DNA from: Methanococcoides vulcani
GTDB taxonomy: Archaea > Halobacteriota > Methanosarcinia > Methanosarcinales > Methanosarcinaceae
Assembly: GCF_900111645.1 (NCBI RefSeq)
Contig: NZ_FOHQ01000001.1
Span: forward strand, 1-64,000
Direction of reading: 5' to 3'
Length of the DNA stretch: 64,000 bases
Made by a program: the position numbers and the translations under genes. Shown here piece after piece: positions 1-64,000 of this stretch. Numbering within the stretch: position 1 is the stretch's first letter; every line of letters begins with the position of its first letter. Under the pieces are notes generated by a model. The model was not told where the DNA came from, did no database searches, and saw only the letters and a program-made list of their open reading frames with translations.

Positions 1-323
1 CACCCTCATGGATCTATGCAGCCGAAAAGAAAGGAATGGATGCTGATGACACGACCATCATCATGAGCGATATATCAAAAAAAGCAATGGAGCTTACAAA
101 AGATGTTATCATGGAATTGCTTGAGAACAAAATTCAAGATGAAGAAAAAAGGAAGTCCGTTGCTCAAAAACTATTAAGTGGAGAGATGATACATGTCACT
201 CCGATCTCTGCAAAAGAGGCTATTGAACTGGGTCTGCCGGTCAGCACTGAATTGCCTTCAGAAGTCCATGATTTCATGAAGTTTTTCAGGTCTGCAAAGA
301 TGAGCGTGGAATATATTGAGTAA
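1..323 (+). CDS. C-terminal part of a ClpP-class (SDH-family) serine protease, 5' truncated
   Basis: The frame is open from the left edge (codons from base 3) to TAA at 321-323, giving about 106 residues of a C-terminus. It begins PSWIYAAEKKGM and ends SAKMSVEYIE. This tail, with an alpha-helical stretch and the phrase AKEAIELGLPVST, matches what I remember of the membrane-associated Clp-fold serine proteases of methanogens, in which a Ser/Lys pair lies further upstream. The catalytic part is outside the window, so the assignment rests on the tail alone. The internal ATG at base 36 is not a start, because coding sequence continues upstream of it. Confidence 0.6.
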   Translation, partial: PSWIYAAEKKGMDADDTTIIMSDISKKAMELTKDVIMELLENKIQDEEKRKSVAQKLLSGEMIHVTPISAKEAIELGLPVSTELPSEVHDFMKFFRSAKMSVEYIE

Positions 324-348
324 ATTGATTTTTTGAATTACTTGATTT

Positions 349-374
349 TAAGAAAGGGTTAACAACCTTTCTTA
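349..374. terminator. Hairpin after the protease gene
   Basis: A perfect 9-bp inverted repeat (TAAGAAAGG at 349-357, CCTTTCTTA at 366-374) with an 8-base loop lies 25 bases after the protease stop. No long T-run follows on the plus strand, so the role in termination is an inference from position. Confidence 0.45.
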
Positions 375-460
375 TTACCATTTTTCAAACTTTTCCACTA
401 ACCCTTCTATCCCACATCTCCAACCTTTCCCTAATATGAGCATTTAGAGTAAACGACTGA

Positions 461-808
461 TTAGCCTTCTCACAGCAGGTAAGCAAAAGCGGTGTTGAGC
501 AGGGAATATGTGTTGTCAGCACTCCCCATACAACCACATCTGTGTTTGTCAATGAGAACGAATCCGGTCTTCGATTCGATATTCTGAACCTGCTGGAAAG
601 ACTCGTTCCCCCTTCGGCCGGCTATCAGCATGACAGGATAGATGACAATGCCGATTCCCACCTCAAAGCCGTCCTTCTGGGCTCGAGTGAGACCATCCCC
701 ATAATAGATGGAAAGCTGGTGCTTGGAACCTGGCAAAGTATATTTTTTGCTGAAATGGATGGGCCCAGGCACAGAAAAGTGAACATCATGATCATAAGGC
801 AGAGTTGA
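461..808 (+). pseudogene. Decayed YjbQ/UPF0047-family gene
   Basis: Coding similarity starts at base 461 directly after an in-frame TGA (458-460). It runs [18 protein letters not shown], then FVNENESGL, and ends in the family signature [11 protein letters not shown]. The intact family member in this window at 56534-56953 aligns throughout (SGINNGIVTVFAAGST..., LLGTWQQVIF). The first 30-40 residues are missing or scrambled, and the frame has no start codon before GTG at 542, which would remove the conserved His-Thr-Thr-Ser segment. I read it as a dead second copy. YjbQ proteins have weak thiamine-phosphate-synthase-like activity; nothing suggests this copy is active. Confidence 0.7.
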
Positions 809-833
809 ACAGAAGGATTGGGGGTTTTGGGGA

Positions 834-1343
834 ATGTTGTTGCATATAAGGCCGATAGGTGAGGTCGAAAAGGGTTTGCTGGATGGGCTGAAAGACCATA
901 TAAGCTCTATCTTCTCCCTGCCTGTCAAGATCGACCCGGCAATGTCAATTCCGTCTTATGCCTATAATCCTGATAGGGGGCAGTATGAAGCATCGACCAT
1001 TCTTGCTGATATGATGATGTCAATACCCAGTGATGGTTCAAAGGTGCTGGGCATCATCGATAAGGACATATATGTAAAGTCTTTCAATTTTATCTTTGGA
1101 CTTGCGGCTGAGAGGGTAGCTGTGATCTCACTCACAAGGTTGAGGGAGGAGTACTATGGACTCCCGCCAAATGAGTTTTTGTTCAAGGAGAGGATTCTCA
1201 AAGAAGCCATACACGAGATCGGACATATGTTCGGGCTTGTGCATTGTCCTGATATAGGATGTGTGATGCATTTCTCAAATACCCTTGATGATACTGATAT
1301 CAAGGGTTGCGAGCCATGTGCACGGTGTAAGGCCCTTTTGTGA
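834..1343 (+). CDS. amzA: Archaemetzincin metalloprotease
   Basis: The 169-aa protein carries the archaemetzincin zinc motif HEIGHMFGLVHCPDIGCVM at about residues 127-145. It supplies three His ligands, a catalytic Glu and the family's Cys-x4-Cys-x-Met start of a structural zinc site, completed by the C-terminal CEPCARC. The size is normal for the archaeal family. Start ATG 834 follows a G-rich stretch. Archaemetzincins are predicted zinc peptidases; their physiological substrate in methanogens is not established. The gene stands alone, 25 bases after the decayed YjbQ gene. Confidence 0.93.
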   Translation: MLLHIRPIGEVEKGLLDGLKDHISSIFSLPVKIDPAMSIPSYAYNPDRGQYEASTILADMMMSIPSDGSKVLGIIDKDIYVKSFNFIFGLAAERVAVISLTRLREEYYGLPPNEFLFKERILKEAIHEIGHMFGLVHCPDIGCVMHFSNTLDDTDIKGCEPCARCKALL

Positions 1344-1382
1344 ACCGTTCTATTATTAAGGCAGATCGAATTCCAAAATCTC

Positions 1383-2006
1383 TTATTCAATCATCTTCAT
1401 GATCTCAAGAACCTCGAAGTCAGGGACATCATACCAGTTCTCATAGACCTGTGCGACCGCATAGAATTGATGGGGCCTTTCCAGGACTACCATATCATCT
1501 ATCAGGTCCCCTATCTTTGCGGCGGTCTCCCTTCCTGTTACAGGTACTGCAACTACGATCTTTTTTGCCTTCTTTTTTTTGCAGAGCATTATGGCAGCCC
1601 TCATCGTGGATCCCATTGCTATTCCATCATCTACCAGAATAACGGTCCTGTCCTCTATGTCTGGCAGGGGTTCTCCTGACCTCAAGACATCTATCCGTCT
1701 TTCGATCTCTGCTATCTGGGCTTCTTCTATACTTTGCATCTCTTCACCTGAGAGCCAGTTCCCTGCTTCAGGGAAGATGAAGGTGCTTCCATTCTCTGCA
1801 ATCGCACCAAACCCTGCCTCTGGATTATCCGGGAATGGCAGTTTCCTGACAACTATCAGGGACATCTCTGCTTCTAGGTACATTGCCACACGATACCCTA
1901 TCTCAACACCCCCACGCGGGATGGCCAGGACGATTGGTTTTTCTTTCCTGTATTTATCAAGGGCTATGGCAAGCTTGTCTCCTGCTTCTTTTCTGTTCTT
2001 GAATAT
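1383..2006 (-). CDS. Phosphoribosyltransferase-domain protein with no ordinary start codon
   Basis: The PRPP-binding loop VILVDDGIAMGSTMRAA and the N-terminal pattern FKNRKEAGDKLA followed by AIPRGGVEIGYRVA identify a type I phosphoribosyltransferase of the kind often annotated as a predicted transferase of unknown substrate. The frame reads through the whole N-terminus, but the first ATG/GTG/TTG in frame (GTG near 1889) would remove about 40 conserved residues. An ATA codon at 2004-2006 sits 7 bases after GGAGG and would start the protein at the expected point (207 aa). An ATG a little upstream is in another frame and hits a stop. Either ATA (or ATT at 2010-2012) is used, or one base is wrong or lost here. 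The SDR gene ends 20 bases upstream on the same strand. Confidence 0.75.
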   Translation of the reverse strand: MFKNRKEAGDKLAIALDKYRKEKPIVLAIPRGGVEIGYRVAMYLEAEMSLIVVRKLPFPDNPEAGFGAIAENGSTFIFPEAGNWLSGEEMQSIEEAQIAEIERRIDVLRSGEPLPDIEDRTVILVDDGIAMGSTMRAAIMLCKKKKAKKIVVAVPVTGRETAAKIGDLIDDMVVLERPHQFYAVAQVYENWYDVPDFEVLEIMKMIE

Positions 2007-2025
2007 GGGAATCCCTCCATCTCTC

Positions 2026-2736
2026 TTAGAAAGGTGGCCTGTAGACTTCTATCGATGAGCCTGACGGTACTTTTGAATCAGGGAGGCACAATTCCAGTAC
2101 CTTTTGTGCAATGTGCTCTGGTTTGAGCATTGGCTCATCGGAGAACAGGGATCTATACATCTGGGTATCAACGCCCCCGGGACATACTGCATATACCTTC
2201 ACCTTTCCAGCAAGTTCGCTGGCAAGGGACTCTGTGATGCCGATAACAGCAAATTTGGAGGCACAATAGACAGAAAGCTGGGGTATCCCCTGTTTTCCGG
2301 CACCAGAAGATATGTTAACGATCCTGGCTGAATCGCTTTTGAGAATATGTGGAAGGGCGTATTTTGTGCAGAGGAACATGCCCTTGACATTGGTGTCCAT
2401 TATCTCATCATATTCATCAGTTGAGATGTCCTGAAGAGGTTTCCTATAGGCAACACCAGCATCATTGACCAGTATGTCGATCTTACCGAAAACATCCATG
2501 GTCTTTGAGATGAGTTTCTTGACACCTTCCTCCTCTCTGATGTCTGTGCTTATGGCAAGACAGCTTGCTCCTGTATCCTCAACCATTTGCCTGGTCTGCT
2601 GTATCTCTTCCTCTGTCCTTGAAGCCACAACTATATTGGCTCCTTCATCTGCAAGGCTCAGGCAGATGGCTCTCCCTATCCCCCTGCCCCCACCTGTGAC
2701 AATAGCGGTCTGACCTTTCAGTTCCATAGCATTCAC
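2026..2736 (-). CDS. Short-chain dehydrogenase/reductase (FabG-like)
   Basis: The 236-aa Rossmann protein has the nucleotide loop TGGGRGIGRA at about residues 15-24, the NDAG motif (usual form NNAG) and the active-site pair in SVYCASKFAV (Tyr-x3-Lys) preceded by the catalytic Ser in NISSGAG. Length and motifs are those of classical SDRs. An Arg in ASRTEEE after the second beta strand suggests NADP(H) preference. The substrate cannot be read from sequence. It lies directly upstream of the phosphoribosyltransferase, so the two may be co-transcribed. The start may be ATG 2736 or the next Met, three codons later. Confidence 0.9.
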   Translation of the reverse strand: MNAMELKGQTAIVTGGGRGIGRAICLSLADEGANIVVASRTEEEIQQTRQMVEDTGASCLAISTDIREEEGVKKLISKTMDVFGKIDILVNDAGVAYRKPLQDISTDEYDEIMDTNVKGMFLCTKYALPHILKSDSARIVNISSGAGKQGIPQLSVYCASKFAVIGITESLASELAGKVKVYAVCPGGVDTQMYRSLFSDEPMLKPEHIAQKVLELCLPDSKVPSGSSIEVYRPPF

Positions 2737-2804
2737 TACTTAAAAGTTGGATTCAACAGGTCTTATGCTTTTGGGAAAATAGATTCTAAAGATTGTTTCT
2801 ACTA

Positions 2805-3300
2805 TCAAAGGAGATTGCTGTTCAGGTAATTGAAAACCTCTTCAAGGCTATCATACTTTAGATATGAATAAGAGTCCAGGGGTGTTGGCATATTATTGAT
2901 GATCACAAGTTTCCCGTTGTTCTTCAGGGTGTAGCAGGGAAGTGTTGCTGCCGGCTGGACCACAAGGGAAGATCCGATCACCACCATAAGATCGGCTTTT
3001 GAGCATTCATCAACTGCTTTTTCCAGGGATTCCTGGTTCAGCATCTCCCCGAAAAAGATTATGTCCGGCTTTATGAGTCCACAGCACACCTCACAGACCG
3101 GGGATTTCCCCCTCCTTGACGATCTCTGCGATCATATCGAAGAAGGGGTACTTAGTACCACAGGAAAGACATGTATGATATTCGGGAGAGCCGTGTATCT
3201 CTATCACATTCTTTGAACCTGCCTTCTGGTGGAGCATGTCGATGTTCTGGGTGTACACGGTGATTTCAGTCCCCTGACTGTCACCTGCTCCTGTGCTGGA
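2805..3300 (-). pseudogene. Truncated, frameshifted Sir2-family deacetylase
   Basis: The segment [16 protein letters not shown], then the catalytic His in IEIHG, one zinc pair (CLSCG), a second pair, KPDIIFFGE and VVIGSSLVVQPAA are unmistakably sirtuin. The first ~90 residues (the GAGxS and FRG NAD-binding loop) are missing: sirtuin similarity ends near 3285, where Cas1 sequence on the other strand begins. In addition one extra base near 3091-3100 (CCCCGG) breaks the frame between KEGEIP and the second zinc pair; removing one G restores [12 protein letters not shown]. Both lesions point to a non-functional remnant. Confidence 0.85.
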
Positions 3301-3694
3301 TAATGCTTCAAAAGCTATACCTGAAAAATATGATTTTGAATCTCGACTTAACCGGAGCGGGAGGGCCATAGGGGCTGGAGACATGGTAAATGCTATGCTT
3401 AACTACGGCTACGCATTGTTAGAGGCAGAGTGCCCGAGGGCCATTAACTCTGTGGGCCCAGATCCTCACGTGGGCTTCTTGCATGAAATGAGTCCAAGCA
3501 AGAATAGTTTAGCTTATGATCTTCAGGAACCTTTCAGATTCCTTGTTGATTTTGCTGTTCTTAATCTGATAGAGACAAATGGGATAGACAAGAAGGACTT
3601 CATTAGGACAGAGAATTATTCATTGAGGCTCAGGCCCAGTGGGGCTAAGAAACTGACTGAAGAGATCAATTGGTGGTTTAACAAACCATTGTGA
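3293..3694 (+). pseudogene. cas1: C-terminal fragment of CRISPR integrase Cas1
   Basis: The 133-aa frame reads [57 protein letters not shown] and RPSGAKKLTEEINWWF, the helical catalytic half of Cas1. The conserved Glu, His (GFLHE) and Asp (AYDLQE) metal ligands are present. The N-terminal beta-domain (roughly 150-200 residues) is missing; the frame starts at GTG 3293 inside the junction with the truncated sirtuin. No cas2, other cas gene or repeat array is visible nearby, so this looks like the last remnant of a lost CRISPR adaptation locus. Confidence 0.88.
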
Positions 3695-3763
3695 ATATAC
3701 CAGAGTTATATAATATGGAGTTTGATCTCAAAACATCACAAATAGAGGGAGAGAAACAATCTT

Positions 3764-4414
3764 ATGAGTTACATTGCATCATGGAGTGGAGGTAAGGATA
3801 GTTGTTTTGCTTGTTATCAGGCAATTCTTGATGGATATGATATTTCCTATCTTGCAAATTTTCTCTCCAAAGAATATAGACGAGTACGTTTTCATGGAAC
3901 AGAAGCAAAATTAATTCAATTACAGGCCGAGGCAATTGGCATTCCTTTATTTCAAAAAGAAACTACAGGGAGTGGATATGAACAGGAGGTTAAAGATGCA
4001 ATAGGAGGTTTAATTCCGAATGGTGTAGAAGGCATCGTTTGTGGCGATATATATTTACAAGAGACTAGAAATTTGATGGAGAGGATTTGTGGAGATTTAG
4101 GGATTAAACTGATTGAGCCACTTTGGGGGAATGATCCTGAAAAAATTCTTCTTGAGTTCATAGATTATGGTTTTGAGGCAACTATAGTCAGTGCTGACTC
4201 AAATTTATTCGACAAAGAATGGATTGGCCGAAAAGTTGATAGAGATTTTTTGAAATATTTAAAAGATAACAATATCGATGTCTGCGGAGAAAATGGGGAA
4301 TATCATACATTTGTGACTGATGGCCCCCTGTTCAAGAAAAAAATAAAAATAACCAGTAGCAGGACAATCATAAGAGATAGATTCTGGTTTTTAGATATTC
4401 TTGAATATTGTTAA
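3764..4414 (+). CDS. Diphthine-ammonia ligase-like ATP pyrophosphatase (Dph6/DUF71)
   Basis: The PP-loop motif SWSGGKDSCFACYQA at the N-terminus and the conserved CGDIYLQETRNLMER and ENGEYHTFVTDGPLF blocks place this 216-aa protein in the DUF71/Dph6 family. These enzymes use ATP to amidate diphthine on elongation factor 2 in archaea and eukaryotes; some family members act on other substrates. Codon use is more AT-rich than the genes to its left, and it follows the cas1 remnant, so recent acquisition is possible. Start ATG follows a purine-rich GAGAGAAACAATCTT leader. Confidence 0.82.
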   Translation: MSYIASWSGGKDSCFACYQAILDGYDISYLANFLSKEYRRVRFHGTEAKLIQLQAEAIGIPLFQKETTGSGYEQEVKDAIGGLIPNGVEGIVCGDIYLQETRNLMERICGDLGIKLIEPLWGNDPEKILLEFIDYGFEATIVSADSNLFDKEWIGRKVDRDFLKYLKDNNIDVCGENGEYHTFVTDGPLFKKKIKITSSRTIIRDRFWFLDILEYC

Positions 4415-4541
4415 AGAATTTTGCTAATCATTCTTAACTCCACATTGCAGCCATACAATTACGTTATCATCAATTTTTTTGTTACAGTTTGAACAGCACG
4501 TTTAATTACTTCTGAATGCAAAAGAGGTTTGGGGAGATGCT

Positions 4542-5627
4542 ATGTATGAAAGCATTCGGGTGAACGAGGAGTCATCAAAAAAACGCATCCCAATAACTGT
4601 AAATGGGAAGCATTACCAGGTCGCTGAAAAGACTACTATCAAGAGGGCTCTCGAATCTCTTGGCTTCGAATTTGGGATATTCTCCAAGGAAGGGGACCTT
4701 CAGTCCCCTTGTGGATTTGGGGGCTGCTACACCTGCATGGTATTACTAAACGGGGACCCGGTCAGAACTTGTGTCACTCTGATCGAAAAGAATGCATCGA
4801 TAGAGACAAGGCTTCCTGAGGATTTTGTTCCCAAAAGGATAATTCATGGTCCTCAGCCTCATAGAGTGGGAGGGAAAGCAACCCCCTGGTGGTTGAAAGC
4901 GAAAGGCTACATTGAAGTTGCTATATGGGCGGCTGGTTGCAACCTACGCTGTCCCCAGTGCCAAAACTACTCCATCACTTATGACGGGAAAAGCAGTCCC
5001 ATAACTCCCTATGAAGCGGCTCAGCGCGTTACCCTTGCCAGAAGGAACTATGAAGTAGACAGAATGGCTATATCCGGTGGGGAACCCACCTTGAATAAGC
5101 CATGGCTCGTGGAGTATTTCAAAGAGCTGAAACATTTAAACCAAGATGAAAAGGCCAGGCTTCATTTGGATAGCAATGGAACCATACTGACTAAAGATTA
5201 CATAGATGAGCTGGTGCTCGAGTGTGGAGTAACCGATATAGGCATTGAGCCAAAAGGTGTGAGGACAGAGACTTTCATGAAGATAACCGGGATCGAAGAT
5301 GAAAAGCTTGTAAAGAGATATCAGCATACACAGTGGCAGGGAATTCGCCATATAACGGAAAACTATCTGGACAGGGTCTTCTTAGGCGTTGGATTTCCGT
5401 ACAACAGTTATTTCATGGGGTTAGATGAGGTTTCTGAGTTTGGGAAAAAGCTTGCGGGGATAAATCCGGAGGTTCAGGTTTGTGTGCTAGATTATTTTCC
5501 GGCATTCAAGAGGAAAGAGATGAAGAGACCTAGCGTGGAAGAGATGATGAATGTAAAGAAGACGTTGAACGAAACAGGACTCAAAACGGTTATAGTGCAA
5601 ACATCTAAAGGACACTTCGGTCCTTAA
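4542..5627 (+). CDS. Radical SAM enzyme with N-terminal 2Fe-2S ferredoxin domain
   Basis: Residues ~15-95 form a plant-type ferredoxin-like domain (PITVNGKHYQV, then the cluster loop SPCGFGGCYTCMV and a later Cys in VRTCVT). Residues ~110-361 form a radical SAM domain with the motif CNLRCPQCQN and SGGEPTLN for S-adenosylmethionine binding. The fusion suggests that the [2Fe-2S] domain feeds electrons to the radical SAM cluster. The motif resembles pyruvate-formate-lyase-activating-type enzymes and AmmeMemoRadiSam radical SAM proteins, but the substrate is unknown. Another radical SAM gene lies 250 bases downstream on the same strand. Confidence 0.85.
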   Translation: MYESIRVNEESSKKRIPITVNGKHYQVAEKTTIKRALESLGFEFGIFSKEGDLQSPCGFGGCYTCMVLLNGDPVRTCVTLIEKNASIETRLPEDFVPKRIIHGPQPHRVGGKATPWWLKAKGYIEVAIWAAGCNLRCPQCQNYSITYDGKSSPITPYEAAQRVTLARRNYEVDRMAISGGEPTLNKPWLVEYFKELKHLNQDEKARLHLDSNGTILTKDYIDELVLECGVTDIGIEPKGVRTETFMKITGIEDEKLVKRYQHTQWQGIRHITENYLDRVFLGVGFPYNSYFMGLDEVSEFGKKLAGINPEVQVCVLDYFPAFKRKEMKRPSVEEMMNVKKTLNETGLKTVIVQTSKGHFGP

Positions 5628-5695
5628 CCACATTAGACATTTATATCCTGGATTACGTGACATCCAGCATCATTTATCTATGATAGGTACAAAAG

Positions 5696-5800
5696 TTAAG
5701 TTAGTTCCTCTTCCAGTTTTTTAGCAAATTCTGGATCAAGATATGCTTTTAGCCGCTTTACTGTTGTGGGATAAAGAGTGTTTGTCTCTTCTTCTAAATT
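5696..5800 (-). pseudogene. Short coding relic between the radical SAM genes
   Basis: On the minus strand a 34-codon stretch bounded by stops reads LEEETNTLYPTTVKRLKAYL followed by DPEFAKKLEEELT. It has protein-like composition but no start codon. It may be the tail of a lost gene; I do not recognise it. Confidence 0.3.
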
Positions 5801-5878
5801 TTAGTTTGCCGAAACTGGTTAAAGACAGGGATTTCTACAGAGCCCTTGTTTCGTTTATTGATAAATTGGGTGAATAAT

Positions 5879-6958
5879 ATGGGAAAATGCAAAATATGCG
5901 GGAAAGAGAGCCCGCTGATATCAAGTTTTCTGGGTCTCTGCCTGGAATGCATAAGGAATAGACCCGAAGAAGCGCTTCCTCTTGCAAAGAAAGCCCATGC
6001 CTTATCAAGAAGCAGATTTGGCCTTGTTCCTGAAGTACCAAAAGGGGGAGGTGTAAAATGTAAATTCTGCGGGAATGAGTGCGAGATCCATGAGGGAAGC
6101 AAAGGCTATTGTGGACTGGTGGGAAATGAAAAAGGAAAGATGCTCAGGGACAGGGAGTTGATAGCTACCTACTACTACGACCCGCATCCAACCAATTGTG
6201 TAGCCGAATGGGCATGCCCTGCAAGCGGCATAGGCTATCCTGAATATTCAATGTGTAAAGGAATAGAATATGGTTACAATAACCTTGCTGTTTTCTGTAT
6301 AGGATGCTCATTTGACTGCCTTTTCTGCCAGAACTGGCACTTCAGGGAGGATATTGCTGTAAAGCCTAAGGTGGACGATGAAGAGTTCCTGGACGCAATA
6401 AGTGAAAATACCACATGTATCTGTTTCTTTGGCGGGGATCCTACACCCCAGCTGGATAAGATAACAAGGATCTGCAAGAAAGCCGAAGGAAAGAATAGGG
6501 TCCTTCGGTTCTGCCTTGAGACTGACGGGAACGCAAATCCAAAATTGCTGGGAAACTTCGCAGAGATAGGGCTGCGCTCAGGAGGGAATATAAAATTTGA
6601 TCTGAAATTCTGGAATGAATATCTTAATATAGCGATTACCGGAGTCAGCAACAAAAATACATATGAAAATTTTAGACGGATGGAGAGATTCTACAAACAA
6701 AGAAAAGAGATACCTTTTCTCACCGCATCTACCCTTATGGTCCCGGGTTATACCGATGATAAGGAGGTAAAGGGAATAGCCAGCTTTATAGCAAGTATTG
6801 ATGAAGAAATCCCATATTCTCTTCTCGCATTTTATCCTCACTTTGATATGAGGGATCTGCCCCTTACCAAAAGGGAAGATGCACTCAGATTCCAGAGAAT
6901 TGCAAAGGAAGAAGGATTAAAGAATGTTAGGATAGGGAATGTCCATCTTCTTGCCTGA
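5879..6958 (+). CDS. Radical SAM protein with N-terminal zinc/cysteine region
   Basis: The 359-aa protein begins with CKICGKESPL and CLECIRNR, then CKFCGNECEI, two probable metal sites. It continues into a radical SAM core with CIGCSFDCLFCQNW and the GGDPTPQ glycine motif. Overall order and the CQNW ending of the cluster motif resemble the radical SAM member of AmmeMemoRadiSam systems and PFL-activase-like proteins in methanogens. The target protein is unknown. The ATG at 5879 gives the Cys pair right at the N-terminus; an in-frame ATG at 5846 would add 11 non-conserved residues. Confidence 0.82.
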   Translation: MGKCKICGKESPLISSFLGLCLECIRNRPEEALPLAKKAHALSRSRFGLVPEVPKGGGVKCKFCGNECEIHEGSKGYCGLVGNEKGKMLRDRELIATYYYDPHPTNCVAEWACPASGIGYPEYSMCKGIEYGYNNLAVFCIGCSFDCLFCQNWHFREDIAVKPKVDDEEFLDAISENTTCICFFGGDPTPQLDKITRICKKAEGKNRVLRFCLETDGNANPKLLGNFAEIGLRSGGNIKFDLKFWNEYLNIAITGVSNKNTYENFRRMERFYKQRKEIPFLTASTLMVPGYTDDKEVKGIASFIASIDEEIPYSLLAFYPHFDMRDLPLTKREDALRFQRIAKEEGLKNVRIGNVHLLA

Positions 6959-7047
6959 ATATTTTGAAACTGAAATTATTTCGGTTTTAAACAAAGATGG
7001 GCTTTGTACCCTCAATTTAGGTGCAATTTCCAGACTAAAATCAGAGT

Positions 7048-7122
7048 GCCTCGGTGGCTTATGGGTATAGCGCGTTCTTGGTAAGGACGAGGTCGCGGTT
7101 TCAAATCCCGCCCGAGGCTCCA
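7048..7122 (+). tRNA. tRNA-Thr (anticodon GGT), CCA encoded
   Basis: Acceptor GCCTCGG (7048-7054) pairs fully with CCGAGGC (7112-7118); discriminator T7119 is followed by an encoded CCA. The anticodon arm is CGTTC-TTGGTAA-GGACG, giving anticodon GGT for Thr. The T-arm is GCGGT-TTCAAAT-CCCGC: the normally near-invariant G53-C61 pair is replaced by a T-C mismatch. Otherwise the cloverleaf is regular (72 nt without CCA). Confidence 0.85.
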
Positions 7123-7596
7123 AATCACGGGGTTAAAAGCCCCCTTATTTTCATATTACAAAAAGCATTCTAAGCAAGTAACAGACATAAGATCAATGTG
7201 AGAATATGCTTGCAATCGAAACATCTTTCCATGAATTGTTTCAAATGCTTGGCTAATGGGTCCAATTTTACGTTTTATACTTTTGTTAGGTAAGCCGGGC
7301 GGGGCTACTAAATTTTTCAGACAGTCCTATTGTTTTACAATAGGGTTTTTTAATTATTCTATATCGGATAAAGTCTTTTCTCAGTTATTCGGAAATATGC
7401 TGAGTTGAGATCTCGATATCCGGAAGTGTTTGATGAGATGGAAAATATCAATACACAATGACAAAAGGGCGAAGTCTGTTTTTTTGGGAATTCGGAGAAT
7501 GAGAGGAAAAGAAAGTCTGGTATAAGGCACTGTTGTGATATAAAAATCTATAATATATAGAAATCCTCTTCAATAAGAATACAAATATGTAATATA
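7123..7596. other. Intergenic region after tRNA-Thr
   Basis: AT-rich sequence without a convincing coding frame. It holds one terminator-like hairpin (7326-7352, listed separately) and an AT-rich stretch at 7540-7575 that may carry the promoter of the downstream kinase-like gene. Confidence 0.5.
7326..7352 (+). terminator. Hairpin with T-run
   Basis: CCTATTGT (7326-7333) and ACAATAGG (7337-7344) form an 8-bp stem with a TTT loop, followed by GTTTTTTAATTATT. It looks like an intrinsic-type terminator, though no gene ends immediately before it; it may end the tRNA transcript or a lost gene. Confidence 0.5.
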
Positions 7597-9228
7597 ATGT
7601 TGGAAAAATCCAAACGCTATGCAACTATCATTAGGGTGTTCTTGAAGTACAACCTGTTTTCACTTCTGTACAAGGATATTCATAAAGATCATATCTCCAA
7701 CAAGAAATGTACTTGTGCTTTAGATTTAAAGAATCGAAGTAATGCTACAAAGCTCCGTCTTGCTTTTGAAGAACTTGGACCAAGTTTTATAAAATTAGGT
7801 CAGATGTTGAGCAAGCGTCCTGATTTAGTTCCATACGCCTACATATTGGAACTCGAAAAATTACAGGACAACGTCAAACCTCTTGACTTTGATAAGATGC
7901 GTGAATCCTTTGAAACCGAGTGCATCTGCGAGATGGGGAAGGGAGACCACAAACACAATCCGACCTGTTATCATTGTAATGACATATTGGACATATTCGA
8001 TGAACTTGATACAACACCAATAGCAAGTGCATCAATAGGTCAGGTATACCAAGGGTTCCTTAATGGAAAGAAAGTTGCAGTGAAGATTGCGCGTCCAAAC
8101 CTAATTGATACAATAAATTTAGATCTCGAAATTATCAATGATCTAAAACCAATTTTAATGAAATTAATGGGAGTTGGAGATAACTTTGATTCTGATCTAT
8201 TTCTTCGGGAATTCAGAGAAATGCTGCATAATGAGCTTGATTACAAAATAGAAGCCATGAACATGATGCGCTTCCACGAGAATTTTGAAGAAGTAGAAGA
8301 CGTAATAATTCCAAAAGTCTACCTCGATTACTGTAGAGAAAGCGTACTGGTCATGGATTTTGTAGAAGGGACCCTGGTCAAAGATTTAGGTGACACTGAC
8401 CAGGAAATAAAAACCCGATATGTCCAACTTATAAGCTCGAGTTATCTGAAGCAGGTATATTTGGATGGGTTCTACCATGCCGATCCACATGGAGGGAACA
8501 TTGTAGTTAAAGATGGTACGATAGCATTCATTGATTTTGGTGCAGTCGGTAAGATCAATAATGAGTTAAGACGCAATATGTTGAACCTGTTCTATGCTAT
8601 AAACAAAAAGAAAGTGGATATGGCAGCAGATGCGTTTTTGAAAATTGGCAAGCTGAACAAAGAGGACATCGATATTTCAAGATTTAAGTGGGACATTGAT
8701 GAACTAATTACAAAACAACATAGAGGCATTGGGGAGCGTAAAAGCGATAATTATGCACTTCTTGCTTTGAAATACAACATGTCGCTTCCAAGTGCATTTT
8801 CTACACTAGAACGCGCACTTATACTTGTTGAAGCAGTCTGTCTTAGCCTTGATTCAAACTACAATATCATGGATGAAGCACGCCCGATCATATCCAAAGC
8901 TCTAAAAGAACGTTATTCGCCAACGCATGCAGTTGAGTTCGTCCAAATGGAAGGCGATGAATATATAGAAATATTCAAAAACCTACCGTCCGGGATCAAT
9001 GACGTAATTGAAACTATTCGCGGATACAAACTTGAAAGGTTAGAAGCCAAGAGCAATACTCTCAAAAGGTACCGCATACTTGGAGAATCACTGAGATACT
9101 CATTACTAATAGTCCTGATAATCTCATCTGTATATCTGATTATTCAGGGAGACTTCAGTTCTTTAGGAGTCGTTGGATTTTTTGTAGCCCTGATCCTGAG
9201 TGCCTATACATTGAGAAGCTCTTTATGA
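7597..9228 (+). CDS. ABC1/UbiB-family atypical kinase, membrane anchored
   Basis: The 543-aa protein shows the family features in order: the KxGQ-type signature GPSFIKLGQMLSKRPDLVP (~68-86), the Ala-rich loop ASIGQVYQG, the ATP-binding Lys in VAVKIARP, HADPHGGNIVV and the metal-binding FIDFGAVGKI. Two hydrophobic helices at the C-terminus (about 500-540) would anchor it in the membrane. Family members support ubiquinone or other isoprenoid-quinone metabolism in bacteria; in a methanogen the natural lipid partner may be methanophenazine, an inference. A Cys-rich insert (CICEMGKGDHKHNPTCYHC) near residue 110-130 is unusual and may bind metal. Confidence 0.9.
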   Translation: MLEKSKRYATIIRVFLKYNLFSLLYKDIHKDHISNKKCTCALDLKNRSNATKLRLAFEELGPSFIKLGQMLSKRPDLVPYAYILELEKLQDNVKPLDFDKMRESFETECICEMGKGDHKHNPTCYHCNDILDIFDELDTTPIASASIGQVYQGFLNGKKVAVKIARPNLIDTINLDLEIINDLKPILMKLMGVGDNFDSDLFLREFREMLHNELDYKIEAMNMMRFHENFEEVEDVIIPKVYLDYCRESVLVMDFVEGTLVKDLGDTDQEIKTRYVQLISSSYLKQVYLDGFYHADPHGGNIVVKDGTIAFIDFGAVGKINNELRRNMLNLFYAINKKKVDMAADAFLKIGKLNKEDIDISRFKWDIDELITKQHRGIGERKSDNYALLALKYNMSLPSAFSTLERALILVEAVCLSLDSNYNIMDEARPIISKALKERYSPTHAVEFVQMEGDEYIEIFKNLPSGINDVIETIRGYKLERLEAKSNTLKRYRILGESLRYSLLIVLIISSVYLIIQGDFSSLGVVGFFVALILSAYTLRSSL

Positions 9229-9242
9229 CAAAAACAGCAAAC

Positions 9243-9262
9243 GTGGGGTTTGGTTACCCCAC
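9243..9262. terminator. Bidirectional hairpin between convergent genes
   Basis: GTGGGGT (9243-9249) and ACCCCAC (9256-9262) form a perfect 7-bp stem in the 53-base gap between the convergent kinase-like and cytochrome genes. Confidence 0.55.
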
Positions 9263-9281
9263 CTTAAAGCAGATTGATCGA

Positions 9282-9854
9282 TCAAAGTGTTTTCAGATAG
9301 GCAATTAGATCTTCAATGTCTGCATCTGACATATCCCACTTTGGCATTGTGTGATCAAGTTCCTCGCCAGAGGGACCCTTACCTTCTCTTATAGCGATCT
9401 TGATCGTTTCATCGGTGTATGGAGGATGTTCCTCATGTTCATCCTCATGCTCTTCTTCAGCAGTCAGAGTTTCATAGGTTATATCCGGAGGGATCACCGT
9501 ACCCATCATGATTGGTACTCCACCTTTACCATCTGTTCCATGACAGCTTACACAACTACCACCATGAACATAAAGCCAATGAGGCCCTCCACTAACTGGT
9601 ATTTGTTGTTCATTCTCATTAAAACCGGTATAATAGATCATTTCTCCGTTAGACTCGAATTCTGTGACAATATTCGAATCCAATGATGGGTCATATTGTT
9701 CAGGATACATGAATCCAGGTTCATGCCAGCCATATTCCTGATGTGGCATGCTGTAAGGATCAGTCCTTTCGTTCACACATCCAGCTATCATTAGTACTAT
9801 TCCAATCAAAACAAATGTCATGACAATTCTTTTTGTCAAATTGAATTCCCCCAC
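9282..9854 (-). CDS. Monohaem c-type cytochrome lipoprotein
   Basis: The 190-aa protein has a signal sequence ending in a lipobox (LMIAGC, lipidated Cys ~26). Then comes one haem-binding site, GSCVSCHGTDGKGG at ~103, and a Met ligand in HTMPKWDMSDADIEDL near the C-terminus, the layout of a class I cytochrome c. A Glu/His-rich insert (EEEHEDEHEEHP) lies between haem and Met ligand. It is expected to face the outside of the cytoplasmic membrane and to pass electrons. Cytochromes c occur in Methanosarcinales, but a single-haem cytochrome of this bacterial look is less usual than the multihaem types. A 33-aa membrane peptide gene sits 11 bases upstream. Confidence 0.88.
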   Translation of the reverse strand: MGEFNLTKRIVMTFVLIGIVLMIAGCVNERTDPYSMPHQEYGWHEPGFMYPEQYDPSLDSNIVTEFESNGEMIYYTGFNENEQQIPVSGGPHWLYVHGGSCVSCHGTDGKGGVPIMMGTVIPPDITYETLTAEEEHEDEHEEHPPYTDETIKIAIREGKGPSGEELDHTMPKWDMSDADIEDLIAYLKTL

Positions 9855-9865
9855 TTTATTACAAA

Positions 9866-9967
9866 TTATAGATTATAGTAATCTGTTATACAAAAATGCA
9901 AAAGCATCACTATTGCAGATATCACAGCTAACGATAGTCCAAATGCAGATGGTTTTAATGCTCCCAT
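9866..9967 (-). CDS. 33-aa single-helix membrane peptide
   Basis: The frame runs from ATG 9967-9965, preceded by GGGGG six bases upstream, to TAA at 9868-9866. It encodes MGALKPSAFGLSLAVISAIV and MLLHFCITDYYNL. One hydrophobic helix spans about residues 9-26. The strong ribosome site and the 11-base gap to the cytochrome gene suggest co-transcription, perhaps as an assembly or anchoring partner. The LKP-AFG-L start recurs in small archaeal membrane peptides I have seen, but no function is known. Confidence 0.6.
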   Translation of the reverse strand: MGALKPSAFGLSLAVISAIVMLLHFCITDYYNL

Positions 9968-10236
9968 AGTTTGCCCCCAATCTTCATCAGATAGATACAT
10001 TAAAAGTTAGATAATACAACAATAAGTATTTTTTGTAGCAGATGGTGTCTAAAAGCATCGCCGTTAAATCGATATAATGAAACCCTAAGCTACAATCTTT
10101 AAGTTCTACAATTATCTATTATATTGAGTGGCAATCAAGCAATAGGACTTCCAAAAAGCCCATCTGGCGGTCAGGATATGTTCAAATAATGTCAAGATAC
10201 AAACATTTATATTCAACAGGAATAGAAGAAATAATA

Positions 10237-10467
10237 ATGTCCAAAGAGCTCAAAACACTTCCTGTGGTAACCCGTGAACAAAAAACTAAAGAAAGCTGTA
10301 GTACCAAAGGTTGTGGAACTGGTGCCTGTGCTGGAGGCTTCGGGATAAGAGCAGGGTCTGAAAAGAGCGTCGTATACAGGAACATCCTTACCTATTTACT
10401 TATAGGGATCGTGATGTTGCTCACGGCATACATAACCCTTAATATCATCACTTCAATCCTCGACTAA
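10237..10467 (+). CDS. Cys-rich tail-anchored membrane peptide, paralogue 1
   Basis: The 76-aa protein has a hydrophilic head with CSTKGCGTGACAGGFG (four Cys in 12 residues), then GIRAGSEKSVVYRN, then a single transmembrane helix (about 50-72) at the C-terminus. The protein encoded at 58737-58982 shares the same order: Cys cluster, GIRAGSEK, VVxRN, helix with GIxMLL. The Cys cluster would lie on the cytoplasmic side if tail-anchored and could hold a metal or iron-sulfur cluster. I know no named family. ATG 10237 gives an N-terminus like the paralogue; an in-frame ATG at 10189 would add 16 residues. Confidence 0.7.
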   Translation: MSKELKTLPVVTREQKTKESCSTKGCGTGACAGGFGIRAGSEKSVVYRNILTYLLIGIVMLLTAYITLNIITSILD

Positions 10468-10589
10468 GCCCCCTCTCCCTTTCTCCATTTATCCGTATGT
10501 AGGATCTTCTTATTCTGACCTGGGCAAAAACCACTGATACAACATAAATAATAGTTGAGTATGTTATTCATATTAGTGGGAGTGGAATT

Positions 10590-11279
10590 TTGAAAATAAG
10601 GGATATTAGAAGCAAGGACATTTCAAATACAATATCTGTTGAAGGTGAAGTTTCAACCATAAATGAAATTCGTCCTAAATTGAAAACTGCTGCTTATATG
10701 TGTAATATTTGTGAAGGAATTGTGTGTTTACCAGTAGAAGGATCTGAAATTGGGAAACCGGTACATTGTGAAAATGAAAGTTGCGGTAAAAGATCTGATT
10801 TTATTCATTTGGAAGATAAATCTTCAAAGACTGATTCTCAGCAAATCGAGATCAAGGAATTGGATAATATTTGTGATCCAAGGTCATTGATCGTTCATTT
10901 GGAAGGGGATTTGGTGGATACTATAAAAATTGAAGATAAGATTGTTGTAATCGGGGTACTAAAAGCACACTTCCAATCAACATCTACTACGGGTGATTTT
11001 GTTTTAGAAGCTAACTCAGTTGAAAAAATGAAAGAGAAGAAAGTGGTTAGCGATAATAAAGAGGGAACAGACTCAAGTGGAGAAATACAGATCATACGTG
11101 AAATAATTGACCAGCTCAGATTATCTTCCCCTTCCGATAAAGTTTTACTTGAAGATATTTACCGGGAAGCTTCAAATTTACATATTGGACGAGAACGTGC
11201 TGAAAAGTATATTGCAAAACTTAGACGCCAGGGTTGTGCATATTTACCGGATGAGAAACATTTAAGAGCTCTTTGGTGA
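10590..11279 (+). CDS. MCM-like OB-fold / zinc-finger / winged-helix protein lacking the AAA+ domain
   Basis: The 229-aa protein matches the N-terminal half of the archaeal MCM helicase: IRDIRSKDISNTISVEGEV and NEIRPKLKTAAY lead into a zinc site (CNICEG...CENESCG) within an OB fold (to ~150). The last ~65 residues (IIREIIDQL... to the C-terminus) resemble the MCM C-terminal winged helix. The whole ATPase module between them is missing and no Walker motifs exist. The start is TTG at 10590 after a GGGAGTGGAAT leader. It could bind single-stranded DNA or modulate the true MCM; function is inferred only. Confidence 0.75.
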   Translation: MKIRDIRSKDISNTISVEGEVSTINEIRPKLKTAAYMCNICEGIVCLPVEGSEIGKPVHCENESCGKRSDFIHLEDKSSKTDSQQIEIKELDNICDPRSLIVHLEGDLVDTIKIEDKIVVIGVLKAHFQSTSTTGDFVLEANSVEKMKEKKVVSDNKEGTDSSGEIQIIREIIDQLRLSSPSDKVLLEDIYREASNLHIGRERAEKYIAKLRRQGCAYLPDEKHLRALW

Positions 11280-11643
11280 TCTGGTTCAAATGTTGACCAC
11301 ACCTTTTTCATTTTTTATAAAAATATCAGGTCTTCCCTCTCTTCTACCGCCTGTTCATGATGTTTGCCATACATTTGTCACTGCAACACAGCATAAGACG
11401 AGAACTTTTTCTTCCGCATCTGCAACGTTGCAGGACGACCCGACCCCTGCAACATAGTTGCTTTCATTGTCGGTTTTCCGCTTAATATTCTGGTTCTGCA
11501 GAATCCTTCATGTAAACCAAACACGTGACCTTGACACACATTTCAGGATCATGTATCCGACAGCCAATTAGGCTGAAGCAATAAAATTATATCATTTGTT
11601 ATAATTATTTATTATATAAGTTTAAATTCGGGGTGGGAACAAA
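11280..11643. other. Intergenic region with repeat copy 1 and a promoter
   Basis: Besides repeat copy 1 it holds an AT-rich stretch at 11583-11625 containing TTATTATATAAG, a good TATA box for the membrane-protein gene at 11644. No other gene is apparent. Confidence 0.5.
11376..11483 (-). repeat. Decayed Cys-rich repeat, copy 1
   Basis: About 108 bases nearly identical in the core to 12726-12835, including GCATAAGACGAGAACTT, the palindrome CTGCAACGTTGCAG and TTGCTTTCATT. Read on the minus strand, copy 1 gives CRCGRKSSRLMLCCSDKCM followed soon by a stop, a zinc-finger-like C-terminus. No start or complete gene is present. Confidence 0.65.
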
Positions 11644-12270
11644 ATGAGCTTAGATGCTACAGACATTGCAAGCGTTGCAGACATGCCTGCATGGTGGCCG
11701 AATATTTCAATAGGTATCTTTTTTTGGTTTCTTGGAGTTGCCGGTGCTGCGATAATGGTATATCTCGGTGAATGGGACAAATTAATGGGAAAAAGTGCTC
11801 GTATACTGGAACTTGAAGAGGAGATCAGGTCCAAGAGAGAGACCGCAAAAAAACTGAATGGTCCGAATGATGTTGATACCAGGAAAAAATGGGAGGATAT
11901 TATCGACATCGAAGAGAGGCGATTGTATGCGGAAAAGAAAGACAGTAGAAACCTTGGGGTCATATTGTACCTGTTTATTGGCGGTGTGATTGCATCCGTC
12001 CTGGCTAATGGTGTGCTGGAAGCGGTTGCTGTTGGTGCGGGATGGACAGGGTTCCTTGGTATATTTGCGATCAAAAAAGACAGTGATGAGAGAAGAAAGG
12101 TAAGGGATAAAAAGGACGACGAAGATCTCAAGGAAATGAAGGAACTATTGACCAAAGAAACCCATGCTGCATATTACAAAGGCTATTATTCTGCCATAGA
12201 ACAGGTGGCAAGGGAAGAGGATACAACTGTTGAGACTGTGCTGGGGAAATTAGGATACGAGGTGGAATGA
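11644..12270 (+). CDS. Membrane protein with central coiled coil, unknown function
   Basis: The 208-aa protein has a first helix at about 20-41 (IGIFFWFLGVAGAAIMVYLG), a charged coiled-coil segment (ELEEEIRSKRETAKKL) at ~58-100, two hydrophobic segments at ~103-145 (LGVILYLFIGGVIASVLANG and the following Ala/Gly-rich stretch), and a charged C-terminal tail of ~60 residues. I do not recognise a family. GGGGTGGG before ATG is a strong ribosome site. It overlaps the next small gene by four bases (ATGA), so both are co-translated. Confidence 0.7.
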   Translation: MSLDATDIASVADMPAWWPNISIGIFFWFLGVAGAAIMVYLGEWDKLMGKSARILELEEEIRSKRETAKKLNGPNDVDTRKKWEDIIDIEERRLYAEKKDSRNLGVILYLFIGGVIASVLANGVLEAVAVGAGWTGFLGIFAIKKDSDERRKVRDKKDDEDLKEMKELLTKETHAAYYKGYYSAIEQVAREEDTTVETVLGKLGYEVE

Positions 12271-12410
12271 TGGATGAAAGTGATCGCGAGAAGGAATTGA
12301 TCGAAAAAGTGCTAATGAAACAGAAAGCTCTGCCGGAAAATCTAACCCAGGAAATAGAAGAGGCATTTGAGCAGTTTAAAGAAAAATCAGACAAGAAAAA
12401 GATTTTTTGA
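12267..12410 (+). CDS. 47-aa acidic helical protein, coupled to the membrane protein
   Basis: The ATG overlaps the TGA of the upstream gene. The frame encodes MMDESDREKELIEKVLMKQK and continues to KSDKKKIF before TGA at 12408. It is highly charged, probably all helix, with a basic end. The overlap and uninterrupted frame argue that it is real and a partner of the membrane protein; no family recognised. Confidence 0.6.
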   Translation: MMDESDREKELIEKVLMKQKALPENLTQEIEEAFEQFKEKSDKKKIF

Positions 12411-12820
12411 CCAGAGCTGTTTTCCCAATTATTCTTTCATTATGTTATACCGACTTTCATTCGCCGGGATGGTTTTGGCACCGACTATCCGGAAACCACA
12501 GGGGAGAGTGGAAATTATCTATCTGATGAAAGCAATACTTCACTGAATGGATTCACTGCATTTTTTGCATTGCTATGATCGCATTAGCATTCCTGATAAA
12601 AAAATAAGATGGTCTTAAGTTGCCATAGGCCCCTTTTAACCATTTTTCCTTGACCATTCCATAGTGATCAAAGCAAACTCGTGAAGTTAACAATATGCTC
12701 ATTGAGGCACAGGTTACCGTGCTTCTGTCATTACAACGCAGCATAAGACGAGAACTTCTTCTTTCGTATCTGCAACGTTGCAGGACGACTCAACCCCCTG
12801 CAACAAGGTTGCTTTCATTC
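12411..12820. other. Non-coding stretch with repeat copy 2
   Basis: No intact gene. It contains the start of repeat copy 2 (from 12726). Minus-strand frames here continue the repeat's Cys/Arg-rich reading (SSRLMLRCNDR) but have neither a complete domain nor a ribosome site. Confidence 0.45.
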
Positions 12821-12835
12821 TCATTCTTCCGCTTT
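12726..12835 (-). repeat. Decayed Cys-rich repeat, copy 2
   Basis: Shares GCATAAGACGAGAACTT, ATCTGCAACGTTGCAGGACG and TTGCTTTCATT with copy 1, with scattered substitutions. The minus-strand reading CRYERRSSRLMLRCND has lost two of the Cys present in copy 1, which supports decay rather than selection on the peptide. Confidence 0.65.
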
Positions 12836-13030
12836 AGTTCTTCTTGCTTCCAGCAGGTAGATTGTCCCGATCGTTGCAAATCCCACTGTAATCAAAAGCA
12901 ATGGAATAGTCTTCGATGAACTTACACTCCTTCCTAAAATAGAGCTTAAATTGTATATTAGCAACAAAGAAATTGCAACTAATGAAATGATAATTGCTTT
13001 CACGTTTTTGTCTTGTATGATGATCACCAC
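12821..13030 (-). CDS. 69-aa small membrane protein
   Basis: Two hydrophobic helices (about 11-27, AIIISLVAISLLLIYNLS, and 42-59, IPLLLITVGFATIGTIYLL) are separated by a Ser-rich loop; the C-terminus is charged (EARRTKAEE). Start would be GTG at 13030 or the next GTG. It overlaps the end of repeat copy 2. Family unknown; plausible but short. Confidence 0.45.
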   Translation of the reverse strand: MVIIIQDKNVKAIIISLVAISLLLIYNLSSILGRSVSSSKTIPLLLITVGFATIGTIYLLEARRTKAEE

Positions 13031-13395
13031 TTTATAACATTAGATATTAATTTTTATAGTTTTTTTGTATAAAATAAACTATGTGTTATTTAAAGTTTAT
13101 CCTCCCCATTTATACACGAAGTCATTGTAAAACAACATAAGGCGAGACTTTTTTCTACATCAATACAGAAATAGTGGCATCAATGCATTCATATGGTCAT
13201 TGTGGCCGGCTTCAGGAAATTGTAGGGCACTGGAAGAAACTTCGATGAGCTGGCCTTCGTCAGCCAAACAGCCCGGCCAGCGAGCCGTTCTTGAGCACAA
13301 GATGGAAGATGGTTATGATCTGTCCCTGATTATCCGGAAATCAGTCAATTTCTACACAACAAATAGGGTTTATTGTGCAATATGCTAGGATGTGA
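13031..13395. other. AT-rich gap with repeat copy 3
   Basis: Holds the short repeat copy 3 (13121-13159) and GC-richer unassigned sequence at 13200-13330. A plus-strand frame from 13200 has no recognisable domain or ribosome site. Promoter-like AT-rich sequence at 13040-13085 may serve the minus-strand membrane gene. Confidence 0.4.
13121..13159 (-). repeat. Decayed Cys-rich repeat, copy 3 (core only)
   Basis: TCATTGTAAAACAACATAAG and GCGAGACTTTTTTCTAC match the core of copies 1 and 2. The minus-strand reading CRKKSRLMLFYND keeps the (R/K)xSRLML motif. Confidence 0.5.
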
Positions 13396-13467
13396 AGTCT
13401 CTTAGGTAGCGGTCAATCATTCAGGCTTTTGGAGCCTGGGGCCCCGATTCGAATTCGGACGGGACTA
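13396..13467 (+). tRNA. tRNA-Gln (anticodon TTG), atypical and possibly decayed
   Basis: The 72-nt sequence folds with acceptor AGTCTCT against CGGGACT (six pairs of seven, one a T-G wobble, pair 7-66 mismatched), a perfect anticodon stem CAGGC/GCCTG with loop TTTTGGA (anticodon TTG), and a T-arm CCCGA-TTCGAAT-TCGGA whose outer pair is mismatched and whose normal G53-C61 is A-T. No CCA is encoded. It could be functional or a displaced copy left by integration. The AT-rich NUDIX/helicase pair starts 150 bases downstream, as expected for an island next to a tRNA 3' end. Confidence 0.6.
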
Positions 13468-13616
13468 TTTGTATTTTCTAAAAAAACTCATTTTAGTGCT
13501 TTGTTTCAGCCTTATTCTAATCTTTGTGTTTTTGAAAAATAATAGAGTTTCTTGTTAATATTAAAAAGGTTTATAAATTATCTCAGTCATCATATTTTCC
13601 GGGATGTACAAAACAA

Positions 13617-14012
13617 ATGAAGCACTATGAAGTAGTTGCAGCAATAATCATGGATGATGATAAAGTTCTATGTGTTCAAAGAGATCATGGAAAATATGAT
13701 TACATTTCTTTAAAATATGAATTTCCAGGTGGAAAAATAGAGCCTTCTGAATCTAAAGAACAAGCATTAGAACGCGAATTATTAGAGGAACTCGATCTGA
13801 ACATAGAAATTGAGAGGGAGTTTCTAACTGTAAATCATCAGTATCCTGATTTTAGTGTTACTATGCACAGTTTCATTTGCAGTGCTTTAAATTCAACATT
13901 GAATCTGAAAGAACACATTGCGTTCAAATGGTTAAATCCAGAAAATTTATCAATTTTGGATTGGGCTGAAGCAGATCTTCCAATTGTCTCAAAATTAATG
14001 AAGGAATGTTAA
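13617..14012 (+). CDS. NUDIX hydrolase (MutT-like), paired with a helicase
   Basis: The 131-aa protein contains the Nudix box GGKIEPSESKEQALERELLE ending EELDLNI, with the metal-binding REllEE core, in a MutT-like frame (VVAAIIMDDDKVLCVQRD). MutT relatives hydrolyse nucleoside triphosphates or other nucleotide derivatives. The stop is one base before the ATG of the PLD/helicase gene, so the two are co-translated. Both genes are visibly more AT-rich than the flanks. The partner and setting suggest a defence role rather than housekeeping sanitation; this is inference. Confidence 0.9.
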   Translation: MKHYEVVAAIIMDDDKVLCVQRDHGKYDYISLKYEFPGGKIEPSESKEQALERELLEELDLNIEIEREFLTVNHQYPDFSVTMHSFICSALNSTLNLKEHIAFKWLNPENLSILDWAEADLPIVSKLMKEC

Positions 14013-14013
14013 A

Positions 14014-16938
14014 ATGGATAACTTTCCTGTATCTTTATTAGATAGCTTGAAAACTGGCTTTATTGATCAGTCCTTAACTTCAAAAAAAGAGTACCTCCCA
14101 GAGTTACTAGTAAATGATTCAGATAATGGCAAAAAAGTACTACAGACCATATCTAGAGAACTAAAAAATTGTGATGAATTTTGGTTTTCAGTAGCATTTG
14201 CAACAAAAAGTGGTGTAACTAGTTTAATTAATTCATTCCAAGAACTTGAAAACAATGGGATTAATGGAAAAGTATTGGTGTCTCAATATCAATATTTCAC
14301 TCAGCCAGAAGCATTGAGGTCTTTATCAAAGTTTAAAAATATTGACTTAAAAATAGCAGTAAATTGTGATTTTCATGCGAAGGGGTATCTATTCAAAAAA
14401 AGCAATAGATATGACTTGATTATTGGGAGTAGCAATCTTACAGCTAATGCATTATGCTCAAATAAAGAGTGGAACTTAAAAATTTCAGCTACTTGCGACT
14501 CTAAATTGATAGCTGATTCTATTAACGAATTTAGAAATGAATTTGAAAATGCAGTATTGGTAGATGATAAATTCATTGATTCTTATGCATTAGATTATAA
14601 TTTGAAAAAGAAGTTCATTTCAAGTTCAAGAAACAGCATTGAATCTCTTCACAATGATTCAATAACTCCTAATACAATGCAAATTGAAGCATTGGCAAAC
14701 CTGAAAGATTTAAGATCAAATAATAAAGATAAGGCTTTATTAATTTCTGCAACTGGTACAGGGAAAACATATCTGTCTGCATTTGATGTAAAAGCATATA
14801 ATCCGAAAAAGTTTTTATTTGTAGTACATCGAAGAAACATTGCAGAAAATGCTATGAAAAGCTTCAAAAAGATTTTTGGCGATAGTCGAAGCATGGGCAT
14901 TTACTCAGGAAATGAGAGAGAAATTGATGCTGATTTTATATTTTCGACTATTCAAACGATTTCTAGAGATGAACATTTAACTAAATTTAATCAAAGACAT
15001 TTTGATTACATCGTTATAGATGAAACCCACAGAGCAGGAGCAGAAAGCTATCAAAAAATCCTCAATCATTTTAAACCAGAATTTCTGTTAGGTATGACTG
15101 CTACTCCTGAAAGGACAGATGGTTTTGACATCTTTTCTCAATTTGAACACAATATTGCATACGAAATACGTTTGCATAGAGCTTTAGAAGAAAAAATGTT
15201 ATCGACTTTTCATTATTTTGGTGTAACTGATGTTACGGTAGATTATCAAGTTTTAGAGGAGGATGCAGCTTTTTCTTTGTTAACAGCAAAAGAACGTGTA
15301 GATAGGATCATTGAAAAAGCTGAATTTTATGGCTGTGACAATGGCTGTGTGAGAGGACTTATCTTTTGTAGCAGTGTAGCTGAAAGTCAGGGATTGTCTG
15401 ATGCATTTAATGAAAGGGGATACAAGACAATTTCATTATCTGGCAAAAATAGTGAGGAAGAGAGAATTGATGCAATAAACAGATTGGAAAGTTATGTTCC
15501 TTCTGAAAAATTAGATTATATCTTTACGGTTGATATCTTCAATGAGGGAGTGGATATTCCAAAAGTAAATCAAATTATTATGTTGAGACCCACTGCATCA
15601 GCCATTATTTTTGTACAGCAATTAGGAAGAGGATTGCGTAAAGCTAACGACAAAGAATACCTTACTGTGATTGATTTCATAGGCAATTACAATAATAGTT
15701 ACTTAGTCCCAATTGCGTTATACGGAGACACTACTTACAACAAGGACACATTGCGTAAATTGATGTTAAGCGGAAGCAGTTTAATTCCGGGTGCTTCAAC
15801 TATTAATTTCGATAAAATTACGCATGACAGGATTTTTGCAGCAATTGACAAAGCGAATTTACATCTCAAAAAAGACCTTGTAAAAGATTACGAGCTCTTA
15901 AAATTCAAGATCGGCAGTATTCCTATGATGATGGATTTTGTCGAACACGGTTCTCGAGATCCACAATTGTATGTAAACTATTCAAAATCGTATTTTAATT
16001 TTGTATCAAGTCAAGAGGAATCATTGCAAAATAAACTATCTGAAAAGGAAACCAAGCTCCTCGAGTTGTTCTCTAGTGAAATTGCAAACACAAAAAGGGT
16101 CGAAGAAGTTCTTATTCTTAAAAAATTGATTTCTGGAAGTATTCTGCTAAAGGAAGAATTTAAAGCAATTGTTTTTGATAGATATGGAATTTCGCTTTCT
16201 GATGAAACAATAGAATCGTGTATCAAAAATATCAATTTTGAATTTGTAACTAAAAAACACAATGGTAATCTAGTTAGTGTTAGGAAAATATATGATTTAA
16301 ATATCATTTCTTATACAAACGAAGTGATCACATTTAATGATGAATTTATAGATTTACTTAAAAATGGGAACTTCTTGCGTTTTCTAAATGATATGCTGAA
16401 CTATTCCGAAACAATTTATGATAGAAATTTTGACAAAAATAAATATGTTGATGGATTCCTATTGTATCAGAAATATTCCCGGAAAGATGTTTTTAGAATT
16501 CTGAATAGGGAGCAGAATCCTTTAGCACAGAATGTTGGTGGTTATCTTATTAGTCCTCAAAAGACAAATTGTCCAATATTCGTAAACTATCACAAAGAAG
16601 AACATATCTCGAGCACTACGAAATATGAAGAGGGCTTTGTCAATAACTCTGAATTTGAATGGATGTCTAAATCTAGAAGAAAACTGGATAGTGATGACGT
16701 TACTACTATCAGAAATTACAGAAACGGACTTAGGTTGCTTTTATTCGTCAAAAAAAGTAATGGCGAAAGTAACGATTTCTACTATATGGGTGATGTGACT
16801 CCCATTGATGAAAGCTTCGAAGAAGCTACTTTGGTTGATGATGATAATAAAAACGTTTCAGTTGTAAAAGTAAGGTATAGGATGAATCATCCTGTTGAAG
16901 ATTCGATTTACGAGTACATTACAGCACCAAGTGATTAA
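14014..16938 (+). CDS. PLD-nuclease / DExH helicase / DUF3427-type protein, candidate defence effector
   Basis: The 974-aa protein has an N-terminal phospholipase-D nuclease-like domain with one HxKx4D-like site (HAKGYLFKKSNRYD, then IIGSSNLTANAL; ~125-150). A superfamily II helicase follows: ATGTGKT (~247), VVHRRN, DETHRAG (~339), GMTATPERTDG, IFCSS, and motif VI QLGRGLRK (~540). The C-terminal ~300 residues correspond to the region called DUF3427 in such proteins. This architecture is found in bacterial and archaeal defence islands. It is coupled to the upstream NUDIX gene, with no methylase or specificity subunit nearby. The frame is intact and looks functional. Confidence 0.88.
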   Translation: MDNFPVSLLDSLKTGFIDQSLTSKKEYLPELLVNDSDNGKKVLQTISRELKNCDEFWFSVAFATKSGVTSLINSFQELENNGINGKVLVSQYQYFTQPEALRSLSKFKNIDLKIAVNCDFHAKGYLFKKSNRYDLIIGSSNLTANALCSNKEWNLKISATCDSKLIADSINEFRNEFENAVLVDDKFIDSYALDYNLKKKFISSSRNSIESLHNDSITPNTMQIEALANLKDLRSNNKDKALLISATGTGKTYLSAFDVKAYNPKKFLFVVHRRNIAENAMKSFKKIFGDSRSMGIYSGNEREIDADFIFSTIQTISRDEHLTKFNQRHFDYIVIDETHRAGAESYQKILNHFKPEFLLGMTATPERTDGFDIFSQFEHNIAYEIRLHRALEEKMLSTFHYFGVTDVTVDYQVLEEDAAFSLLTAKERVDRIIEKAEFYGCDNGCVRGLIFCSSVAESQGLSDAFNERGYKTISLSGKNSEEERIDAINRLESYVPSEKLDYIFTVDIFNEGVDIPKVNQIIMLRPTASAIIFVQQLGRGLRKANDKEYLTVIDFIGNYNNSYLVPIALYGDTTYNKDTLRKLMLSGSSLIPGASTINFDKITHDRIFAAIDKANLHLKKDLVKDYELLKFKIGSIPMMMDFVEHGSRDPQLYVNYSKSYFNFVSSQEESLQNKLSEKETKLLELFSSEIANTKRVEEVLILKKLISGSILLKEEFKAIVFDRYGISLSDETIESCIKNINFEFVTKKHNGNLVSVRKIYDLNIISYTNEVITFNDEFIDLLKNGNFLRFLNDMLNYSETIYDRNFDKNKYVDGFLLYQKYSRKDVFRILNREQNPLAQNVGGYLISPQKTNCPIFVNYHKEEHISSTTKYEEGFVNNSEFEWMSKSRRKLDSDDVTTIRNYRNGLRLLLFVKKSNGESNDFYYMGDVTPIDESFEEATLVDDDNKNVSVVKVRYRMNHPVEDSIYEYITAPSD

Positions 16939-16995
16939 TGAATTTAGACTAGACTTAAAGTTTTTTCAAGTGCCTGATTTCCAGTTTTCCAAACT

Positions 16996-17080
16996 GCATC
17001 ACCAAAAACTCCACTGCCATCTCCTTCGGATCTGGGGCTGATGTGGACGTGGGCATGGACACGTGGGACAAGCTACCCGT
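16996..17080 (-). pseudogene. Decayed copy of the 3' end of the HIT gene
   Basis: The plus-strand stretches GCCATCTCCTTCGGATCTGG and TGATGTGGACGTGG, followed by GTGGGACAAGCT, match the adjacent intact HIT gene at about 17580-17640 with a few changes and indels. A segment present in the intact gene is deleted. Only the HVHVHII-to-C-terminus region is represented, and the frame is broken. Confidence 0.7.
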
Positions 17081-17131
17081 TGAAAACTCTACTATGCCCT
17101 TGATATCCCCACTACTACTGGTTCACTTCAA

Positions 17132-17360
17132 TTATTTCGGTCCTGTGTAGTAGTCCTGCTCCTTTGCGATCTTATGGTAGTTCTTTGTGGTACGTATGAA
17201 CAAGCACAGATTCCTGTCACTGTTTTGCTTACATGTTTCCATCGGTTGTTCAGATTCTTCTCTCATTTCTTCATCTCGTTCAGTTGTCTGGTAATATGGA
17301 CTCAGGCAGTTTTCCTGGGATCTCCTTACCTGTATGGAGGGAGACTGGAGTAAGATCTGC
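17132..17360 (-). pseudogene. Open stretch of unknown coding origin
   Basis: On the minus strand a frame of about 75 codons ends at TAA 17134-17132. It contains ENCLSPYYQTTERDEEM, then CKQNSDRNLCLFIRTTKNYH and KIAKEQDYYTGPK. Composition is protein-like, but there is no full-length start; the first ATG leaves only ~45 residues. It looks like the C-terminal remnant of a lost gene. I do not recognise it. Confidence 0.35.
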
Positions 17361-17496
17361 CGGGTACCCTGAACATAAGTTAAAAAGTGGAAGCATTTAG
17401 TACTATCGTTTTAGATGGCAAGTATTATCAATTAAGATAACAAAAAAAGATCTGATCGAATTATCTCAAAGAAAAGTCAAAAATGAGGATAACTCC

Positions 17497-17907
17497 TCAC
17501 TCCATCACCAAAAGCTCCGCCATCTCCTCCAGATCATCCGCTGCGCCGGGAACGGATACAATTGAATGCATGGATCCGCCGCCATCTCCTTCGGATCTGG
17601 GGATGATGTGGACGTGGACATGCGGGACAAGCTGACCGGCGGCGGGCTTGTTGTTCAGGCCGATGTTCGAGCCGTCCGCGGATACAGCATCTTCTACCAG
17701 TCTTGCGATCATCCTTACGGTGGCGAAAAGGGCGCCGGCTTCCTCGGCAGGCATTTCGGTGAAGTTTTCGTAGTGTGCTTTCGGGACAACCACTGTGTGT
17801 CCTCTGGCACAGGGGTTTATGTCAAGGAAAGCATAGGCTACTTCATCTTCGTAAACCTTGTAGGAAGGGATCTCTCCCTTTATTATGTTACAGAACAGAC
17901 ATTCCAT
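17497..17907 (-). CDS. HIT-family nucleotide hydrolase
   Basis: The 136-aa protein starts ECLFCNIIKGEIPSYKVYED with the zinc-associated Cys pair, has FLDINPCARGHTVVVPK, and ends the core with HVHVHIIPR, the histidine triad. Size and layout match the Hint/FHIT-like branch that hydrolyses dinucleotide or nucleoside-phosphoramidate substrates. Starting at 17907 places the conserved MECLFC at the N-terminus; an upstream ATG at 17940 would add 11 non-conserved residues. A poly-T/AT-rich stretch precedes it. Confidence 0.92.
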   Translation of the reverse strand: MECLFCNIIKGEIPSYKVYEDEVAYAFLDINPCARGHTVVVPKAHYENFTEMPAEEAGALFATVRMIARLVEDAVSADGSNIGLNNKPAAGQLVPHVHVHIIPRSEGDGGGSMHSIVSVPGAADDLEEMAELLVME

Positions 17908-18007
17908 AGTTCGACTCCTCACAAATAATGCAGCCTTCACTTATATATAGGATTCTACGACTGGCAAATTATTTAATGATCTGTATCTGGTTCCAAAAAA
18001 AGAATGG

Positions 18008-18598
18008 TTAGCACTTTTTGCGCAGGGCAACAAGTGCTATTGCCAGCAGGGTGGCCGGGAGGGTGAATGCGGGGGTCTGGTTGGTGTCGGTTTCCGGGGG
18101 TTCTGCTGGTGTGATTTCTGGGGCGTCGTAGTATTCGGTGGAGATGTAGGGGAGGACTGCTGTGAATGTACTACTCACAATTGGTTCTGGACTACTTGGA
18201 TCTAATATTTCATAATGCAGGTCTATAGGCATTGTCCCATCTGCCCACTTTTCAGTAGGTGCAATTTTCCACTCATAAATTTGAGTTGAATTTTCTTGCA
18301 GTGTAATTAAGCCGGTATATTCTCCCATTTTGTTAGTGGGTCCCTCTAAAATAACAAAATCATCATCTCCAAGTTCTGTTAATACTACATTAACAAAACT
18401 GGTTTGGAAAACAGTCAATTCTATACGTAATGTAAATGGTTCTCCAATTTTTAAAATAGGTTTAGGGACTTCAGAATTTGGATATAATTCACCATTATAA
18501 TAAACGTCTATATTTCCGTAAGTGCTTTCGGCTACTGCTACCAAGGGACTTAGTAACAAAACAAGATTCACTGCTATAAATAGTCTGATAGCTTTCAT
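18008..18598 (-). CDS. Sarcinarray-family surface protein with PGF-CTERM-like tail
   Basis: The 196-aa protein has an N-terminal signal (LFIAVNLVLLLSPLVAVAES), a beta-rich middle (YGNIDVYYNGELYPNSEVP, LKIGEPFTLRIELTV, IYEWKIAPTEKWADGTMP), a Thr/Pro/Glu-rich linker and a C-terminal hydrophobic anchor TLPATLLAIALVALRKK preceded by TPAF. The middle block matches the sarcinarray/MAST proteins known from Methanosarcina, and the tail resembles archaeosortase-processed anchors. It would be displayed outside the cell. Its ATG overlaps the stop of the 1380-aa gene (ATGA), so the two surface proteins are translated together. Confidence 0.8.
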   Translation of the reverse strand: MKAIRLFIAVNLVLLLSPLVAVAESTYGNIDVYYNGELYPNSEVPKPILKIGEPFTLRIELTVFQTSFVNVVLTELGDDDFVILEGPTNKMGEYTGLITLQENSTQIYEWKIAPTEKWADGTMPIDLHYEILDPSSPEPIVSSTFTAVLPYISTEYYDAPEITPAEPPETDTNQTPAFTLPATLLAIALVALRKKC

Positions 18599-21500
18599 AA
18601 TTTTTCATCCAATTCATTAATTAAAATATCATAACCCGTTGAAGTTTCAGTTCTACCATTAACTTTGTCACCAACGCCTCTTGGACTAGGACCAACTATA
18701 GTGGCAGCATATCCTTTAAAGTTGAATATAATAGGAGTATTTCGACCTAATTGAATAAAGTGACCCAAATGGTTAGTTTTGTAGGGGTGGTATATGCTTT
18801 CTTCCTTTCTCACATACACCTGCCCCTCATGCCCGATATAAGTGTTCAGAATAACCTCATTGTCGTTATCGGTTACCCTGAAATACTCATACTTGCCGAT
18901 CACATCGTAGGTCCAGACATTGACGGTGAACATCCAGTGCGGGGGAAGCACAGGCAATCCCATGGGGACGTGTTTCATGGTCTTCTCCAGGCGCTTGTTG
19001 ACCTTGTCCGCGACATCCTCGCTTAGCTGGGTGGTGGCGTCGTCTGTCAGTTTCTGGAGTTCGTTGCTGACGGCTTCAAAGGAGGCGTCGATCATTGCGC
19101 TGTTGTCTATTATCACAACGCTGATGCCTTCAGCGATCCCCACCCGGATATCGGTGTCCAGGCGGTTCAGGACCGCATCCATCTCATCGCCGGTGAGGGT
19201 GGGATTGTCCTTTATGACCGTTGCTCTCAGTTTTTCAGAGATCCCGGCGGGAAGGGTTCCGTCGGCAGATTGGTTGATGATCTCCCGGTTTGACAGGCTG
19301 TTGAGATGGCTCCGGGTGATGGTGATCACTTCGGTCTCTGTGATCCAGAGGGATACTACAGGGTCGGCTTTCACTTCCTCTGCGATCATTTCCGGGATGT
19401 CATCTCTCATCCGGCTGCTGTAGGTGCTTGTCAGGCCGTTTACCTGCTGGTCCAGCATTGTGGTATCAAGGGGTATGGCCTGCTCGCTCAGGTTCTGCTC
19501 GAGTGACTTGACCTCTGTACTGAGGTCTTCAATGCTCCTGCTGACCATCTGTGACGTGGCTTCCTTTACAGGGCTGCTGGTCTCGTCCAGGAGGCCGGCG
19601 ATGTCATCTGCAATGCCGGTGGAGAATACGCAGGTGTTCTTCACGCCGAGGGGATAGATGGTCTTGCCACTTAGTTCATCTACCCAAGTGTATTTTCCAT
19701 TAAGGTCGAACTCCGGATCATGGTAAAGGTAATCCGGGTACTGGTCCACCACCAGCGTCATGCCTTCGGTCCAGTTGTACTTGCTCTCCGGCATGCCTGT
19801 GATGGTCATGGTATCGATGATCCCCATCTCGGTACCGAGTGCAGTGCCGGCCATGCTCACGGCAGGGTTGTTGAAAAGTGAGAGTGAGCCGGAGGTCACG
19901 CTGTCCAGTGCTCCGGTGTCAAGACCCGGGATGTCAACATTCGCTTCAGTGAGCTTATCCAGCAGGTAATCATTAAGATCGCTGTTCAGCTTCCGGTTCT
20001 GTGATTCGATCTCATCCATGAGCTTCAGGTAAGCCTCATTTTTTGCAATATAGCGTGCTGCATCGCTGCTGGTGTACATCTCGCCGCCTGTCAGGTACTG
20101 TTGCCTGTTCACGTAATTCTCGGTATCATCCCTTAGGTCGGCTGTCAGCTCCTTTGCAGCCTCATACCTGAGAAGTGTCGGGTCTGCACCGGGATTTTCC
20201 ATCAGGGACACGTTCACTGCCGGGTCCGCTGCTTCGATGGAGCCGACCATTTCCAGCAGTTCATCTGCCATCATTTTGTGGAGCCAGTCGGGGATGTCGC
20301 ACTGCACCTTCTGCTCTTGGAGGTAGTAGTCGTTGGGGAACAGCATGTAGCGGGTCTCGACATCATGGATATCGATGTACTGTTCTTTATACTTATCAGC
20401 AGCATCACTGCATGCAGGGTCCTGGCGCTCGGTACCGTCGATCTCTATGGAGGTCATGCGGTACCCCCGGGTCACCGGGTCGGTGTAGGTCTCAATACCT
20501 TCGTAGGTTCCTGTGGGCGGACGTTTGTGGTACAGGATGCTCAGTTTCTCGGTCTCTGTCTCGAGATGTGAGGTCGAGCGGGTGTCCGTGGTCGTGATAT
20601 ATTCTGTCTTTGATCCTGTGCTGCTTGATGAATAATGGCTGTATTCCGGTATCTTTGCACCGAATTGATTGGTATGGTATCCGGTGATCTCCTTCCACTT
20701 GTAGTTGTAGGAATATCTGTAGTATACTTTCCATTTCGAACTGACGCGGTAGTCGATGTTGTATGTCACATTCCAGTCGAATACATGGTCTTCACGTTCC
20801 AGGTATCCGTCAGTACGCACCATGCTGGTGACATTGTCGTTCTCTTTGTGGCGGAAAACCGGTGTTATTGTAACCTCGGTCTCTACCGATTCAAGGGACA
20901 CGGTGGCACCTGTAAGTTTCCAGCTTGTGAGCCTTCCACGGGGCGGATCGATCTTCGGAGATAGTGTCCGGTCATATGATCGGCTCCATGTTTCATTCCA
21001 TGGATACGACGGCTCGATGGCTCCGGTATGTTTTCCCTCGATATCATACGAGGCTTTCCAGGACACCGTGTGCCAGTCGTAGGATGATGATTCAAACTTC
21101 CCGCTGATATCAGTGAAAAGCGGGATTGTATCATTGAAACCGTCCCTTATGACCTGTGCCTGCACCCCGGCAGAATATACCTCCCGGGCAACATCGTGCA
21201 CAAGGTCCTGTTCCTCGGTCCAGACGTGGTCATTGAACACCCAGCCGTCCACCAGGCTCGGGATGTAATCCGATGCTGCCACCCGGATCGTCGACTGTTC
21301 ATCCACCTGCTCGAAGCTTGTGCCGGTCTCTGTCATCGACTCACTGATACCTTCCTCGATGTCCACGCTGAACGAACCGTTATTTGCCAGCTTGTCGTAG
21401 GTGGATGTCAGGTTGGCAGAGCCGTTAATGTCATACTGCTCGGCTGTCCCGTGCACATCCTCGTAGAACACCTTGCCATTGTAATATGTAGTGTACATCA

Positions 21501-22737
21501 GTGCCCAGGGGTCTACCGAATCAAATATGCGCTTCTGGGAATAGGCTGTCCCGGCATTGACAGCAGATGCCAGTGCGGGATTGGTGATGATGTTCAGCGG
21601 CCCGTTGGCATAGTGCTGCCACGGTCCGTAGGTGAACGAGCGGATGTTCATGGCACCGAGGACGATGTTCGATGTCTCGGCACTGTTCAGTGAGCGCTCA
21701 TATTCCGTAGTAAGCTCTTCAAGCAATGGTTCCCTAGAGGTCACAAGTGTGGAGATGTCCATGCTGCGGTTGAAGGACTCGCCGGTCCCAAGGTCAACAA
21801 GCGTATAGTTCAGGTCCCTGATGGAGAATGTATAATAGATGGAATAAGTCCTGTTATCGTCGTTTATCTGCCTTTCAAGTGTCCCGTTGATCTCCTCGAT
21901 GAGTATCTGGTGCGGCTGGATGTCCGGCACTACGTTGATGGCATATTTGTCATAGACATACTGATCATACTGGTAGTTCCCTGTGATCAGTTCGTTGAAA
22001 TGCTTCGCAGAGATCTCCTTCACAGGGTTCATGGCAACGCTGAACCAGTCGGTGGCCTTCACAGTACCTCCGCAGTCAAGCTCGATTGTTCCGTAGCCGG
22101 GGTCGATCTCCAGTGGCAGCAGGAAATTCTCCTCAAAGGACACGGTCTTCCAGATACTGACAGCTTCACCGTAGTCCACGGAATCAATGGTCTGGCCGTT
22201 GCTGTCCTTTATCCTCAGTATGATGGCCTGGTCTTTCCAGAGCGAGGATATGCTGTACCACACATCCGATGGCAGGTCAACCCTGACATACAATGTATTC
22301 CCTGCCTCAAGGTCATGGGTGCGGGCGTTGACCATAAAATCATCTTCCGAGGTCGTACCTCCGGACGAGTTCACAGGCTGGATTATCGGGTGCTCACCTT
22401 TCCATTTCAGTGCTTCCATCCCTGCATAATTGAGACATCGTGAGAGGTCCGCAGAAGCAAACCCGATGGCTACCTTTTCAGGATCCGTCTTTTCGGTGGT
22501 GTAGATGGTCTGTGCGATATCGTAATCCGTCTGCAGGAAGTATGCTGACGTGAGCACAGCTCCGAGTATGACAAAGATACCGATGACCGAGAAAGGAATG
22601 TACGCATCGGTATTACGGGCAAGTAAGTTCACTTTTTTCAGTGGTTTCCAACACTTGTATGCGGTTCGCTTCGTTTTTCTGTCCTGTGCAATTCGTTGGT
22701 GTCGCACAGCTTCGTTTTTCATGGCTCCACCTGCCAT
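18595..22737 (-). CDS. Very large membrane-anchored extracellular protein (1380 aa), unknown function
   Basis: A basic cytoplasmic N-terminus of ~45 residues is followed by one transmembrane helix (IPFSVIGIFVILGAVLTSAY). About 1300 hydrophilic residues outside the cell include many Thr/Ser/Asp/Asn and several NxS/T sequons for N-glycosylation. There are long helical Glu/Asp-rich stretches (~870-1010 and 1080-1260). No second membrane segment is seen, so topology is N-in/C-out. No enzyme motif was recognised; a pilin- or S-layer-associated structural role is possible. The start is likely ATG 22737 after GAGG. Coupled to the sarcinarray gene by a 4-base overlap. Confidence 0.75.
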   Translation of the reverse strand: MAGGAMKNEAVRHQRIAQDRKTKRTAYKCWKPLKKVNLLARNTDAYIPFSVIGIFVILGAVLTSAYFLQTDYDIAQTIYTTEKTDPEKVAIGFASADLSRCLNYAGMEALKWKGEHPIIQPVNSSGGTTSEDDFMVNARTHDLEAGNTLYVRVDLPSDVWYSISSLWKDQAIILRIKDSNGQTIDSVDYGEAVSIWKTVSFEENFLLPLEIDPGYGTIELDCGGTVKATDWFSVAMNPVKEISAKHFNELITGNYQYDQYVYDKYAINVVPDIQPHQILIEEINGTLERQINDDNRTYSIYYTFSIRDLNYTLVDLGTGESFNRSMDISTLVTSREPLLEELTTEYERSLNSAETSNIVLGAMNIRSFTYGPWQHYANGPLNIITNPALASAVNAGTAYSQKRIFDSVDPWALMYTTYYNGKVFYEDVHGTAEQYDINGSANLTSTYDKLANNGSFSVDIEEGISESMTETGTSFEQVDEQSTIRVAASDYIPSLVDGWVFNDHVWTEEQDLVHDVAREVYSAGVQAQVIRDGFNDTIPLFTDISGKFESSSYDWHTVSWKASYDIEGKHTGAIEPSYPWNETWSRSYDRTLSPKIDPPRGRLTSWKLTGATVSLESVETEVTITPVFRHKENDNVTSMVRTDGYLEREDHVFDWNVTYNIDYRVSSKWKVYYRYSYNYKWKEITGYHTNQFGAKIPEYSHYSSSSTGSKTEYITTTDTRSTSHLETETEKLSILYHKRPPTGTYEGIETYTDPVTRGYRMTSIEIDGTERQDPACSDAADKYKEQYIDIHDVETRYMLFPNDYYLQEQKVQCDIPDWLHKMMADELLEMVGSIEAADPAVNVSLMENPGADPTLLRYEAAKELTADLRDDTENYVNRQQYLTGGEMYTSSDAARYIAKNEAYLKLMDEIESQNRKLNSDLNDYLLDKLTEANVDIPGLDTGALDSVTSGSLSLFNNPAVSMAGTALGTEMGIIDTMTITGMPESKYNWTEGMTLVVDQYPDYLYHDPEFDLNGKYTWVDELSGKTIYPLGVKNTCVFSTGIADDIAGLLDETSSPVKEATSQMVSRSIEDLSTEVKSLEQNLSEQAIPLDTTMLDQQVNGLTSTYSSRMRDDIPEMIAEEVKADPVVSLWITETEVITITRSHLNSLSNREIINQSADGTLPAGISEKLRATVIKDNPTLTGDEMDAVLNRLDTDIRVGIAEGISVVIIDNSAMIDASFEAVSNELQKLTDDATTQLSEDVADKVNKRLEKTMKHVPMGLPVLPPHWMFTVNVWTYDVIGKYEYFRVTDNDNEVILNTYIGHEGQVYVRKEESIYHPYKTNHLGHFIQLGRNTPIIFNFKGYAATIVGPSPRGVGDKVNGRTETSTGYDILINELDEKL

Positions 22738-22869
22738 CTGTCCTCATTTTATCTTAAGGGGACAGGTCAATCTGGCAAGTCTTCCGGTTAATGGTTTATA
22801 TAAATATTTAATAACAGCAACCCTATTATTTTAGAAGTTAAAAATTACAAAAAGAAGCAGGATCGGAGT

Positions 22870-24069
22870 TCATTCAATGTCCCTCTCTTTCCTGATCGCA
22901 GTGGATGAAATGCCGTTGTCCCGATAATCTTCCAGAGGTACGACCTCACAAAGGTCACAGACCTCCGGTTCGATCTCCGGTTCCACACCCTTTCTCCTGA
23001 ACACCAGGAAACGGATGTTCTTTTCCCTGAAATGCTCAAAAAGGGCCTTCATATCTTCCTCGCTGCGGTAGTATCTGGCCTTGAAAAGACGGTTGGCGGT
23101 ATCTGCTCCCACAATGAACGTAGCGTTCTCGAAAAGGTTTGCCTTCTGCAGGAACAGCGGTGCAGCGGTGAGATACACATTACCCATGAACTCACGGTCG
23201 CTGTACACCTTAAGGGACTCAAGTCGCTGCCGGAGGGAGATAAAATCGATGGGTGGTTTATCCACGTTCGTAAGCGAGATCTCAAAATGAACAGGTTTCC
23301 CATATCTCCTGGAAGCCTGCTCTGCCATTGCGATATGGTTCCTGTGGCATGGGTTGAACGAACCCGAAAAAATGATCTCCGGCCTGTCTTTGATCTTCCT
23401 GTTCCCGATATCAATTTCCACAAGATCGGAGGTATGTTCCAGGTCTTTCATTATCCTGTCAGGCTGGGCAAGTATCCTGGCAACATCTTCCCCTACGGTC
23501 GCTTCTTCAGATTCGACAGTCTCTTCTTCGCCTAATAGGTCCTCAATGAGTGAATGACCCTCTTCCCGGCCGCACTCCCTCGCAAGTATCTCAATGAGCA
23601 TGCATGAGGCGATCCTTTCCTCTTCTTCCCGGGAGCGTCCCTGCCGGAGCCGGAGGCTGCTCACCGATGTTTTGTAGTACGATTGTATGGCAACATGGAT
23701 CTCATGTTCGCGCCCTTCCCTTTCGTCCACTCCCTTTGCAAGTTTGCAGGTCATGGAAACTCCCATCACATCGGTCCTGTCGATACTGTTGTTTTCCTGC
23801 AAGAGCTCCAGGGCACGTCGATAGGCTGCCATTGCCATTGACCTTGCAGTTCCCTGCGAGGCGTACTTTTGCGGGGTCTTTCCTATGAACCGGTCAAGTG
23901 AGACTGAACTGTATGGGACTATTGCTTCAAGAAGTGTTGACGACCCGCTTCCGTGCCTGAGAAGTTCTCCGATAGCTTCGCTGCCTCCGCCTGTTATCGC
24001 AAGAACGATCTTGCATGGATGCTGGTTTATTTTCAATATGATCTCACTTGTCATAAATTGCCATTTCAT
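22870..24069 (-). CDS. CinA-like domain fused to a cytidylyltransferase-type nucleotidyltransferase
   Basis: Residues ~8-170 resemble the C-terminal CinA/amidase fold (IVLAITGGGSEAIGELL, ASQGTARSMAMAAYRRAL). Residues ~220-399 form a nucleotidyltransferase with the GxFNPxHxxH motif (FSGSFNPCHRNHIAMAEQA) and the ISSTAIR motif at the end. The second domain is the NMN adenylyltransferase-like type. Since CinA can deamidate NMN, the fusion suggests pyridine-nucleotide salvage, by analogy only. Translation could also start five codons in (MTSEII). A TATA-like TATTTATATAAAAA precedes the gene on the minus strand. Confidence 0.82.
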   Translation of the reverse strand: MKWQFMTSEIILKINQHPCKIVLAITGGGSEAIGELLRHGSGSSTLLEAIVPYSSVSLDRFIGKTPQKYASQGTARSMAMAAYRRALELLQENNSIDRTDVMGVSMTCKLAKGVDEREGREHEIHVAIQSYYKTSVSSLRLRQGRSREEEERIASCMLIEILARECGREEGHSLIEDLLGEEETVESEEATVGEDVARILAQPDRIMKDLEHTSDLVEIDIGNRKIKDRPEIIFSGSFNPCHRNHIAMAEQASRRYGKPVHFEISLTNVDKPPIDFISLRQRLESLKVYSDREFMGNVYLTAAPLFLQKANLFENATFIVGADTANRLFKARYYRSEEDMKALFEHFREKNIRFLVFRRKGVEPEIEPEVCDLCEVVPLEDYRDNGISSTAIRKERDIE

Positions 24070-24328
24070 ATATTTTTATATAAATATAATGTTTCTTGTT
24101 TCCAATGACGATATAATTTCCTTTTTCTCATTCTCTTTTAGGTTCTGTAATCATATTTCGAATGCTTATATTTCTTTGAACTCTCATATCTTATTAGGAT
24201 ACCCAAAAGTTTTATCTGTTCTCACCATATTGTACATCATACATAATATTAGGATGTACATAATTTGTGAGGAACTACAATCTGGCTGAAAAAACATTGA
24301 ACCCAATTTTGAGTGTCAAACTTAGGAT

Positions 24329-24968
24329 GTAAGCGAGGCCACCCGCCAGCAAGCCTGCGCCATCTACCAGCAACATAAATACCTGATAGATCCCGACGCT
24401 GTGCATGGTTCTGAATGGGATATACGAGTTGCCCGTGCCATCATGGGTTTCGCGGGTGTTTCTCCTGTGTCTTTTGAGATAAAGGATGGGAGAGCTGAAC
24501 ATGTCCATGGCATTCTCCTTGACATTACCGAACAAAAGGACAGTAGATCGCACGGAGCAAGGCACTGGAAACACAGAAAGCACTACTTGCGAGGCAGACC
24601 GCACTGGAGACCATTATCAACAACAGTCCTGCCATCGCGTTCTGCTGGAAGGCGGAAGAAAAATGGCCCACTGAGTTCGTGTCAGAGAACATCACACAGC
24701 TTGGCTATACAGTCGAGGACTTTACCTCTGGGCGCGTCCTGTACGCTGACCTTGTGCATCCCGATGACCTGCCGGATGTTGAGACCGAGCTCGAAGAGAC
24801 CGGTAAGGAGGGGGCAGGGATTTTGTCAAAGAGTACAGGATACTGACAGGATCAGGGGATGTACGGCGGGTCGAAGAAAAGACCTTTATCCAGCGCGAGG
24901 AAGGCGTGATCACCCATTACCAGAGCATCATTGTTGATATTACAGAACACAAACAAGGTATGAACTAA
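24329..24968 (+). pseudogene. Decayed PAS-domain sensor fragment
   Basis: Across shifting frames the sequence reads SEWDIRVARAIMGFAGVSPV and ITEQK, then ETIINNSPAIAFCWKAEEKW, TQLGYTVEDF and YADLVHPDDLPDVE, ending DITEHKQGMN-stop. These are two successive PAS domains. Frame breaks are needed near 24536 and 24812, and neither a start nor a kinase domain is present. It is the remnant of a multi-PAS sensor protein. Confidence 0.78.
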
Positions 24969-25012
24969 AAAACGTTTGAACATTGATGGGCGAAATGGCA
25001 AGGCCATCCCGT

Positions 25013-25504
25013 TCATTCGCTGTTCTTCTTTATCCCATGCACGGGACAGCTATCCTGTGTTGCAGGGGTGCATTCAACGTATTCCCCGGTATTATAGAAA
25101 TACCTGAAATGCTCTAACCACAGCGGCAATCCCTCTTTCTTATTGATGAACTCAACGAACTTCGTGAACACGTCCAGGGTCTCGTGGGTGAGACCGTGCT
25201 CTATCCTGCATGCATCCTCATCGGCTGTTTTAGCATCCACTCCCAGTATCTGGAGGAATTCCTGCAGGACATCGTATTTTTCCTCGGTTGCCCTGGCGAT
25301 CTCCTCTCCTTTTGGGGTCAGGGTGACGGCACCGTATTTTTCGTAATTGATGTAACCTTCCCTGTTCAGTTTCTTGAACATCCCTGTGACACTGGAGGGG
25401 TTCAGTCCCATGATCTCAGAAATATCCTTCACCCTTGCATACCCTTTCTTCTTTATAATTGAATCCAGCATTTTCAAATAATCTTCAGTTCTTTCTGTTG
25501 CCAT
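25013..25504 (-). CDS. DtxR/MntR-family metal-dependent repressor 1
   Basis: The 163-aa protein has an N-terminal winged helix (YARVKDISEIMGLNPSSVTG, MFKKLNREGYINYEKYG) and a dimerization/metal-binding region (EDACRIEHGLTHET) with the Cys/Glu/His ligands typical of the family. It ends in a Cys-containing tail (CTPATQDSCPVHG). It is divergent to feoA-feoA-feoB, with a palindrome in the shared intergenic region, and is the obvious candidate for iron-dependent repression of feo and of itself. Start ATG 25504. Confidence 0.9.
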   Translation of the reverse strand: MATERTEDYLKMLDSIIKKKGYARVKDISEIMGLNPSSVTGMFKKLNREGYINYEKYGAVTLTPKGEEIARATEEKYDVLQEFLQILGVDAKTADEDACRIEHGLTHETLDVFTKFVEFINKKEGLPLWLEHFRYFYNTGEYVECTPATQDSCPVHGIKKNSE

Positions 25505-25518
25505 ACCTGATCATCCTG

Positions 25519-25534
25519 TTTTGGTTTGCCAAAA
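25519..25534. promoter_or_regulatory. Palindromic operator candidate (TTTTGG-N4-CCAAAA) at the dtxR1 promoter
   Basis: TTTTGG (25519-25524) and CCAAAA (25529-25534) are perfect arms. The site lies just upstream of the dtxR1 start, about 25 bases downstream of the minus-strand TATA box TTTATATATG (25567-25558), where a transcription start is expected. Autoregulation is inferred. Confidence 0.6.
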
Positions 25535-25643
25535 TATATTTGGAACTTGGTGGCGGTCATATATAAACATAGCGTTGGTCTGCGGCTGGAATACAAAAAT
25601 ACAGATCTGCACATATCTCTGCCAGATGTTTAGGTTCCACGAA

Positions 25644-25680
25644 ACTTTTATATATGACCATTCCTTTTTGGTATACAAAC
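25644..25680 (+). promoter_or_regulatory. feo promoter with overlapping dyad
   Basis: A TATA box CTTTTATATATG (about 25644-25655) is followed by TTTG-GTATA-CAAA (25667-25679), a short dyad related to the one at dtxR1. It sits where RNA polymerase would start, so a bound repressor would block feo transcription. Confidence 0.6.
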
Positions 25681-25717
25681 ATTGTATTGTATTAACAAAA
25701 AATGGAGTTTGATCTAA

Positions 25718-25957
25718 ATGTCCGAAACTACGCTTAACCTGCTCGAACCGGGCAGCAAAGCAAAAGTAATACAGATAACTGGCAGAGGCTCTGCCAGAAG
25801 AAGGATCCTTGACATGGGAATGGTGCCGGGAGCCGAGATCGAGGTGATAGGGAAAGCCCCTATGGGTGATCCTCTGGAGTTCCTTGTCAAAGGCTACAAC
25901 CTGTCCCTGAGAAAAGCAGAAGCTGAACTTATCGTGGTCCAGCCCCTGGGAGCGTGA
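25718..25957 (+). CDS. feoA: FeoA-like SH3-domain protein 1
   Basis: The 79-aa protein is a single FeoA domain (LLEPGSKAKVIQITGRGSAR, RRILDMGMVPGAEIEVIGKA, YNLSLRKAEAELI). FeoA supports GTP-driven ferrous iron import by FeoB at the inner face of the membrane. It is the first gene of the feo operon, six bases before the second feoA. Leader and dyad upstream suggest metal control. Confidence 0.93.
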   Translation: MSETTLNLLEPGSKAKVIQITGRGSARRRILDMGMVPGAEIEVIGKAPMGDPLEFLVKGYNLSLRKAEAELIVVQPLGA

Positions 25958-25963
25958 CCTGCC

Positions 25964-26194
25964 ATGCCCCATGTTCTACCTCTGACCATGATGCCCGAAG
26001 GAAAAGAGGGAACAGTTGTTTCTATCAACGCGGGCCAGGGCCTGAAACGACGTCTGGTCGAGATGGGGTTTTGCGAGGACAGTCTTGTCACGGTCCACAG
26101 GTCTGAGCGGGGTGCCCTGGTTGTCGTTGTGAACGGCACCAAATACGCCCTGGGCAAAGGTATGGCTACAAAGATAATGGTATCAGATTGTTAA
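25964..26194 (+). CDS. feoA: FeoA-like SH3-domain protein 2
   Basis: The 76-aa FeoA domain (MPEGKEGTVVSINAGQGLKR, RLVEMGFCEDSLVTVHRSER, NGTKYALGKGMATKIMV) is clearly related to but divergent from the preceding feoA. Two tandem FeoA genes before FeoB occur in several archaea and may form a heteromeric partner for the transporter. Confidence 0.92.
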   Translation: MPHVLPLTMMPEGKEGTVVSINAGQGLKRRLVEMGFCEDSLVTVHRSERGALVVVVNGTKYALGKGMATKIMVSDC

Positions 26195-26223
26195 ATGAAG
26201 TTGGAAATCAGGATTGGATATAT

Positions 26224-28251
26224 ATGGAAAAGAAAAAAATAACCATCGCCCTGGCAGGTAATCCCAATGTTGGAAAGACCACCTTGTTCAATGCCATCAC
26301 AGGTGCAAGACAGCATGTGGGGAACTGGCCAGGGGTGACGGTGGAGAAAAAGACCGGAAAGAGGACGTACAAGGATACGGAGATAGAGGTCGTGGACCTT
26401 CCGGGGACGTACAGTCTCACGGCATACTCCATTGACGAGGTCGTGGCACGGGACTATGTGGTGGAAGAGAAACCGGATGTGGTGGTACAGATCGTGGATG
26501 CCACGAACCTTGAGAGGAACCTGTATCTCACCACACAGTTGATGGAACTTGGTTCCAGGGTGGTCATAGCCCTCAATATGTGGGACCTTGCAGAGTCCAG
26601 GGGAGATAAAATAGACACCAGAAAAATGGAAGATTTCCTGGAGATCCCTGTTGTAAAGACAGTTGCTAACAGGGCAGAAGGGATCGACGCTTTACTGGAA
26701 GAGGTCGTCAGGGAAGCCGACAAGGGTGAACACCACGAACACGAGGTAAGCTACGGTGATGATATCGAGAAAAAGATCATCGAGCTGGAAGAAATTGTTG
26801 GTAAAGACAGCGCACTGTCAGGCAAGTATCCGGTGCGATGGTTGAGTGTGAAGCTGCTGGACGGCGATGAGAACATCCTGGAAAAGATTGAGGGAAGTTC
26901 AGTGGGTACCCAAGTCAACAGTGTGCTCAGCACGATCGAAAAGGAAGATTATGAAGCAGCCATGGCAGAGAAACGATACGAGGCCATCAATACGGTGCTT
27001 CCACAGGTCTGCGTCAAGTGTGTCAAAGAGGTGACATTCTCGGATATGATCGACAGGGCGGTCACCAACAAGTATCTTGGAATACCTATATTCTTAGCCA
27101 TGATGTGGGCAGCGTTCGAGGTGACGTTCACGGTCGCAACCCCGCTCATGGAATTCGTTGATATGTTCTTTGGCTGGCTGGCTGGAGTGGTTGCAGATAG
27201 CATCACAAATCCCGTGCTTGGCTCCCTGCTGGGCGATGGTATCGTCGGCGGTGTGGGCGCTGTTATGATATTCCTCCCCAATATCCTGTTACTGTTCCTC
27301 ATGATATCGTTGCTGGAAGATTCTGGATATATGGCACGAGCCGCGTTCGTCATGGATAAGCTCATGTACAAGATCGGTCTGAATGGACGATCGTTCATTC
27401 CACTGTTGATGGGGTTCGGCTGTAATGTGCCTGCGATCATGGCCACCCGGACCATCGAGGACGAAAGGGACAGACTGGTGACAATTCTTGTGAACCCATT
27501 CATTTCCTGCGGTGCACGATTGCCGGTATATCTCATGCTGGCAGGAGCGTTCTTTGGAAGACAGGCAGGCTCAGTGATCTTTGGTATATACATATTAGGT
27601 ATCATCGTTGCCATACTCTCTGCAAAATTGATACGTGGCACAGTGGTAAAAGGCAAACCGTCTCCCTTTATCATGGAACTGCCCCCATACCGGCTTCCCA
27701 CAGCCAAGGCAAGTGCGATACACATGTGGGAAAAAGGTTCCATATACCTGAAAAAGGCAGGTACTATCATCCTGGTTGGTGTTGTCTTTGTGTGGTTGCT
27801 GTCAGCCATCCCGGCTCCGGGAGTGGATGCAGCGTTCGCGTCCGAGGAGATCCTCGGTACAGAAGATTCCATGATAGGTGTGCTAGGGCACGTAATGGAG
27901 CCCCTTGTCTCACCTCTCGGGTTTGACTGGAAAGTAGCAGTAGCCCTGGTCTTTGGATTCATTGCCAAGGAGATCGTGATAGGTTCCATGGGAGTGCTGT
28001 ACGGAACAGGGGAGGACGAAGACGCCCTTGCTGAAATCTTAACAGCAGGAGCTATGAGCCCGCTGACAGCCCTTGGACTGATGGTATTCACACTCCTGTA
28101 CGTGCCATGCATTGCATGTGTTGGTGTGGTAAAGAAGGAAACCGGTAGCTGGAAATGGACGCTCTTTATGATGGTCTATGGAACAACACTGGCATGGATA
28201 GCTGCATTCCTCATCTACCGCATAGGTACAGCCATAGGATGGGGAGTATGA
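26224..28251 (+). CDS. feoB: Ferrous iron transporter FeoB
   Basis: The N-terminal G domain carries AGNPNVGKTTLFNAITG (G1), DLPGTYSL (G3) and NMWD (G4). After a helical spacer come about ten membrane helices with the two Gate motifs, including GFGCNVPAIMATR and NPFISCGARLPVY with the transport Cys. At 675 aa it is of normal length. ATG at 26224 is preferred; an upstream TTG at 26188 overlaps the end of feoA2 and would add 12 non-conserved residues. It is the core of the operon. Confidence 0.96.
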   Translation: MEKKKITIALAGNPNVGKTTLFNAITGARQHVGNWPGVTVEKKTGKRTYKDTEIEVVDLPGTYSLTAYSIDEVVARDYVVEEKPDVVVQIVDATNLERNLYLTTQLMELGSRVVIALNMWDLAESRGDKIDTRKMEDFLEIPVVKTVANRAEGIDALLEEVVREADKGEHHEHEVSYGDDIEKKIIELEEIVGKDSALSGKYPVRWLSVKLLDGDENILEKIEGSSVGTQVNSVLSTIEKEDYEAAMAEKRYEAINTVLPQVCVKCVKEVTFSDMIDRAVTNKYLGIPIFLAMMWAAFEVTFTVATPLMEFVDMFFGWLAGVVADSITNPVLGSLLGDGIVGGVGAVMIFLPNILLLFLMISLLEDSGYMARAAFVMDKLMYKIGLNGRSFIPLLMGFGCNVPAIMATRTIEDERDRLVTILVNPFISCGARLPVYLMLAGAFFGRQAGSVIFGIYILGIIVAILSAKLIRGTVVKGKPSPFIMELPPYRLPTAKASAIHMWEKGSIYLKKAGTIILVGVVFVWLLSAIPAPGVDAAFASEEILGTEDSMIGVLGHVMEPLVSPLGFDWKVAVALVFGFIAKEIVIGSMGVLYGTGEDEDALAEILTAGAMSPLTALGLMVFTLLYVPCIACVGVVKKETGSWKWTLFMMVYGTTLAWIAAFLIYRIGTAIGWGV

Positions 28252-28272
28252 ACTTGAATTGAGGTGATATTG

Positions 28273-28713
28273 ATGGCAAATACAAATAAAATGATCTTTG
28301 CAATGGTGGCAGGAATACTCTATGTAGTATTCGGTATCCTGAAGATGCTGGAAGGATTCGGGATCGAGACAGGTCTGGCTGAATTGTTGCTGATCCCTGG
28401 AGATTTCTTCGGTGGTTTCTGCTTTGTCGTGATCGGGGCTGTGTTCCTGTACGCGGTCAAAGAACTAACCGCAGGGGTCCACATGGGCGTGTCCTACATC
28501 TATGTTGGCATCCTGATGTCACTGGTGTTCATGGCAGTCTATCTCCTGGTCATGGGGTCAGATATCCTTATGTTCTACGTGGTAAAGAGCGAGGACTATG
28601 AAGGATGGCGCATTATTGACAGCATGAGGCCTGGCATCTACCTCGGGATCCTGTCCCTTATCGGGTACTTCTTCTGGAAGGACAGGTTCACCACAGAGAT
28701 GACAAAGGCTTGA
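28273..28713 (+). CDS. Four-helix membrane protein in the feo operon
   Basis: The 146-aa protein has four hydrophobic segments (MIFAMVAGILYVVFGILKML; DFFGGFCFVVIGAVFLYAV; MGVSYIYVGILMSLVFMAVY; IYLGILSLIGYFFW) and is located between feoB and the FeoC-like gene. Starting at ATG 28273, 8 bases after GAGG, is better than the upstream GTG. It may be an accessory subunit of the iron transporter; no family recognised. Confidence 0.75.
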   Translation: MANTNKMIFAMVAGILYVVFGILKMLEGFGIETGLAELLLIPGDFFGGFCFVVIGAVFLYAVKELTAGVHMGVSYIYVGILMSLVFMAVYLLVMGSDILMFYVVKSEDYEGWRIIDSMRPGIYLGILSLIGYFFWKDRFTTEMTKA

Positions 28714-28722
28714 GATGATGAA

Positions 28723-29013
28723 ATGAGAATCGGCTATCGATACATGCTAAAGGAGGTCGCAACGACTCTGTCTCAGGACAACATAACCTTCGGGGAACTT
28801 TCCCGAAGGCTTAACCTAGGCACAAAAGAGTTGAAGGACCTTCTTGAGTCCATGGAACATGAAGGCGACATCGAGAGCACATGCATGAGCTCGCCTCCTG
28901 CCACAACAAGTTGCGCAGGTTGTGGCATGGGGCACGCCTGTTCCGGATCGAATCTTGGCATCGGAAAAACATATCGTCTTACCGAGAAAGGAAGAAAGGT
29001 ATGTTGTGAATAA
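28723..29013 (+). CDS. FeoC-like winged-helix protein with Cys cluster, copy 1
   Basis: The 96-aa protein has an N-terminal helix-turn-helix (MLKEVATTLSQDNITFGELS, RRLNLGTKELKDLLESMEHE), then a Cys-rich loop (SCAGCGMGHACSG) and a wing-like end YRLTEKGRKVCCE. This is the layout of FeoC proteins, which bind an iron-sulfur cluster or metal and regulate Feo. It begins ten bases after the membrane-protein gene, in the same operon. Confidence 0.82.
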   Translation: MRIGYRYMLKEVATTLSQDNITFGELSRRLNLGTKELKDLLESMEHEGDIESTCMSSPPATTSCAGCGMGHACSGSNLGIGKTYRLTEKGRKVCCE

Positions 29014-29052
29014 TACCATTTAGAAAATAATGAACAAAAGGGGGAGTAGTTC

Positions 29053-29397
29053 ATGATAATCGGATACAAAACCATCTCAAGGGGGATACTGGACCTTGTA
29101 TCACAGGGGAACACGACCTTTGACGAGATAATCGGCAAACTGGGAATAACACGTAATGAACTGGAATTTATACTGGAGTTAATGGAACACAGAGGTTATA
29201 TCAACAAATCGGGTTGTGATTCCCAAAACAGCTCTTGCTGCCCAATGGTTTGCTCACCATTGGACAGTTATTCGATCTATTCGCGCGGGGTTACGTACAT
29301 CCTTACAGAGAAGGGATTTGGGGCTTGTCATAACATAACGAAATACCATGTGCAAAGAGGGATCCAGGGTATCGGCCATGCTGTCACGGAAAGCTGA
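29053..29397 (+). CDS. FeoC-like winged-helix protein, copy 2
   Basis: The 114-aa protein shares the helix-turn-helix (TISRGILDLVSQGNTTFDEI, then LGITRNELEFILELMEHRGY) with copies 1 and 3. It has Cys residues in CDSQNSSCCPMVC and the end motif YILTEKGFGAC, followed by a longer tail. It lies 40 bases after copy 1. The 3' end overlaps the start of the frameshifted DtxR gene. Confidence 0.75.
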   Translation: MIIGYKTISRGILDLVSQGNTTFDEIIGKLGITRNELEFILELMEHRGYINKSGCDSQNSSCCPMVCSPLDSYSIYSRGVTYILTEKGFGACHNITKYHVQRGIQGIGHAVTES

Positions 29398-29802
29398 AGA
29401 TTATCTGGAAGCTATTCTTAATATCGCAGATGATAAAGGATACGCAAGAGTAAAGGATGTAGCCGATTCATTGGATATCAGGTCTCCAAGTGTTACTGAA
29501 ATGGTACAGAAACTTGACAACTTGGGTTATGTAATTTACAGGAGATATAAAGGTGTGACACTGACTGAAAGGGGCGGGAGGTCGCACTGATTATAAAGGA
29601 CCGCCACGATGCTTTGAAAGCTTTTCTGGAGATCATAAGTGTACCCAGAGAGATCGCCGATAAGGATGCATGCACAATGGAACATGAACTAAATGATATT
29701 ACGACAAAACAGATCAAGAACTTTGTTAAATTCGTTGAGACTGCAACAGACTCACCTCTGTGGCTTGAACGTTTTGAAATGTTCTGCTTAACAAGAAATT
29801 AA
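29378..29802 (+). pseudogene. Frameshifted DtxR/MntR-family regulator 2
   Basis: The first part reads MLSRKAEDYLEAILNIADDK, GYARVKDVADSLDIRSPSVT and GVTLTERG; then a stop occurs in SH-TGA at 29590. In another frame the sequence continues EVALIIKDRHDALKAFLEII and DKDACTMEHELND to CLTRN-stop at 29802. One missing base near 29575 separates the halves. The complete protein would be ~140 aa, a full regulator at the end of the feo operon. It is either a recent pseudogene or a sequence error. Confidence 0.8.
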
Positions 29803-30419
29803 TAGATCTCAGTATCAACTGGATCGATCTGAGCCTGTAAAACAGAATACACCAAAAAGGAATAAAACGGTTTCCGCAGATATCTCAATAAAATCAATAT
29901 TCTTTTTGCTATTGTTTTTCGATATTGTCATTCTACATCCATTTTTATATCAAATTGTTTGTTCAGCAATTTTTTAGTTTTCAAAGGAGATATAACTGTC
30001 AAAATCGAGTTCTAAAATCATCGCAACTAACAAGCAAGCAATAAGACATTCTTCTTCAATCATCTCACTTTCCACGGATATCAATAAATATACAATTATA
30101 GTTCCAGTCTTACTGTTGTACCATCTGTTGATCACAGTTTTTTAGATATTGTCAGTTAAAAACATTGGTGCTTGACTATAATTATCTTGCTGTTGTTCTT
30201 AAGTGCACACCTAAAATTCAAGATTTATTTTTTCTGTGCAGGATTCAAAGAACAAGATTCGCAGACCTTGGCGTGCTTGACTGTGCAAGTTACACGAAAT
30301 CTATACGAAAGCACTTGGATGTAATGCTAAATATTTAATGGAAAAAACAATAGCAGTAAAAATAGTTAAATTTAAGATGTGCCTGCGGAAAGTGGGGAGC
30401 ATAGATCGAAGTAGCTTCA
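29803..30419. other. Long AT-rich intergenic region
   Basis: No complete gene. A plus-strand stretch at about 30190-30338 reads in one frame RIQRTRFADLGVLDCASYTK and SIRKHLDVMLNI before a stop, protein-like and possibly the tail of a lost gene; I do not recognise it. The rest holds AT-rich sequence without clear structure. Confidence 0.4.
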
Positions 30420-30812
30420 TTACCCCACAAGTACTTCGACCATCCCATTCTTAACGTTCCTTTCAAGGAAACGTTCGCACTGCTTCAACCGATCATAACC
30501 AAGCATGATGCCGAGCATGAAATCTTCCTCATCGGTGTACTCCGATAGATTATTTTCACCTATGGTTTTTAGGACATTGATACATCTCTCGTCTCCGAAG
30601 AATACATTTACTTTTGTATCTGCAGGAGAATAAATAAGATAGGCCACATTGTTCTTTTCGACCATCCTGACCATCTCATCCCGGAAACCACTGGAGGTCG
30701 TGTGCAGGATAAGGTCTCTGAGTCCTTTCTGGTACTCATACATATGATGCCGGAATACTTGCATATTCCCATCAAAATGTTTCCTTAATAGTTCTTCGGT
30801 TACTGCTTTCAA
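30420..30812 (-). CDS. DUF2023-like protein, flavodoxin partner
   Basis: The 130-aa protein contains FRHHMYEYQKGLRDLILHTT and VAYLIYSPADTKVNVFFGDE, which I associate with the DUF2023 family found next to flavodoxin genes in diverse prokaryotes. It lies immediately downstream of flavodoxin on the same strand (53-base gap). The function is unknown; the linkage suggests work with or under control of flavodoxin. Confidence 0.7.
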   Translation of the reverse strand: MKAVTEELLRKHFDGNMQVFRHHMYEYQKGLRDLILHTTSSGFRDEMVRMVEKNNVAYLIYSPADTKVNVFFGDERCINVLKTIGENNLSEYTDEEDFMLGIMLGYDRLKQCERFLERNVKNGMVEVLVG

Positions 30813-30865
30813 TTGAATTTCACCCTGTTATCGGTTTTATTATATGGGATCGCTTGTGACCTCGA

Positions 30866-31306
30866 TCAACTTGCTGCCTGGACAACATTTTCTGACCACT
30901 CTTCTGCCTTGACAAGCTGGGCATCTACATCACCATCGATCTTCACACCCTCGATAATGACCTGTGGACCGCAGTGCTTTAACCACTCTTCGAGCATGTT
31001 CACAGCCTCGCAGAACAGTGAGTAATCACTATCCTCGAATCCGAAACAGGCAACTTTCTTTCCGCTGAGGTCGATATCCTTCATACCATCTTTGAAAGAG
31101 ATGAAGTCATCCTGCAATTCACGTTTTCCCCATGTGGAACATCCCCAAAGTATCAGGTCATAGGCTGTCAGGTCAGATGGTTGCAGGTCTGTTAGTTTCA
31201 TCAGCTCGAAGTCCCCATTAGATCGTTTCAAGGTATCTTCGATTTCCTCAGCCAGGATCTGGGTGTTCCCTGTAGTACTTCCATACACAATAATGTTTTT
31301 CGTCAT
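30866..31306 (-). CDS. Flavodoxin
   Basis: The 146-aa protein has the FMN phosphate loop VYGSTTGNTQ at the N-terminus, the second FMN contact WGCSTWGKRELQDD and the long-loop segment CFGFEDSDYSLFCEAV, typical of flavodoxins of the Fld type. It can replace ferredoxin as a low-potential carrier when iron is scarce. ATG 31306 follows AGGACAAAAT; an upstream ATG at 31372 is rejected because that stretch contains the palindromic operator. Confidence 0.92.
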   Translation of the reverse strand: MTKNIIVYGSTTGNTQILAEEIEDTLKRSNGDFELMKLTDLQPSDLTAYDLILWGCSTWGKRELQDDFISFKDGMKDIDLSGKKVACFGFEDSDYSLFCEAVNMLEEWLKHCGPQVIIEGVKIDGDVDAQLVKAEEWSENVVQAAS

Positions 31307-31339
31307 ATTTTGTCCTCGATTTTTTTCGAACAATTTGTT

Positions 31340-31356
31340 TTTTGGGTAACCCAAAA
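31340..31356. promoter_or_regulatory. Perfect palindrome TTTTGGGT-A-ACCCAAAA at the flavodoxin promoter
   Basis: Eight-base arms around a single A. It lies ~30 bases downstream of the minus-strand TATA box TTTATATAAT (31395-31386), inside the leader of flavodoxin. The TTTTGG/CCAAAA ends match the dtxR1 and feo sites, so a DtxR-type metal repressor is the likely ligand. Confidence 0.65.
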
Positions 31357-31582
31357 TCGTATTGTCATGCAAACTGCGTATGAATATTATATAAATCTGT
31401 TGTAATTGCTAATTCTTTTTGGCATGCAAACAAACGAGTGCTTTTATGTTCAGCAGGTGGTAATAATGTGTGTTGATTCTGCGTGGCTGTCAAAAACGGC
31501 GATGTTGAAGTTTTTTGGAGGTGTCCCCCTCCCAATATCCTTTCCTTACGGCTAGATAGTTCACCACCCCTTCTGGTGTTTT

Positions 31583-31618
31583 AACCCAAGATAGGTTCAT
31601 ATGAACCAATTTAGGGTT
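31583..31618. promoter_or_regulatory. Long dyad upstream of the third FeoC-like gene
   Basis: A perfect 14-bp palindrome GGTTCATATGAACC (31594-31607) lies inside a larger imperfect dyad (AACCC on the left at 31583-31587, GGGTT on the right at 31614-31618). The whole is 36 bp with most positions paired. It sits ~95 bases before the FeoC-like gene and differs from the TTTTGG sites. It may bind a dimeric repressor or form a cruciform. Confidence 0.5.
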
Positions 31619-31712
31619 TTAAATATTGAGAAATGCTCAAAAAATTAGCCAAAAAATTTGCTTTAAAAAAGACTTCCCGGTATTGTCGGGCATTTGATCA
31701 GGAGGTTATGGA

Positions 31713-32011
31713 ATGGTAGTTGGGTTCAGATACGTTCTAAAACAGATCCGTGATGTTGGTGGACATCTAACTTTTAACGAGCTTGCAAAGAAGTTGGATA
31801 TTAGTAAGAACCAGCTAAATGGTATGATCGATATGATGGAAAAAATGGGATATATTGAAATAACCGACAGCAGATCATGTTCATCGATCTCTGGATCCTG
31901 TTCAGGCTGTTGTGGCAGAAGCTGCGGGACTGGTTATTCTAGCGTCCCTCAGATACAACTCGGACCTACAGTTTAACTCGAAAAGGGGAAAAAGTGTGTA
32001 ACATATCGTGA
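31713..32011 (+). pseudogene. FeoC-like winged-helix protein, copy 3, frameshifted near its end
   Basis: The first ~70 residues are intact: VLKQIRDVGGHLTFNELAKK, LDISKNQLNGMIDMMEKMGY and the Cys cluster SCSGCCGRSCGTG. The frame then runs to a premature stop at 31976. In another frame the expected end TTRTYSLTRKGEKVCNIS-stop follows to 32011, matching the tails of copies 1 and 2. A single-base change near 31940-31955 explains it. The DNA-binding head and Cys cluster would still be made. Confidence 0.7.
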
Positions 32012-32043
32012 TGATCTGTTCATACTGTTCTTCTTCGTCTTTT

Positions 32044-32496
32044 TTAATTTTTAGACTTGTCACATTTTGGGATCTTGCCAGTTTCACAGTAAATTTTAAA
32101 GTTGCTCAAAAAGTTTGGCATATCATCATTGCGGTGGACGAATTCACTGAATTTCGTGAGTTTTTCAAGTGTCTGGGGTGTAACAGCATGCTCCATCTTG
32201 CATGCATCGTCATCAGCGGTGAGCTCATCAACTCCAAGCAGGATCAGGAACTCATGCAGGACACTGTACTTTTCCTTAGTGCTCCTGGCAACTTTCCTTC
32301 CTTCCGGAGTGAGGGTAACTCCTCCGTATTTCTCGTAATTGATGTATCCCTCTTTGGTTAGCTTCTTGAACATTCCGGTAACACTGGAAGGGCTGACATT
32401 CAGGAACCGCGCAATATCCTTAACCTGCGAGTATCCTTTTTTCTCAATTATGGTGTCAATAGCCTTCAGGTAATCTTCAGTTCTCTCAGTAGTCAA
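32044..32496 (-). CDS. DtxR/MntR-family metal-dependent repressor 3
   Basis: The 150-aa protein is very similar to regulator 1 (TERTEDYLKAIDTIIEKKGY, SVTGMFKKLTKEGYINYEKY, DDDACKMEHAVTPQT). TTG at 32496 places the start exactly as in regulator 1; a longer reading from ATG 32541 would run through the promoter. A TTTTGG half-site (32542-32547) lies by the TATA-like AAATATATATAAACC. It is convergent with the third FeoC-like gene. Confidence 0.88.
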   Translation of the reverse strand: MTTERTEDYLKAIDTIIEKKGYSQVKDIARFLNVSPSSVTGMFKKLTKEGYINYEKYGGVTLTPEGRKVARSTKEKYSVLHEFLILLGVDELTADDDACKMEHAVTPQTLEKLTKFSEFVHRNDDMPNFLSNFKIYCETGKIPKCDKSKN

Positions 32497-32603
32497 GCAT
32501 ATCCAACCTTTTTCGGTATATCTAATACTATCAGGATACAATTTTGGTTTATATATATTTTATGTAAGAAGGGTGTTCAAGGCTAAATGCCAGATTCGTC
32601 ATC

Positions 32604-33578
32604 TCAGTCCACTTTCCGCATAACGATGGAACCGTCCCTCATCTTCACCTTGACATACTGCGCTTTCTCCTCACCGACCTCATATTTGTTGTAAAGCATG
32701 GACTCCACGCGTCCTGAGCCGGTGAGTTTTCGTACGGTTGAGCTGTCCTTGCCTCCCATCCTCATTTTCTCAGCAGGGGGTGCAGGCGGTATCTTCTTCC
32801 TGGAATAGATGGTGCCACCAAGCATGCCTGCACCGGCATATCCTTTCGCATCATTGAACAGCAGGACGCCGGCTTTCATGTAAGCACCTGCAAATTCACC
32901 TACAGTGCCTTCGATCACAACATTGCCGCCGTTCAGGTGTGCACCGGTGTTGAGCCCTGCATCGCCCCTGACCGTGATGGTACCGTTCTCCATAAGGAGT
33001 CCGGTGCCGTTGTAAACATGTCCTTCGACAATGATCTCTGCATTGCAGTCACATCTTGAAGCAAGGGTTCCGCGGAGGATGTTGTCTGTCAGTACCAGTT
33101 CTTTGTTCCCTGCATCGAAACTGTTCCCAATGGGGACTTCGGAGCTGTTGCCACAGAGTAGCTCTGTGATGGAAATGAACTTCCTGTATCCTTCCTCATC
33201 GGAACTGACCTCGATGATGTTTCCCAGTGGCTCCTCAATATCTCCCGTTAAATAAAGTGTACCGGCTGGCATGCCCATCCCTGCTTCCGGTCCTATATCG
33301 CCGTCTACAAAAATGCATCCTGCAGGCTCGGTCTTACCAGACCCGCCAAAATGTGCAAGGTTAACCCCTAGGCTATATGCGAACCTTGAACCGACACTTC
33401 CCTTTATGTGAACGTCCTCTCCTTTTTTGAGTTCGTCCACAAGTTGCTGGTATGTATATTCACTATTTTTCTGGTGCGGGATAACTGCAGCAGGTTCAAG
33501 TTCTTTTTCATGCCAGTAGAAATTGAACGTGTAGTCGCAGAGGTGATTCACCCTTGAGGTGAGTTCAAGCTCTATCAA
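32604..33578 (-). CDS. GXGXG-motif protein (FmdC / glutamate-synthase domain-3 like)
   Basis: The 324-aa protein has repeated Gly-rich right-handed helix turns (GSVGSRFAYSLG, GDIGPEAGMGMPAGTLYLTG, GDAGLNTGAHLNGG, GTVGEFAGAYMKAG, GYAGAGMLGG), the fold shared by formylmethanofuran dehydrogenase subunit C and the alpha-subunit C-terminus of glutamate synthase. This domain is structural in both. It is the last gene of the minus-strand redox cluster, six bases after the ferredoxin gene, and is probably a subunit of the same complex. Confidence 0.82.
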   Translation of the reverse strand: MIELELTSRVNHLCDYTFNFYWHEKELEPAAVIPHQKNSEYTYQQLVDELKKGEDVHIKGSVGSRFAYSLGVNLAHFGGSGKTEPAGCIFVDGDIGPEAGMGMPAGTLYLTGDIEEPLGNIIEVSSDEEGYRKFISITELLCGNSSEVPIGNSFDAGNKELVLTDNILRGTLASRCDCNAEIIVEGHVYNGTGLLMENGTITVRGDAGLNTGAHLNGGNVVIEGTVGEFAGAYMKAGVLLFNDAKGYAGAGMLGGTIYSRKKIPPAPPAEKMRMGGKDSSTVRKLTGSGRVESMLYNKYEVGEEKAQYVKVKMRDGSIVMRKVD

Positions 33579-33584
33579 TTTGCT

Positions 33585-33953
33585 TCACCCATGGATAAGC
33601 TGGGGCAGACAGCGTGTACAGACCCAGAGACTCTCCATCTTATGCCTCATAGGCATGAGGTACCTTTCATCTTCCCCGGCACCGCAGCTGAAACACCTGA
33701 TGGAGACATCTGTGCTCTTTGGCTGCGCTTCTGCTTTTTCAGCATTGAACTCCACGGTCTGTCTCTCTTCGATGGTGATAGCTCCCTCAGGGCAGACCCC
33801 TATACAGAATCCCATACCATCACAGAGTTCTTCGGAAACGACCTTTGCCTTGCCGTCAATTATCTGTATGGCTCCTTCGGCACAGGGAGAAACACATTGT
33901 CCACAACCTGTACACTTATCTTCATCGATCTTAACTATCATGCGTTTAACCAT
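33585..33953 (-). CDS. Ferredoxin with C-terminal zinc ribbon
   Basis: The 122-aa protein has one full [4Fe-4S] site (CTGCGQCVSPCAEGA). A second site (CDGMGFCIGVCPEGAI) lacks the usual second Cys, so it could hold a [3Fe-4S] cluster. A ribbon with CFSCG and CTRC pairs follows at the end. The incomplete second motif is a known variant in ferredoxins of anaerobes. It is an electron carrier for the neighbouring sirohaem protein, by position. Confidence 0.85.
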   Translation of the reverse strand: MVKRMIVKIDEDKCTGCGQCVSPCAEGAIQIIDGKAKVVSEELCDGMGFCIGVCPEGAITIEERQTVEFNAEKAEAQPKSTDVSIRCFSCGAGEDERYLMPMRHKMESLWVCTRCLPQLIHG

Positions 33954-33983
33954 TGTATCCTCTCCATTCTCAATTATTAGTTA

Positions 33984-34304
33984 TCAGTGATGTGTTCCCT
34001 CAACAATTTTGATACCTGCATTTTCGATCGTTCTCTTGATGGTATCGATATGCGGGCACTCCGGGTAGTTCTTCATCTGCATGCATGAGCTTAGGTGTAT
34101 CACATCCACTCCGTTTTTCCGGAGTGAGCGCACCAACCGGAATACGCGTCTGCCTGAGCAGCCTCCGCATGTGAAAAAAGCAACCATTTGTGTATTATCA
34201 TCATAGTCGGCGAACTTTACTCTCCGTTCGTTGAAAGCTTTAAAGCATCCTGTTCCCGGGCAGGCCTCGGATACGATATCGCATCTGAGAACAGCTATCT
34301 TCAA
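33984..34304 (-). CDS. CGGC-domain protein
   Basis: The 106-aa protein contains CDIVSEACPGTGCFKAF, the name-giving FFTCGGCSGRRVFRLVRSL, and SSCMQMKNYPECPHID, a set of conserved Cys typical of CGGC-domain proteins, which are believed to bind metal or a cluster. Function unknown. TTG start at 34304 is followed at once by KIAVLRC, a good family N-terminus. Third gene of the cluster. Confidence 0.8.
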   Translation of the reverse strand: MKIAVLRCDIVSEACPGTGCFKAFNERRVKFADYDDNTQMVAFFTCGGCSGRRVFRLVRSLRKNGVDVIHLSSCMQMKNYPECPHIDTIKRTIENAGIKIVEGTHH

Positions 34305-34331
34305 AGGGTTATCTTCAGTAATGTTCTCACC

Positions 34332-35132
34332 TCATTTTTCATCTTCAGACGGAACTTCTTCTTTTTTATTTTTAATATGGGCTGCTTCTTCAACGCTTTT
34401 CCTGATTATGTATCCGGCTTCATGCAGGATTGTATCTTTCAGTTGCGGGTCCTTGTCCATACTTGCAGTACATGGGTATGCGTGGTGTGCTCCGGATACG
34501 GTCTCCTTGTAGGTTTCGATATCCGACCAGCTAAGTTTTTTAGCGACATACCATGTGGATCCGCATGGAGCGTCCCTCAGGACCTTTGCATGTGTGAATA
34601 TATTCCTCTCTTTGTCGACCTCTATGGCAAGCAGTGGCCTGCCAAATCCCATATCTACAAATTCATCGATCAGTGTCTTTCCTGTCTTTACAAGTGAGCA
34701 GAATGGTTTTGGGAACTCACAGTCTATTCCCTCTGCTTCAAGGCTCTCCTTTATTTGCTGGACAAGTCCGGCAGGTGCAAGCTTTGGAACCTCTATGGGT
34801 GCGATAACAGCCTTTGCACCTGACATTTCCGCCATCTTCGGTAGGACGGAAAGAATGTCCGGATGAAGGTCCATGGCTATCAGCAGATCACATTTGCCCA
34901 TATTCTCAGGCAGGTATTCTTCAGGCTCTTCGATGAATTGTGGCAGGTCGGCCGGGAACTCGTATATGTCAACGATCCGGTCAGCATACGATCTCTTCTT
35001 CTCCCTGCAGTGGTCACAAAGCTCTCCACAGGACGTGCAGAATGTGCTGGAATTCACCACATTGCCGATAACCTTCCTTCCGAACTCTCCGGTATAATAA
35101 AAGCTGATCTGCATGGTCTCCTCTATATTCAT
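34332..35132 (-). CDS. DUF166-family protein
   Basis: The 266-aa protein has a Cys-rich segment (FCTSCGELCDHCREKK, ~30-46), a Rossmann-like middle (LLIAMDLHPDILSVLPKMAE, GAKAVIAPIEVPKL) and DAPCGSTWYVAKKL plus HHAYPCTASMD near the end. These are hallmarks of the DUF166 family of methanogens, whose role is unproven. The Cys motifs and the setting beside sirohaem and ferredoxin proteins suggest a cluster-carrying or redox subunit. A charged Lys/Glu tail ends the protein. Confidence 0.78.
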   Translation of the reverse strand: MNIEETMQISFYYTGEFGRKVIGNVVNSSTFCTSCGELCDHCREKKRSYADRIVDIYEFPADLPQFIEEPEEYLPENMGKCDLLIAMDLHPDILSVLPKMAEMSGAKAVIAPIEVPKLAPAGLVQQIKESLEAEGIDCEFPKPFCSLVKTGKTLIDEFVDMGFGRPLLAIEVDKERNIFTHAKVLRDAPCGSTWYVAKKLSWSDIETYKETVSGAHHAYPCTASMDKDPQLKDTILHEAGYIIRKSVEEAAHIKNKKEEVPSEDEK

Positions 35133-35247
35133 CAGGAAAATAAGCAGGATCCTTTGTCCGGATCACCCTGTAGATCGTGTTCGTAAGCGATGCACGGGGA
35201 TGTCAGGGTTCTTGAAAAGAACCCTGGCGGTCGTAATAATAGTTTGC

Positions 35248-35907
35248 TCAAAGACCGACTTCTTTCTTGAAGGTGTCAAGTCCGATGTCGTCAATGATCC
35301 TTCCAAGCCTGTGTTTCTTTGTGTGGGTCTTGTAGTATGTGATGATCTTGTCAACAAGAGCAAGAACCTCTTCCTCATCGAGCTCCTCTGCAATGACCTC
35401 TGCAAGACGTGGTCTGAGTCCGGCACTGCCACCGACCATAACGGTGAATCCTTTAGGTGTGCCCATGATACCGATGTCCTTGATGGCGTTCTCAGCACAG
35501 GAGTTCATGCAGCCTGATACACCGATCTTGAGCTTTGATGGCAGCTCCATTCCATGGTATATCTCATCAAGTTTGAGGCCAAGTCCGACAGAGTCCTGCT
35601 GTCCACGTTTACAGAATGTGGTTCCCGGACAGATCTTAACGCTCCTGACACAGAGGCCGATCGCAGCGGCTGGCTTCATTCCAAGTTCTTCCCATACGTT
35701 GTCAAGGTCTTCTTCTTTGAGACCTACGATGGCCATTCTCTGGGCGGATGTTACCTTAATAGCAGCTGCACCATATTTCTCAGATACATCAGCTATCTTC
35801 CTGAGTAGGTCCGGTGATGCTATGCCTCCGGCGATATGTGGTGCGATCGCGAATGTTTCCTTGTCCCTCTGAATAATTGCTCCCTTTTCAGGTATGTCCT
35901 TTGTCAT
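35248..35907 (-). CDS. Small sirohaem nitrite/sulfite reductase-like protein (Dsr-LP type)
   Basis: The 219-aa protein has the sirohaem/[4Fe-4S] ligand pattern with two Cys in KICPGTTFCKRGQQDS and two in GVSGCMNSCAENAI, plus IKVTSAQRMAIVGL from the ferredoxin-like half-domain. It is about half the length of a full sulfite reductase subunit and corresponds to the small Dsr-like proteins of methanogens. Those may reduce sulfite or nitrite, or serve another sirohaem function. It is the first gene of the cluster and is divergent from the HxlR regulator, from a shared TATA region at 35966-35982. Confidence 0.85.
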   Translation of the reverse strand: MTKDIPEKGAIIQRDKETFAIAPHIAGGIASPDLLRKIADVSEKYGAAAIKVTSAQRMAIVGLKEEDLDNVWEELGMKPAAAIGLCVRSVKICPGTTFCKRGQQDSVGLGLKLDEIYHGMELPSKLKIGVSGCMNSCAENAIKDIGIMGTPKGFTVMVGGSAGLRPRLAEVIAEELDEEEVLALVDKIITYYKTHTKKHRLGRIIDDIGLDTFKKEVGL

Positions 35908-35965
35908 TTAGTACTCTCCTCTAAAATTTTGTTGTTTTTCGTTACTAAGTATATTTGGGATACCT

Positions 35966-35982
35966 CTATATATAATGCCAGT
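35966..35982. promoter_or_regulatory. Shared TATA element of the Dsr-LP cluster and hxlR gene
   Basis: CCTCTATATATAATGCC carries a near-symmetric TATA box that can serve both strands. On the plus strand it is ~20 bases before ATG 35998, implying an almost leaderless hxlR transcript. A GTAT...ATAC dyad lies just left of it and may be the regulator's site. Confidence 0.45.
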
Positions 35983-35997
35983 TTCTTTCCTGATACT

Positions 35998-36354
35998 ATG
36001 AAAGATTGTACCATCTACAAAACGATCGATATAATTGGCAAAAGATGGACTTTGTGCATATTGCTGGAGCTTTATAAGGGTAACAACGAGGAAAAAAGGT
36101 TCAATGAACTTAAGAAGAAGTTACAGACCATTACCCCGAAGACCCTTTCAGTAAGGCTCAAGGAACTGGAGCAGGAAGGTCTTGTGAAGAAGACGCTTGA
36201 TGATTCAAAGGACCCTGTTATACACACTTATTCTCTGACCAGAAGCGGGGAAGAGTTCATACAGATTATTCAATCCATTAAGAAGTGGGGTCTCGAATGG
36301 AAGTTCGAGAATAAGATCTGCGGCCTTTCCAATTGCAAGAACTGCAAATTATAA
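35998..36354 (+). CDS. HxlR-family transcriptional regulator
   Basis: Starting at ATG 35998 the protein is 118 aa: CTIYKTIDIIGKRWTLCILL is the HxlR N-terminus, then FNELKKKLQTITPKTLSVRL and KELEQEGLVKKTL (winged helix). It ends CGLSNCKNCKL, an added Cys cluster. Some HxlR proteins sense electrophiles or redox via the N-terminal Cys. The C-terminal cluster and divergent position make it the probable regulator of the sirohaem-reductase cluster. Confidence 0.88.
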   Translation: MKDCTIYKTIDIIGKRWTLCILLELYKGNNEEKRFNELKKKLQTITPKTLSVRLKELEQEGLVKKTLDDSKDPVIHTYSLTRSGEEFIQIIQSIKKWGLEWKFENKICGLSNCKNCKL

Positions 36355-36377
36355 CATTATGTTGCATTGTGGCTTTC

Positions 36378-36590
36378 TTAAAGGGCTCCGCAGCCGCAAC
36401 CTCTGCTCAACACAATGTCGATACGTGAGGCTATCTCTTCAAGGTCTTCTTTTGACATATCTTTCTCTGAGAGATGCTTTTCAGTTATGTGATCCATCAT
36501 CTTTTGTTTCACATCATCAGATTCAGATGCAGCGCCTGTTGCCATGAAGTCACAATTGAATCCAAGGTCCCTGCACTTTATAATTTTCAT
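36378..36590 (-). CDS. DUF1059-family small protein
   Basis: The 70-aa protein begins MKIIKCRDLGFNCDFMATG, the DUF1059 signature, and has VKQKMMDHITEKH with the family's His. It carries an extra tail ending GCGCGAL with two Cys. Function unknown. It is convergent with the HxlR gene. Confidence 0.8.
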   Translation of the reverse strand: MKIIKCRDLGFNCDFMATGAASESDDVKQKMMDHITEKHLSEKDMSKEDLEEIASRIDIVLSRGCGCGAL

Positions 36591-36656
36591 CTGCTTTCCT
36601 CCATCCTTTGAGATGCTATACTAAAATATTATAAAAAGCAGTATAAAAAGCAGAAC

Positions 36657-37400
36657 TCAGAGTCTGCTTATTATATTGAATAGTGGTGCCAGTTGCTTTA
36701 TGTTTTCTGTGCACAAGGCATCTTTACGGCAGGTCTGCTGAAGGCGGGCACATTTGGTTTTTATCTGCTCTATGTCTGCAGCATCAGAGGCGATTATGTC
36801 TTCGGAAAGATCTGTGACCTCGCTGAGTGCGCACTCCTCCTGAGCCAGTTTGTCCATGAATTTTTGAATCTCTTCATCAAGGACCGGTTTGATGGCCTGT
36901 TTGAAAAGCAAAGCCTTCATTTCCAGTGAGATCTCCCCGCCTGTAATTCCAACATCTTCACTCTCGATTGTATCTGGTTCGCTTTCTGTGATCTCCATGG
37001 TGGAGATCCTTGAGAACAGGTGGGATAGTATTGTCTTCTGGGCTGTCAGGTACTTGACGAATTCGAACTGCATTTTGCAGCTGTTTGGAACTCTTGGTTT
37101 GCATTCAAGAGTGACGTAAGGGATAGCGTTCTCATATGCTTGTGTGAATTCCTCGGCTTTTTCAGGATAATACTGCTCTAGCAATTCCAGAACGCAAGCA
37201 TACCATTTCTGGTATTTGTTCTGGAGCATTTCGTGCATTTCCAGTCCCTCTCCTGAGAGCGGGGTTACACTGTATTTGCCTTCGCTTTCATCTTCGTTCT
37301 TTACGAATTCGACATATGGGTACATTTTTGGTGCAAGGTCCTCGATCTCGTTGATGACAAGTCCTGCGACCCTGACTTTGTTGAATGTCTTTTGATCCAT
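36657..37400 (-). CDS. Hypothetical protein, helical, unknown family
   Basis: The 247-aa protein starts DQKTFNKVRVAGLVINEIED and appears mostly helical and acidic, with scattered Cys (WYACVLELLEQYY, CKPRVPNSCKMQFEFV, CARLQQTCRKDALC) but no recognised domain. A small membrane peptide gene lies just upstream on the same strand. I cannot assign a function. Confidence 0.65.
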   Translation of the reverse strand: MDQKTFNKVRVAGLVINEIEDLAPKMYPYVEFVKNEDESEGKYSVTPLSGEGLEMHEMLQNKYQKWYACVLELLEQYYPEKAEEFTQAYENAIPYVTLECKPRVPNSCKMQFEFVKYLTAQKTILSHLFSRISTMEITESEPDTIESEDVGITGGEISLEMKALLFKQAIKPVLDEEIQKFMDKLAQEECALSEVTDLSEDIIASDAADIEQIKTKCARLQQTCRKDALCTENIKQLAPLFNIISRL

Positions 37401-37401
37401 G

Positions 37402-37521
37402 TTACACCGCAGATCTAATTATTAATAGTAGTACGAGGGCAAGGATCAACAACAGGGCTAGCTTCTTCATGACCGGGTATACATATCCGCATGCTGTGAA
37501 CAGCCCTCTTATTGCTTCCAT
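37402..37521 (-). CDS. 39-aa single-helix membrane peptide
   Basis: ATG at 37521-37519 follows GAGGG by 7 bases. The frame reads MEAIRGLFTACGYVYPVMKK then LALLLILALVLLLIIRSAV and stops at TAA 37404-37402. It has one strongly hydrophobic helix at the end. The good ribosome site supports translation. It lies directly upstream of the 247-aa hypothetical gene (stop and next ATG about two bases apart), so the pair is probably co-transcribed. Confidence 0.55.
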   Translation of the reverse strand: MEAIRGLFTACGYVYPVMKKLALLLILALVLLLIIRSAV

Positions 37522-37562
37522 TTTTTTCCCTCTGTTTTTTAAAACGGAAATGGAGTGTTAGT

Positions 37563-37988
37563 TCACTCCTCTTCCACTCTTAACTTGTTCATTACATCGT
37601 CTTCTTTGATCTTGTTGACCACGTCCATACCCTCGATGACCTTTCCGAAAACAGTGTGTGCTCCGTCAAGGTGGGGCTGTGGGGAATGTGTAATGAAGAA
37701 CTGGCTTCCTCCGGTATTCTTTCCGGCATGTGCCATGGAAAGTGCGCCCTTTGTATGCTTCTTAGGATTTATCTCGCACTTAATGGTGTATCCGGGTCCA
37801 CCTGAACCGTTTCCTTTTGGACATCCTCCCTGGATGACAAAGTTTGGTATTACTCTGTGGAAGGTAAGGCCATTGTAAAATCCCTGTTTGATGAGCTTCT
37901 CAAAGTTTGCAACTGTCTTGGGTGCATCCTTTTCGAATAGTTCCAGAACGATCTGACCTTTGTTTGTATCAATAATTGCTTTTTTCAT
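37563..37988 (-). CDS. Cyclophilin-type peptidyl-prolyl isomerase
   Basis: The 141-aa protein shows the cyclophilin core: [20 protein letters not shown] with the catalytic Arg, [32 protein letters not shown] and [18 protein letters not shown]. The cytosolic archaeal form is short, as here. ATG 37988 gives the usual start [17 protein letters not shown]; the upstream in-frame ATG adds five residues. Confidence 0.95.
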
Positions 37989-38002
37989 TAATGTGTCTCC
38001 CA

Positions 38003-38308
38003 TCGGGATTTATGGTGAATCTGGATTTAAGGGTTTCTGTTAGGTAAGAAATCGGAATAGATGGAAATAACGGATTAGGCCACACTTTAAGAGTTTATTT
38101 GTGACCTGGTGATCAATTGTTCTGATTCACAATTTTGTCTATGAATTTATATCATCGCCCTCAGGATCTGAGTGCCCGGTTTTTCTGCCCGAAGAGACAT
38201 TATTTATATGGTATTGTCAGGTGGGCAAATATTCTAAAAAAGTTAAGGCCGATGTCTATTCAAGGGTGTTTTTACCAAAATCATTTTATACATTCAGGGT
38301 TTGTTAAA
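38003..38308. other. Promoter region of the 91-aa gene
   Basis: AT-rich; a TATA-like TTATTTATATGG lies at about 38199-38210. A plus-strand frame extends into it, but the residues there show no conservation pattern. Confidence 0.4.
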
Positions 38309-38584
38309 ATGGGTGTTACTAAGATGATTAATTCCATTCTTGAAATGATTAAAAATGTGCCTGAGGGGCACGAGCTGTCAGGTTATCTCTATTTGCTTGA
38401 CGGTGCATCATCATCTATCATATGGTATGATAACATCACGGATTGCCGTGAAGTAGAAGAAGACGAGATCACATGGTTGATCTTCAATTATGAGAACCCT
38501 GACTATGGGAAGTCTATTCTCCTTGTTCAGAAAGCCAACGTTTCAAAGATCGACCTGTCATACGTAACTAAGACTCCCTATTGA
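38309..38584 (+). CDS. Hypothetical protein, methanogen small protein
   Basis: The likely product is 91 aa (or 86 from the second Met at 38324): ILEMIKNVPEGHELSGYLYL, LDGASSSIIWYDNITDCREV, ITWLIFNYENPDYGKSILLV. It is hydrophilic, alpha/beta in appearance, with no signal or membrane helix. A longer reading from 38135 covers promoter sequence and is rejected. Family not recognised. Confidence 0.6.
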   Translation: MGVTKMINSILEMIKNVPEGHELSGYLYLLDGASSSIIWYDNITDCREVEEDEITWLIFNYENPDYGKSILLVQKANVSKIDLSYVTKTPY

Positions 38585-38765
38585 TCTTATTTTTTCTTTG
38601 GGGGTAAGTTCTGCTAGCTCGATGTTTAGCACCATTCTGACATGGAATGGTGATTCGCTTATTTTATTTTGATATTTTAATTAAAGTTCTCAAAGCATAG
38701 CTATAGCTTTCTGCCTTAACTAAAAAAAGATGTAAAAAAAGTTGTAGTTGTAAAGAAATTATTAA

Positions 38766-38782
38766 GACCACCATTGGTGGCC
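38766..38782 (-). terminator. Hairpin after thiC
   Basis: Read on the minus strand, GGCCACC-AAT-GGTGGTC (one mismatch) precedes TTAATAATTTCTTT, a plausible terminator 35 bases after the thiC stop. A second hairpin (AAGTAATGCC at 38800-38809, GGCATTACTT at 38813-38822) overlaps the stop codon itself. Confidence 0.5.
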
Positions 38783-38816
38783 TTTTAAAAAGAAGATTAA
38801 AGTAATGCCAATGGCA

Positions 38817-40100
38817 TTACTTTGCAAGGTCGAAGCTCTGGTTGACGATCTTCACAGCACAGAAGTCACCGCACATTGTGCATGCATCTTCATCTGCTGA
38901 GGCTCTCTCGGTTCTGATCTTTCTTGCGAGTTCCGGGTCGAGTGCAAGATTGAACATCTTTTCCCAGTTAAGGTCTCTGCGTGCCCTGCCCATTGCAAGG
39001 TCTTGGTCGCGCTTTCCGAGTTTGACCATGTCACCGACGTGTGCTGCGATCTTTGATGTCTTGACACCCTCAATAACATCCTCGATGTTTGGAAGTGCAA
39101 GGTGCTCTGCAGGAGTTACGTAGCAGAGGAAGTCACAGCCGTGTGATGCAGATGTTGCTGCACCGATGGCAGTTACGATGTGATCTCTTCCCGGGGAGAT
39201 GTCTGTTACAAGTGGACCGAGCATGTAGAATGGCTTGTGTCCGCTCATGGATTTCATAAGTTTAACGTTCATCTCTACTTCATCGAGTGGTACGTGACCC
39301 GGACCTTCGACAATGACCTGAAGACCGTACTTGTCATGTGCTTTCTGTGCGCACTCTGAGTTGATGATGAGCTCCTGTATCTGTGCCCTGTCGGTAGCAT
39401 CGTGGATTGCACCTGCGCGCATTCCGTTACCTGTGGAGAGGACAACTTCGTGTTCCTTGAGGATCTCACAAAGGTAGTCGAAGTCAGAATAAAGTGGGTT
39501 TTCCTTCTCGTTGTGGAGCATCCATGTAGTCATGAAAGCACCGCCACGGGAACAGATACCACCATAGCGACCGTGTGCTTTGAGCCTGTCGAGTACGATG
39601 TTGTTGATACCTGTGTGGATTGCCATGAAGTTTGTACCAAGCTTTGCCTGTTCTTCAGTTGCGTTCCAGAGGTCATCTTCTGTCATGTGGATGATCGAAC
39701 CGTCTCTCTTTGCAGCTGTGATAAATGCCTGGTATAAAGGAACTGATCCAACTGAAAGTGATGTCGCATCACAGACAGCTTTCCTGATTCCGAGGAAATC
39801 TCCACCGGTTCCAAGCTCCATAAGTGTGTCTGCACCAGCAGCTTCTGCAGCCTTTGCTTTTTTGATCTCCATGTCGATGTCGACAATATCTGAGGAAGCA
39901 CCAATGGATGCATTGACCTTTGTGGTCAATCCTTCACCAATACCACAGTACTTAACATCCCTGTATGGGGAGGTTGGGATTACGATCCTTCCTGCAGCGA
40001 TTCCACGTCTGATGAATTCCGGCTCAAGACCTTCGACCTCTGCGACAACTTTCATTGGTTCTGTAATTTGACCAGCTTTGGCATCTTCTACTATTGTCAT
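38817..40100 (-). CDS. thiC: Phosphomethylpyrimidine synthase ThiC
   Basis: The 427-aa enzyme turns aminoimidazole ribotide into HMP phosphate for thiamine, by radical SAM chemistry. Recognised by GTGGDFLGIRKAV, FMAIHTGINN, CSRGGAFMTTWML, VEGPGHVPLDEVEMNVKLM and MLGPLVTDISPGRDHIVTAI. The C-terminal cluster motif CTMCGDFCAVK is Cys-x2-Cys-x3-Cys, one residue shorter than the bacterial motif. The bacterial N-terminal domain is absent, as is normal in archaea. Clear TATA box and ribosome site upstream. Confidence 0.97.
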   Translation of the reverse strand: MTIVEDAKAGQITEPMKVVAEVEGLEPEFIRRGIAAGRIVIPTSPYRDVKYCGIGEGLTTKVNASIGASSDIVDIDMEIKKAKAAEAAGADTLMELGTGGDFLGIRKAVCDATSLSVGSVPLYQAFITAAKRDGSIIHMTEDDLWNATEEQAKLGTNFMAIHTGINNIVLDRLKAHGRYGGICSRGGAFMTTWMLHNEKENPLYSDFDYLCEILKEHEVVLSTGNGMRAGAIHDATDRAQIQELIINSECAQKAHDKYGLQVIVEGPGHVPLDEVEMNVKLMKSMSGHKPFYMLGPLVTDISPGRDHIVTAIGAATSASHGCDFLCYVTPAEHLALPNIEDVIEGVKTSKIAAHVGDMVKLGKRDQDLAMGRARRDLNWEKMFNLALDPELARKIRTERASADEDACTMCGDFCAVKIVNQSFDLAK

Positions 40101-40140
40101 TATTATAACCTCGTTATTAGTTGACTAAAAAAAGGAGGTA

Positions 40141-40150
40141 TTTTATATAA
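40141..40150 (-). promoter_or_regulatory. thiC TATA box
   Basis: On the minus strand TTATATAAAA lies ~41 bases before ATG 40100, giving a leader of about 15-20 bases that contains the GAGGT ribosome site. No room for a TPP riboswitch in such a leader. Confidence 0.6.
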
Positions 40151-40460
40151 GCATTGTCAAAAAATCAACTTTAGTTTATGTAAAGTAAAATTGAAGCATT
40201 TCCTTGCAAACAACACATATTATAGCCATCCACCAATCGGGCGGAATAGTAGCTCATAATCGCTATCTATTAGCCATTACTTTTTTGATTTGGGACTCTT
40301 GCATGCCGGGTGTATTTTGGCAATCTCAAAGTATTAAGATTTGCTTGCAATTAAAACAAATACAGTTTACTTGAGTGCAGCTCTTCAAAAGTTGCTCTCA
40401 GCAAAAGAACATTGGTATGCTATCAAAAAATAACTATAAAAAGTTAGTCTGGTAAAAGGG
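40151..40460. other. Non-coding gap between thiC and aglJ
   Basis: AT-rich sequence of about 300 bases downstream of aglJ and upstream of thiC, with no coding frame I can support and no obvious hairpin. Confidence 0.5.
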
Positions 40461-41390
40461 TTAACGCTCGTTGTTCTTGCGCAACATTCGCATAGTTTCC
40501 CTGTGGAGTGAGACTATAAGATCACTCAACATCCCGAAAATGAACATCTGTATGCCTGTAAGTATTAATAAGGCGGTCAGTATTGTCATTGGTATGCGGG
40601 TAACTCCGCTTAACCACTCATTTACCACATAAAGTCCCACGACGATACCTGATAGCGTCAGTATCGTGCCGAATATCCCAAAATAGAACATCGGGTTGTG
40701 CAATTTTGCCATCCTGAATATCGTTTTTCCGATCTTGATCCCATCTCTGAATGGGTTGAGCTTGGTGGCTGCTGCTGAATGCCTCGAGACGTATGTGATA
40801 GGTACGACCTCGATCTTCATCTCATTCTTTACACTCTCAACAGTAATTTCTGTCTCGATCTCGAATCCCATCTCGTTGAGGCTAAGACCCTTGATCACTT
40901 TACGTGTGAAACCGCGGTATCCTGTAAGGATATCTTCCAGCCAGATGCCATATGCCAGACCAAAAAGCTTGTTAAGCACTTTGTTTCCTGTCAGGTTCAA
41001 TTTTGTAAATGCTTCCGGCTCATAGTTTGCAAATCTGTTACCGATCGTCTGGTCAGCACGTCCTTCAAGAAGCGGTCCCAGTACAGTATAAATATCGCTT
41101 GCAAGGTAGGTTCCATCACCGTCGATCATGACGGTGTAGGGGTCCTCGATAAGCTGGAAAGCTTCCTGAACTGCCTGGCCCTTGCCTTTTCCTTCCTGGA
41201 CTACGACCCTTGCACCGCTCTCTTCAGCAAGTTCGCGGGTGCGATCATGGCTGTGTCCATCGATGACAAGGATATTCTCAAATCCTTCTGCCTGGAAATC
41301 CTCGATGAGCTGCTTTATTGTTGCTTCCTCATTCAGTGCGGGAATGAGGATGCAAACATCGTTCTTGTCCAGGGGGATCTGAATATCCAT
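40461..41390 (-). CDS. aglJ: AglJ-like dolichyl-phosphate glycosyltransferase
   Basis: The 309-aa GT2 enzyme has ILIPALNEEATI, the DxD-like MIDGDGTYL, LEDILTGYRGFTRKV and two C-terminal membrane helices (~235-290). AglJ adds the first hexose to the dolichol phosphate carrier for N-glycosylation of S-layer proteins. The closing region SDLIVSLHRET matches the family. ATG follows the tbp stop with no gap (TAA-ATG), so it is translationally coupled to tbp. Confidence 0.85.
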   Translation of the reverse strand: MDIQIPLDKNDVCILIPALNEEATIKQLIEDFQAEGFENILVIDGHSHDRTRELAEESGARVVVQEGKGKGQAVQEAFQLIEDPYTVMIDGDGTYLASDIYTVLGPLLEGRADQTIGNRFANYEPEAFTKLNLTGNKVLNKLFGLAYGIWLEDILTGYRGFTRKVIKGLSLNEMGFEIETEITVESVKNEMKIEVVPITYVSRHSAAATKLNPFRDGIKIGKTIFRMAKLHNPMFYFGIFGTILTLSGIVVGLYVVNEWLSGVTRIPMTILTALLILTGIQMFIFGMLSDLIVSLHRETMRMLRKNNER

Positions 41391-41942
41391 TTACAAAAGT
41401 CCCATATTGTCAAGCTGCTGCCTTACGACCTCAACTCCTTCCTCGCAGTTCTCAGGTGACTTTCCACCTGTGACCACAAGTTTTCCGGAACTGAAGATAA
41501 GTACGACAACCTTTGGCACATCGATCCTGTAAACAAGTCCGGGGAATTGTTCTGGCTCGTATTCGATGTTCTCAAGACCGAGTCCGATAGCAATCGCATT
41601 AAGGTTGAGCACTGCTTTAAGGTCAGCTGAAGCAACAATGTTCTGTACAGTTATCTCCGGGTCAGCAATGGTCTCGATCCCGATGCCATTGAGCTTCTTT
41701 GCCATGTTTCCAATGACAGTGTGTACATCCGCGACGTTCTTTGCACCGGTACATACTACTTTTCCGGATGTGAATACAAGGAATGCGGCTTTTGGATCGG
41801 TAACGCGATACACAAGTCCCGGGAACTTCTGTTTGTTGTATTCTGCGCCTTCGAATTCCGCTTCTATCTTTACAAGGTCGAATTCTTCAGCAAGTTTGGT
41901 TGACGCAACCACGTTCTCTATCTTGATATTATATTCCGTCAT
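41391..41942 (-). CDS. tbp: TATA-box binding protein
   Basis: The 183-aa protein shows two direct repeats of the TBP saddle: [18 protein letters not shown]... [29 protein letters not shown], and [12 protein letters not shown]... [32 protein letters not shown]-intercalating Phe residues are present in both repeats. General transcription factor for RNA polymerase. Shares a messenger with aglJ; its promoter holds several TATA-like elements and a dyad. Confidence 0.97.
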
Positions 41943-41969
41943 ATTCTTTGATCCTCAGTATTTAAGGAT

Positions 41970-42006
41970 GGGTATATTTGCCAATACTGTATATATACTT
42001 ATACCC
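41970..42006. promoter_or_regulatory. tbp promoter with GGGTATA...TATACCC dyad
   Basis: GGGTATA (41970-41976) and TATACCC (42000-42006) enclose TATA-like sequence (GTATATATAC near 41989-41998). This is where TBP itself would bind, so tbp may be autoregulated; inference. Confidence 0.45.
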
Positions 42007-42045
42007 TTCTCTTTATATATCTATTTAAATGCCATTTAAAAAGTG

Positions 42046-43149
42046 TTATTTTTCAAGATTTTTCAGGCCATCTATGATAGCATCATATTTCCTGCAGACC
42101 CTGTCCACAATGTCCCCGTCCACCTTTGAGTGTGTCGGAACAAGGATATCGGCTCCCTCTGAGATGTTCATTCCCTCACTGGATGTGCCATAATCGGGAG
42201 CTATGACACAACCTTCAGCAGAAACCCCAAGCCTCAGGTCGCTGACGATACGTGCGATCATATCTGTTGCAGGTTTCACCTTCTTGCTGATGACCAGCGC
42301 CTTTGACACATACCTGTCCCGCAGATCCGTTATCAGCTCGATGTTCTCCTTTGATTTTTCAGGATCCGCAACGCTCTCAAGTGCATTTATGGCATCTATT
42401 ATGTCACCAAAGGTGGTGGACCTGACCTCGATGATCTCGCCATCGTAAAATTTGCTGACCTTTTCCTCATAGCCTCTGGAGACTACCAGCTTAAATACGT
42501 CAGCAAGGCTCTCAAGTTCTTCCTCTGTGGGATTGTAGGCATTAATGACCCTGTAATCCTTGATCCCGCAAAGATCAGCAAGTGACCGGTACATGGGTGT
42601 GATGCCCACGAACTTCCTTCCAAGCCATCTGTCAAGTCCTTCATTTCCACTCTGCTGGCGGGAAAGTTCAACTATCCTTTTCTTTATGGATTCCGGATCG
42701 TTGGAGCTAAGTCCGAAGTAATCTGCGAAAAGTGGCGTTGTCTGGAGCAATTTTGTTCTTCCGTGAGGCACTGCTTCGATAAATCCCCTTTCTTTAAGCT
42801 CACGTATGTGGTCGTATGTTGAATTGCCTCTCATGTCCACAAGTTCTGATTGGACCACAGGCTGATGGTAAGCTATCATGGAAAGCGTACGAAGGATCGG
42901 GGCTCTCAATTCTTTTGGAGCTACCGGGCTTACAAGGTCAGTATATTTTGGTTTGACCTGCATCACATAGCGTCCGCCAAGGTCAACGATCTCCATCCCG
43001 GAATCCCTTGTTGAATACTCTTCCATAAGGGTCTGGATAACGGGTGTGATGGTCTTTGCTGATCTGTTAACGACCTTTGCGAGCGTCTGGGTGTCAACAG
43101 CTCCCCCTGCCGCAAAAAGTACGGCTTCTATGATCTCCTTGTCGTTCAT
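42046..43149 (-). CDS. scpB: Segregation and condensation protein ScpB, long archaeal form
   Basis: The first ~170 residues are the ScpB double winged helix: IIEAVLFAAGGAVDTQTLAK, GGRYVMQVKPKYTDLV, RTLSMIAYHQPVVQSELVDM and VPHGRTKLLQTTPLF. About 195 further residues (YRVINAYNPTEEEL onward, to the C-terminus) have no match to bacterial ScpB. It associates with ScpA and SMC. ATG 43149 is 19 bases after the scpA stop; a longer frame to 43251 covers scpA and is rejected. Confidence 0.88.
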   Translation of the reverse strand: MNDKEIIEAVLFAAGGAVDTQTLAKVVNRSAKTITPVIQTLMEEYSTRDSGMEIVDLGGRYVMQVKPKYTDLVSPVAPKELRAPILRTLSMIAYHQPVVQSELVDMRGNSTYDHIRELKERGFIEAVPHGRTKLLQTTPLFADYFGLSSNDPESIKKRIVELSRQQSGNEGLDRWLGRKFVGITPMYRSLADLCGIKDYRVINAYNPTEEELESLADVFKLVVSRGYEEKVSKFYDGEIIEVRSTTFGDIIDAINALESVADPEKSKENIELITDLRDRYVSKALVISKKVKPATDMIARIVSDLRLGVSAEGCVIAPDYGTSSEGMNISEGADILVPTHSKVDGDIVDRVCRKYDAIIDGLKNLEK

Positions 43150-43168
43150 ATCTTTCCTCTTCAAAATG

Positions 43169-43990
43169 TCATTCGATCTCGCAACCCTGGTGGACATATA
43201 GCTCACCAAAAAGCTCTTCCTGTGATAGCCATACTCTCTTTTCAGATGCAAGGAACAGCAATGAAATGTATGTCATCATCTTTTCAGAGCGGCTGTTGGA
43301 GTTCTCTATCAGGTCCGAGAACATAACTTCTTCGCGATCCCTGAACAGCTCTTCAAGGTACTCATAAAGGGTATCTACCCTGCCCCGGATATCTTCCTCA
43401 TGCGCGATACCAAGTACATCTTCGGTGGTCGCCCTGTCCATTACCTCGATACGATGGCGTATTCTTCTGTCCTTTCTTCTGGTCTCGACCTTTTCTGCCT
43501 TTTTAAGTTCTGTAATAAGCTCCTGGAGAGTTACGGGTCGGGTCGCAGTACGGCGAATGGGCAGTTTTGGGACCGGGTATTCTTCAATTTCATAGAAATC
43601 CATCTCATCGTCCAGGAAATCCTCATCTTCTTCCTCTTCTTCCTGAACGATACCGGTTGATTTCATCCTGAGGAGTATGGCTGCATACAAAAGCGTCCTG
43701 CCTGATATTCTCAGGTCCATCAGCTTCATATCTTCAATATATGCAAGGAACTTGTCTGTAGCCTGCACGATATCTATATCCCATGGGTTGATGTCCCCGT
43801 CCTTGGCAAGCTTGACGAAGATCTCCACAGGTTCGCAGAGCACATCATCTGAGAACTCTATCAGCGACTCATCAACACCGAGAGTGCGTAGTGTTTCCAG
43901 GAATTCCGGGTCAACAGAGCTGCCTGAGATGTTAGTGATTTCCTGGGTGTTGCTCTCGCTTTCCTCCATACCTTCAGAAAGTTCGTTCAA
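43169..43990 (-). CDS. scpA: Segregation and condensation protein ScpA (kleisin)
   Basis: The 273-aa kleisin has the N-terminal SMC-binding helices (EPVEIFVKLAKDGDINPWDI, DIVQATDKFLAYIEDMKLMD), an acidic linker with Glu runs (~118-135), and a C-terminal winged helix (SRSEKMMTYISLLFLASEKR). Bridges SMC heads in the condensin-like complex. Start is TTG overlapping the smc stop (TTGA), so translation is coupled. An acidic N-terminal extension of ~30 residues precedes the core. Confidence 0.92.
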   Translation of the reverse strand: MNELSEGMEESESNTQEITNISGSSVDPEFLETLRTLGVDESLIEFSDDVLCEPVEIFVKLAKDGDINPWDIDIVQATDKFLAYIEDMKLMDLRISGRTLLYAAILLRMKSTGIVQEEEEEDEDFLDDEMDFYEIEEYPVPKLPIRRTATRPVTLQELITELKKAEKVETRRKDRRIRHRIEVMDRATTEDVLGIAHEEDIRGRVDTLYEYLEELFRDREEVMFSDLIENSNSRSEKMMTYISLLFLASEKRVWLSQEELFGELYVHQGCEIE

Positions 43991-46900
43991 CGTAATTTCA
44001 CACCCGTAATGCTCGTGATATTGTTCTCCTGCATGGTGACGCCAATGGTACGTTCAGCCGCTTCGATCATCGGTTTACGCAGGGATACTACAATGAACTG
44101 TGCTTTTGTTCCGGCCTTCTTCACACGCTGGGCGACCCTGTCCGCATTTGCACCGTCAAGGAACATATCGATCTCGTCAAATGCATAGAAAGGAGCCGGG
44201 CGGTATTGCTGGATGGCGAACACGAAAGCCAGGGCGGTAAGACTTTTCTCTCCACCGGACATCGCTTCCAGACGCTGGAGCGTTTTCTCTTTTGGCTGTG
44301 CCCGAAGCGTCAATCCTCCATTGAAAGGATCTTCATGATCATCAAGTACAAGTTCTCCGCTACCATCGGAAAGCTCGTTGAATATCTCTTTGAAAGGCTC
44401 ATTGATGCCGTTGAATGTTTCCATGAAAGCATCTTTCTTCAGGGTCTCATACTGGTCGATACGGTCGAGGATCTGCTCCCTTTCATTGAAGAGAATGGCT
44501 CTTCTGGTCTTAAGGTCTACAACCCTTGCGTCCACCTCGTCGTACTCATCAATGGCCCTCATGTTCACAGGTTCCAGGCGTTCCATGGCTTTTTCTATGG
44601 ATGCTATCCTTGTGCTGACGGTTTCGTAGTTTGGTACGTCTTCGACCTCTTCGATACCGCGCCTTTCCAGTTCTTCCTTCAGGTCCTTTGTCTGGTCAAC
44701 AAGGGCGCTCAGTGTGGCTTCCAGTGCCATCATAGCCTTGTCAGCATCGGCCAGTCTTGATCTGGTGGCCAAATGATCCTTTTCCGCAGCGTTATACTCG
44801 GTCTGCTTAATGGCACGCTTTTGCTGCATCTCCTTAAGTTCGTCCGTAAGTTCCTGTTCACGCTGCTGCTTGTTCTTAAGAGTGGCTTCCAGCTCGGTTA
44901 TCTTCGCTTTAAAGCCGTCCACACGTTCACGGTGGCTCGATCTCTTTTCATCCATCTCCTTGACAAGCTGGCGACTGTCTTCGATCCTGGATGAAGCATA
45001 CTCGCGGTCAAGGTTCAGGGCATTGATATCAGCTTCAATGTCACGGATACGTCCGTCCAGCCTTCGCATCTCTTCATCGATGCGTTCAGCCTGTTTGTTA
45101 AGTTCAGGTATCTCTGATTCGGAAAGTTTCTCTTCAATAACAGCGATCTTCTCTTCCAGTTCCCCGGACTTCTCGTCCTTCTCATTCTTTTGGGCAACGA
45201 CAAGTTCCATTTCTTCGCGGAGCTTCAGACGCTGTTCTTCTATCTGTGTCAGCTCGACGTTCTTTGCCTCAATAAGCTGGCTGAGGCGCTCTGCCCTGCT
45301 GCCTATTTCCTCAAAGATCATCTCTTTCTTTGAGATCTCCTTCTCCAGCTCATGGATCTCACGGTTTATATCCGCAATATGTCCCTCTACGCTGTCCAGT
45401 TTCTTGATGGCAGTATTGCGCCTTGACTCAAATTCGGTAAGCTTCTCAGCGATCTTAATGAGCTTGTCCTTTTCAGAGGCTGCAAATGAGAGTCCTGACT
45501 TCCTTTGCATCGATCCGCCGGTCATAGCACCGCTCTTTTCAATGACCTCTCCTTCAAGTGTGACCATGCGAAGGCCGCCGATGAGCCGGCGTGCATTTTC
45601 AAGCGTATCAACAATAAGTGTGTCCCGGAAGACGTACCAGTATGCAGCCTCGAACCTTGGATCAAAGTCTATCAGGTCAATGGCATAGCCGATGACACCC
45701 TTGCGGTCAGAAAGGTCCTTGTAAGGCCGCCTTGCTTCCATCTTGTTAAGTGGCAGGAAGGTTGCACGTCCTCCTCGTTGCTGTTTCAGGAACTGTATCC
45801 CGCGCGATGCGTCCTGGTCAGTTTCGACCACGATCGCCTGCATACGTCCGCCGGCTGCAACGCCAAGGGCCGTGGAATATTTCTGGTCCACGCTTCCAAG
45901 TTCGGCTATGGTGCCGTAGATGCCGGGAAGTCCATGGTGTTTCTTCTCGGCAATTATCATGTCCACAGCTTTGGAATAATTACTGGTATCCTCTGCCGCA
46001 CGGACACGTGCTTCCAGCATCGCGTAATCCTGCTGTTGTTTTCGGAGTGTGGCTTCAAGGTCTGTTACCACGGTCTTGATCTGGAAACGATTGCTTTCAA
46101 GGTCATCAAGGTCCTTTGTCAGGGAATTTATCTGCTCGGTATTTTTCTCTATCTCATATTGCGCAGACTTTGTATCGCTGTCTGATGATTCTGCTTTTAC
46201 CTTTGCATCCTCGATCTCGTTCTCGATATCCCTGACCTCTGCTGACCTTCTTCTCAGGGAGTCAAGCAGGCGATCTTCCTGTCGCATCAGCTCGCTCTTG
46301 TCGTTCCTGAAATTTTCCAGCTCATTCTTGAACGATGTAAGTTCATCCCTGGTCTGGGCAAACTTCTCATCCACGTCCGCTATCCTGCTTTGCAGGATCA
46401 TCCTCTCGGTCTTTCTTTCGGATATCTCTGAAAAGATACTGTCCTTGCGGAGTGTTTCCTCAGACAGCTTTGAATCGATCTCATTGACCCTGTTCTTCGT
46501 TTGCTCGATATCAAGGAATGCCTTCTTACGTCTGGAATCAATGTCTTCGATCTCATTATCTGCAAGTTCTATGCTGTTGACACATCTTGAGACATCTCCC
46601 TTTATCTCCTCGATGTCCTTCTTGACCTGGATCTGCTCGTCCTCTCCCATCCTCTGGATCTCGGATGTGAGCTCCTTAAGCTCATTCTCAAGTTCTTCCA
46701 GCTTTTCCTGCTTCTGCTTAAGGGCCTGCTGTAATTTCTCCCGGACTTCCTTTTTTGCACCGATGTCCCCGCTGATATTCTCAAGCTCCACTTTTGCATC
46801 CTTGAGCTTTGCAAGCAGTACGAAGCCTTCGAACTTCATTTTCTCCTGTTTGAGGCCTTGGTATTTCACAGCCTGGTCGCGCTCGACCTTGAGCTTCTCC

Positions 46901-47511
46901 AGCTGCTTCTCAACTTCTTCTATTAATATGTCAGCCCTTTCGACACGCTCCCTGACGATCTCCAGCTCGTTCATAGCTCGATCTCTCTTGTTGTCGAATT
47001 CAGCAACACCGGCGATCTCATCGATGATCTTGCGGCGCTCGCCTGCTGTCATAGTGATGATACGGGTGACATCACCCTGCATGACCACATTATACCCTTC
47101 AGGGGTCACACGTGCTTTTGCAAGATGGGTATGGATGTCTGTAAGGCTGACCGCCTTGCCGTTGAAATAGAAATAACTATAATATCCGTTCTCGGTTTCC
47201 CTGATCTTCCTGCTGATAGTGATCTCTTCCTCGTCCACAGGCATCTCACGGTCAGCATTATCGAACTTTATTGTGACCTGTGCAAAATCAGGTTTTTTTG
47301 CCTTATCTCCATTGTAAATAAGGTCTGTCAGCTTTTCAGCCCTCAGGGTACGTGAGCTGGAAAGTCCGAGCACAAAAAGTATCCCGTCGATGATATTGGA
47401 TTTTCCGGTTCCATTAGGTCCCGATATGGTGGTAAAATCATCAAAGAATGGTATTTTAACTTTTTTCCCAAAAGACTTGAAGTTTGTAAATTCAATTTCC
47501 TTGATGTACAC
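43987..47511 (-). CDS. smc: Chromosome segregation ATPase SMC
   Basis: The 1174-aa protein has Walker A GPNGTGKSN at ~32, long coiled coils on both sides of a central hinge (LPGIYGTIAELGSVDQKYST begins it at ~515), the ABC signature AMSGGEKSLTALAF, Walker B FYAFDEIDMFLD and a D-loop/H-loop region near the end. Forms an ATP-driven DNA clamp with ScpA and ScpB. Size and domain order are normal. Begins just downstream of the coiled-coil protein gene and overlaps scpA by four bases. Confidence 0.97.
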   Translation of the reverse strand: MYIKEIEFTNFKSFGKKVKIPFFDDFTTISGPNGTGKSNIIDGILFVLGLSSSRTLRAEKLTDLIYNGDKAKKPDFAQVTIKFDNADREMPVDEEEITISRKIRETENGYYSYFYFNGKAVSLTDIHTHLAKARVTPEGYNVVMQGDVTRIITMTAGERRKIIDEIAGVAEFDNKRDRAMNELEIVRERVERADILIEEVEKQLEKLKVERDQAVKYQGLKQEKMKFEGFVLLAKLKDAKVELENISGDIGAKKEVREKLQQALKQKQEKLEELENELKELTSEIQRMGEDEQIQVKKDIEEIKGDVSRCVNSIELADNEIEDIDSRRKKAFLDIEQTKNRVNEIDSKLSEETLRKDSIFSEISERKTERMILQSRIADVDEKFAQTRDELTSFKNELENFRNDKSELMRQEDRLLDSLRRRSAEVRDIENEIEDAKVKAESSDSDTKSAQYEIEKNTEQINSLTKDLDDLESNRFQIKTVVTDLEATLRKQQQDYAMLEARVRAAEDTSNYSKAVDMIIAEKKHHGLPGIYGTIAELGSVDQKYSTALGVAAGGRMQAIVVETDQDASRGIQFLKQQRGGRATFLPLNKMEARRPYKDLSDRKGVIGYAIDLIDFDPRFEAAYWYVFRDTLIVDTLENARRLIGGLRMVTLEGEVIEKSGAMTGGSMQRKSGLSFAASEKDKLIKIAEKLTEFESRRNTAIKKLDSVEGHIADINREIHELEKEISKKEMIFEEIGSRAERLSQLIEAKNVELTQIEEQRLKLREEMELVVAQKNEKDEKSGELEEKIAVIEEKLSESEIPELNKQAERIDEEMRRLDGRIRDIEADINALNLDREYASSRIEDSRQLVKEMDEKRSSHRERVDGFKAKITELEATLKNKQQREQELTDELKEMQQKRAIKQTEYNAAEKDHLATRSRLADADKAMMALEATLSALVDQTKDLKEELERRGIEEVEDVPNYETVSTRIASIEKAMERLEPVNMRAIDEYDEVDARVVDLKTRRAILFNEREQILDRIDQYETLKKDAFMETFNGINEPFKEIFNELSDGSGELVLDDHEDPFNGGLTLRAQPKEKTLQRLEAMSGGEKSLTALAFVFAIQQYRPAPFYAFDEIDMFLDGANADRVAQRVKKAGTKAQFIVVSLRKPMIEAAERTIGVTMQENNITSITGVKLR

Positions 47512-47531
47512 GTGATTCCTCTGTCATCGAG

Positions 47532-48308
47532 TTAAAAAGGTTTCTTGCGGGTCGTTGTGACCACAGTATCTTCATCATTACGGTCTTCTACGGTCTCATA
47601 CTCTGTTTCTGAGCGAGTACGTGAAGGTTTGCCTTCCTCCGCAACGATATATTCACATTCATTTTCCGGAGGCCTTGAATAATTACTGTTCCGAGGGGCA
47701 TCGATCCCATCTGCTACAATGTATTCGGATGGTATGTCCCTTGTTTTCTCCTGTGCAGGTTCTTCGGTCCTTATCTCCCTGATCTCCATATTGACCTCGT
47801 TCGGGTTTACCAGTTTGCTCCACTGTGATCCTGAAGATGGTTTTGACCCAGGGGGTGTCATCTTTGGTACTGGTGGCTCAGGTATGGTCCTTTCCGGAAT
47901 TGTGGTTGGTGCAGCTTTTTTCTGACCGAACAGGGAATCTGCAAGCTGACCTTTATTCCCGGAAACCCCTGCCGGCTTTGGTGAAGGCGAGTTGAAAGGA
48001 TCTTGCGTTGCCGTTACTTTAAATTGTTCCGGCTCTGATTTCCGGGTTGCAGGGTTCATGGACCTGAGCTGTGATTTCTGGTCAAGTAACTCGTCCATAA
48101 TGCCACTTAAGTTGCTTGAAAGCTCCTGGACCTTCTGCTCTATCTTGATAAGACGGTTGTTGATGTCAAGGTCATTCTTCAGGTTCTCGCGAAGTTCCCG
48201 CATGATCGAATCACGAAGTTTGGTGCTGATCGTCTCTATCTCTTCTTCCTTTTCAGTCAGCTTTCGTTCAAGCCTTTCTATGACAAAGTCCCTGTTCTCG
48301 GAGCTCAT
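47532..48308 (-). CDS. Coiled-coil / disordered protein with EYIVA repeats, unknown function
   Basis: The 258-aa protein has an N-terminal coiled coil (~8-75, RLERKLTEKEEEIETIS...), a Pro/Ser/Lys-rich central part and a C-terminal part with three related segments: SEYIVADG, CEYIVAEE and TEYETVED. No known domain. It lies between rad50 and smc on the same strand, 20 bases before smc. The repeats could be short binding motifs for a partner such as SMC or Rad50. No membrane helix. Confidence 0.7.
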   Translation of the reverse strand: MSSENRDFVIERLERKLTEKEEEIETISTKLRDSIMRELRENLKNDLDINNRLIKIEQKVQELSSNLSGIMDELLDQKSQLRSMNPATRKSEPEQFKVTATQDPFNSPSPKPAGVSGNKGQLADSLFGQKKAAPTTIPERTIPEPPVPKMTPPGSKPSSGSQWSKLVNPNEVNMEIREIRTEEPAQEKTRDIPSEYIVADGIDAPRNSNYSRPPENECEYIVAEEGKPSRTRSETEYETVEDRNDEDTVVTTTRKKPF

Positions 48309-48419
48309 TCAATACCTCACAAACCTTTCGATCCCTCTTAATATCAAACCCTTATCCTGTCCAGTAATAATGATAAAAGCTATAATATATCTTATGGTCG
48401 CAATTTTCTCTGTAGATGT

Positions 48420-51086
48420 TCATTTTGCAGAAATGGAAGAACTGTTCGTGATGGGATCTTTCTCAACTACGAACACATGGTCTGCAGAATCGATCAGTGA
48501 CTCATCATGTGATACTATCAGGATCTGACCAACCCCGACGTCCCGCATCATGTCAATAAGTTTTATCAGCTGATGGACGTGTCCGCGATCAAGGAAAACA
48601 GTGGGCTCGTCCAGTATCAGGGGAGGGAGCTCAGAACTGCCTGTAGTTCCGGGTGAATGTGATAATAAACGATAGATGGCACACCTTAGCACAAGGTTGA
48701 ATATCGCTCTTTCTCCTCCACTTAACAATTTAGGTTCAAGGGCAGTGCCATCCTTTTCATAGATGGTAAGATTGTACTCCTGATCAAGCTTGATGTGCGA
48801 GTATGCATTGTTGGTGTACATGAAAGAGAATATCTCATTGAGTAACCTGTCAAGCGCATCAATGTTCTTTGCACGCAGTTCAGCACGCAGGCGAATGTAC
48901 ATGGTCTCAAGCTCTTCCGCATCATTGTAGACGGCTGCGAGGAACTCCTTTTTATTGGTAAGCATCCTGTGCTTTTGCTTAAGCTCATTAAGCCTCTTGA
49001 TCTCACCTTCGACGCGCCCCACTTCCTTATGAAGTTCCTTTATCCTCAGGTTAAACTTCTCCAGTTCGGAAACGATACCTTTGTATGCACTATCGTACTG
49101 CATCTTTTCGGTTCGGAGCTTGTCTATATCGACATCACCAAGTACCTTTTCGAGCTGGTCAAGACGTTGCTTCCGGTCCTTTATCTGCTCTTCGAACAGT
49201 CCGACCTTTTCCAGCCCGTTATTTATCCTATCCTGGGATCGCTGCATATCGTTCTGGACTTTCCTGATCTCAAGCTGGTTAGTTCGTATCTTTCTTGCAA
49301 TATCGAGCTTATCTTTTACAACTTTGTGAGAATTCATCGCAGCAGTTTCATCTTTTCCCAGAGTAACAATATCTTCTTTGATCTTCCTGATCGATATCGT
49401 GACCTCACTGATCTGCTCTTTAAGACCACTTTCCTTCTCCTTCTCTTCCCTGATGGATATGTGGTTCTCTTCGATCAGTTTCTCATTGGCAGCGATGTCT
49501 TTCTTCTTTATCTGGGTCAGGTGATCGTTCTCTGCGATCCTTTTTGCAATTTCTTTTGCATTCCTGACACGTTCCACTTTTGTTTCCACATCTGCCTGTT
49601 CGGAACGTATGCTCTGGAGCTCGTTCAACAGACCAGCTTTTTGTTCTTCATCCTCTGCTGTTTCTTCGCATATCTTTGAGCCTTTAAGGTCCTGTCCGCA
49701 GGTGGGACATAATCCCTTATCCAGTAGCTCCTTAGCTTTCTTCACCCTTTTTTCAAGTTCTGTAAGGGTGGCAAACTTTTCCCTTTCTTTTCCATGAAGC
49801 TGTTTTTGCTTCATGCTCAGAAGTTCAGCAATATCATCTATATTTTCGAGCTTATCAGCAGGGAATCCAAGTTCTGAGGCTTCTTTTGATCTGTTCTCGT
49901 TCTCATCATCCAGTTTCCTGCTGTCTGCAGAAAGTCTTTCAATATCTTCCTGAATGCTTTTGATCTTAGCTTCCTTATTCTGTATGGCAATGGAAGTCTT
50001 CTTCACCTGTTCATTCAGGTTAAGCAGGAATTCATTCTGTGATCGCTCACTGCTTTGTGCCAGCTCTCTCTTTTTGACAATACTGCTGACCACATCCCGG
50101 GCACTGACTTCTTCTTTTTCTATGGATACAGCATAATTCTCAATATCAGCGTCATCAGGGATATTTATCCGCGTAGAAAGGTCGGCATTTGCACTTTGAA
50201 GCTGCTGGACTTCCTGCCTGCCGGAACTTACAAGGTTCCTGCCCTTTTCCATTTCGCTGTATGTTACCGTTACCTTTGACTTGAAGCCCCTTATCTCAAC
50301 ATCGATCGCTTTCTTTTGCTCCTGGGTTTCTGTGTATCTGCTTATCCTCTCTTCAATGGATTCCACAATTCCCCTGGCACGCTCTTTCTTTGCATCAAGA
50401 TCAGAAATTTTCGCTCCGGTCTCATTCATCTCAGTTTTGACAGTGTTAAGCACCTGATATGGGTCCAGGGTTTCAATTTGTTCGATATCTGCAACATTGT
50501 CCTTGATGCGCGCATCTGTTTCTCTCTGGTGCCTTCCCACGCCTTTCCTTGCACTACTTGCACGCTCCCTGTACTCTTCCAGTTTCCCTATCTGAAGCAG
50601 GTCATCGATCATACGCTGTCGGTCCTTTGTCTTTGCGTTGATCAGTACATCGATCTCTCCCTGCCGGATGTACACACAGTTCTTGTAGGATTCCTCGTCC
50701 ATCTTCAGAAGCGCTTTTACAGCTTCATAGGTCTGGCTGGCCTGATCGACCATGATATCCCCGTCGATCTTGAAGACCGACCTGTTGTTAGATGCACTTC
50801 CGGTTTTGGGATTTACCTTGTACCCCTGTTCAATGTTGTATTCATGCCCTTTGTTATCAAAATCAACTATTATGGATGCCTTTGTGGCACCCTTGCGGAT
50901 AATGTCCGAGAGCACGAAATCCTTTGAAAGGGTGCGGCTGCCGAAAAGTCCTGTGAAACATGCTTCCAGCAGGCTGGATTTCCCGCTCCCGTTCACACCG
51001 GATACCACGGTGACACCATCCTCGAAGCTGATGTCAAGGTCCTTGTAGCTCCTGATGTTCTCAACACGTACCCTTTTCAGTTTCAC
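48420..51086 (-). CDS. rad50: DNA repair ATPase Rad50
   Basis: The 888-aa protein has Walker A GVNGSGKSSLLEA at ~32, FVLSDIIRKGATKASI, the Q-loop YIRQGEID, long coiled coils with a CxxC zinc hook (GLCPTCGQDL at ~455), and the C-terminal signature LLSGGERAIFNLVL, LILDEPTVFLDRG and VSHDE. It works with Mre11 on DNA double-strand breaks. GTG start overlaps the mre11 stop (GTGA), so the two are coupled. Confidence 0.97.
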   Translation of the reverse strand: MKLKRVRVENIRSYKDLDISFEDGVTVVSGVNGSGKSSLLEACFTGLFGSRTLSKDFVLSDIIRKGATKASIIVDFDNKGHEYNIEQGYKVNPKTGSASNNRSVFKIDGDIMVDQASQTYEAVKALLKMDEESYKNCVYIRQGEIDVLINAKTKDRQRMIDDLLQIGKLEEYRERASSARKGVGRHQRETDARIKDNVADIEQIETLDPYQVLNTVKTEMNETGAKISDLDAKKERARGIVESIEERISRYTETQEQKKAIDVEIRGFKSKVTVTYSEMEKGRNLVSSGRQEVQQLQSANADLSTRINIPDDADIENYAVSIEKEEVSARDVVSSIVKKRELAQSSERSQNEFLLNLNEQVKKTSIAIQNKEAKIKSIQEDIERLSADSRKLDDENENRSKEASELGFPADKLENIDDIAELLSMKQKQLHGKEREKFATLTELEKRVKKAKELLDKGLCPTCGQDLKGSKICEETAEDEEQKAGLLNELQSIRSEQADVETKVERVRNAKEIAKRIAENDHLTQIKKKDIAANEKLIEENHISIREEKEKESGLKEQISEVTISIRKIKEDIVTLGKDETAAMNSHKVVKDKLDIARKIRTNQLEIRKVQNDMQRSQDRINNGLEKVGLFEEQIKDRKQRLDQLEKVLGDVDIDKLRTEKMQYDSAYKGIVSELEKFNLRIKELHKEVGRVEGEIKRLNELKQKHRMLTNKKEFLAAVYNDAEELETMYIRLRAELRAKNIDALDRLLNEIFSFMYTNNAYSHIKLDQEYNLTIYEKDGTALEPKLLSGGERAIFNLVLRCAIYRLLSHSPGTTGSSELPPLILDEPTVFLDRGHVHQLIKLIDMMRDVGVGQILIVSHDESLIDSADHVFVVEKDPITNSSSISAK

Positions 51087-52534
51087 AGGTAGTCCCCCAG
51101 ATTGTATTGCTTTGGTTTCGGGGCTTCAACTTTCTTTTTCGTTGGAGCACTGTTCCCCGGTGGTTCGGATAGTTCTTCTTCTGTTTCTTCACATGTTCTT
51201 GATAGCTCGGCTTCATCCTGGCTAATAATGTCTTCTGGGGCAGTACCCTTTTCAGTTCCAGTGCTTGCATTATATTCGTCAGTATTTTCTGCGACCTTCT
51301 GATCATTAACAGATTCGAGGGCATAAATTTCATCGACTGGGGTTCCAGTTTCCGTATCAGCGTCGGTTTCTGTATTCTTTGGGATCATGTGGGTGCCCGG
51401 CTGCATGAAATCAATGCTTGAAAGCAGGTTCCCGATTCGCGTTTCAGCTTCAAGGTCGACCTTTGTCTTTGGAACGTCCGGATCCCTTACGATCTCATCG
51501 ATCATGATGCCGCCGCTGGTAAGTGTCATTTTCCTGATCTCTCTTTTAACTGCCTCATCAGGGTCTGAAAAGGAAACCTCCACAGCCTTATCTTCCAGGA
51601 TATCTTCCCCGCGTCTCATGTCCCTGATCCGGGTGACAAGGGCATTCTGGCTCGCAAGGAACTCCTCTATCTCATTGTAGGATATGGCAACTTCCGGGTT
51701 TCCTGAAATGTCCACAAAGACAACCTTTTCAGAAACATCATATTCTTTGATGCTATTGATGATCAGCTCATAGGCAGTATCCCTGTCCCGGAGCTCAACC
51801 GGAATGAACAGGAACTCGCGGGTGAGGATGTTACGTCTGCCGATGTCGATGCCATTGTCATTTATCGTAATTATATTGTATGTGCGGGCATCGCTTTCTG
51901 ATGCACTGTTACGTTCTGTACTACCGCAATATGTCACCCAGGTCTGGTCGACCTTTGTCTTCTCATTTTTGTGATAATCTCCCAGCAGGATGGCATGTAC
52001 TTCAAAGGGAAGTCCTTTGATGACCTCCTCGCAATCCCACTCGCCAAAGGGGAATGGGGACATCAGCTGGTGCATTACTACAATGTTGTATTCTCCACAG
52101 TTCTCATCTGTGAATTTCGAATAATCAAAAAGTTGTATCTTCGATCTCGGGACATTGTCTATTCCGTAGATGGCAACATCTTCTATCCTGTATGGATCGG
52201 TCCCAAGCCGTATGGCGATCTCCATGCTTTCGAACAGGTCTAGCCATTGGGTATGCTGCTTGCTCTCGTGGTTTCCCACTATGGAAAGGAACGGGATATT
52301 GTATTGTTTCAGCTTTGAGAGTATATTGATGGTGTCAAGGATGTCCTCAAGTGTCGGGTTCCTTGAATCAAAGAGGTCACCTGCATGGATAACAGCATCC
52401 ATCTTCATCTCAACGGCATCGTCAATGACCCTGGAAAAAGCATCAATGAAATCCTGCCTGCGCACTTCACTATGGTACTGTCGGTATCCAATATGTGTGT
52501 CAGCAGTATGCAGTATTCTGATCTCCCTCTCCAT
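51083..52534 (-). CDS. mre11: DNA repair nuclease Mre11
   Basis: The 483-aa protein carries the phosphoesterase motifs HTADTHIGYRQY, HAGDLFDSRNP, VGNHESKQH, VMHQL and a variant HxH block LLGDYHKNEKT. The capping region (to ~380) is followed by a low-complexity acidic tail of ~100 residues (many Glu/Thr/Ser) ending PKPKQYNLGDYL. Metal-dependent endo/exonuclease acting with Rad50. First gene of the long minus-strand cluster. Confidence 0.96.
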   Translation of the reverse strand: MEREIRILHTADTHIGYRQYHSEVRRQDFIDAFSRVIDDAVEMKMDAVIHAGDLFDSRNPTLEDILDTINILSKLKQYNIPFLSIVGNHESKQHTQWLDLFESMEIAIRLGTDPYRIEDVAIYGIDNVPRSKIQLFDYSKFTDENCGEYNIVVMHQLMSPFPFGEWDCEEVIKGLPFEVHAILLGDYHKNEKTKVDQTWVTYCGSTERNSASESDARTYNIITINDNGIDIGRRNILTREFLFIPVELRDRDTAYELIINSIKEYDVSEKVVFVDISGNPEVAISYNEIEEFLASQNALVTRIRDMRRGEDILEDKAVEVSFSDPDEAVKREIRKMTLTSGGIMIDEIVRDPDVPKTKVDLEAETRIGNLLSSIDFMQPGTHMIPKNTETDADTETGTPVDEIYALESVNDQKVAENTDEYNASTGTEKGTAPEDIISQDEAELSRTCEETEEELSEPPGNSAPTKKKVEAPKPKQYNLGDYL

Positions 52535-52735
52535 GTCCCATTGTATAGTCCCTCATGTACTTTTAAGCTTGTTGTTTTGCCTATCTCGAAGGATTAATGC
52601 TAATAATGTCCAATTTTTATTATTGTGATGAGTTAAATTTAATATGTATTAGGCGTATCTTAAACATGTATTTTGACTATTATCGTTATCAGTTGACCGG
52701 TGGGGTCCGGTCGGTTTTAGAGGAGGGTACTAAAT

Positions 52736-53467
52736 ATGGTTTATACTATTGAATTTGGTGGGGTTGAAAGGGAACCTGGTATCAGGATGCTTCATGATAT
52801 GAAAGAGGTCGTCTGTGACAGGGAATGGTTCGATTCAGTAGATGACTTCGAACTCTATTATATGTTCAGGCATCTTTCCATGTCCGAGGCCGAACTTAAA
52901 ACTATCAACAAGCAGCACCTGCGTTATGACATTACGGTAATTCCTCCGGGAATGCTGGGGCGTGAGTTTGTCAAGACCGCAGGTCACTATCATCCGAACG
53001 TTCCGGGTGAGGAAATATCCTATCCTGAGGTATATCAGGTGCTTGAAGGAGAGGCAACCTACCTTTTGCAGAAGCATGAATTCGATGATATTGTCGATGT
53101 TGTTGTAATAAAGGCAAAAGCAGGGGATATTGCACTCATTCCTCCGGATTATGGTCATGTGACCATAAATGCATCCGATGAACCTCTGAAGATGGCTAAC
53201 TGGGTATGCTGTGACTTTGCTTCCAGTTATGCACCATTCAGGGATATGGCAGGTGGTGCATATTATCTGCTGGATAAAGGGTTTGTCAGGAATCCTTGTT
53301 ATGAGGACCTTCCTGAGCTAAGATATATCACTCCTGTAGATATTCCTGAATTTGGTCTTGAATGTGGCAGGGATATGTATGAACTCGTAAACGACACCGA
53401 AAAACTTCGGTTCCTGAAACAGCCACAGGACTTCGTTGGCGTATTTGAGAGCATTGTTACTATTTGA
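52736..53467 (+). CDS. pgi: Cupin-type phosphoglucose isomerase
   Basis: The 243-aa protein has a cupin core with the metal motif TAGHYHPN, GEEISYPEVYQVLEGEATYL and GDIALIPPDYGHVTINASDE, characteristic of archaeal metal-dependent phosphoglucose isomerase that interconverts glucose-6-phosphate and fructose-6-phosphate. It is about 50 residues longer than the shortest family members, mainly at the C-terminus. A GAGGAGGG ribosome site precedes ATG. Confidence 0.93.
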   Translation: MVYTIEFGGVEREPGIRMLHDMKEVVCDREWFDSVDDFELYYMFRHLSMSEAELKTINKQHLRYDITVIPPGMLGREFVKTAGHYHPNVPGEEISYPEVYQVLEGEATYLLQKHEFDDIVDVVVIKAKAGDIALIPPDYGHVTINASDEPLKMANWVCCDFASSYAPFRDMAGGAYYLLDKGFVRNPCYEDLPELRYITPVDIPEFGLECGRDMYELVNDTEKLRFLKQPQDFVGVFESIVTI

Positions 53468-53560
53468 GAACAATATTCTCAAATCTCGTAGAAGTGTTCG
53501 GGATACACAAAACTATAATAGGGTAATTTCCTTACTTTATGGAAATGACAAGGTGTCTCT

Positions 53561-54319
53561 ATGATCAATAAACCACATCGTGTCCAGTTCACTTCGTCAC
53601 GTATTGAAGACCTTATGTTCAGGACCACATTCGACCCGGTTGCAATGGCAGGTGATGTTATAGTCAATCTGTCTCTCATTAAGGGAGAAGATCTTGAATC
53701 GATTCTCGAGGTATACGCGCTGGCGATCCGGAGCGGATTATCGGTCAGTCCTTTCCTCAAGATCATCAAAGGGGGGGAGAGTATTGGCGATTTCAGGATA
53801 TCCAAGGGCGATGTGGGCATTGCCACAGTTTGCAGTATCACTATTGATGGTGTGCTCTTAAAAGGTGGTGTGATGATCAACCCTAAACTTGGAGGGGTCG
53901 TACAGATCAAGAACGGACACCCGGTGAGGTTTACTGATGTTGTGACCTATGTGAGCACAACCATAGACCCTCTTGAGGTCCTGATGTCGCAGGATGTCAC
54001 CTCTGTAACCCAGATGCTAAGAACAGGCTCGGGAAAGATCCTTGCCAATCTTCGTGAAGCACCATTGGTCGCAAGGGATGATCTTGATCATATTCTCTCC
54101 GATATGCTGGATGCAGGTATCAGTGGAATTATGGAAGTTGGGGAGCCAAACTCCCGCGTGCTTGATGTGCCGGTGGAGCGGGATCATCTCGGTGTTGTTG
54201 TCATTGGCGGGACCAACCCCATGGCAATGGCAAAGGAGCAGGGCTTTGAGGTTCGCACGAACGCGATGTCAACTTTGATAGACATAGATGAGATGAAACA
54301 CGTCGATGATTTTGTCTGA
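53561..54319 (+). CDS. nrpRII: NrpRII, nitrogen regulator subunit without DNA-binding domain
   Basis: The 252-aa protein is a single NrpR regulatory (DUF128) domain: [60 protein letters not shown] and [20 protein letters not shown]. It has no winged helix at its N-terminus. In Methanosarcina the repressor is split into NrpRI (DNA-binding) and NrpRII (this type), which together repress nif and glnA genes in ammonium and respond to 2-oxoglutarate. The NrpRI gene is not in the window. Confidence 0.88.
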
Positions 54320-55708
54320 TCACTTTTTGCGCAATTGTTCACCAATAACAGAATCGAGCTTTTGCAGGAATTCTTCTTTTACATTGAATGGTATGGTGGC
54401 GCCTGCTGCGATATCGTGACCTCCTCCTGCGCCTCCTATCTCTGCTGTTGTCACTGCCATGGCTTCAGAGAGGTTGAGTCCTTTCCTGATCAGGTCCTGT
54501 GTTCCGCGGGCTGACACCTTGACACCTTCCTTCGAATCTGCAAAGGCTATTATCGGAAGGGAACGGTTTCCGACGATGGATGTGCTCATTCCTGCAATGA
54601 TGCCAACAATGGTCTCCATGATATTGGAACCTGCATCGAAATACTGGAGGTTGTTGAGTTCTGTGATGCCGTTCTCCTTGACGAACATGAGTCCGTTCAC
54701 AAGGTTCTGCCGGTGCTCGCTCAACAGCTGGCGGGCGGATTCATAAGCTTTGCCGCGATCGCCCATGCAGACTGCCAGGCCGATATCCGCATGTCCGTAG
54801 CGTGCTGTGGCGTTGAGCAAAGTGGAATATTCCGAAGCATCTCTCATTTCTGTGCCTTCCTTCTCTTTCATGAGCAGGTAGACCTCTCCAATGAGCCTCT
54901 CGATCTTGTAGGGTGGCAAACCTGAACGAAGGCAGTATTGCACAAGCGCGGAGACCACTTTCTGCTTATCATTTTGCTCAAGATCGATCCATCTTCTCCA
55001 GCGTTCATCCCCGCTGAAGCGTATTCCAAGGTCATGCAGGAACCCGATGCATGCATCTTCATTTCCGGTAAGTCCGGGAAGGTATGGGTCGGATGCGAAC
55101 TGGAGCAATTTGAAGACAGGACGCGTTTGTTTTCCAAAGAGCATTATGTCCTTCTCGTAATGCAGGCTGCCTTCCTTTACGCCCTCTTCGAGAATGTAGC
55201 GGTTAATTCCTGTAAGGTGTCCTTTTTTCAAATGCTGGAGGTCCCCTATGGCTCCGACTATGGCAAGGTCGGCAAGGTCCCTGTTATCCCCAAGGGCATT
55301 CGCAAGCATGTAGGTCATTCCGGAGCCGCTGAGCTCGTATGATCCATTGAAGCCGAAAAGATGGGGGTTTAAGTGATGTTCCAGTTCTCCCCTTGGTTGG
55401 TGATGGTCTGATATTACCGAATTTATGCCGTGTGAGTTGAGGGACTCTATCATGCCGCTCCCAAGGTCCGTGAAGATCGCAAGTTCCGGATTCTGGTTGG
55501 CGATAGCCTCAATTTCAATTTCATCCAGTTGCTTGACAAAATGGATGGAATGATCGATACCTGCCCTTTCAAGAGCTTTGCCAATGATCCCTGCTGATGT
55601 GAGACCGTCAGCATCTATGTGGGATACTACATATACAGAATTGGATTTGTGTATTTCAACCGAACACTTTAAAGCTTTTGACCTGATCTGTTGGATTTTT
55701 TCAATCAT
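54320..55708 (-). CDS. DHH/DHHA1 phosphoesterase (archaeal RecJ-like)
   Basis: The 462-aa protein has VSHIDADGLTSAGIIGKALE (motif I), AIFTDLGSGM (II), VISDHHQP (III, the DHH) and the DHHA1 motif GGAGGGHDIAAGATIPF at the end. This is the archaeal RecJ-like/GAN-associated nuclease group linked with the replisome; substrate could also be short oligonucleotides. Abuts the stop of nrpRII. Confidence 0.9.
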   Translation of the reverse strand: MIEKIQQIRSKALKCSVEIHKSNSVYVVSHIDADGLTSAGIIGKALERAGIDHSIHFVKQLDEIEIEAIANQNPELAIFTDLGSGMIESLNSHGINSVISDHHQPRGELEHHLNPHLFGFNGSYELSGSGMTYMLANALGDNRDLADLAIVGAIGDLQHLKKGHLTGINRYILEEGVKEGSLHYEKDIMLFGKQTRPVFKLLQFASDPYLPGLTGNEDACIGFLHDLGIRFSGDERWRRWIDLEQNDKQKVVSALVQYCLRSGLPPYKIERLIGEVYLLMKEKEGTEMRDASEYSTLLNATARYGHADIGLAVCMGDRGKAYESARQLLSEHRQNLVNGLMFVKENGITELNNLQYFDAGSNIMETIVGIIAGMSTSIVGNRSLPIIAFADSKEGVKVSARGTQDLIRKGLNLSEAMAVTTAEIGGAGGGHDIAAGATIPFNVKEEFLQKLDSVIGEQLRKK

Positions 55709-55730
55709 TTATATGCTCCAGTAAGATCTA

Positions 55731-56231
55731 TTATTCAATGATCCTTTTTCCGGCTCTCCATTTGACAGGCTCTATTAGATAATGCCCGCTCTTGCGTTCG
55801 ATGGGTGGGTATGTTTGTATCTCTTTGACCGTGTATTTGAGCGACGATTCGTCATGGAACCTGCTGTAAAGGTCATCCCATGGGATAATATGTGCTTTCC
55901 TTGCACACCCGGCACCCATTCTCAGTTCAACCGCCAGAAATCCGTTACGTCCGGATCTTCTCAGGAAGTCGGATATGCGGTCTATCTGGTGTGAACCTTT
56001 CTTATCTACTGTGAAATGCTGAGTAAAATAAAGTGCATTGGCACCTTTTTCAACTGATATGCTCTTACATTCTATGCCCATATAGTAGTCCGGGTTAAGG
56101 GAGTCTACCAGGACATCCAGAAACTGCGGTGTGAAGCGGTGCTGTTTGAGACGATGCGCTATCCCCCTTACGTTATTCTTTTCAAAAAAAGCATTGAACG
56201 ACTGTACAAGTTCCCTTTCGAATTCTGTCAT
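55731..56231 (-). CDS. PD-(D/E)XK nuclease-like protein (Hjc-like)
   Basis: The 166-aa protein has FEKNNVRGIAHRLKQHRFTP then QFLDVLVDS and YYMGIECKS, the Asp...Glu-x-Lys-type catalytic pattern of archaeal Holliday-junction-resolvase-like nucleases. It is longer than true Hjc, with an added C-terminal ~60 residues (AHIIPWDDLYSRF onward). Co-directional with the DHH gene 22 bases away, which fits a recombination or repair role. Substrate not proven. Confidence 0.75.
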   Translation of the reverse strand: MTEFERELVQSFNAFFEKNNVRGIAHRLKQHRFTPQFLDVLVDSLNPDYYMGIECKSISVEKGANALYFTQHFTVDKKGSHQIDRISDFLRRSGRNGFLAVELRMGAGCARKAHIIPWDDLYSRFHDESSLKYTVKEIQTYPPIERKSGHYLIEPVKWRAGKRIIE

Positions 56232-56337
56232 ATCATAACCCCATTATGTGTTTTTGTTTAGATACTATTTGCATCTTTTAAAATGTTGTTCTCTTAAGGC
56301 GGCGTTAAATTGATGTATTACTGATGTAATGTAGGGT

Positions 56338-56520
56338 GTGATGAACAAGAAAACAATGGAGATCGTTCTGAGCATAGGTTCAGTACTCATGTTTATTGTA
56401 ATGCTTATATTCGTGCACCTTGCTGAAATAGAGCCACAGGGGTATGGTTTTACGGCAGCTCTCATGTTGTTCGTACTGGCTGTATCTCTTGCTGGTATCA
56501 AAATAACACGCATTGACTAA
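56338..56520 (+). CDS. 60-aa small membrane protein
   Basis: Two hydrophobic helices (VLSIGSVLMFIVMLIFVHLA and YGFTAALMLFVLAVSLAGIK) joined by an acidic turn EIEPQG. Either of the two first Mets may start. A small, widespread type of membrane protein with no known role. It ends just before yjbQ. Confidence 0.65.
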   Translation: MMNKKTMEIVLSIGSVLMFIVMLIFVHLAEIEPQGYGFTAALMLFVLAVSLAGIKITRID

Positions 56521-56533
56521 GCAGATCAATATT

Positions 56534-56953
56534 ATGCCGGTTCTTACAAGATATCTGGAATATGATACAAAAGGTAATTCCGAGATCATCGATATCACTG
56601 ACGATGTCATAAGGTCTGTGAGCGGATCCGGAATTAATAATGGGATCGTTACTGTTTTTGCGGCAGGTTCTACTGTGGCAGTGACGACACTCGAGTATGA
56701 GTCCGGACTTATCCATGACCTGCAGCAGGCACTTGAACGTATAGCACCGAAGGACATCGAATATAAGCACAATGAACGATGGCACGATGGTAACGGCCAT
56801 TCTCATGTGCGTGCATCTCTTCTGGGGCAAAGTGAATCGTTCCCGTTGATCGATGGCAGTATGCTTCTTGGGACCTGGCAACAGGTAATATTCATCGATC
56901 TGGATAACAGAGCCCGGTCGCGCAAACTGGTCGTTCAGATCGTTGGTGAATGA
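56534..56953 (+). CDS. YjbQ/UPF0047-family protein
   Basis: The intact 139-aa family member: LTRYLEYDTKGNSEIIDITD, GIVTVFAAGSTVAVTTLEYE, GHSHVRASLLGQSESFPLID and LLGTWQQVIFIDLDNRARSR. Bacterial homologues have a weak thiamine-phosphate-synthase-like activity; the true role is debated. ATG 56534 gives PVLTRYLEY at the N-terminus. The decayed copy is at 461-808. Confidence 0.9.
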   Translation: MPVLTRYLEYDTKGNSEIIDITDDVIRSVSGSGINNGIVTVFAAGSTVAVTTLEYESGLIHDLQQALERIAPKDIEYKHNERWHDGNGHSHVRASLLGQSESFPLIDGSMLLGTWQQVIFIDLDNRARSRKLVVQIVGE

Positions 56954-56976
56954 ATCTATTTAAAAAGAGTGGAAAA

Positions 56977-57020
56977 GACCGTCCGTTGTGGGACAGTCCT
57001 CTATCGTTTTTAGCTTTTTT
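56977..57020 (+). terminator. Hairpin and T-runs after yjbQ
   Basis: GACCGTCC and GGACAGTC (7 of 8 pairs) with a GTTGTG loop are followed by CGTTTTTAGCTTTTTTG. A typical archaeal T-rich end for the yjbQ transcript. Confidence 0.55.
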
Positions 57021-57037
57021 GTTTTTCAATTGCAGTA

Positions 57038-57433
57038 TTACTGCTTCATAAGGAACTCTATGAAATCAGGACTGAGTCTTGTTTCCCGGACCATTTTCTC
57101 ATTGATCTCTTCTTCGGAAAGACCTTCGTTCCTGTAATCCTTTATGCGGTCGTAGACGCTCTGTGAGACTTCAGAGTACTCGTTGATATCTTTTCTGTGT
57201 CCCCATACGTCACCTTCAAGAAGGTTGATACCCTGCATTTCAAGATACATCTTGGCGGATTTGGATATTGTTTTCTTGTATGAGCTTGGGATGTGAAGTG
57301 CTTTAACACTAGGGCATTTTACAACTAATGAGAATATGTCTGTGTTTGATGGTCTGAATGCAAGGTGAACGATCTCTTCATTTTCACTTAATGACTGGAT
57401 TTCTTCTTTTGAACTTACAACTCTGATCTTCAT
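57038..57433 (-). CDS. DUF1699-family protein
   Basis: The 131-aa protein (KIRVVSSKEEIQSLSENEEI, VVKCPSVKALHIPSSYKKTI, GINLLEGDVWGHRKDINEYS) fits the DUF1699 family, which I know only from methanogens of the Methanosarcina group. Soluble, alpha/beta, ends with a helical region (YRNEGLSEEEINEKMVRETR). No function known. Confidence 0.75.
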   Translation of the reverse strand: MKIRVVSSKEEIQSLSENEEIVHLAFRPSNTDIFSLVVKCPSVKALHIPSSYKKTISKSAKMYLEMQGINLLEGDVWGHRKDINEYSEVSQSVYDRIKDYRNEGLSEEEINEKMVRETRLSPDFIEFLMKQ

Positions 57434-57696
57434 TTTAGTCACTTCCTTTTTTTAGAGTGTATCTATATTTTCCAAACCCATTTTCAAATATATTTACACA
57501 CAACGCATTATTGTATATACAACACCCACTTCTATATAAATATTATCGAACGATGGTACAAAAAATTACACGGTTTTATCATCTGATATACGAGTACTAT
57601 AAAAGAATTCGGCAGTTTTAAGATGGATCGTGTTGTTCTCACATTCAGGTTTAAGATGAAATTGTAATGATTCGATGATATTAAAGAGGGTATAGG

Positions 57697-58362
57697 ATGA
57701 GAAGTACACAGGTTGGTAATGTCCTTATAGAATGGCTCGGTCATGCCGGATTTATATTGAAAGGTCAGGGTAGGGTCGTATACATCGATCCGTATGTGCT
57801 GCCGGATGACTCTGGGTATGGTGATGAAGCGGATATTATATTGTTGACGCATGAACATTTTGATCATTGTGATCCTGCATCCATAAGGGAGGTGCGTGGA
57901 AGCACAACTACAACTCTCATTCCTGAAAAAATGAGCTTACAATTCAAGGGTGATGCAAGACGGATCGCTGAAGGTGATCTTCTGACCGGTGATCTTGCAA
58001 TAAAAGGTGTCAACATCGAAGTGGTACCTGCGTATAACCTGAACAAGCCCAATCATCCCCGCGGAGAAGGTGTGGGATATATTGTTGAGCTTGATGGTGT
58101 GAGAATATATCATGCAGGTGACACGGACCTCATCCCTGAAATGAAGGATCTGAAGGCAGATGTTGTCCTTCTTCCTATAAGTGCTCTTTATACTATGGGT
58201 GAAGAGGAAGCGGCAGATGCTGCTGTGCTTATAGGTCCGAAAGTTGCTATACCCATGCATTATGGTTGTGTGGAAGGCACGGAGTCTGACCCGCAAAGGT
58301 TTAAGGAGCTTGTGAACGAAAAGGACCCTCGCATCGAAGTTATCATTCTACGGGATAAGTAA
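57697..58362 (+). CDS. UPF0173-type metallo-beta-lactamase-fold hydrolase
   Basis: The 221-aa protein has LLTHEHFDHCDPAS (HxHxDH), HAGDTDLIPEM and IPMHYGCVEGT, the metal ligands of the UlaG/UPF0173 branch. A broad group of metal-dependent hydrolases without a defined substrate. A long AT-rich upstream region holds TATA-like sequence. Closely followed by rnp4. Confidence 0.9.
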   Translation: MRSTQVGNVLIEWLGHAGFILKGQGRVVYIDPYVLPDDSGYGDEADIILLTHEHFDHCDPASIREVRGSTTTTLIPEKMSLQFKGDARRIAEGDLLTGDLAIKGVNIEVVPAYNLNKPNHPRGEGVGYIVELDGVRIYHAGDTDLIPEMKDLKADVVLLPISALYTMGEEEAADAAVLIGPKVAIPMHYGCVEGTESDPQRFKELVNEKDPRIEVIILRDK

Positions 58363-58390
58363 GTAGGTACGTAAGTAAGCAAGTAAGATA
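58356..58390. repeat. Tetranucleotide (AAGT) slippage tract
   Basis: Between the hydrolase stop and rnp4 the sequence is a chain of AAGTA/GTAAG units (AAGTAAGTAGGTACGTAAGT and so on). It looks like a simple repeat that includes the stop codon and lies near the ribosome site of rnp4. Confidence 0.6.
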
Positions 58391-58407
58391 CACAAAGGTA
58401 TTTTTGT

Positions 58408-58740
58408 ATGGCACGAATAAAAAAGAAGCAAAAGAACCTGATAAAGGATATAGCTACTGAAAGGATCGAATGCCTTTTCAAACTTGCAGGGGAGAGCTAT
58501 AGTTCCAATCCTCATAGGAGCGACCGGTACGTAGCTCTGGCAAGACGGATCGGAATGCGATATCGTATAAGGCTTCCTTCTTACTTAAAACGCAGGATAT
58601 GCAAGGGTTGCCATTCTTTTCTGGTTCCCGGTAACAGCTCGAGGATAAGGCTTCATGGCAGGTATATGACAATAACCTGCCTTAAATGTGGAAAAGAGAT
58701 GCGTTATCCCTATAGAACAGACAAAAAAGTTAATTCTTAA
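58408..58740 (+). CDS. rnp4: RNase P protein component 4 (Rpr2/Rpp21)
   Basis: The 110-aa basic protein has IKDIATERIECLFKLA, ALARRIGMRYRIRLPSYLKR and a zinc ribbon with CKGCHSFLVPG and CLKCGKEMRYPY. This is the Rpr2/Rpp21 partner of archaeal RNase P RNA in tRNA 5' maturation. Its last codon overlaps the end of the convergent Cys-rich peptide gene. Confidence 0.93.
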   Translation: MARIKKKQKNLIKDIATERIECLFKLAGESYSSNPHRSDRYVALARRIGMRYRIRLPSYLKRRICKGCHSFLVPGNSSRIRLHGRYMTITCLKCGKEMRYPYRTDKKVNS

Positions 58741-58982
58741 TTCCCTGTGACAAGGTTCAGGAGCTTCACAATAAGGTATGATGCAAGGAGCATTCCGATT
58801 CCCATAATTGCAAAGAGAAGCAGGTTCCTGATCACTACGTCCTTTTCAGATCCTGCCCTGATACCAAAAGCTCCGCAAGTGCCACCGGTACAGCCACCAC
58901 ACCCGCTGGGTGCTTTTTCAGCTACGTCGTTCTCTGCTGGCATTTCGTTAAGCACTGAAATAATTGGTTTTGTTTTTGGCAT
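58737..58982 (-). CDS. Cys-rich tail-anchored membrane peptide, paralogue 2
   Basis: The 81-aa protein has a Cys cluster GCGGCTGGTCGAFG, then GIRAGSEKDVVIRN, then one C-terminal helix (LLLFAIMGIGMLLASYLIVK). It is homologous to the protein at 10237-10467 (same Cys cluster, GIRAGSEK, VVxRN, GIxMLL). ATG 58982 follows AGGCG; an upstream TTG at 58997 adds five residues. Possibly a metal- or cluster-binding membrane protein; unknown family. Confidence 0.72.
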   Translation of the reverse strand: MPKTKPIISVLNEMPAENDVAEKAPSGCGGCTGGTCGAFGIRAGSEKDVVIRNLLLFAIMGIGMLLASYLIVKLLNLVTGN

Positions 58983-59039
58983 GATCTTCGCCTGCAACGA
59001 TTATATTATCCATTATGAGTTCAATGGTGTATAAAAAAG

Positions 59040-59124
59040 CGACGAGAGGGGGATTCGAACCCCCGAGGCGCAAAGCACCACAGGATTAGCAATCCTGCGC
59101 CATACCGGGCTTGGCTATCTCGTC
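59040..59124 (-). tRNA. tRNA-Ser (anticodon GCT)
   Basis: 85 nt on the minus strand: acceptor GACGAGA/TCTCGTC, anticodon loop TTGCTAA in stem CAGGA/TCCTG, a long variable arm as expected for Ser, T-arm GGGGG-TTCGAAT-CCCCC. The discriminator is G; no CCA is encoded and a T-run follows. Confidence 0.92.
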
Positions 59125-59202
59125 ATTGGGTTTGCATTTTATTGCCACGCGTTCTCCTTAAAGGCAATAGCAATATTTAATGCTTTTCGTTTGAAGTTCA
59201 AA

Positions 59203-59519
59203 GTGACGGGCACACCGCGAGTTGCTGTCCATCACACAACCAAATGGTCTGAGATCTCTCCTCCACCCCGCAGCCCTACAAGCGACAAGTGCCCATGGTA
59301 GGTCTGCTCCCTTCCGGGCCTCGACTGGTTCCCACGGTGAAGATAAGAGGACCAATTCTCCAATTAGTTCTTCTACCAACACCATCCAAGCAGGACGGGG
59401 CTTCTCAGTTGAGATCACAGGTTTGGAAATGATCAAAACAACTTCTTTTGGCTTCGTCTCCCGCATATCGGCGATTTCGGGTTACAGGTAACGCCGGCCT
59501 ACCCAGACTAGCCCGTCAC
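59203..59519 (-). ncRNA. ffs: Archaeal SRP RNA (7S RNA)
   Basis: 317 nt whose ends pair (GTGACGGGC at the start on the minus strand, GCCCGTCAC at the end). The S-domain helix 8 motif GGCCCGGAAGGGAGCAGACC is present, plus AGACTAGCC/GGCTAGTC-type helices of the Alu end. RNA scaffold of the signal recognition particle. Protein-like frames inside it are chance. Confidence 0.93.
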
Positions 59520-59628
59520 GCATACATATGCATTACAGGTAATAAAAGTATTCCTCTTTCATCAATTGAAAGGCGATTGTGAGTGAATAATTATATGATG
59601 CATTAGTATACATTGTTATGGTGATATC

Positions 59629-59868
59629 ATGGATGAATTAATGGGATTTATAACAGGTAACAAGAACAGGCAGAAACTACTGGCTCTGCTTGGATCTAAA
59701 GGGGAGATGGATGCAGCACGCATCGCAAAGAACATGCACGTGGTAAAGCCATCTGTTGATAAGATACTGGCCGAGCTTGTCGAAAAAGAATTGTTAAGCG
59801 AAGATGGTGGCGTGTACGACCTCACGGAGCTCGGAACCACTGTTGAGAGGTCGATCCACGCGATCTGA
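59629..59868 (+). CDS. Winged-helix protein, 79 aa
   Basis: A compact helix-turn-helix: NRQKLLALLGSKGEMDAARI, AKNMHVVKPSVDKILAELVE, KELLSEDGGVYDLTELGTTV. It resembles archaeal small transcription regulators with a DNA-binding wing and no effector domain. Convergent with the KaiC-like gene. Confidence 0.8.
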   Translation: MDELMGFITGNKNRQKLLALLGSKGEMDAARIAKNMHVVKPSVDKILAELVEKELLSEDGGVYDLTELGTTVERSIHAI

Positions 59869-59937
59869 TAAAAAAGATATATTTGAAAGCTATCTTGCTC
59901 TCTTTTTTTTTTATTTTTAGTTCATTGGAAGCTTTTT

Positions 59938-61320
59938 TTAAAGAATAACATCACAGTTGATCTTTATTCCTGTATCTTCTATTACATACTCGCGCATGTT
60001 CAGTGCATGTTTGGAACCTTTGGATTTGAGTACTCTGATGTATCGTTTGACCTCATTTGAGAATACGACCTGCCTGACCGTTACTACGGTATCAACAATA
60101 AAAGAGGCATCCTTGCTCATGATCCTGTCATTTTCCTGGGCGCACAGTTCCGTGGTAATGACCGATGTGACCCCTCTGGTCTTCAGATAGGCTGTAAGGC
60201 GCTGAAGATACCCGCGGAGTTTGATAATGTCGGGGAACGTTATTTCCAGATTGATCAATCCATCTACTACAAGCCTTGTAGCTTCCATGCTTTCCACAAG
60301 TTCTTTTATCCTTGTGGCATGCTCATCGGGATGGATCTCCTCCGGATTAGAATGTATGAACTTCAGCATTCCGGAATCAACGTATTGCTGCATGTCATAT
60401 CCTAACTTTGATGCTCCCTGAATGATCTGCTGTGGGAGTTCGTTGTATGTGACTATTATGCCCTTCTCTCCGTTCTTCAGTCCTTCCATGAGGAACTGCC
60501 ATCCAAATATGCTCTTTCCTGTTCCGGGCTCACCTGCAATAAGGGTACTATTGCCGGCAATCATCCCGCCGTGAAGCATAAGGTCGAAGTTTTCCACTCC
60601 GGACTTTATCCTGGTCTCAGTAAGCTCATCTACATCTTCAACGATCAAGCGTGGGTATGCTGTAAATCCTTCTGAGCTGACGTCATAACTGTATTCACGG
60701 GCAGTACGCCTTGCCTTGTTGTTCGGTTCGATGCCAAGCATCTTCAGGACTTTCAGTTTGTGGGCAGTATGATAACCGGAGTTCTCTTTTGAAAGATATA
60801 TGATACCATCTGTAAGGTGGCTGGCAACATATCCATGTATCTGGTCTTCAAGAAGTTCTCCTGTGAGCATTACAAGGGATTCTGATTCTTTAAGCATGGA
60901 ATCCAGTGTGTAGAAGAAACGCCTTCTTTCCTGCTCAACAAAACCAAATCCTATGGGTGTGATCGGATCAATGGCCAGACGGTCGGGATTTTCTGATGCA
61001 ATTACATTTCCTACATCTATCAATGTACTCAACGGGTCCTTTTCAGATGCAGGGCGGCTTACCGGATATACTTTGACATTCTCATCCAGGAACGGGTATA
61101 TGGAATGCAGCCTCTCAACTTTCCCGGCAGTTTCCGTTGTAAGAGGTATGTATAGTGTTTTTTCTCCCTTTTTGGCAGCATTTGATAGCATCTGCAGTAT
61201 CATTGTGGTCTTACCAACCCCTGCCGTACCTGCAACCAGTATTGTTGATGGTTTCCTGAATCCCCCGAGGATCTCATCAAGGCCGTCGATACAGCATGAC
61301 AAATTTTGAAGTTCTGACAT
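59938..61320 (-). CDS. KaiC-like protein with two RecA-fold ATPase domains
   Basis: The 460-aa protein repeats the KaiC/RecA-like domain: first with VAGTAGVGKTTMILQML and LAIDPITPI, second with LIAGEPGTGKSIFGWQFLME and LVVDGLINLE. A shift in the typical KaiC C-terminal basic region ends in INCDVIL. Archaeal KaiC-like proteins act in signal transduction, often with sensor proteins; the partner is not visible here. Preceded by an AT-rich promoter. Confidence 0.85.
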   Translation of the reverse strand: MSELQNLSCCIDGLDEILGGFRKPSTILVAGTAGVGKTTMILQMLSNAAKKGEKTLYIPLTTETAGKVERLHSIYPFLDENVKVYPVSRPASEKDPLSTLIDVGNVIASENPDRLAIDPITPIGFGFVEQERRRFFYTLDSMLKESESLVMLTGELLEDQIHGYVASHLTDGIIYLSKENSGYHTAHKLKVLKMLGIEPNNKARRTAREYSYDVSSEGFTAYPRLIVEDVDELTETRIKSGVENFDLMLHGGMIAGNSTLIAGEPGTGKSIFGWQFLMEGLKNGEKGIIVTYNELPQQIIQGASKLGYDMQQYVDSGMLKFIHSNPEEIHPDEHATRIKELVESMEATRLVVDGLINLEITFPDIIKLRGYLQRLTAYLKTRGVTSVITTELCAQENDRIMSKDASFIVDTVVTVRQVVFSNEVKRYIRVLKSKGSKHALNMREYVIEDTGIKINCDVIL

Positions 61321-61431
61321 TGTAATTTTCCATATGGATAAAGGGTTACTTATAATTTCTTGATTCCATGGATATCTACTTATAAAAATATATCATATCA
61401 TATTATATGATTGTTTCTTCTTCCTTCCTGA

Positions 61432-61728
61432 TCATTCCATTTCACTAAATGGTTCTGTCGCAAGTTTACCGTTCTTTTCTATCAGGAGCTCTATTTTCTT
61501 TTCAGAAGCCTCTATTTTCCGGTTACAGAGGAGTGCCAGCTTCATGCCTTTCTCGAAGGTCCCGATACTATCATCCAGGGTAAGCTGTCCCCTTTCAAGA
61601 TGCTCAACAATGGTTTCCAGCTCTTCAAGCGCTTCTTCAAATGTAAGTTCATCAATGCTCTCTTCATTAATATTGTCTTCACTAATATCGTCGGTACTAT
61701 CCGTCTTTCCCATATGTTCACCTCTCAA
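61432..61728 (-). CDS. xseB: Exodeoxyribonuclease VII small subunit
   Basis: The 98-aa protein contains LTFEEALEELETIVEHLERG, QLTLDDSIGTFEKGMKLALL and CNRKIEASEKKIELLIEK, the helical XseB domain, preceded by an acidic stretch of ~28 residues. It forms the nuclease with XseA and starts inside the end of xseA, so it is translated with it. Confidence 0.92.
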   Translation of the reverse strand: MRGEHMGKTDSTDDISEDNINEESIDELTFEEALEELETIVEHLERGQLTLDDSIGTFEKGMKLALLCNRKIEASEKKIELLIEKNGKLATEPFSEME

Positions 61729-62941
61729 ATAGCAGGTACTTCTTCCTGTCGTCCCTTATGCTCTTAACATTGCATTCCAGAATACCATCGCTGACAATTA
61801 CATCAACCCCATCTTTTTCTTTTACATCGGCAACGTTTGTGATGATCCTCCTGCTATCAGGGGATACTGCAATGCTGTACCCTCTTCCCATGGTGTTCAA
61901 AGGGCTGACCGAATTGAGCCTGGATGCCTGAAGCCTGAGTTCGGATGCCTTGTTATCTACAATTCTACCAATGGATGTTGTCAGCTTTGATGTGAGCTCA
62001 TCAAGATGCTGGTAATCCTGTCTTAGCATATCCCTGAAATGTTCAGGTTCTATCTTCTCCCGAAGATGTTCCAGATGCTTCTTTCTTTCAGACATGAGGT
62101 GTCGCATTTCGCTCTCCATCCTCATGGACAGGTTCGTGAGGTGCCTTTTGACCTCCTTCTGGTCGGGTACTACAAGTTCTGCAGCTGCAGAAGGCGTTGG
62201 TGCCCGAAGGTCGGATGTAAAGTCAGATATGGTATAATCAGTTTCATGGCCCACTGCTGAAACAATGGGCTTTTCTGAATTGAAAATAGCTCTTGCGACC
62301 GCTTCCTCATTAAAGGACCAGAGGTCTTCAAGGGAGCCGCCACCACGACCCACTATTATCACATCCACATCGGTCCTGTTCAGTAATTCTATGGAATGTA
62401 CGATACTTTCCGCAGACTTTTCTCCCTGTACGATGGTAGGTGAGAGCAGTATGTCAACAGGGTATCGGCGCCCGATCACATTAAGTATGTCATGTATTGC
62501 AGCACCGGTGGCAGAGGTGGCAACACCGATCTTTTTCGGGAATTTCGGTATGGTTTGCTTGTGGATATCGCTGAAAAGTCCTTCCTTTTCCAGTCTCTCC
62601 TTAAGCTGTTCGTAAGCTTTGTACAATTCCCCGATCCCATCCGGGCGCATGTCCATCACACGCAGCTGGTACTGGCCTCGGATGGTATATACGTCCACAG
62701 ATCCGAAAACAAGGACCTTCATGTTCTTTTCAGGTTCGAACCGAAGCGTCCTGTTCACGGACCTGAAACTAACACAGCTTATCTGGCTCTTTTTGTCCTT
62801 GATGGTAAAATAATAATGTCCTGACCCATGCTTTGTGAGGTTTGATATCTCTCCCTGTACCCAGACATTGTTCAGATTCGGGTCAGTTGTCAGTATATTT
62901 TTGATAAAATTGTTCAGTTCCGTAACGGTATAGGCAGGCAT
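61718..62941 (-). CDS. xseA: Exodeoxyribonuclease VII large subunit
   Basis: The 407-aa protein has the N-terminal OB fold (TELNNFIKNILTTDPNLNNV, WVQGEISNLTKHGSGHYYFT), VATSATGAAIHDILNVIGRR and the family core IVGRGGGSLEDLWSFNEEAV, AVGHETDYTISDF and APTPSAAAELVVP. A coiled coil follows. It degrades single-stranded DNA to oligonucleotides with XseB. A bacterial-type enzyme in an archaeal genome, known in Methanosarcinaceae. ATG 62941 preferred. Confidence 0.94.
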   Translation of the reverse strand: MPAYTVTELNNFIKNILTTDPNLNNVWVQGEISNLTKHGSGHYYFTIKDKKSQISCVSFRSVNRTLRFEPEKNMKVLVFGSVDVYTIRGQYQLRVMDMRPDGIGELYKAYEQLKERLEKEGLFSDIHKQTIPKFPKKIGVATSATGAAIHDILNVIGRRYPVDILLSPTIVQGEKSAESIVHSIELLNRTDVDVIIVGRGGGSLEDLWSFNEEAVARAIFNSEKPIVSAVGHETDYTISDFTSDLRAPTPSAAAELVVPDQKEVKRHLTNLSMRMESEMRHLMSERKKHLEHLREKIEPEHFRDMLRQDYQHLDELTSKLTTSIGRIVDNKASELRLQASRLNSVSPLNTMGRGYSIAVSPDSRRIITNVADVKEKDGVDVIVSDGILECNVKSIRDDRKKYLLFER

Positions 62942-63080
62942 TGACACTTTCTCCAACTTCGCATAACGTTATATTGTACCTATTATTTGTACCTGCTGTG
63001 AGCATATTGAAAGTAATAACAGAAAGTATCACTGCGAGCAAAAACTATCAGGCGGTGATGCCTGATAGGCAGATCCTGAT

Positions 63081-64000
63081 TTATACTCTCCTTTTCGCCT
63101 TTTTGTTCGCAAGGGTTTCTATGGGTCGCAGGTCCACCTCATCTGATACCACAAGTTTTTCTTCATCAACAGCGCTCCTGAAGAACTTGTTCCCTACAGG
63201 TGTGCGTATGATAAGTGTGGTCTGGTCCTGCGGACTCCCAATGGACCCGGCAGAAATATCCGCATCAAGTGCTGTCAGGTCTGTACAAATGGCACAACCC
63301 GGACGTATGCAGTCATCAAGTTCGGAAAGCGGGATCGTGTGAATTTCTCCGTTCTCGGTGGTGATCTCCAGTTTTCCCGTAACATCAAGGTGCTTGATCT
63401 GCCATGGGTCGATACCCAGTTCATTTTTGAGCTTTCCTTCAACCATTTTCTCATAGTCAAATGTCTCTGCACAGAAAAGACCGATCATCAGCCGGATGGA
63501 ATCCCTGAACGGTCGTATAAGGTCATGCTCACTTTTGCGCATCTCGCTGATCGCCTGGACCACGCAGGGTACACCTACTATCGCTACATTGCGGTATTTT
63601 TTGGTTATGACAGCTTCCTTTAATGCCCATAATAGGGGTACCCACCAGTTGTACCGGCTTCCGGCCTGTCTGGTTAGCATCTCACTGGAAGTTATGATCG
63701 TTGACCTGGGCTTGAGGCTCCATGGATCTTCGGCAACAGTGATGACCGCATCCACAAGACCCTGTTCCAGTGCGTTCATAAGAATGGCAGTGACCGCACC
63801 TCCGCTTTGCTTCTTCTCAACATCGAAGTTTGCCGAGGCGGATACTATATCGATCGAATTTCCAATGGTCTGAATCTCCCTTTCATCTATCCTCGGGCAA
63901 ACCTCATGGCAGGCGCCGCAGGGCACTCCGTCAACAGCTGATTTGCAGTATCCGTCATTCATCGGGTGTGTGGAATTCTCTCCTGTTTCAAAGAAAAGTG
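63081..64000 (-). CDS. F420-dependent FrhB-like Fe-S flavoprotein, 5' end beyond window
   Basis: The frame is open to the right edge (about 305 residues visible). It contains GVPCGACHEVCPRID (a 4Fe-4S site), KKQSGGAVTAILMNALEQGL, VGVPCVVQAISEM, SIRLMIGLFCAETFDYEKMV and CIRPGCAICTDLTA with further Cys: the FrhB/FdhB-type beta subunit that binds F420, FAD and a 4Fe-4S cluster. Alone it could belong to F420-dependent hydrogenase, formate dehydrogenase or sulfite-type oxidoreductases; the neighbour beyond the window will decide. Confidence 0.85.
   Translation of the reverse strand, partial: LFFETGENSTHPMNDGYCKSAVDGVPCGACHEVCPRIDEREIQTIGNSIDIVSASANFDVEKKQSGGAVTAILMNALEQGLVDAVITVAEDPWSLKPRSTIITSSEMLTRQAGSRYNWWVPLLWALKEAVITKKYRNVAIVGVPCVVQAISEMRKSEHDLIRPFRDSIRLMIGLFCAETFDYEKMVEGKLKNELGIDPWQIKHLDVTGKLEITTENGEIHTIPLSELDDCIRPGCAICTDLTALDADISAGSIGSPQDQTTLIIRTPVGNKFFRSAVDEEKLVVSDEVDLRPIETLANKKAKRRV

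Follow-up and report, generated by a model that had tools for sequence, protein, structure and literature searches.

A motorless MCM derivative, MCM-lite, in Methanococcoides vulcani and other Methanosarcinaceae, with a possible role as accessory to the resident MCM

Described MCM variants and the layout of MCM-lite

The archaeal MCM is a model for the eukaryotic replicative helicase, and to our knowledge only a small number of proteins are known to regulate how it assembles. Within MCM, the allosteric communication loop (ACL) signals to the motor. Second genes derived from MCM, often linked to mobile elements, are found in other archaea and include MCM2 of M. kandleri, the two dispensable MCMs of T. 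kodakarensis and the MCMs of Methanococcales; as far as described, these paralogues retain the AAA+ module (PMC3972481, PMC3984812). The gene presented here, which we call MCM-lite, is likewise a second MCM-derived gene, but the AAA+ module has been wholly removed from it. Searches of the open literature turned up multiple and inactive archaeal MCMs and no helicase-less one; what appears new here is the motorless variant made of an OB fold and a winged helix (WH). MCM-lite is a real accessory family of Methanosarcinaceae that has apparently gone undescribed so far.

The window, by which we mean the whole stretch of DNA analyzed, consists of the first 64,000 nucleotides of contig NZ_FOHQ01000001.1 of Methanococcoides vulcani. 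The following features, all on the forward strand, define the gene and its product:

10543..10554 (+): putative TATA-like CATAAATAATAG, kept 5' of the relatives' genes; read from the sequence
10578..10582 (+): Shine-Dalgarno-like GGGAG, 7 nt 5' of the TTG; read from the sequence and relatives
10590..11279 (+): MCM-lite gene, 229 aa, TTG start; domain matches and purifying selection
10593..11036 (+): MCM OB fold with inserted zinc ribbon, residues 2-149; Pfam MCM_OB, 42% identity to own MCM, structure Z 18 to the PfMCM N-domain
10665..10832 (+): zinc ribbon segment, residues 26-81, with Cys38, 41, 60 and 65; deleted in frame in G093, G095 and G099
10857..10886 (+): remnant of the ACL, beta7-beta8, about 4-5 residues shorter and without the ESPESLKGG signature; alignment
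10962..10997 (+): beta9-beta10 hairpin, about 4 residues shorter, tip without basic residues; alignment
11037..11072 (+): disordered linker, residues 150-161, site of the AAA+ motor in full MCM; block of pLDDT 34
11073..11276 (+): archaeal MCM WH, residues 162-229; WH of own MCM, family profile and model helices

MCM-lite is a genuine MCM OB/zinc and winged-helix protein that has neither subdomain A nor an AAA+ motor. Pfam MCM_OB matched residues 2-126 (E 4.3e-21), while MCM_WH_arc gave a weak match to residues 168-226 (E 0.046) that lies under the model's cut-off. The 707-aa MCM of the same genome, encoded on a different contig, matched MCM-lite twice, once over the OB part (residues 2-149, 42% identity, E 1e-28) and once over the WH (residues 163-227, 38% identity, E 4e-10), and its motor region, between the two, was unmatched. 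A profile built from the MCM-lite family found the WH of full MCMs with E values of about 1e-17 to 1e-21, so the presence of the archaeal C-terminal WH is established by the own-MCM match and the family profile, the Pfam model alone being sub-threshold. No AAA+ match was obtained in Pfam, NCBIfam or PHROGs, and the motor, with its Walker A/B motifs and arginine finger, is missing; the matches in NCBIfam and PHROGs were portions of full-length MCM models only. The frame starts at the OB fold, without the N-terminal helical subdomain A, and since it measures 243 aa from stop to stop it has no space for this subdomain. The solved structures nearest in sequence belong to MCM N-domains; for the C-terminal part there was a weak match (E 0.01) to 2m45, an archaeal MCM winged helix solved by NMR. 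A preliminary description of this DNA had proposed an OB/zinc protein with a C-terminal WH and no helicase, and the Pfam result, the double match to the own MCM and the lack of any AAA+ match bear it out.

When set against the N-domains of PfMCM and MtMCM and the archaeal WH, MCM-lite shows clear homology, with the same OB fold carrying a four-cysteine zinc ribbon and the same WH, but it is without subdomain A, AAA+, the ACL and the residues that bind ssDNA, and a linker of about 12 residues joins OB to WH. RPA32 and small OB + WH proteins have a similar layout but gave no sequence match, and the OB and WH of MCM-lite are those of MCM. Another comparison is offered by a helicase-less MCM head of the Halorussus type (L050, L051; G318, G407), which likewise has OB/Zn without AAA+ but retains subdomain A, has no WH and belongs to a haloarchaeal lineage separate from MCM-lite. 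This head, of 240-260 aa, was seen on Halorussus plasmids (L050:2713-3450, L051:2713-3447), where it adjoins a PadR-family gene, and in two haloarchaeal genomes (G318:C5, G407:C1; L121, L122); it is a second, differently cut helicase-less MCM.

Predicted structure, DNA-binding elements and selection

Two AlphaFold2 runs were made. The first used six near relatives, reached a mean pLDDT of 50 and was excluded from all claims on the fold, while the second, to which four viral MCM-OB segments were added as rows, reached a mean pLDDT of 79. In the comparison with archaeal MCM that the preliminary description had called for, modelled residues 1-148 matched MCM N-domains with Z scores of 17-18 (4ywl, Z 18.1, rmsd 2.0; 4me3, Z 17.4, rmsd 1.5; 1ltl, rmsd 2.3). 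Because MCM rows had been supplied, we regard the modelled OB fold as consistent with the sequence matches and not as fully independent proof. The linker (150-161) is disordered in the model and residues 162-213 form three winged-helix helices, the WH being a confident module in both models. Matches to the OB domain took up the whole list from the fold search; the structural matches thus concern the OB, and the WH is supported by sequence and the model helices.

Alignment with the resident MCMs revealed that the elements that grip DNA and couple it to the motor are gone in all or nearly all copies (ACL, MSSB, basic hairpin), with the OB core retained. The ESPE-LKGG loop, whose function has been studied in MCM (PMC3972481, PMC3970758) and in which Haloferax MCM does not tolerate short deletions (PMC3972481), is absent from the MCM-lite copies. 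In the beta9-beta10 hairpin, HQRTLREGK of the own MCM is replaced (HFQST, STTG), which removes the basic residues and, in Methanococcoides, also about 4 positions. The MSSB positions R124 and R186 of PfMCM, whose double mutant binds ssDNA 25-fold more weakly (PMC3970758), align with T23 and E87 of the window protein; the copy at L038 retains one Arg, and in the own full MCM the two positions are occupied by Lys and Gln, respectively. The loss speaks only against the MCM mode of ssDNA binding. The net charge is about -7 for the OB of MCM-lite and near zero or negative for the WH in most copies, and the WH sequence differs between copies. The expectation that the protein keeps the DNA-binding head and tail of MCM thus stands for the OB fold, the cysteines and the WH and fails for the MSSB basic residues, the basic hairpin and the ACL; with these residues gone and the OB kept, the fold of the head is retained and its known DNA grip is not. 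The zinc part of the head is present in the window copy and is absent in three sister species.

In these three species (G093, G095, G099) the protein is 167 residues long: exactly the zinc ribbon (26-81) has been deleted in frame, leaving the OB strands and the WH, and the last residues are also gone. In Haloferax MCM the four zinc cysteines cannot be replaced (PMC3972481); the loss of the ribbon here therefore indicates that the pressure on MCM-lite differs from that on the helicase. It also shows that MCM-lite can do without this part of the surface used in MCM assembly. Pairwise dN/dS among MCM-lite genes was 0.19-0.57, with bootstrap upper bounds below 1 in all eight pairs tested. Purifying selection was strongest within the zinc-less trio (mutual dN/dS 0.19-0.28, bootstrap 0.08-0.54). 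The WH gave higher values than the OB part and exceeded 1 in one pair.

Distribution, origin and possible function

We searched 112 Methanosarcinaceae genomes for the OB and the WH in one frame of 180-270 aa. Twelve copies were found in 10 of the 112 genomes, distributed over three genera: Methanococcoides (g1), with the window genome, G093, G095, G096 and G097 (two copies each), G098 and G099; genus g10, with G115 and G116; and genus g13, with G163. Three Methanococcoides genomes (G091, G092, G094) are without it. The co-occurrence search suggested in the preliminary description was thereby carried out, and a full-length MCM accompanies MCM-lite in every carrier. No further MCM-lite stood out among the matches listed for 393 genomes drawn from the phylum, a listing that distant members could have escaped. 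Because its presence is this sporadic, no essential role is to be expected, and because relatives in three genera have open frames and dN/dS is below 1, MCM-lite is not a chance ORF.

In the trees, the G163 copy groups with the MCM of g13 (OB 100/100, WH 94/96), and for the WH of G116 the best tree gives a grouping with the MCM of that genus, with support that is uneven between data sets (95/96 vs 63/96). In three of four OB comparisons, the MCM of Methanococcoides is the top-scoring one for the Methanococcoides copies. AU tests did not reject a single clade of all copies (p 0.20-0.38), and with this clade left standing and long branches in play a recurrent origin is likely only and not demonstrated. 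The simplest reading of these comparisons seems to be that MCM-lite was carved repeatedly from the resident MCM.

The MCM-lite loci are accessory regions. GC3 of the gene is 0.245 vs 0.429 for the own MCM, which suggests an island gene and not a core replication gene. The window copy lies in an AT-rich variable stretch between tRNA-Thr (7048-7122) and tRNA-Gln (13396-13467), and in G163 a type III restriction-modification operon is near.

Our best guess is that MCM-lite would be a partner of MCM with a regulatory or dominant-negative effect, as had been proposed from the first. We tentatively read it, with somewhat less than even confidence, as a motorless accessory derivative whose target in trans would be the resident MCM or the MCM loader. 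The resident MCM, once stripped of its AAA+ motor and of subdomain A, would leave an OB/zinc body and a WH; with these, MCM-lite would offer the resident MCM or the loader the surfaces that an MCM subunit has, and the predicted contact may dampen or redirect helicase assembly, with either an inhibitory or a recruiting outcome. A role through protein contact is preferred to movement along DNA because motor, coupling loop and known ssDNA grip are all missing, which leaves the protein unable to hydrolyze ATP or to couple to a motor, and because two MCM-derived surfaces, kin to the resident MCM, are under selection. Speaking against the partner role are the dispensable zinc ribbon of three species, the sporadic presence, the low GC3 and the WH dN/dS values, which are higher than those of the OB part. 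Deletion of the WH from SsoMCM raises unwinding 15-fold (PMC4619765), and for this reason we take the WH to be a regulatory module of MCM. The wider proposal, that Methanosarcinaceae repeatedly carve a motorless MCM from their own helicase and retain it to control the loading or activity of MCM in trans, the OB core and WH of the zinc-less form being sufficient, is one we consider rather doubtful.

Other explanations have to be weighed against this partner role. It is unlikely, in our view, that MCM-lite serves an integrated element by delivering MCM or the loader of the host to that element's origin, or by favoring its replication. Such a helper would suit the AT-rich variable region between the two tRNA genes, and in G095 and G099 the gene is flanked by a histidine kinase gene on one side and tRNA-Gln on the other, an interval that in G092 is empty of it. 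G116 also has a phage-type integrase about 4 kb from MCM-lite and a DDE transposase nearby, and its copy and that of G163 have an accessory neighbor family of 409 aa in common. However, scans of viral contigs gave no match to the family, the matches in phage and plasmid records cover only the OB part and lie mostly within full-length MCMs, and no integrase, att pair or origin was identified beside the window copy. The earlier idea of replication control by a mobile element is supported only indirectly, by the variable tRNA-flanked region and the integrase near one relative. A stand-alone nucleic-acid binder of the RPA32 or small-SSB kind, unconnected with MCM and working in repair or island defense, is quite unlikely: the OB-Zn-WH layout recalls RPA32-type proteins and a defense-like pair of NUDIX and DUF3427 helicase genes lies 2.3 kb from the window copy, but the MSSB and hairpin basic residues are gone, the OB is acidic as given above, and HMMER found no Pfam SSB or RPA family at E values up to 1.

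We hold it very unlikely that the MCM tail became a winged-helix transcription regulator with the OB as a dimerization or ligand body. The confident modelling of the WH and its variation between copies would agree with such a regulator, whereas its mostly neutral or negative charge and its closeness to the MCM WH instead of regulator families speak against it. Least probable is a functionless, decaying MCM fragment; the sporadic distribution, the long branches and the loss of the ribbon and last residues in three species might be expected of decay, but all 12 frames are open, indels within the frame come in multiples of three, and the dN/dS bounds disfavor it. Should the partner role be true, an archaeal regulator would be built from its target's own subunit. 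MCM-lite lets one ask whether cells or mobile elements control MCM using MCM pieces. Its forms with and without the zinc ribbon are a natural reagent for the roles of the OB body and WH apart from the motor.

Neighboring sequences

Several other sequences were noted near the MCM-lite genes. The NUDIX and PLD/SF2 helicase/DUF3427 pair (window 13617-16938) is scored by PADLOC as PDC-S07 and type IV mREase; 7 of 11 Methanococcoides genomes have it, with DNA identities of 87-92%. The 409-aa family (L076:10677-11903, L075:8215-9673), which has no Pfam or PHROG match, adjoins MCM-lite in two genera, is broken in G163 and is also found on plasmid pMETHO01; we rejected it as a partner of MCM-lite, since most of the 31 genomes, out of 112, in which it occurs have no MCM-lite, and it is missing from the window genome. 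A direct repeat of about 120 nt, 85% identical (window 11364-11483 and 12714-12834), brackets a 208-aa ORF immediately 3' of MCM-lite, and weaker copies occur elsewhere in the genus. A downstream stretch of 161 nt was rejected as a conserved element, its fold barely beating shuffles (z -1.6) and its sequence being mostly shared flank and dispersed repeat. A hydrophobic protein of 69 aa (window 12824-13030, reverse strand) has no Pfam match, and its homologs are near six other Methanococcoides loci (L039, L040, L041, L045, L078, L079). Lastly, repeated short ORFs with MGFSKGTLHYMKQNA...NAHVKERLENW near the MCM-lite copies at L036, L043 and L045 gave no Pfam match; they look like a repeated gene, by eye Cas1-like, that has broken up into degenerate pieces.
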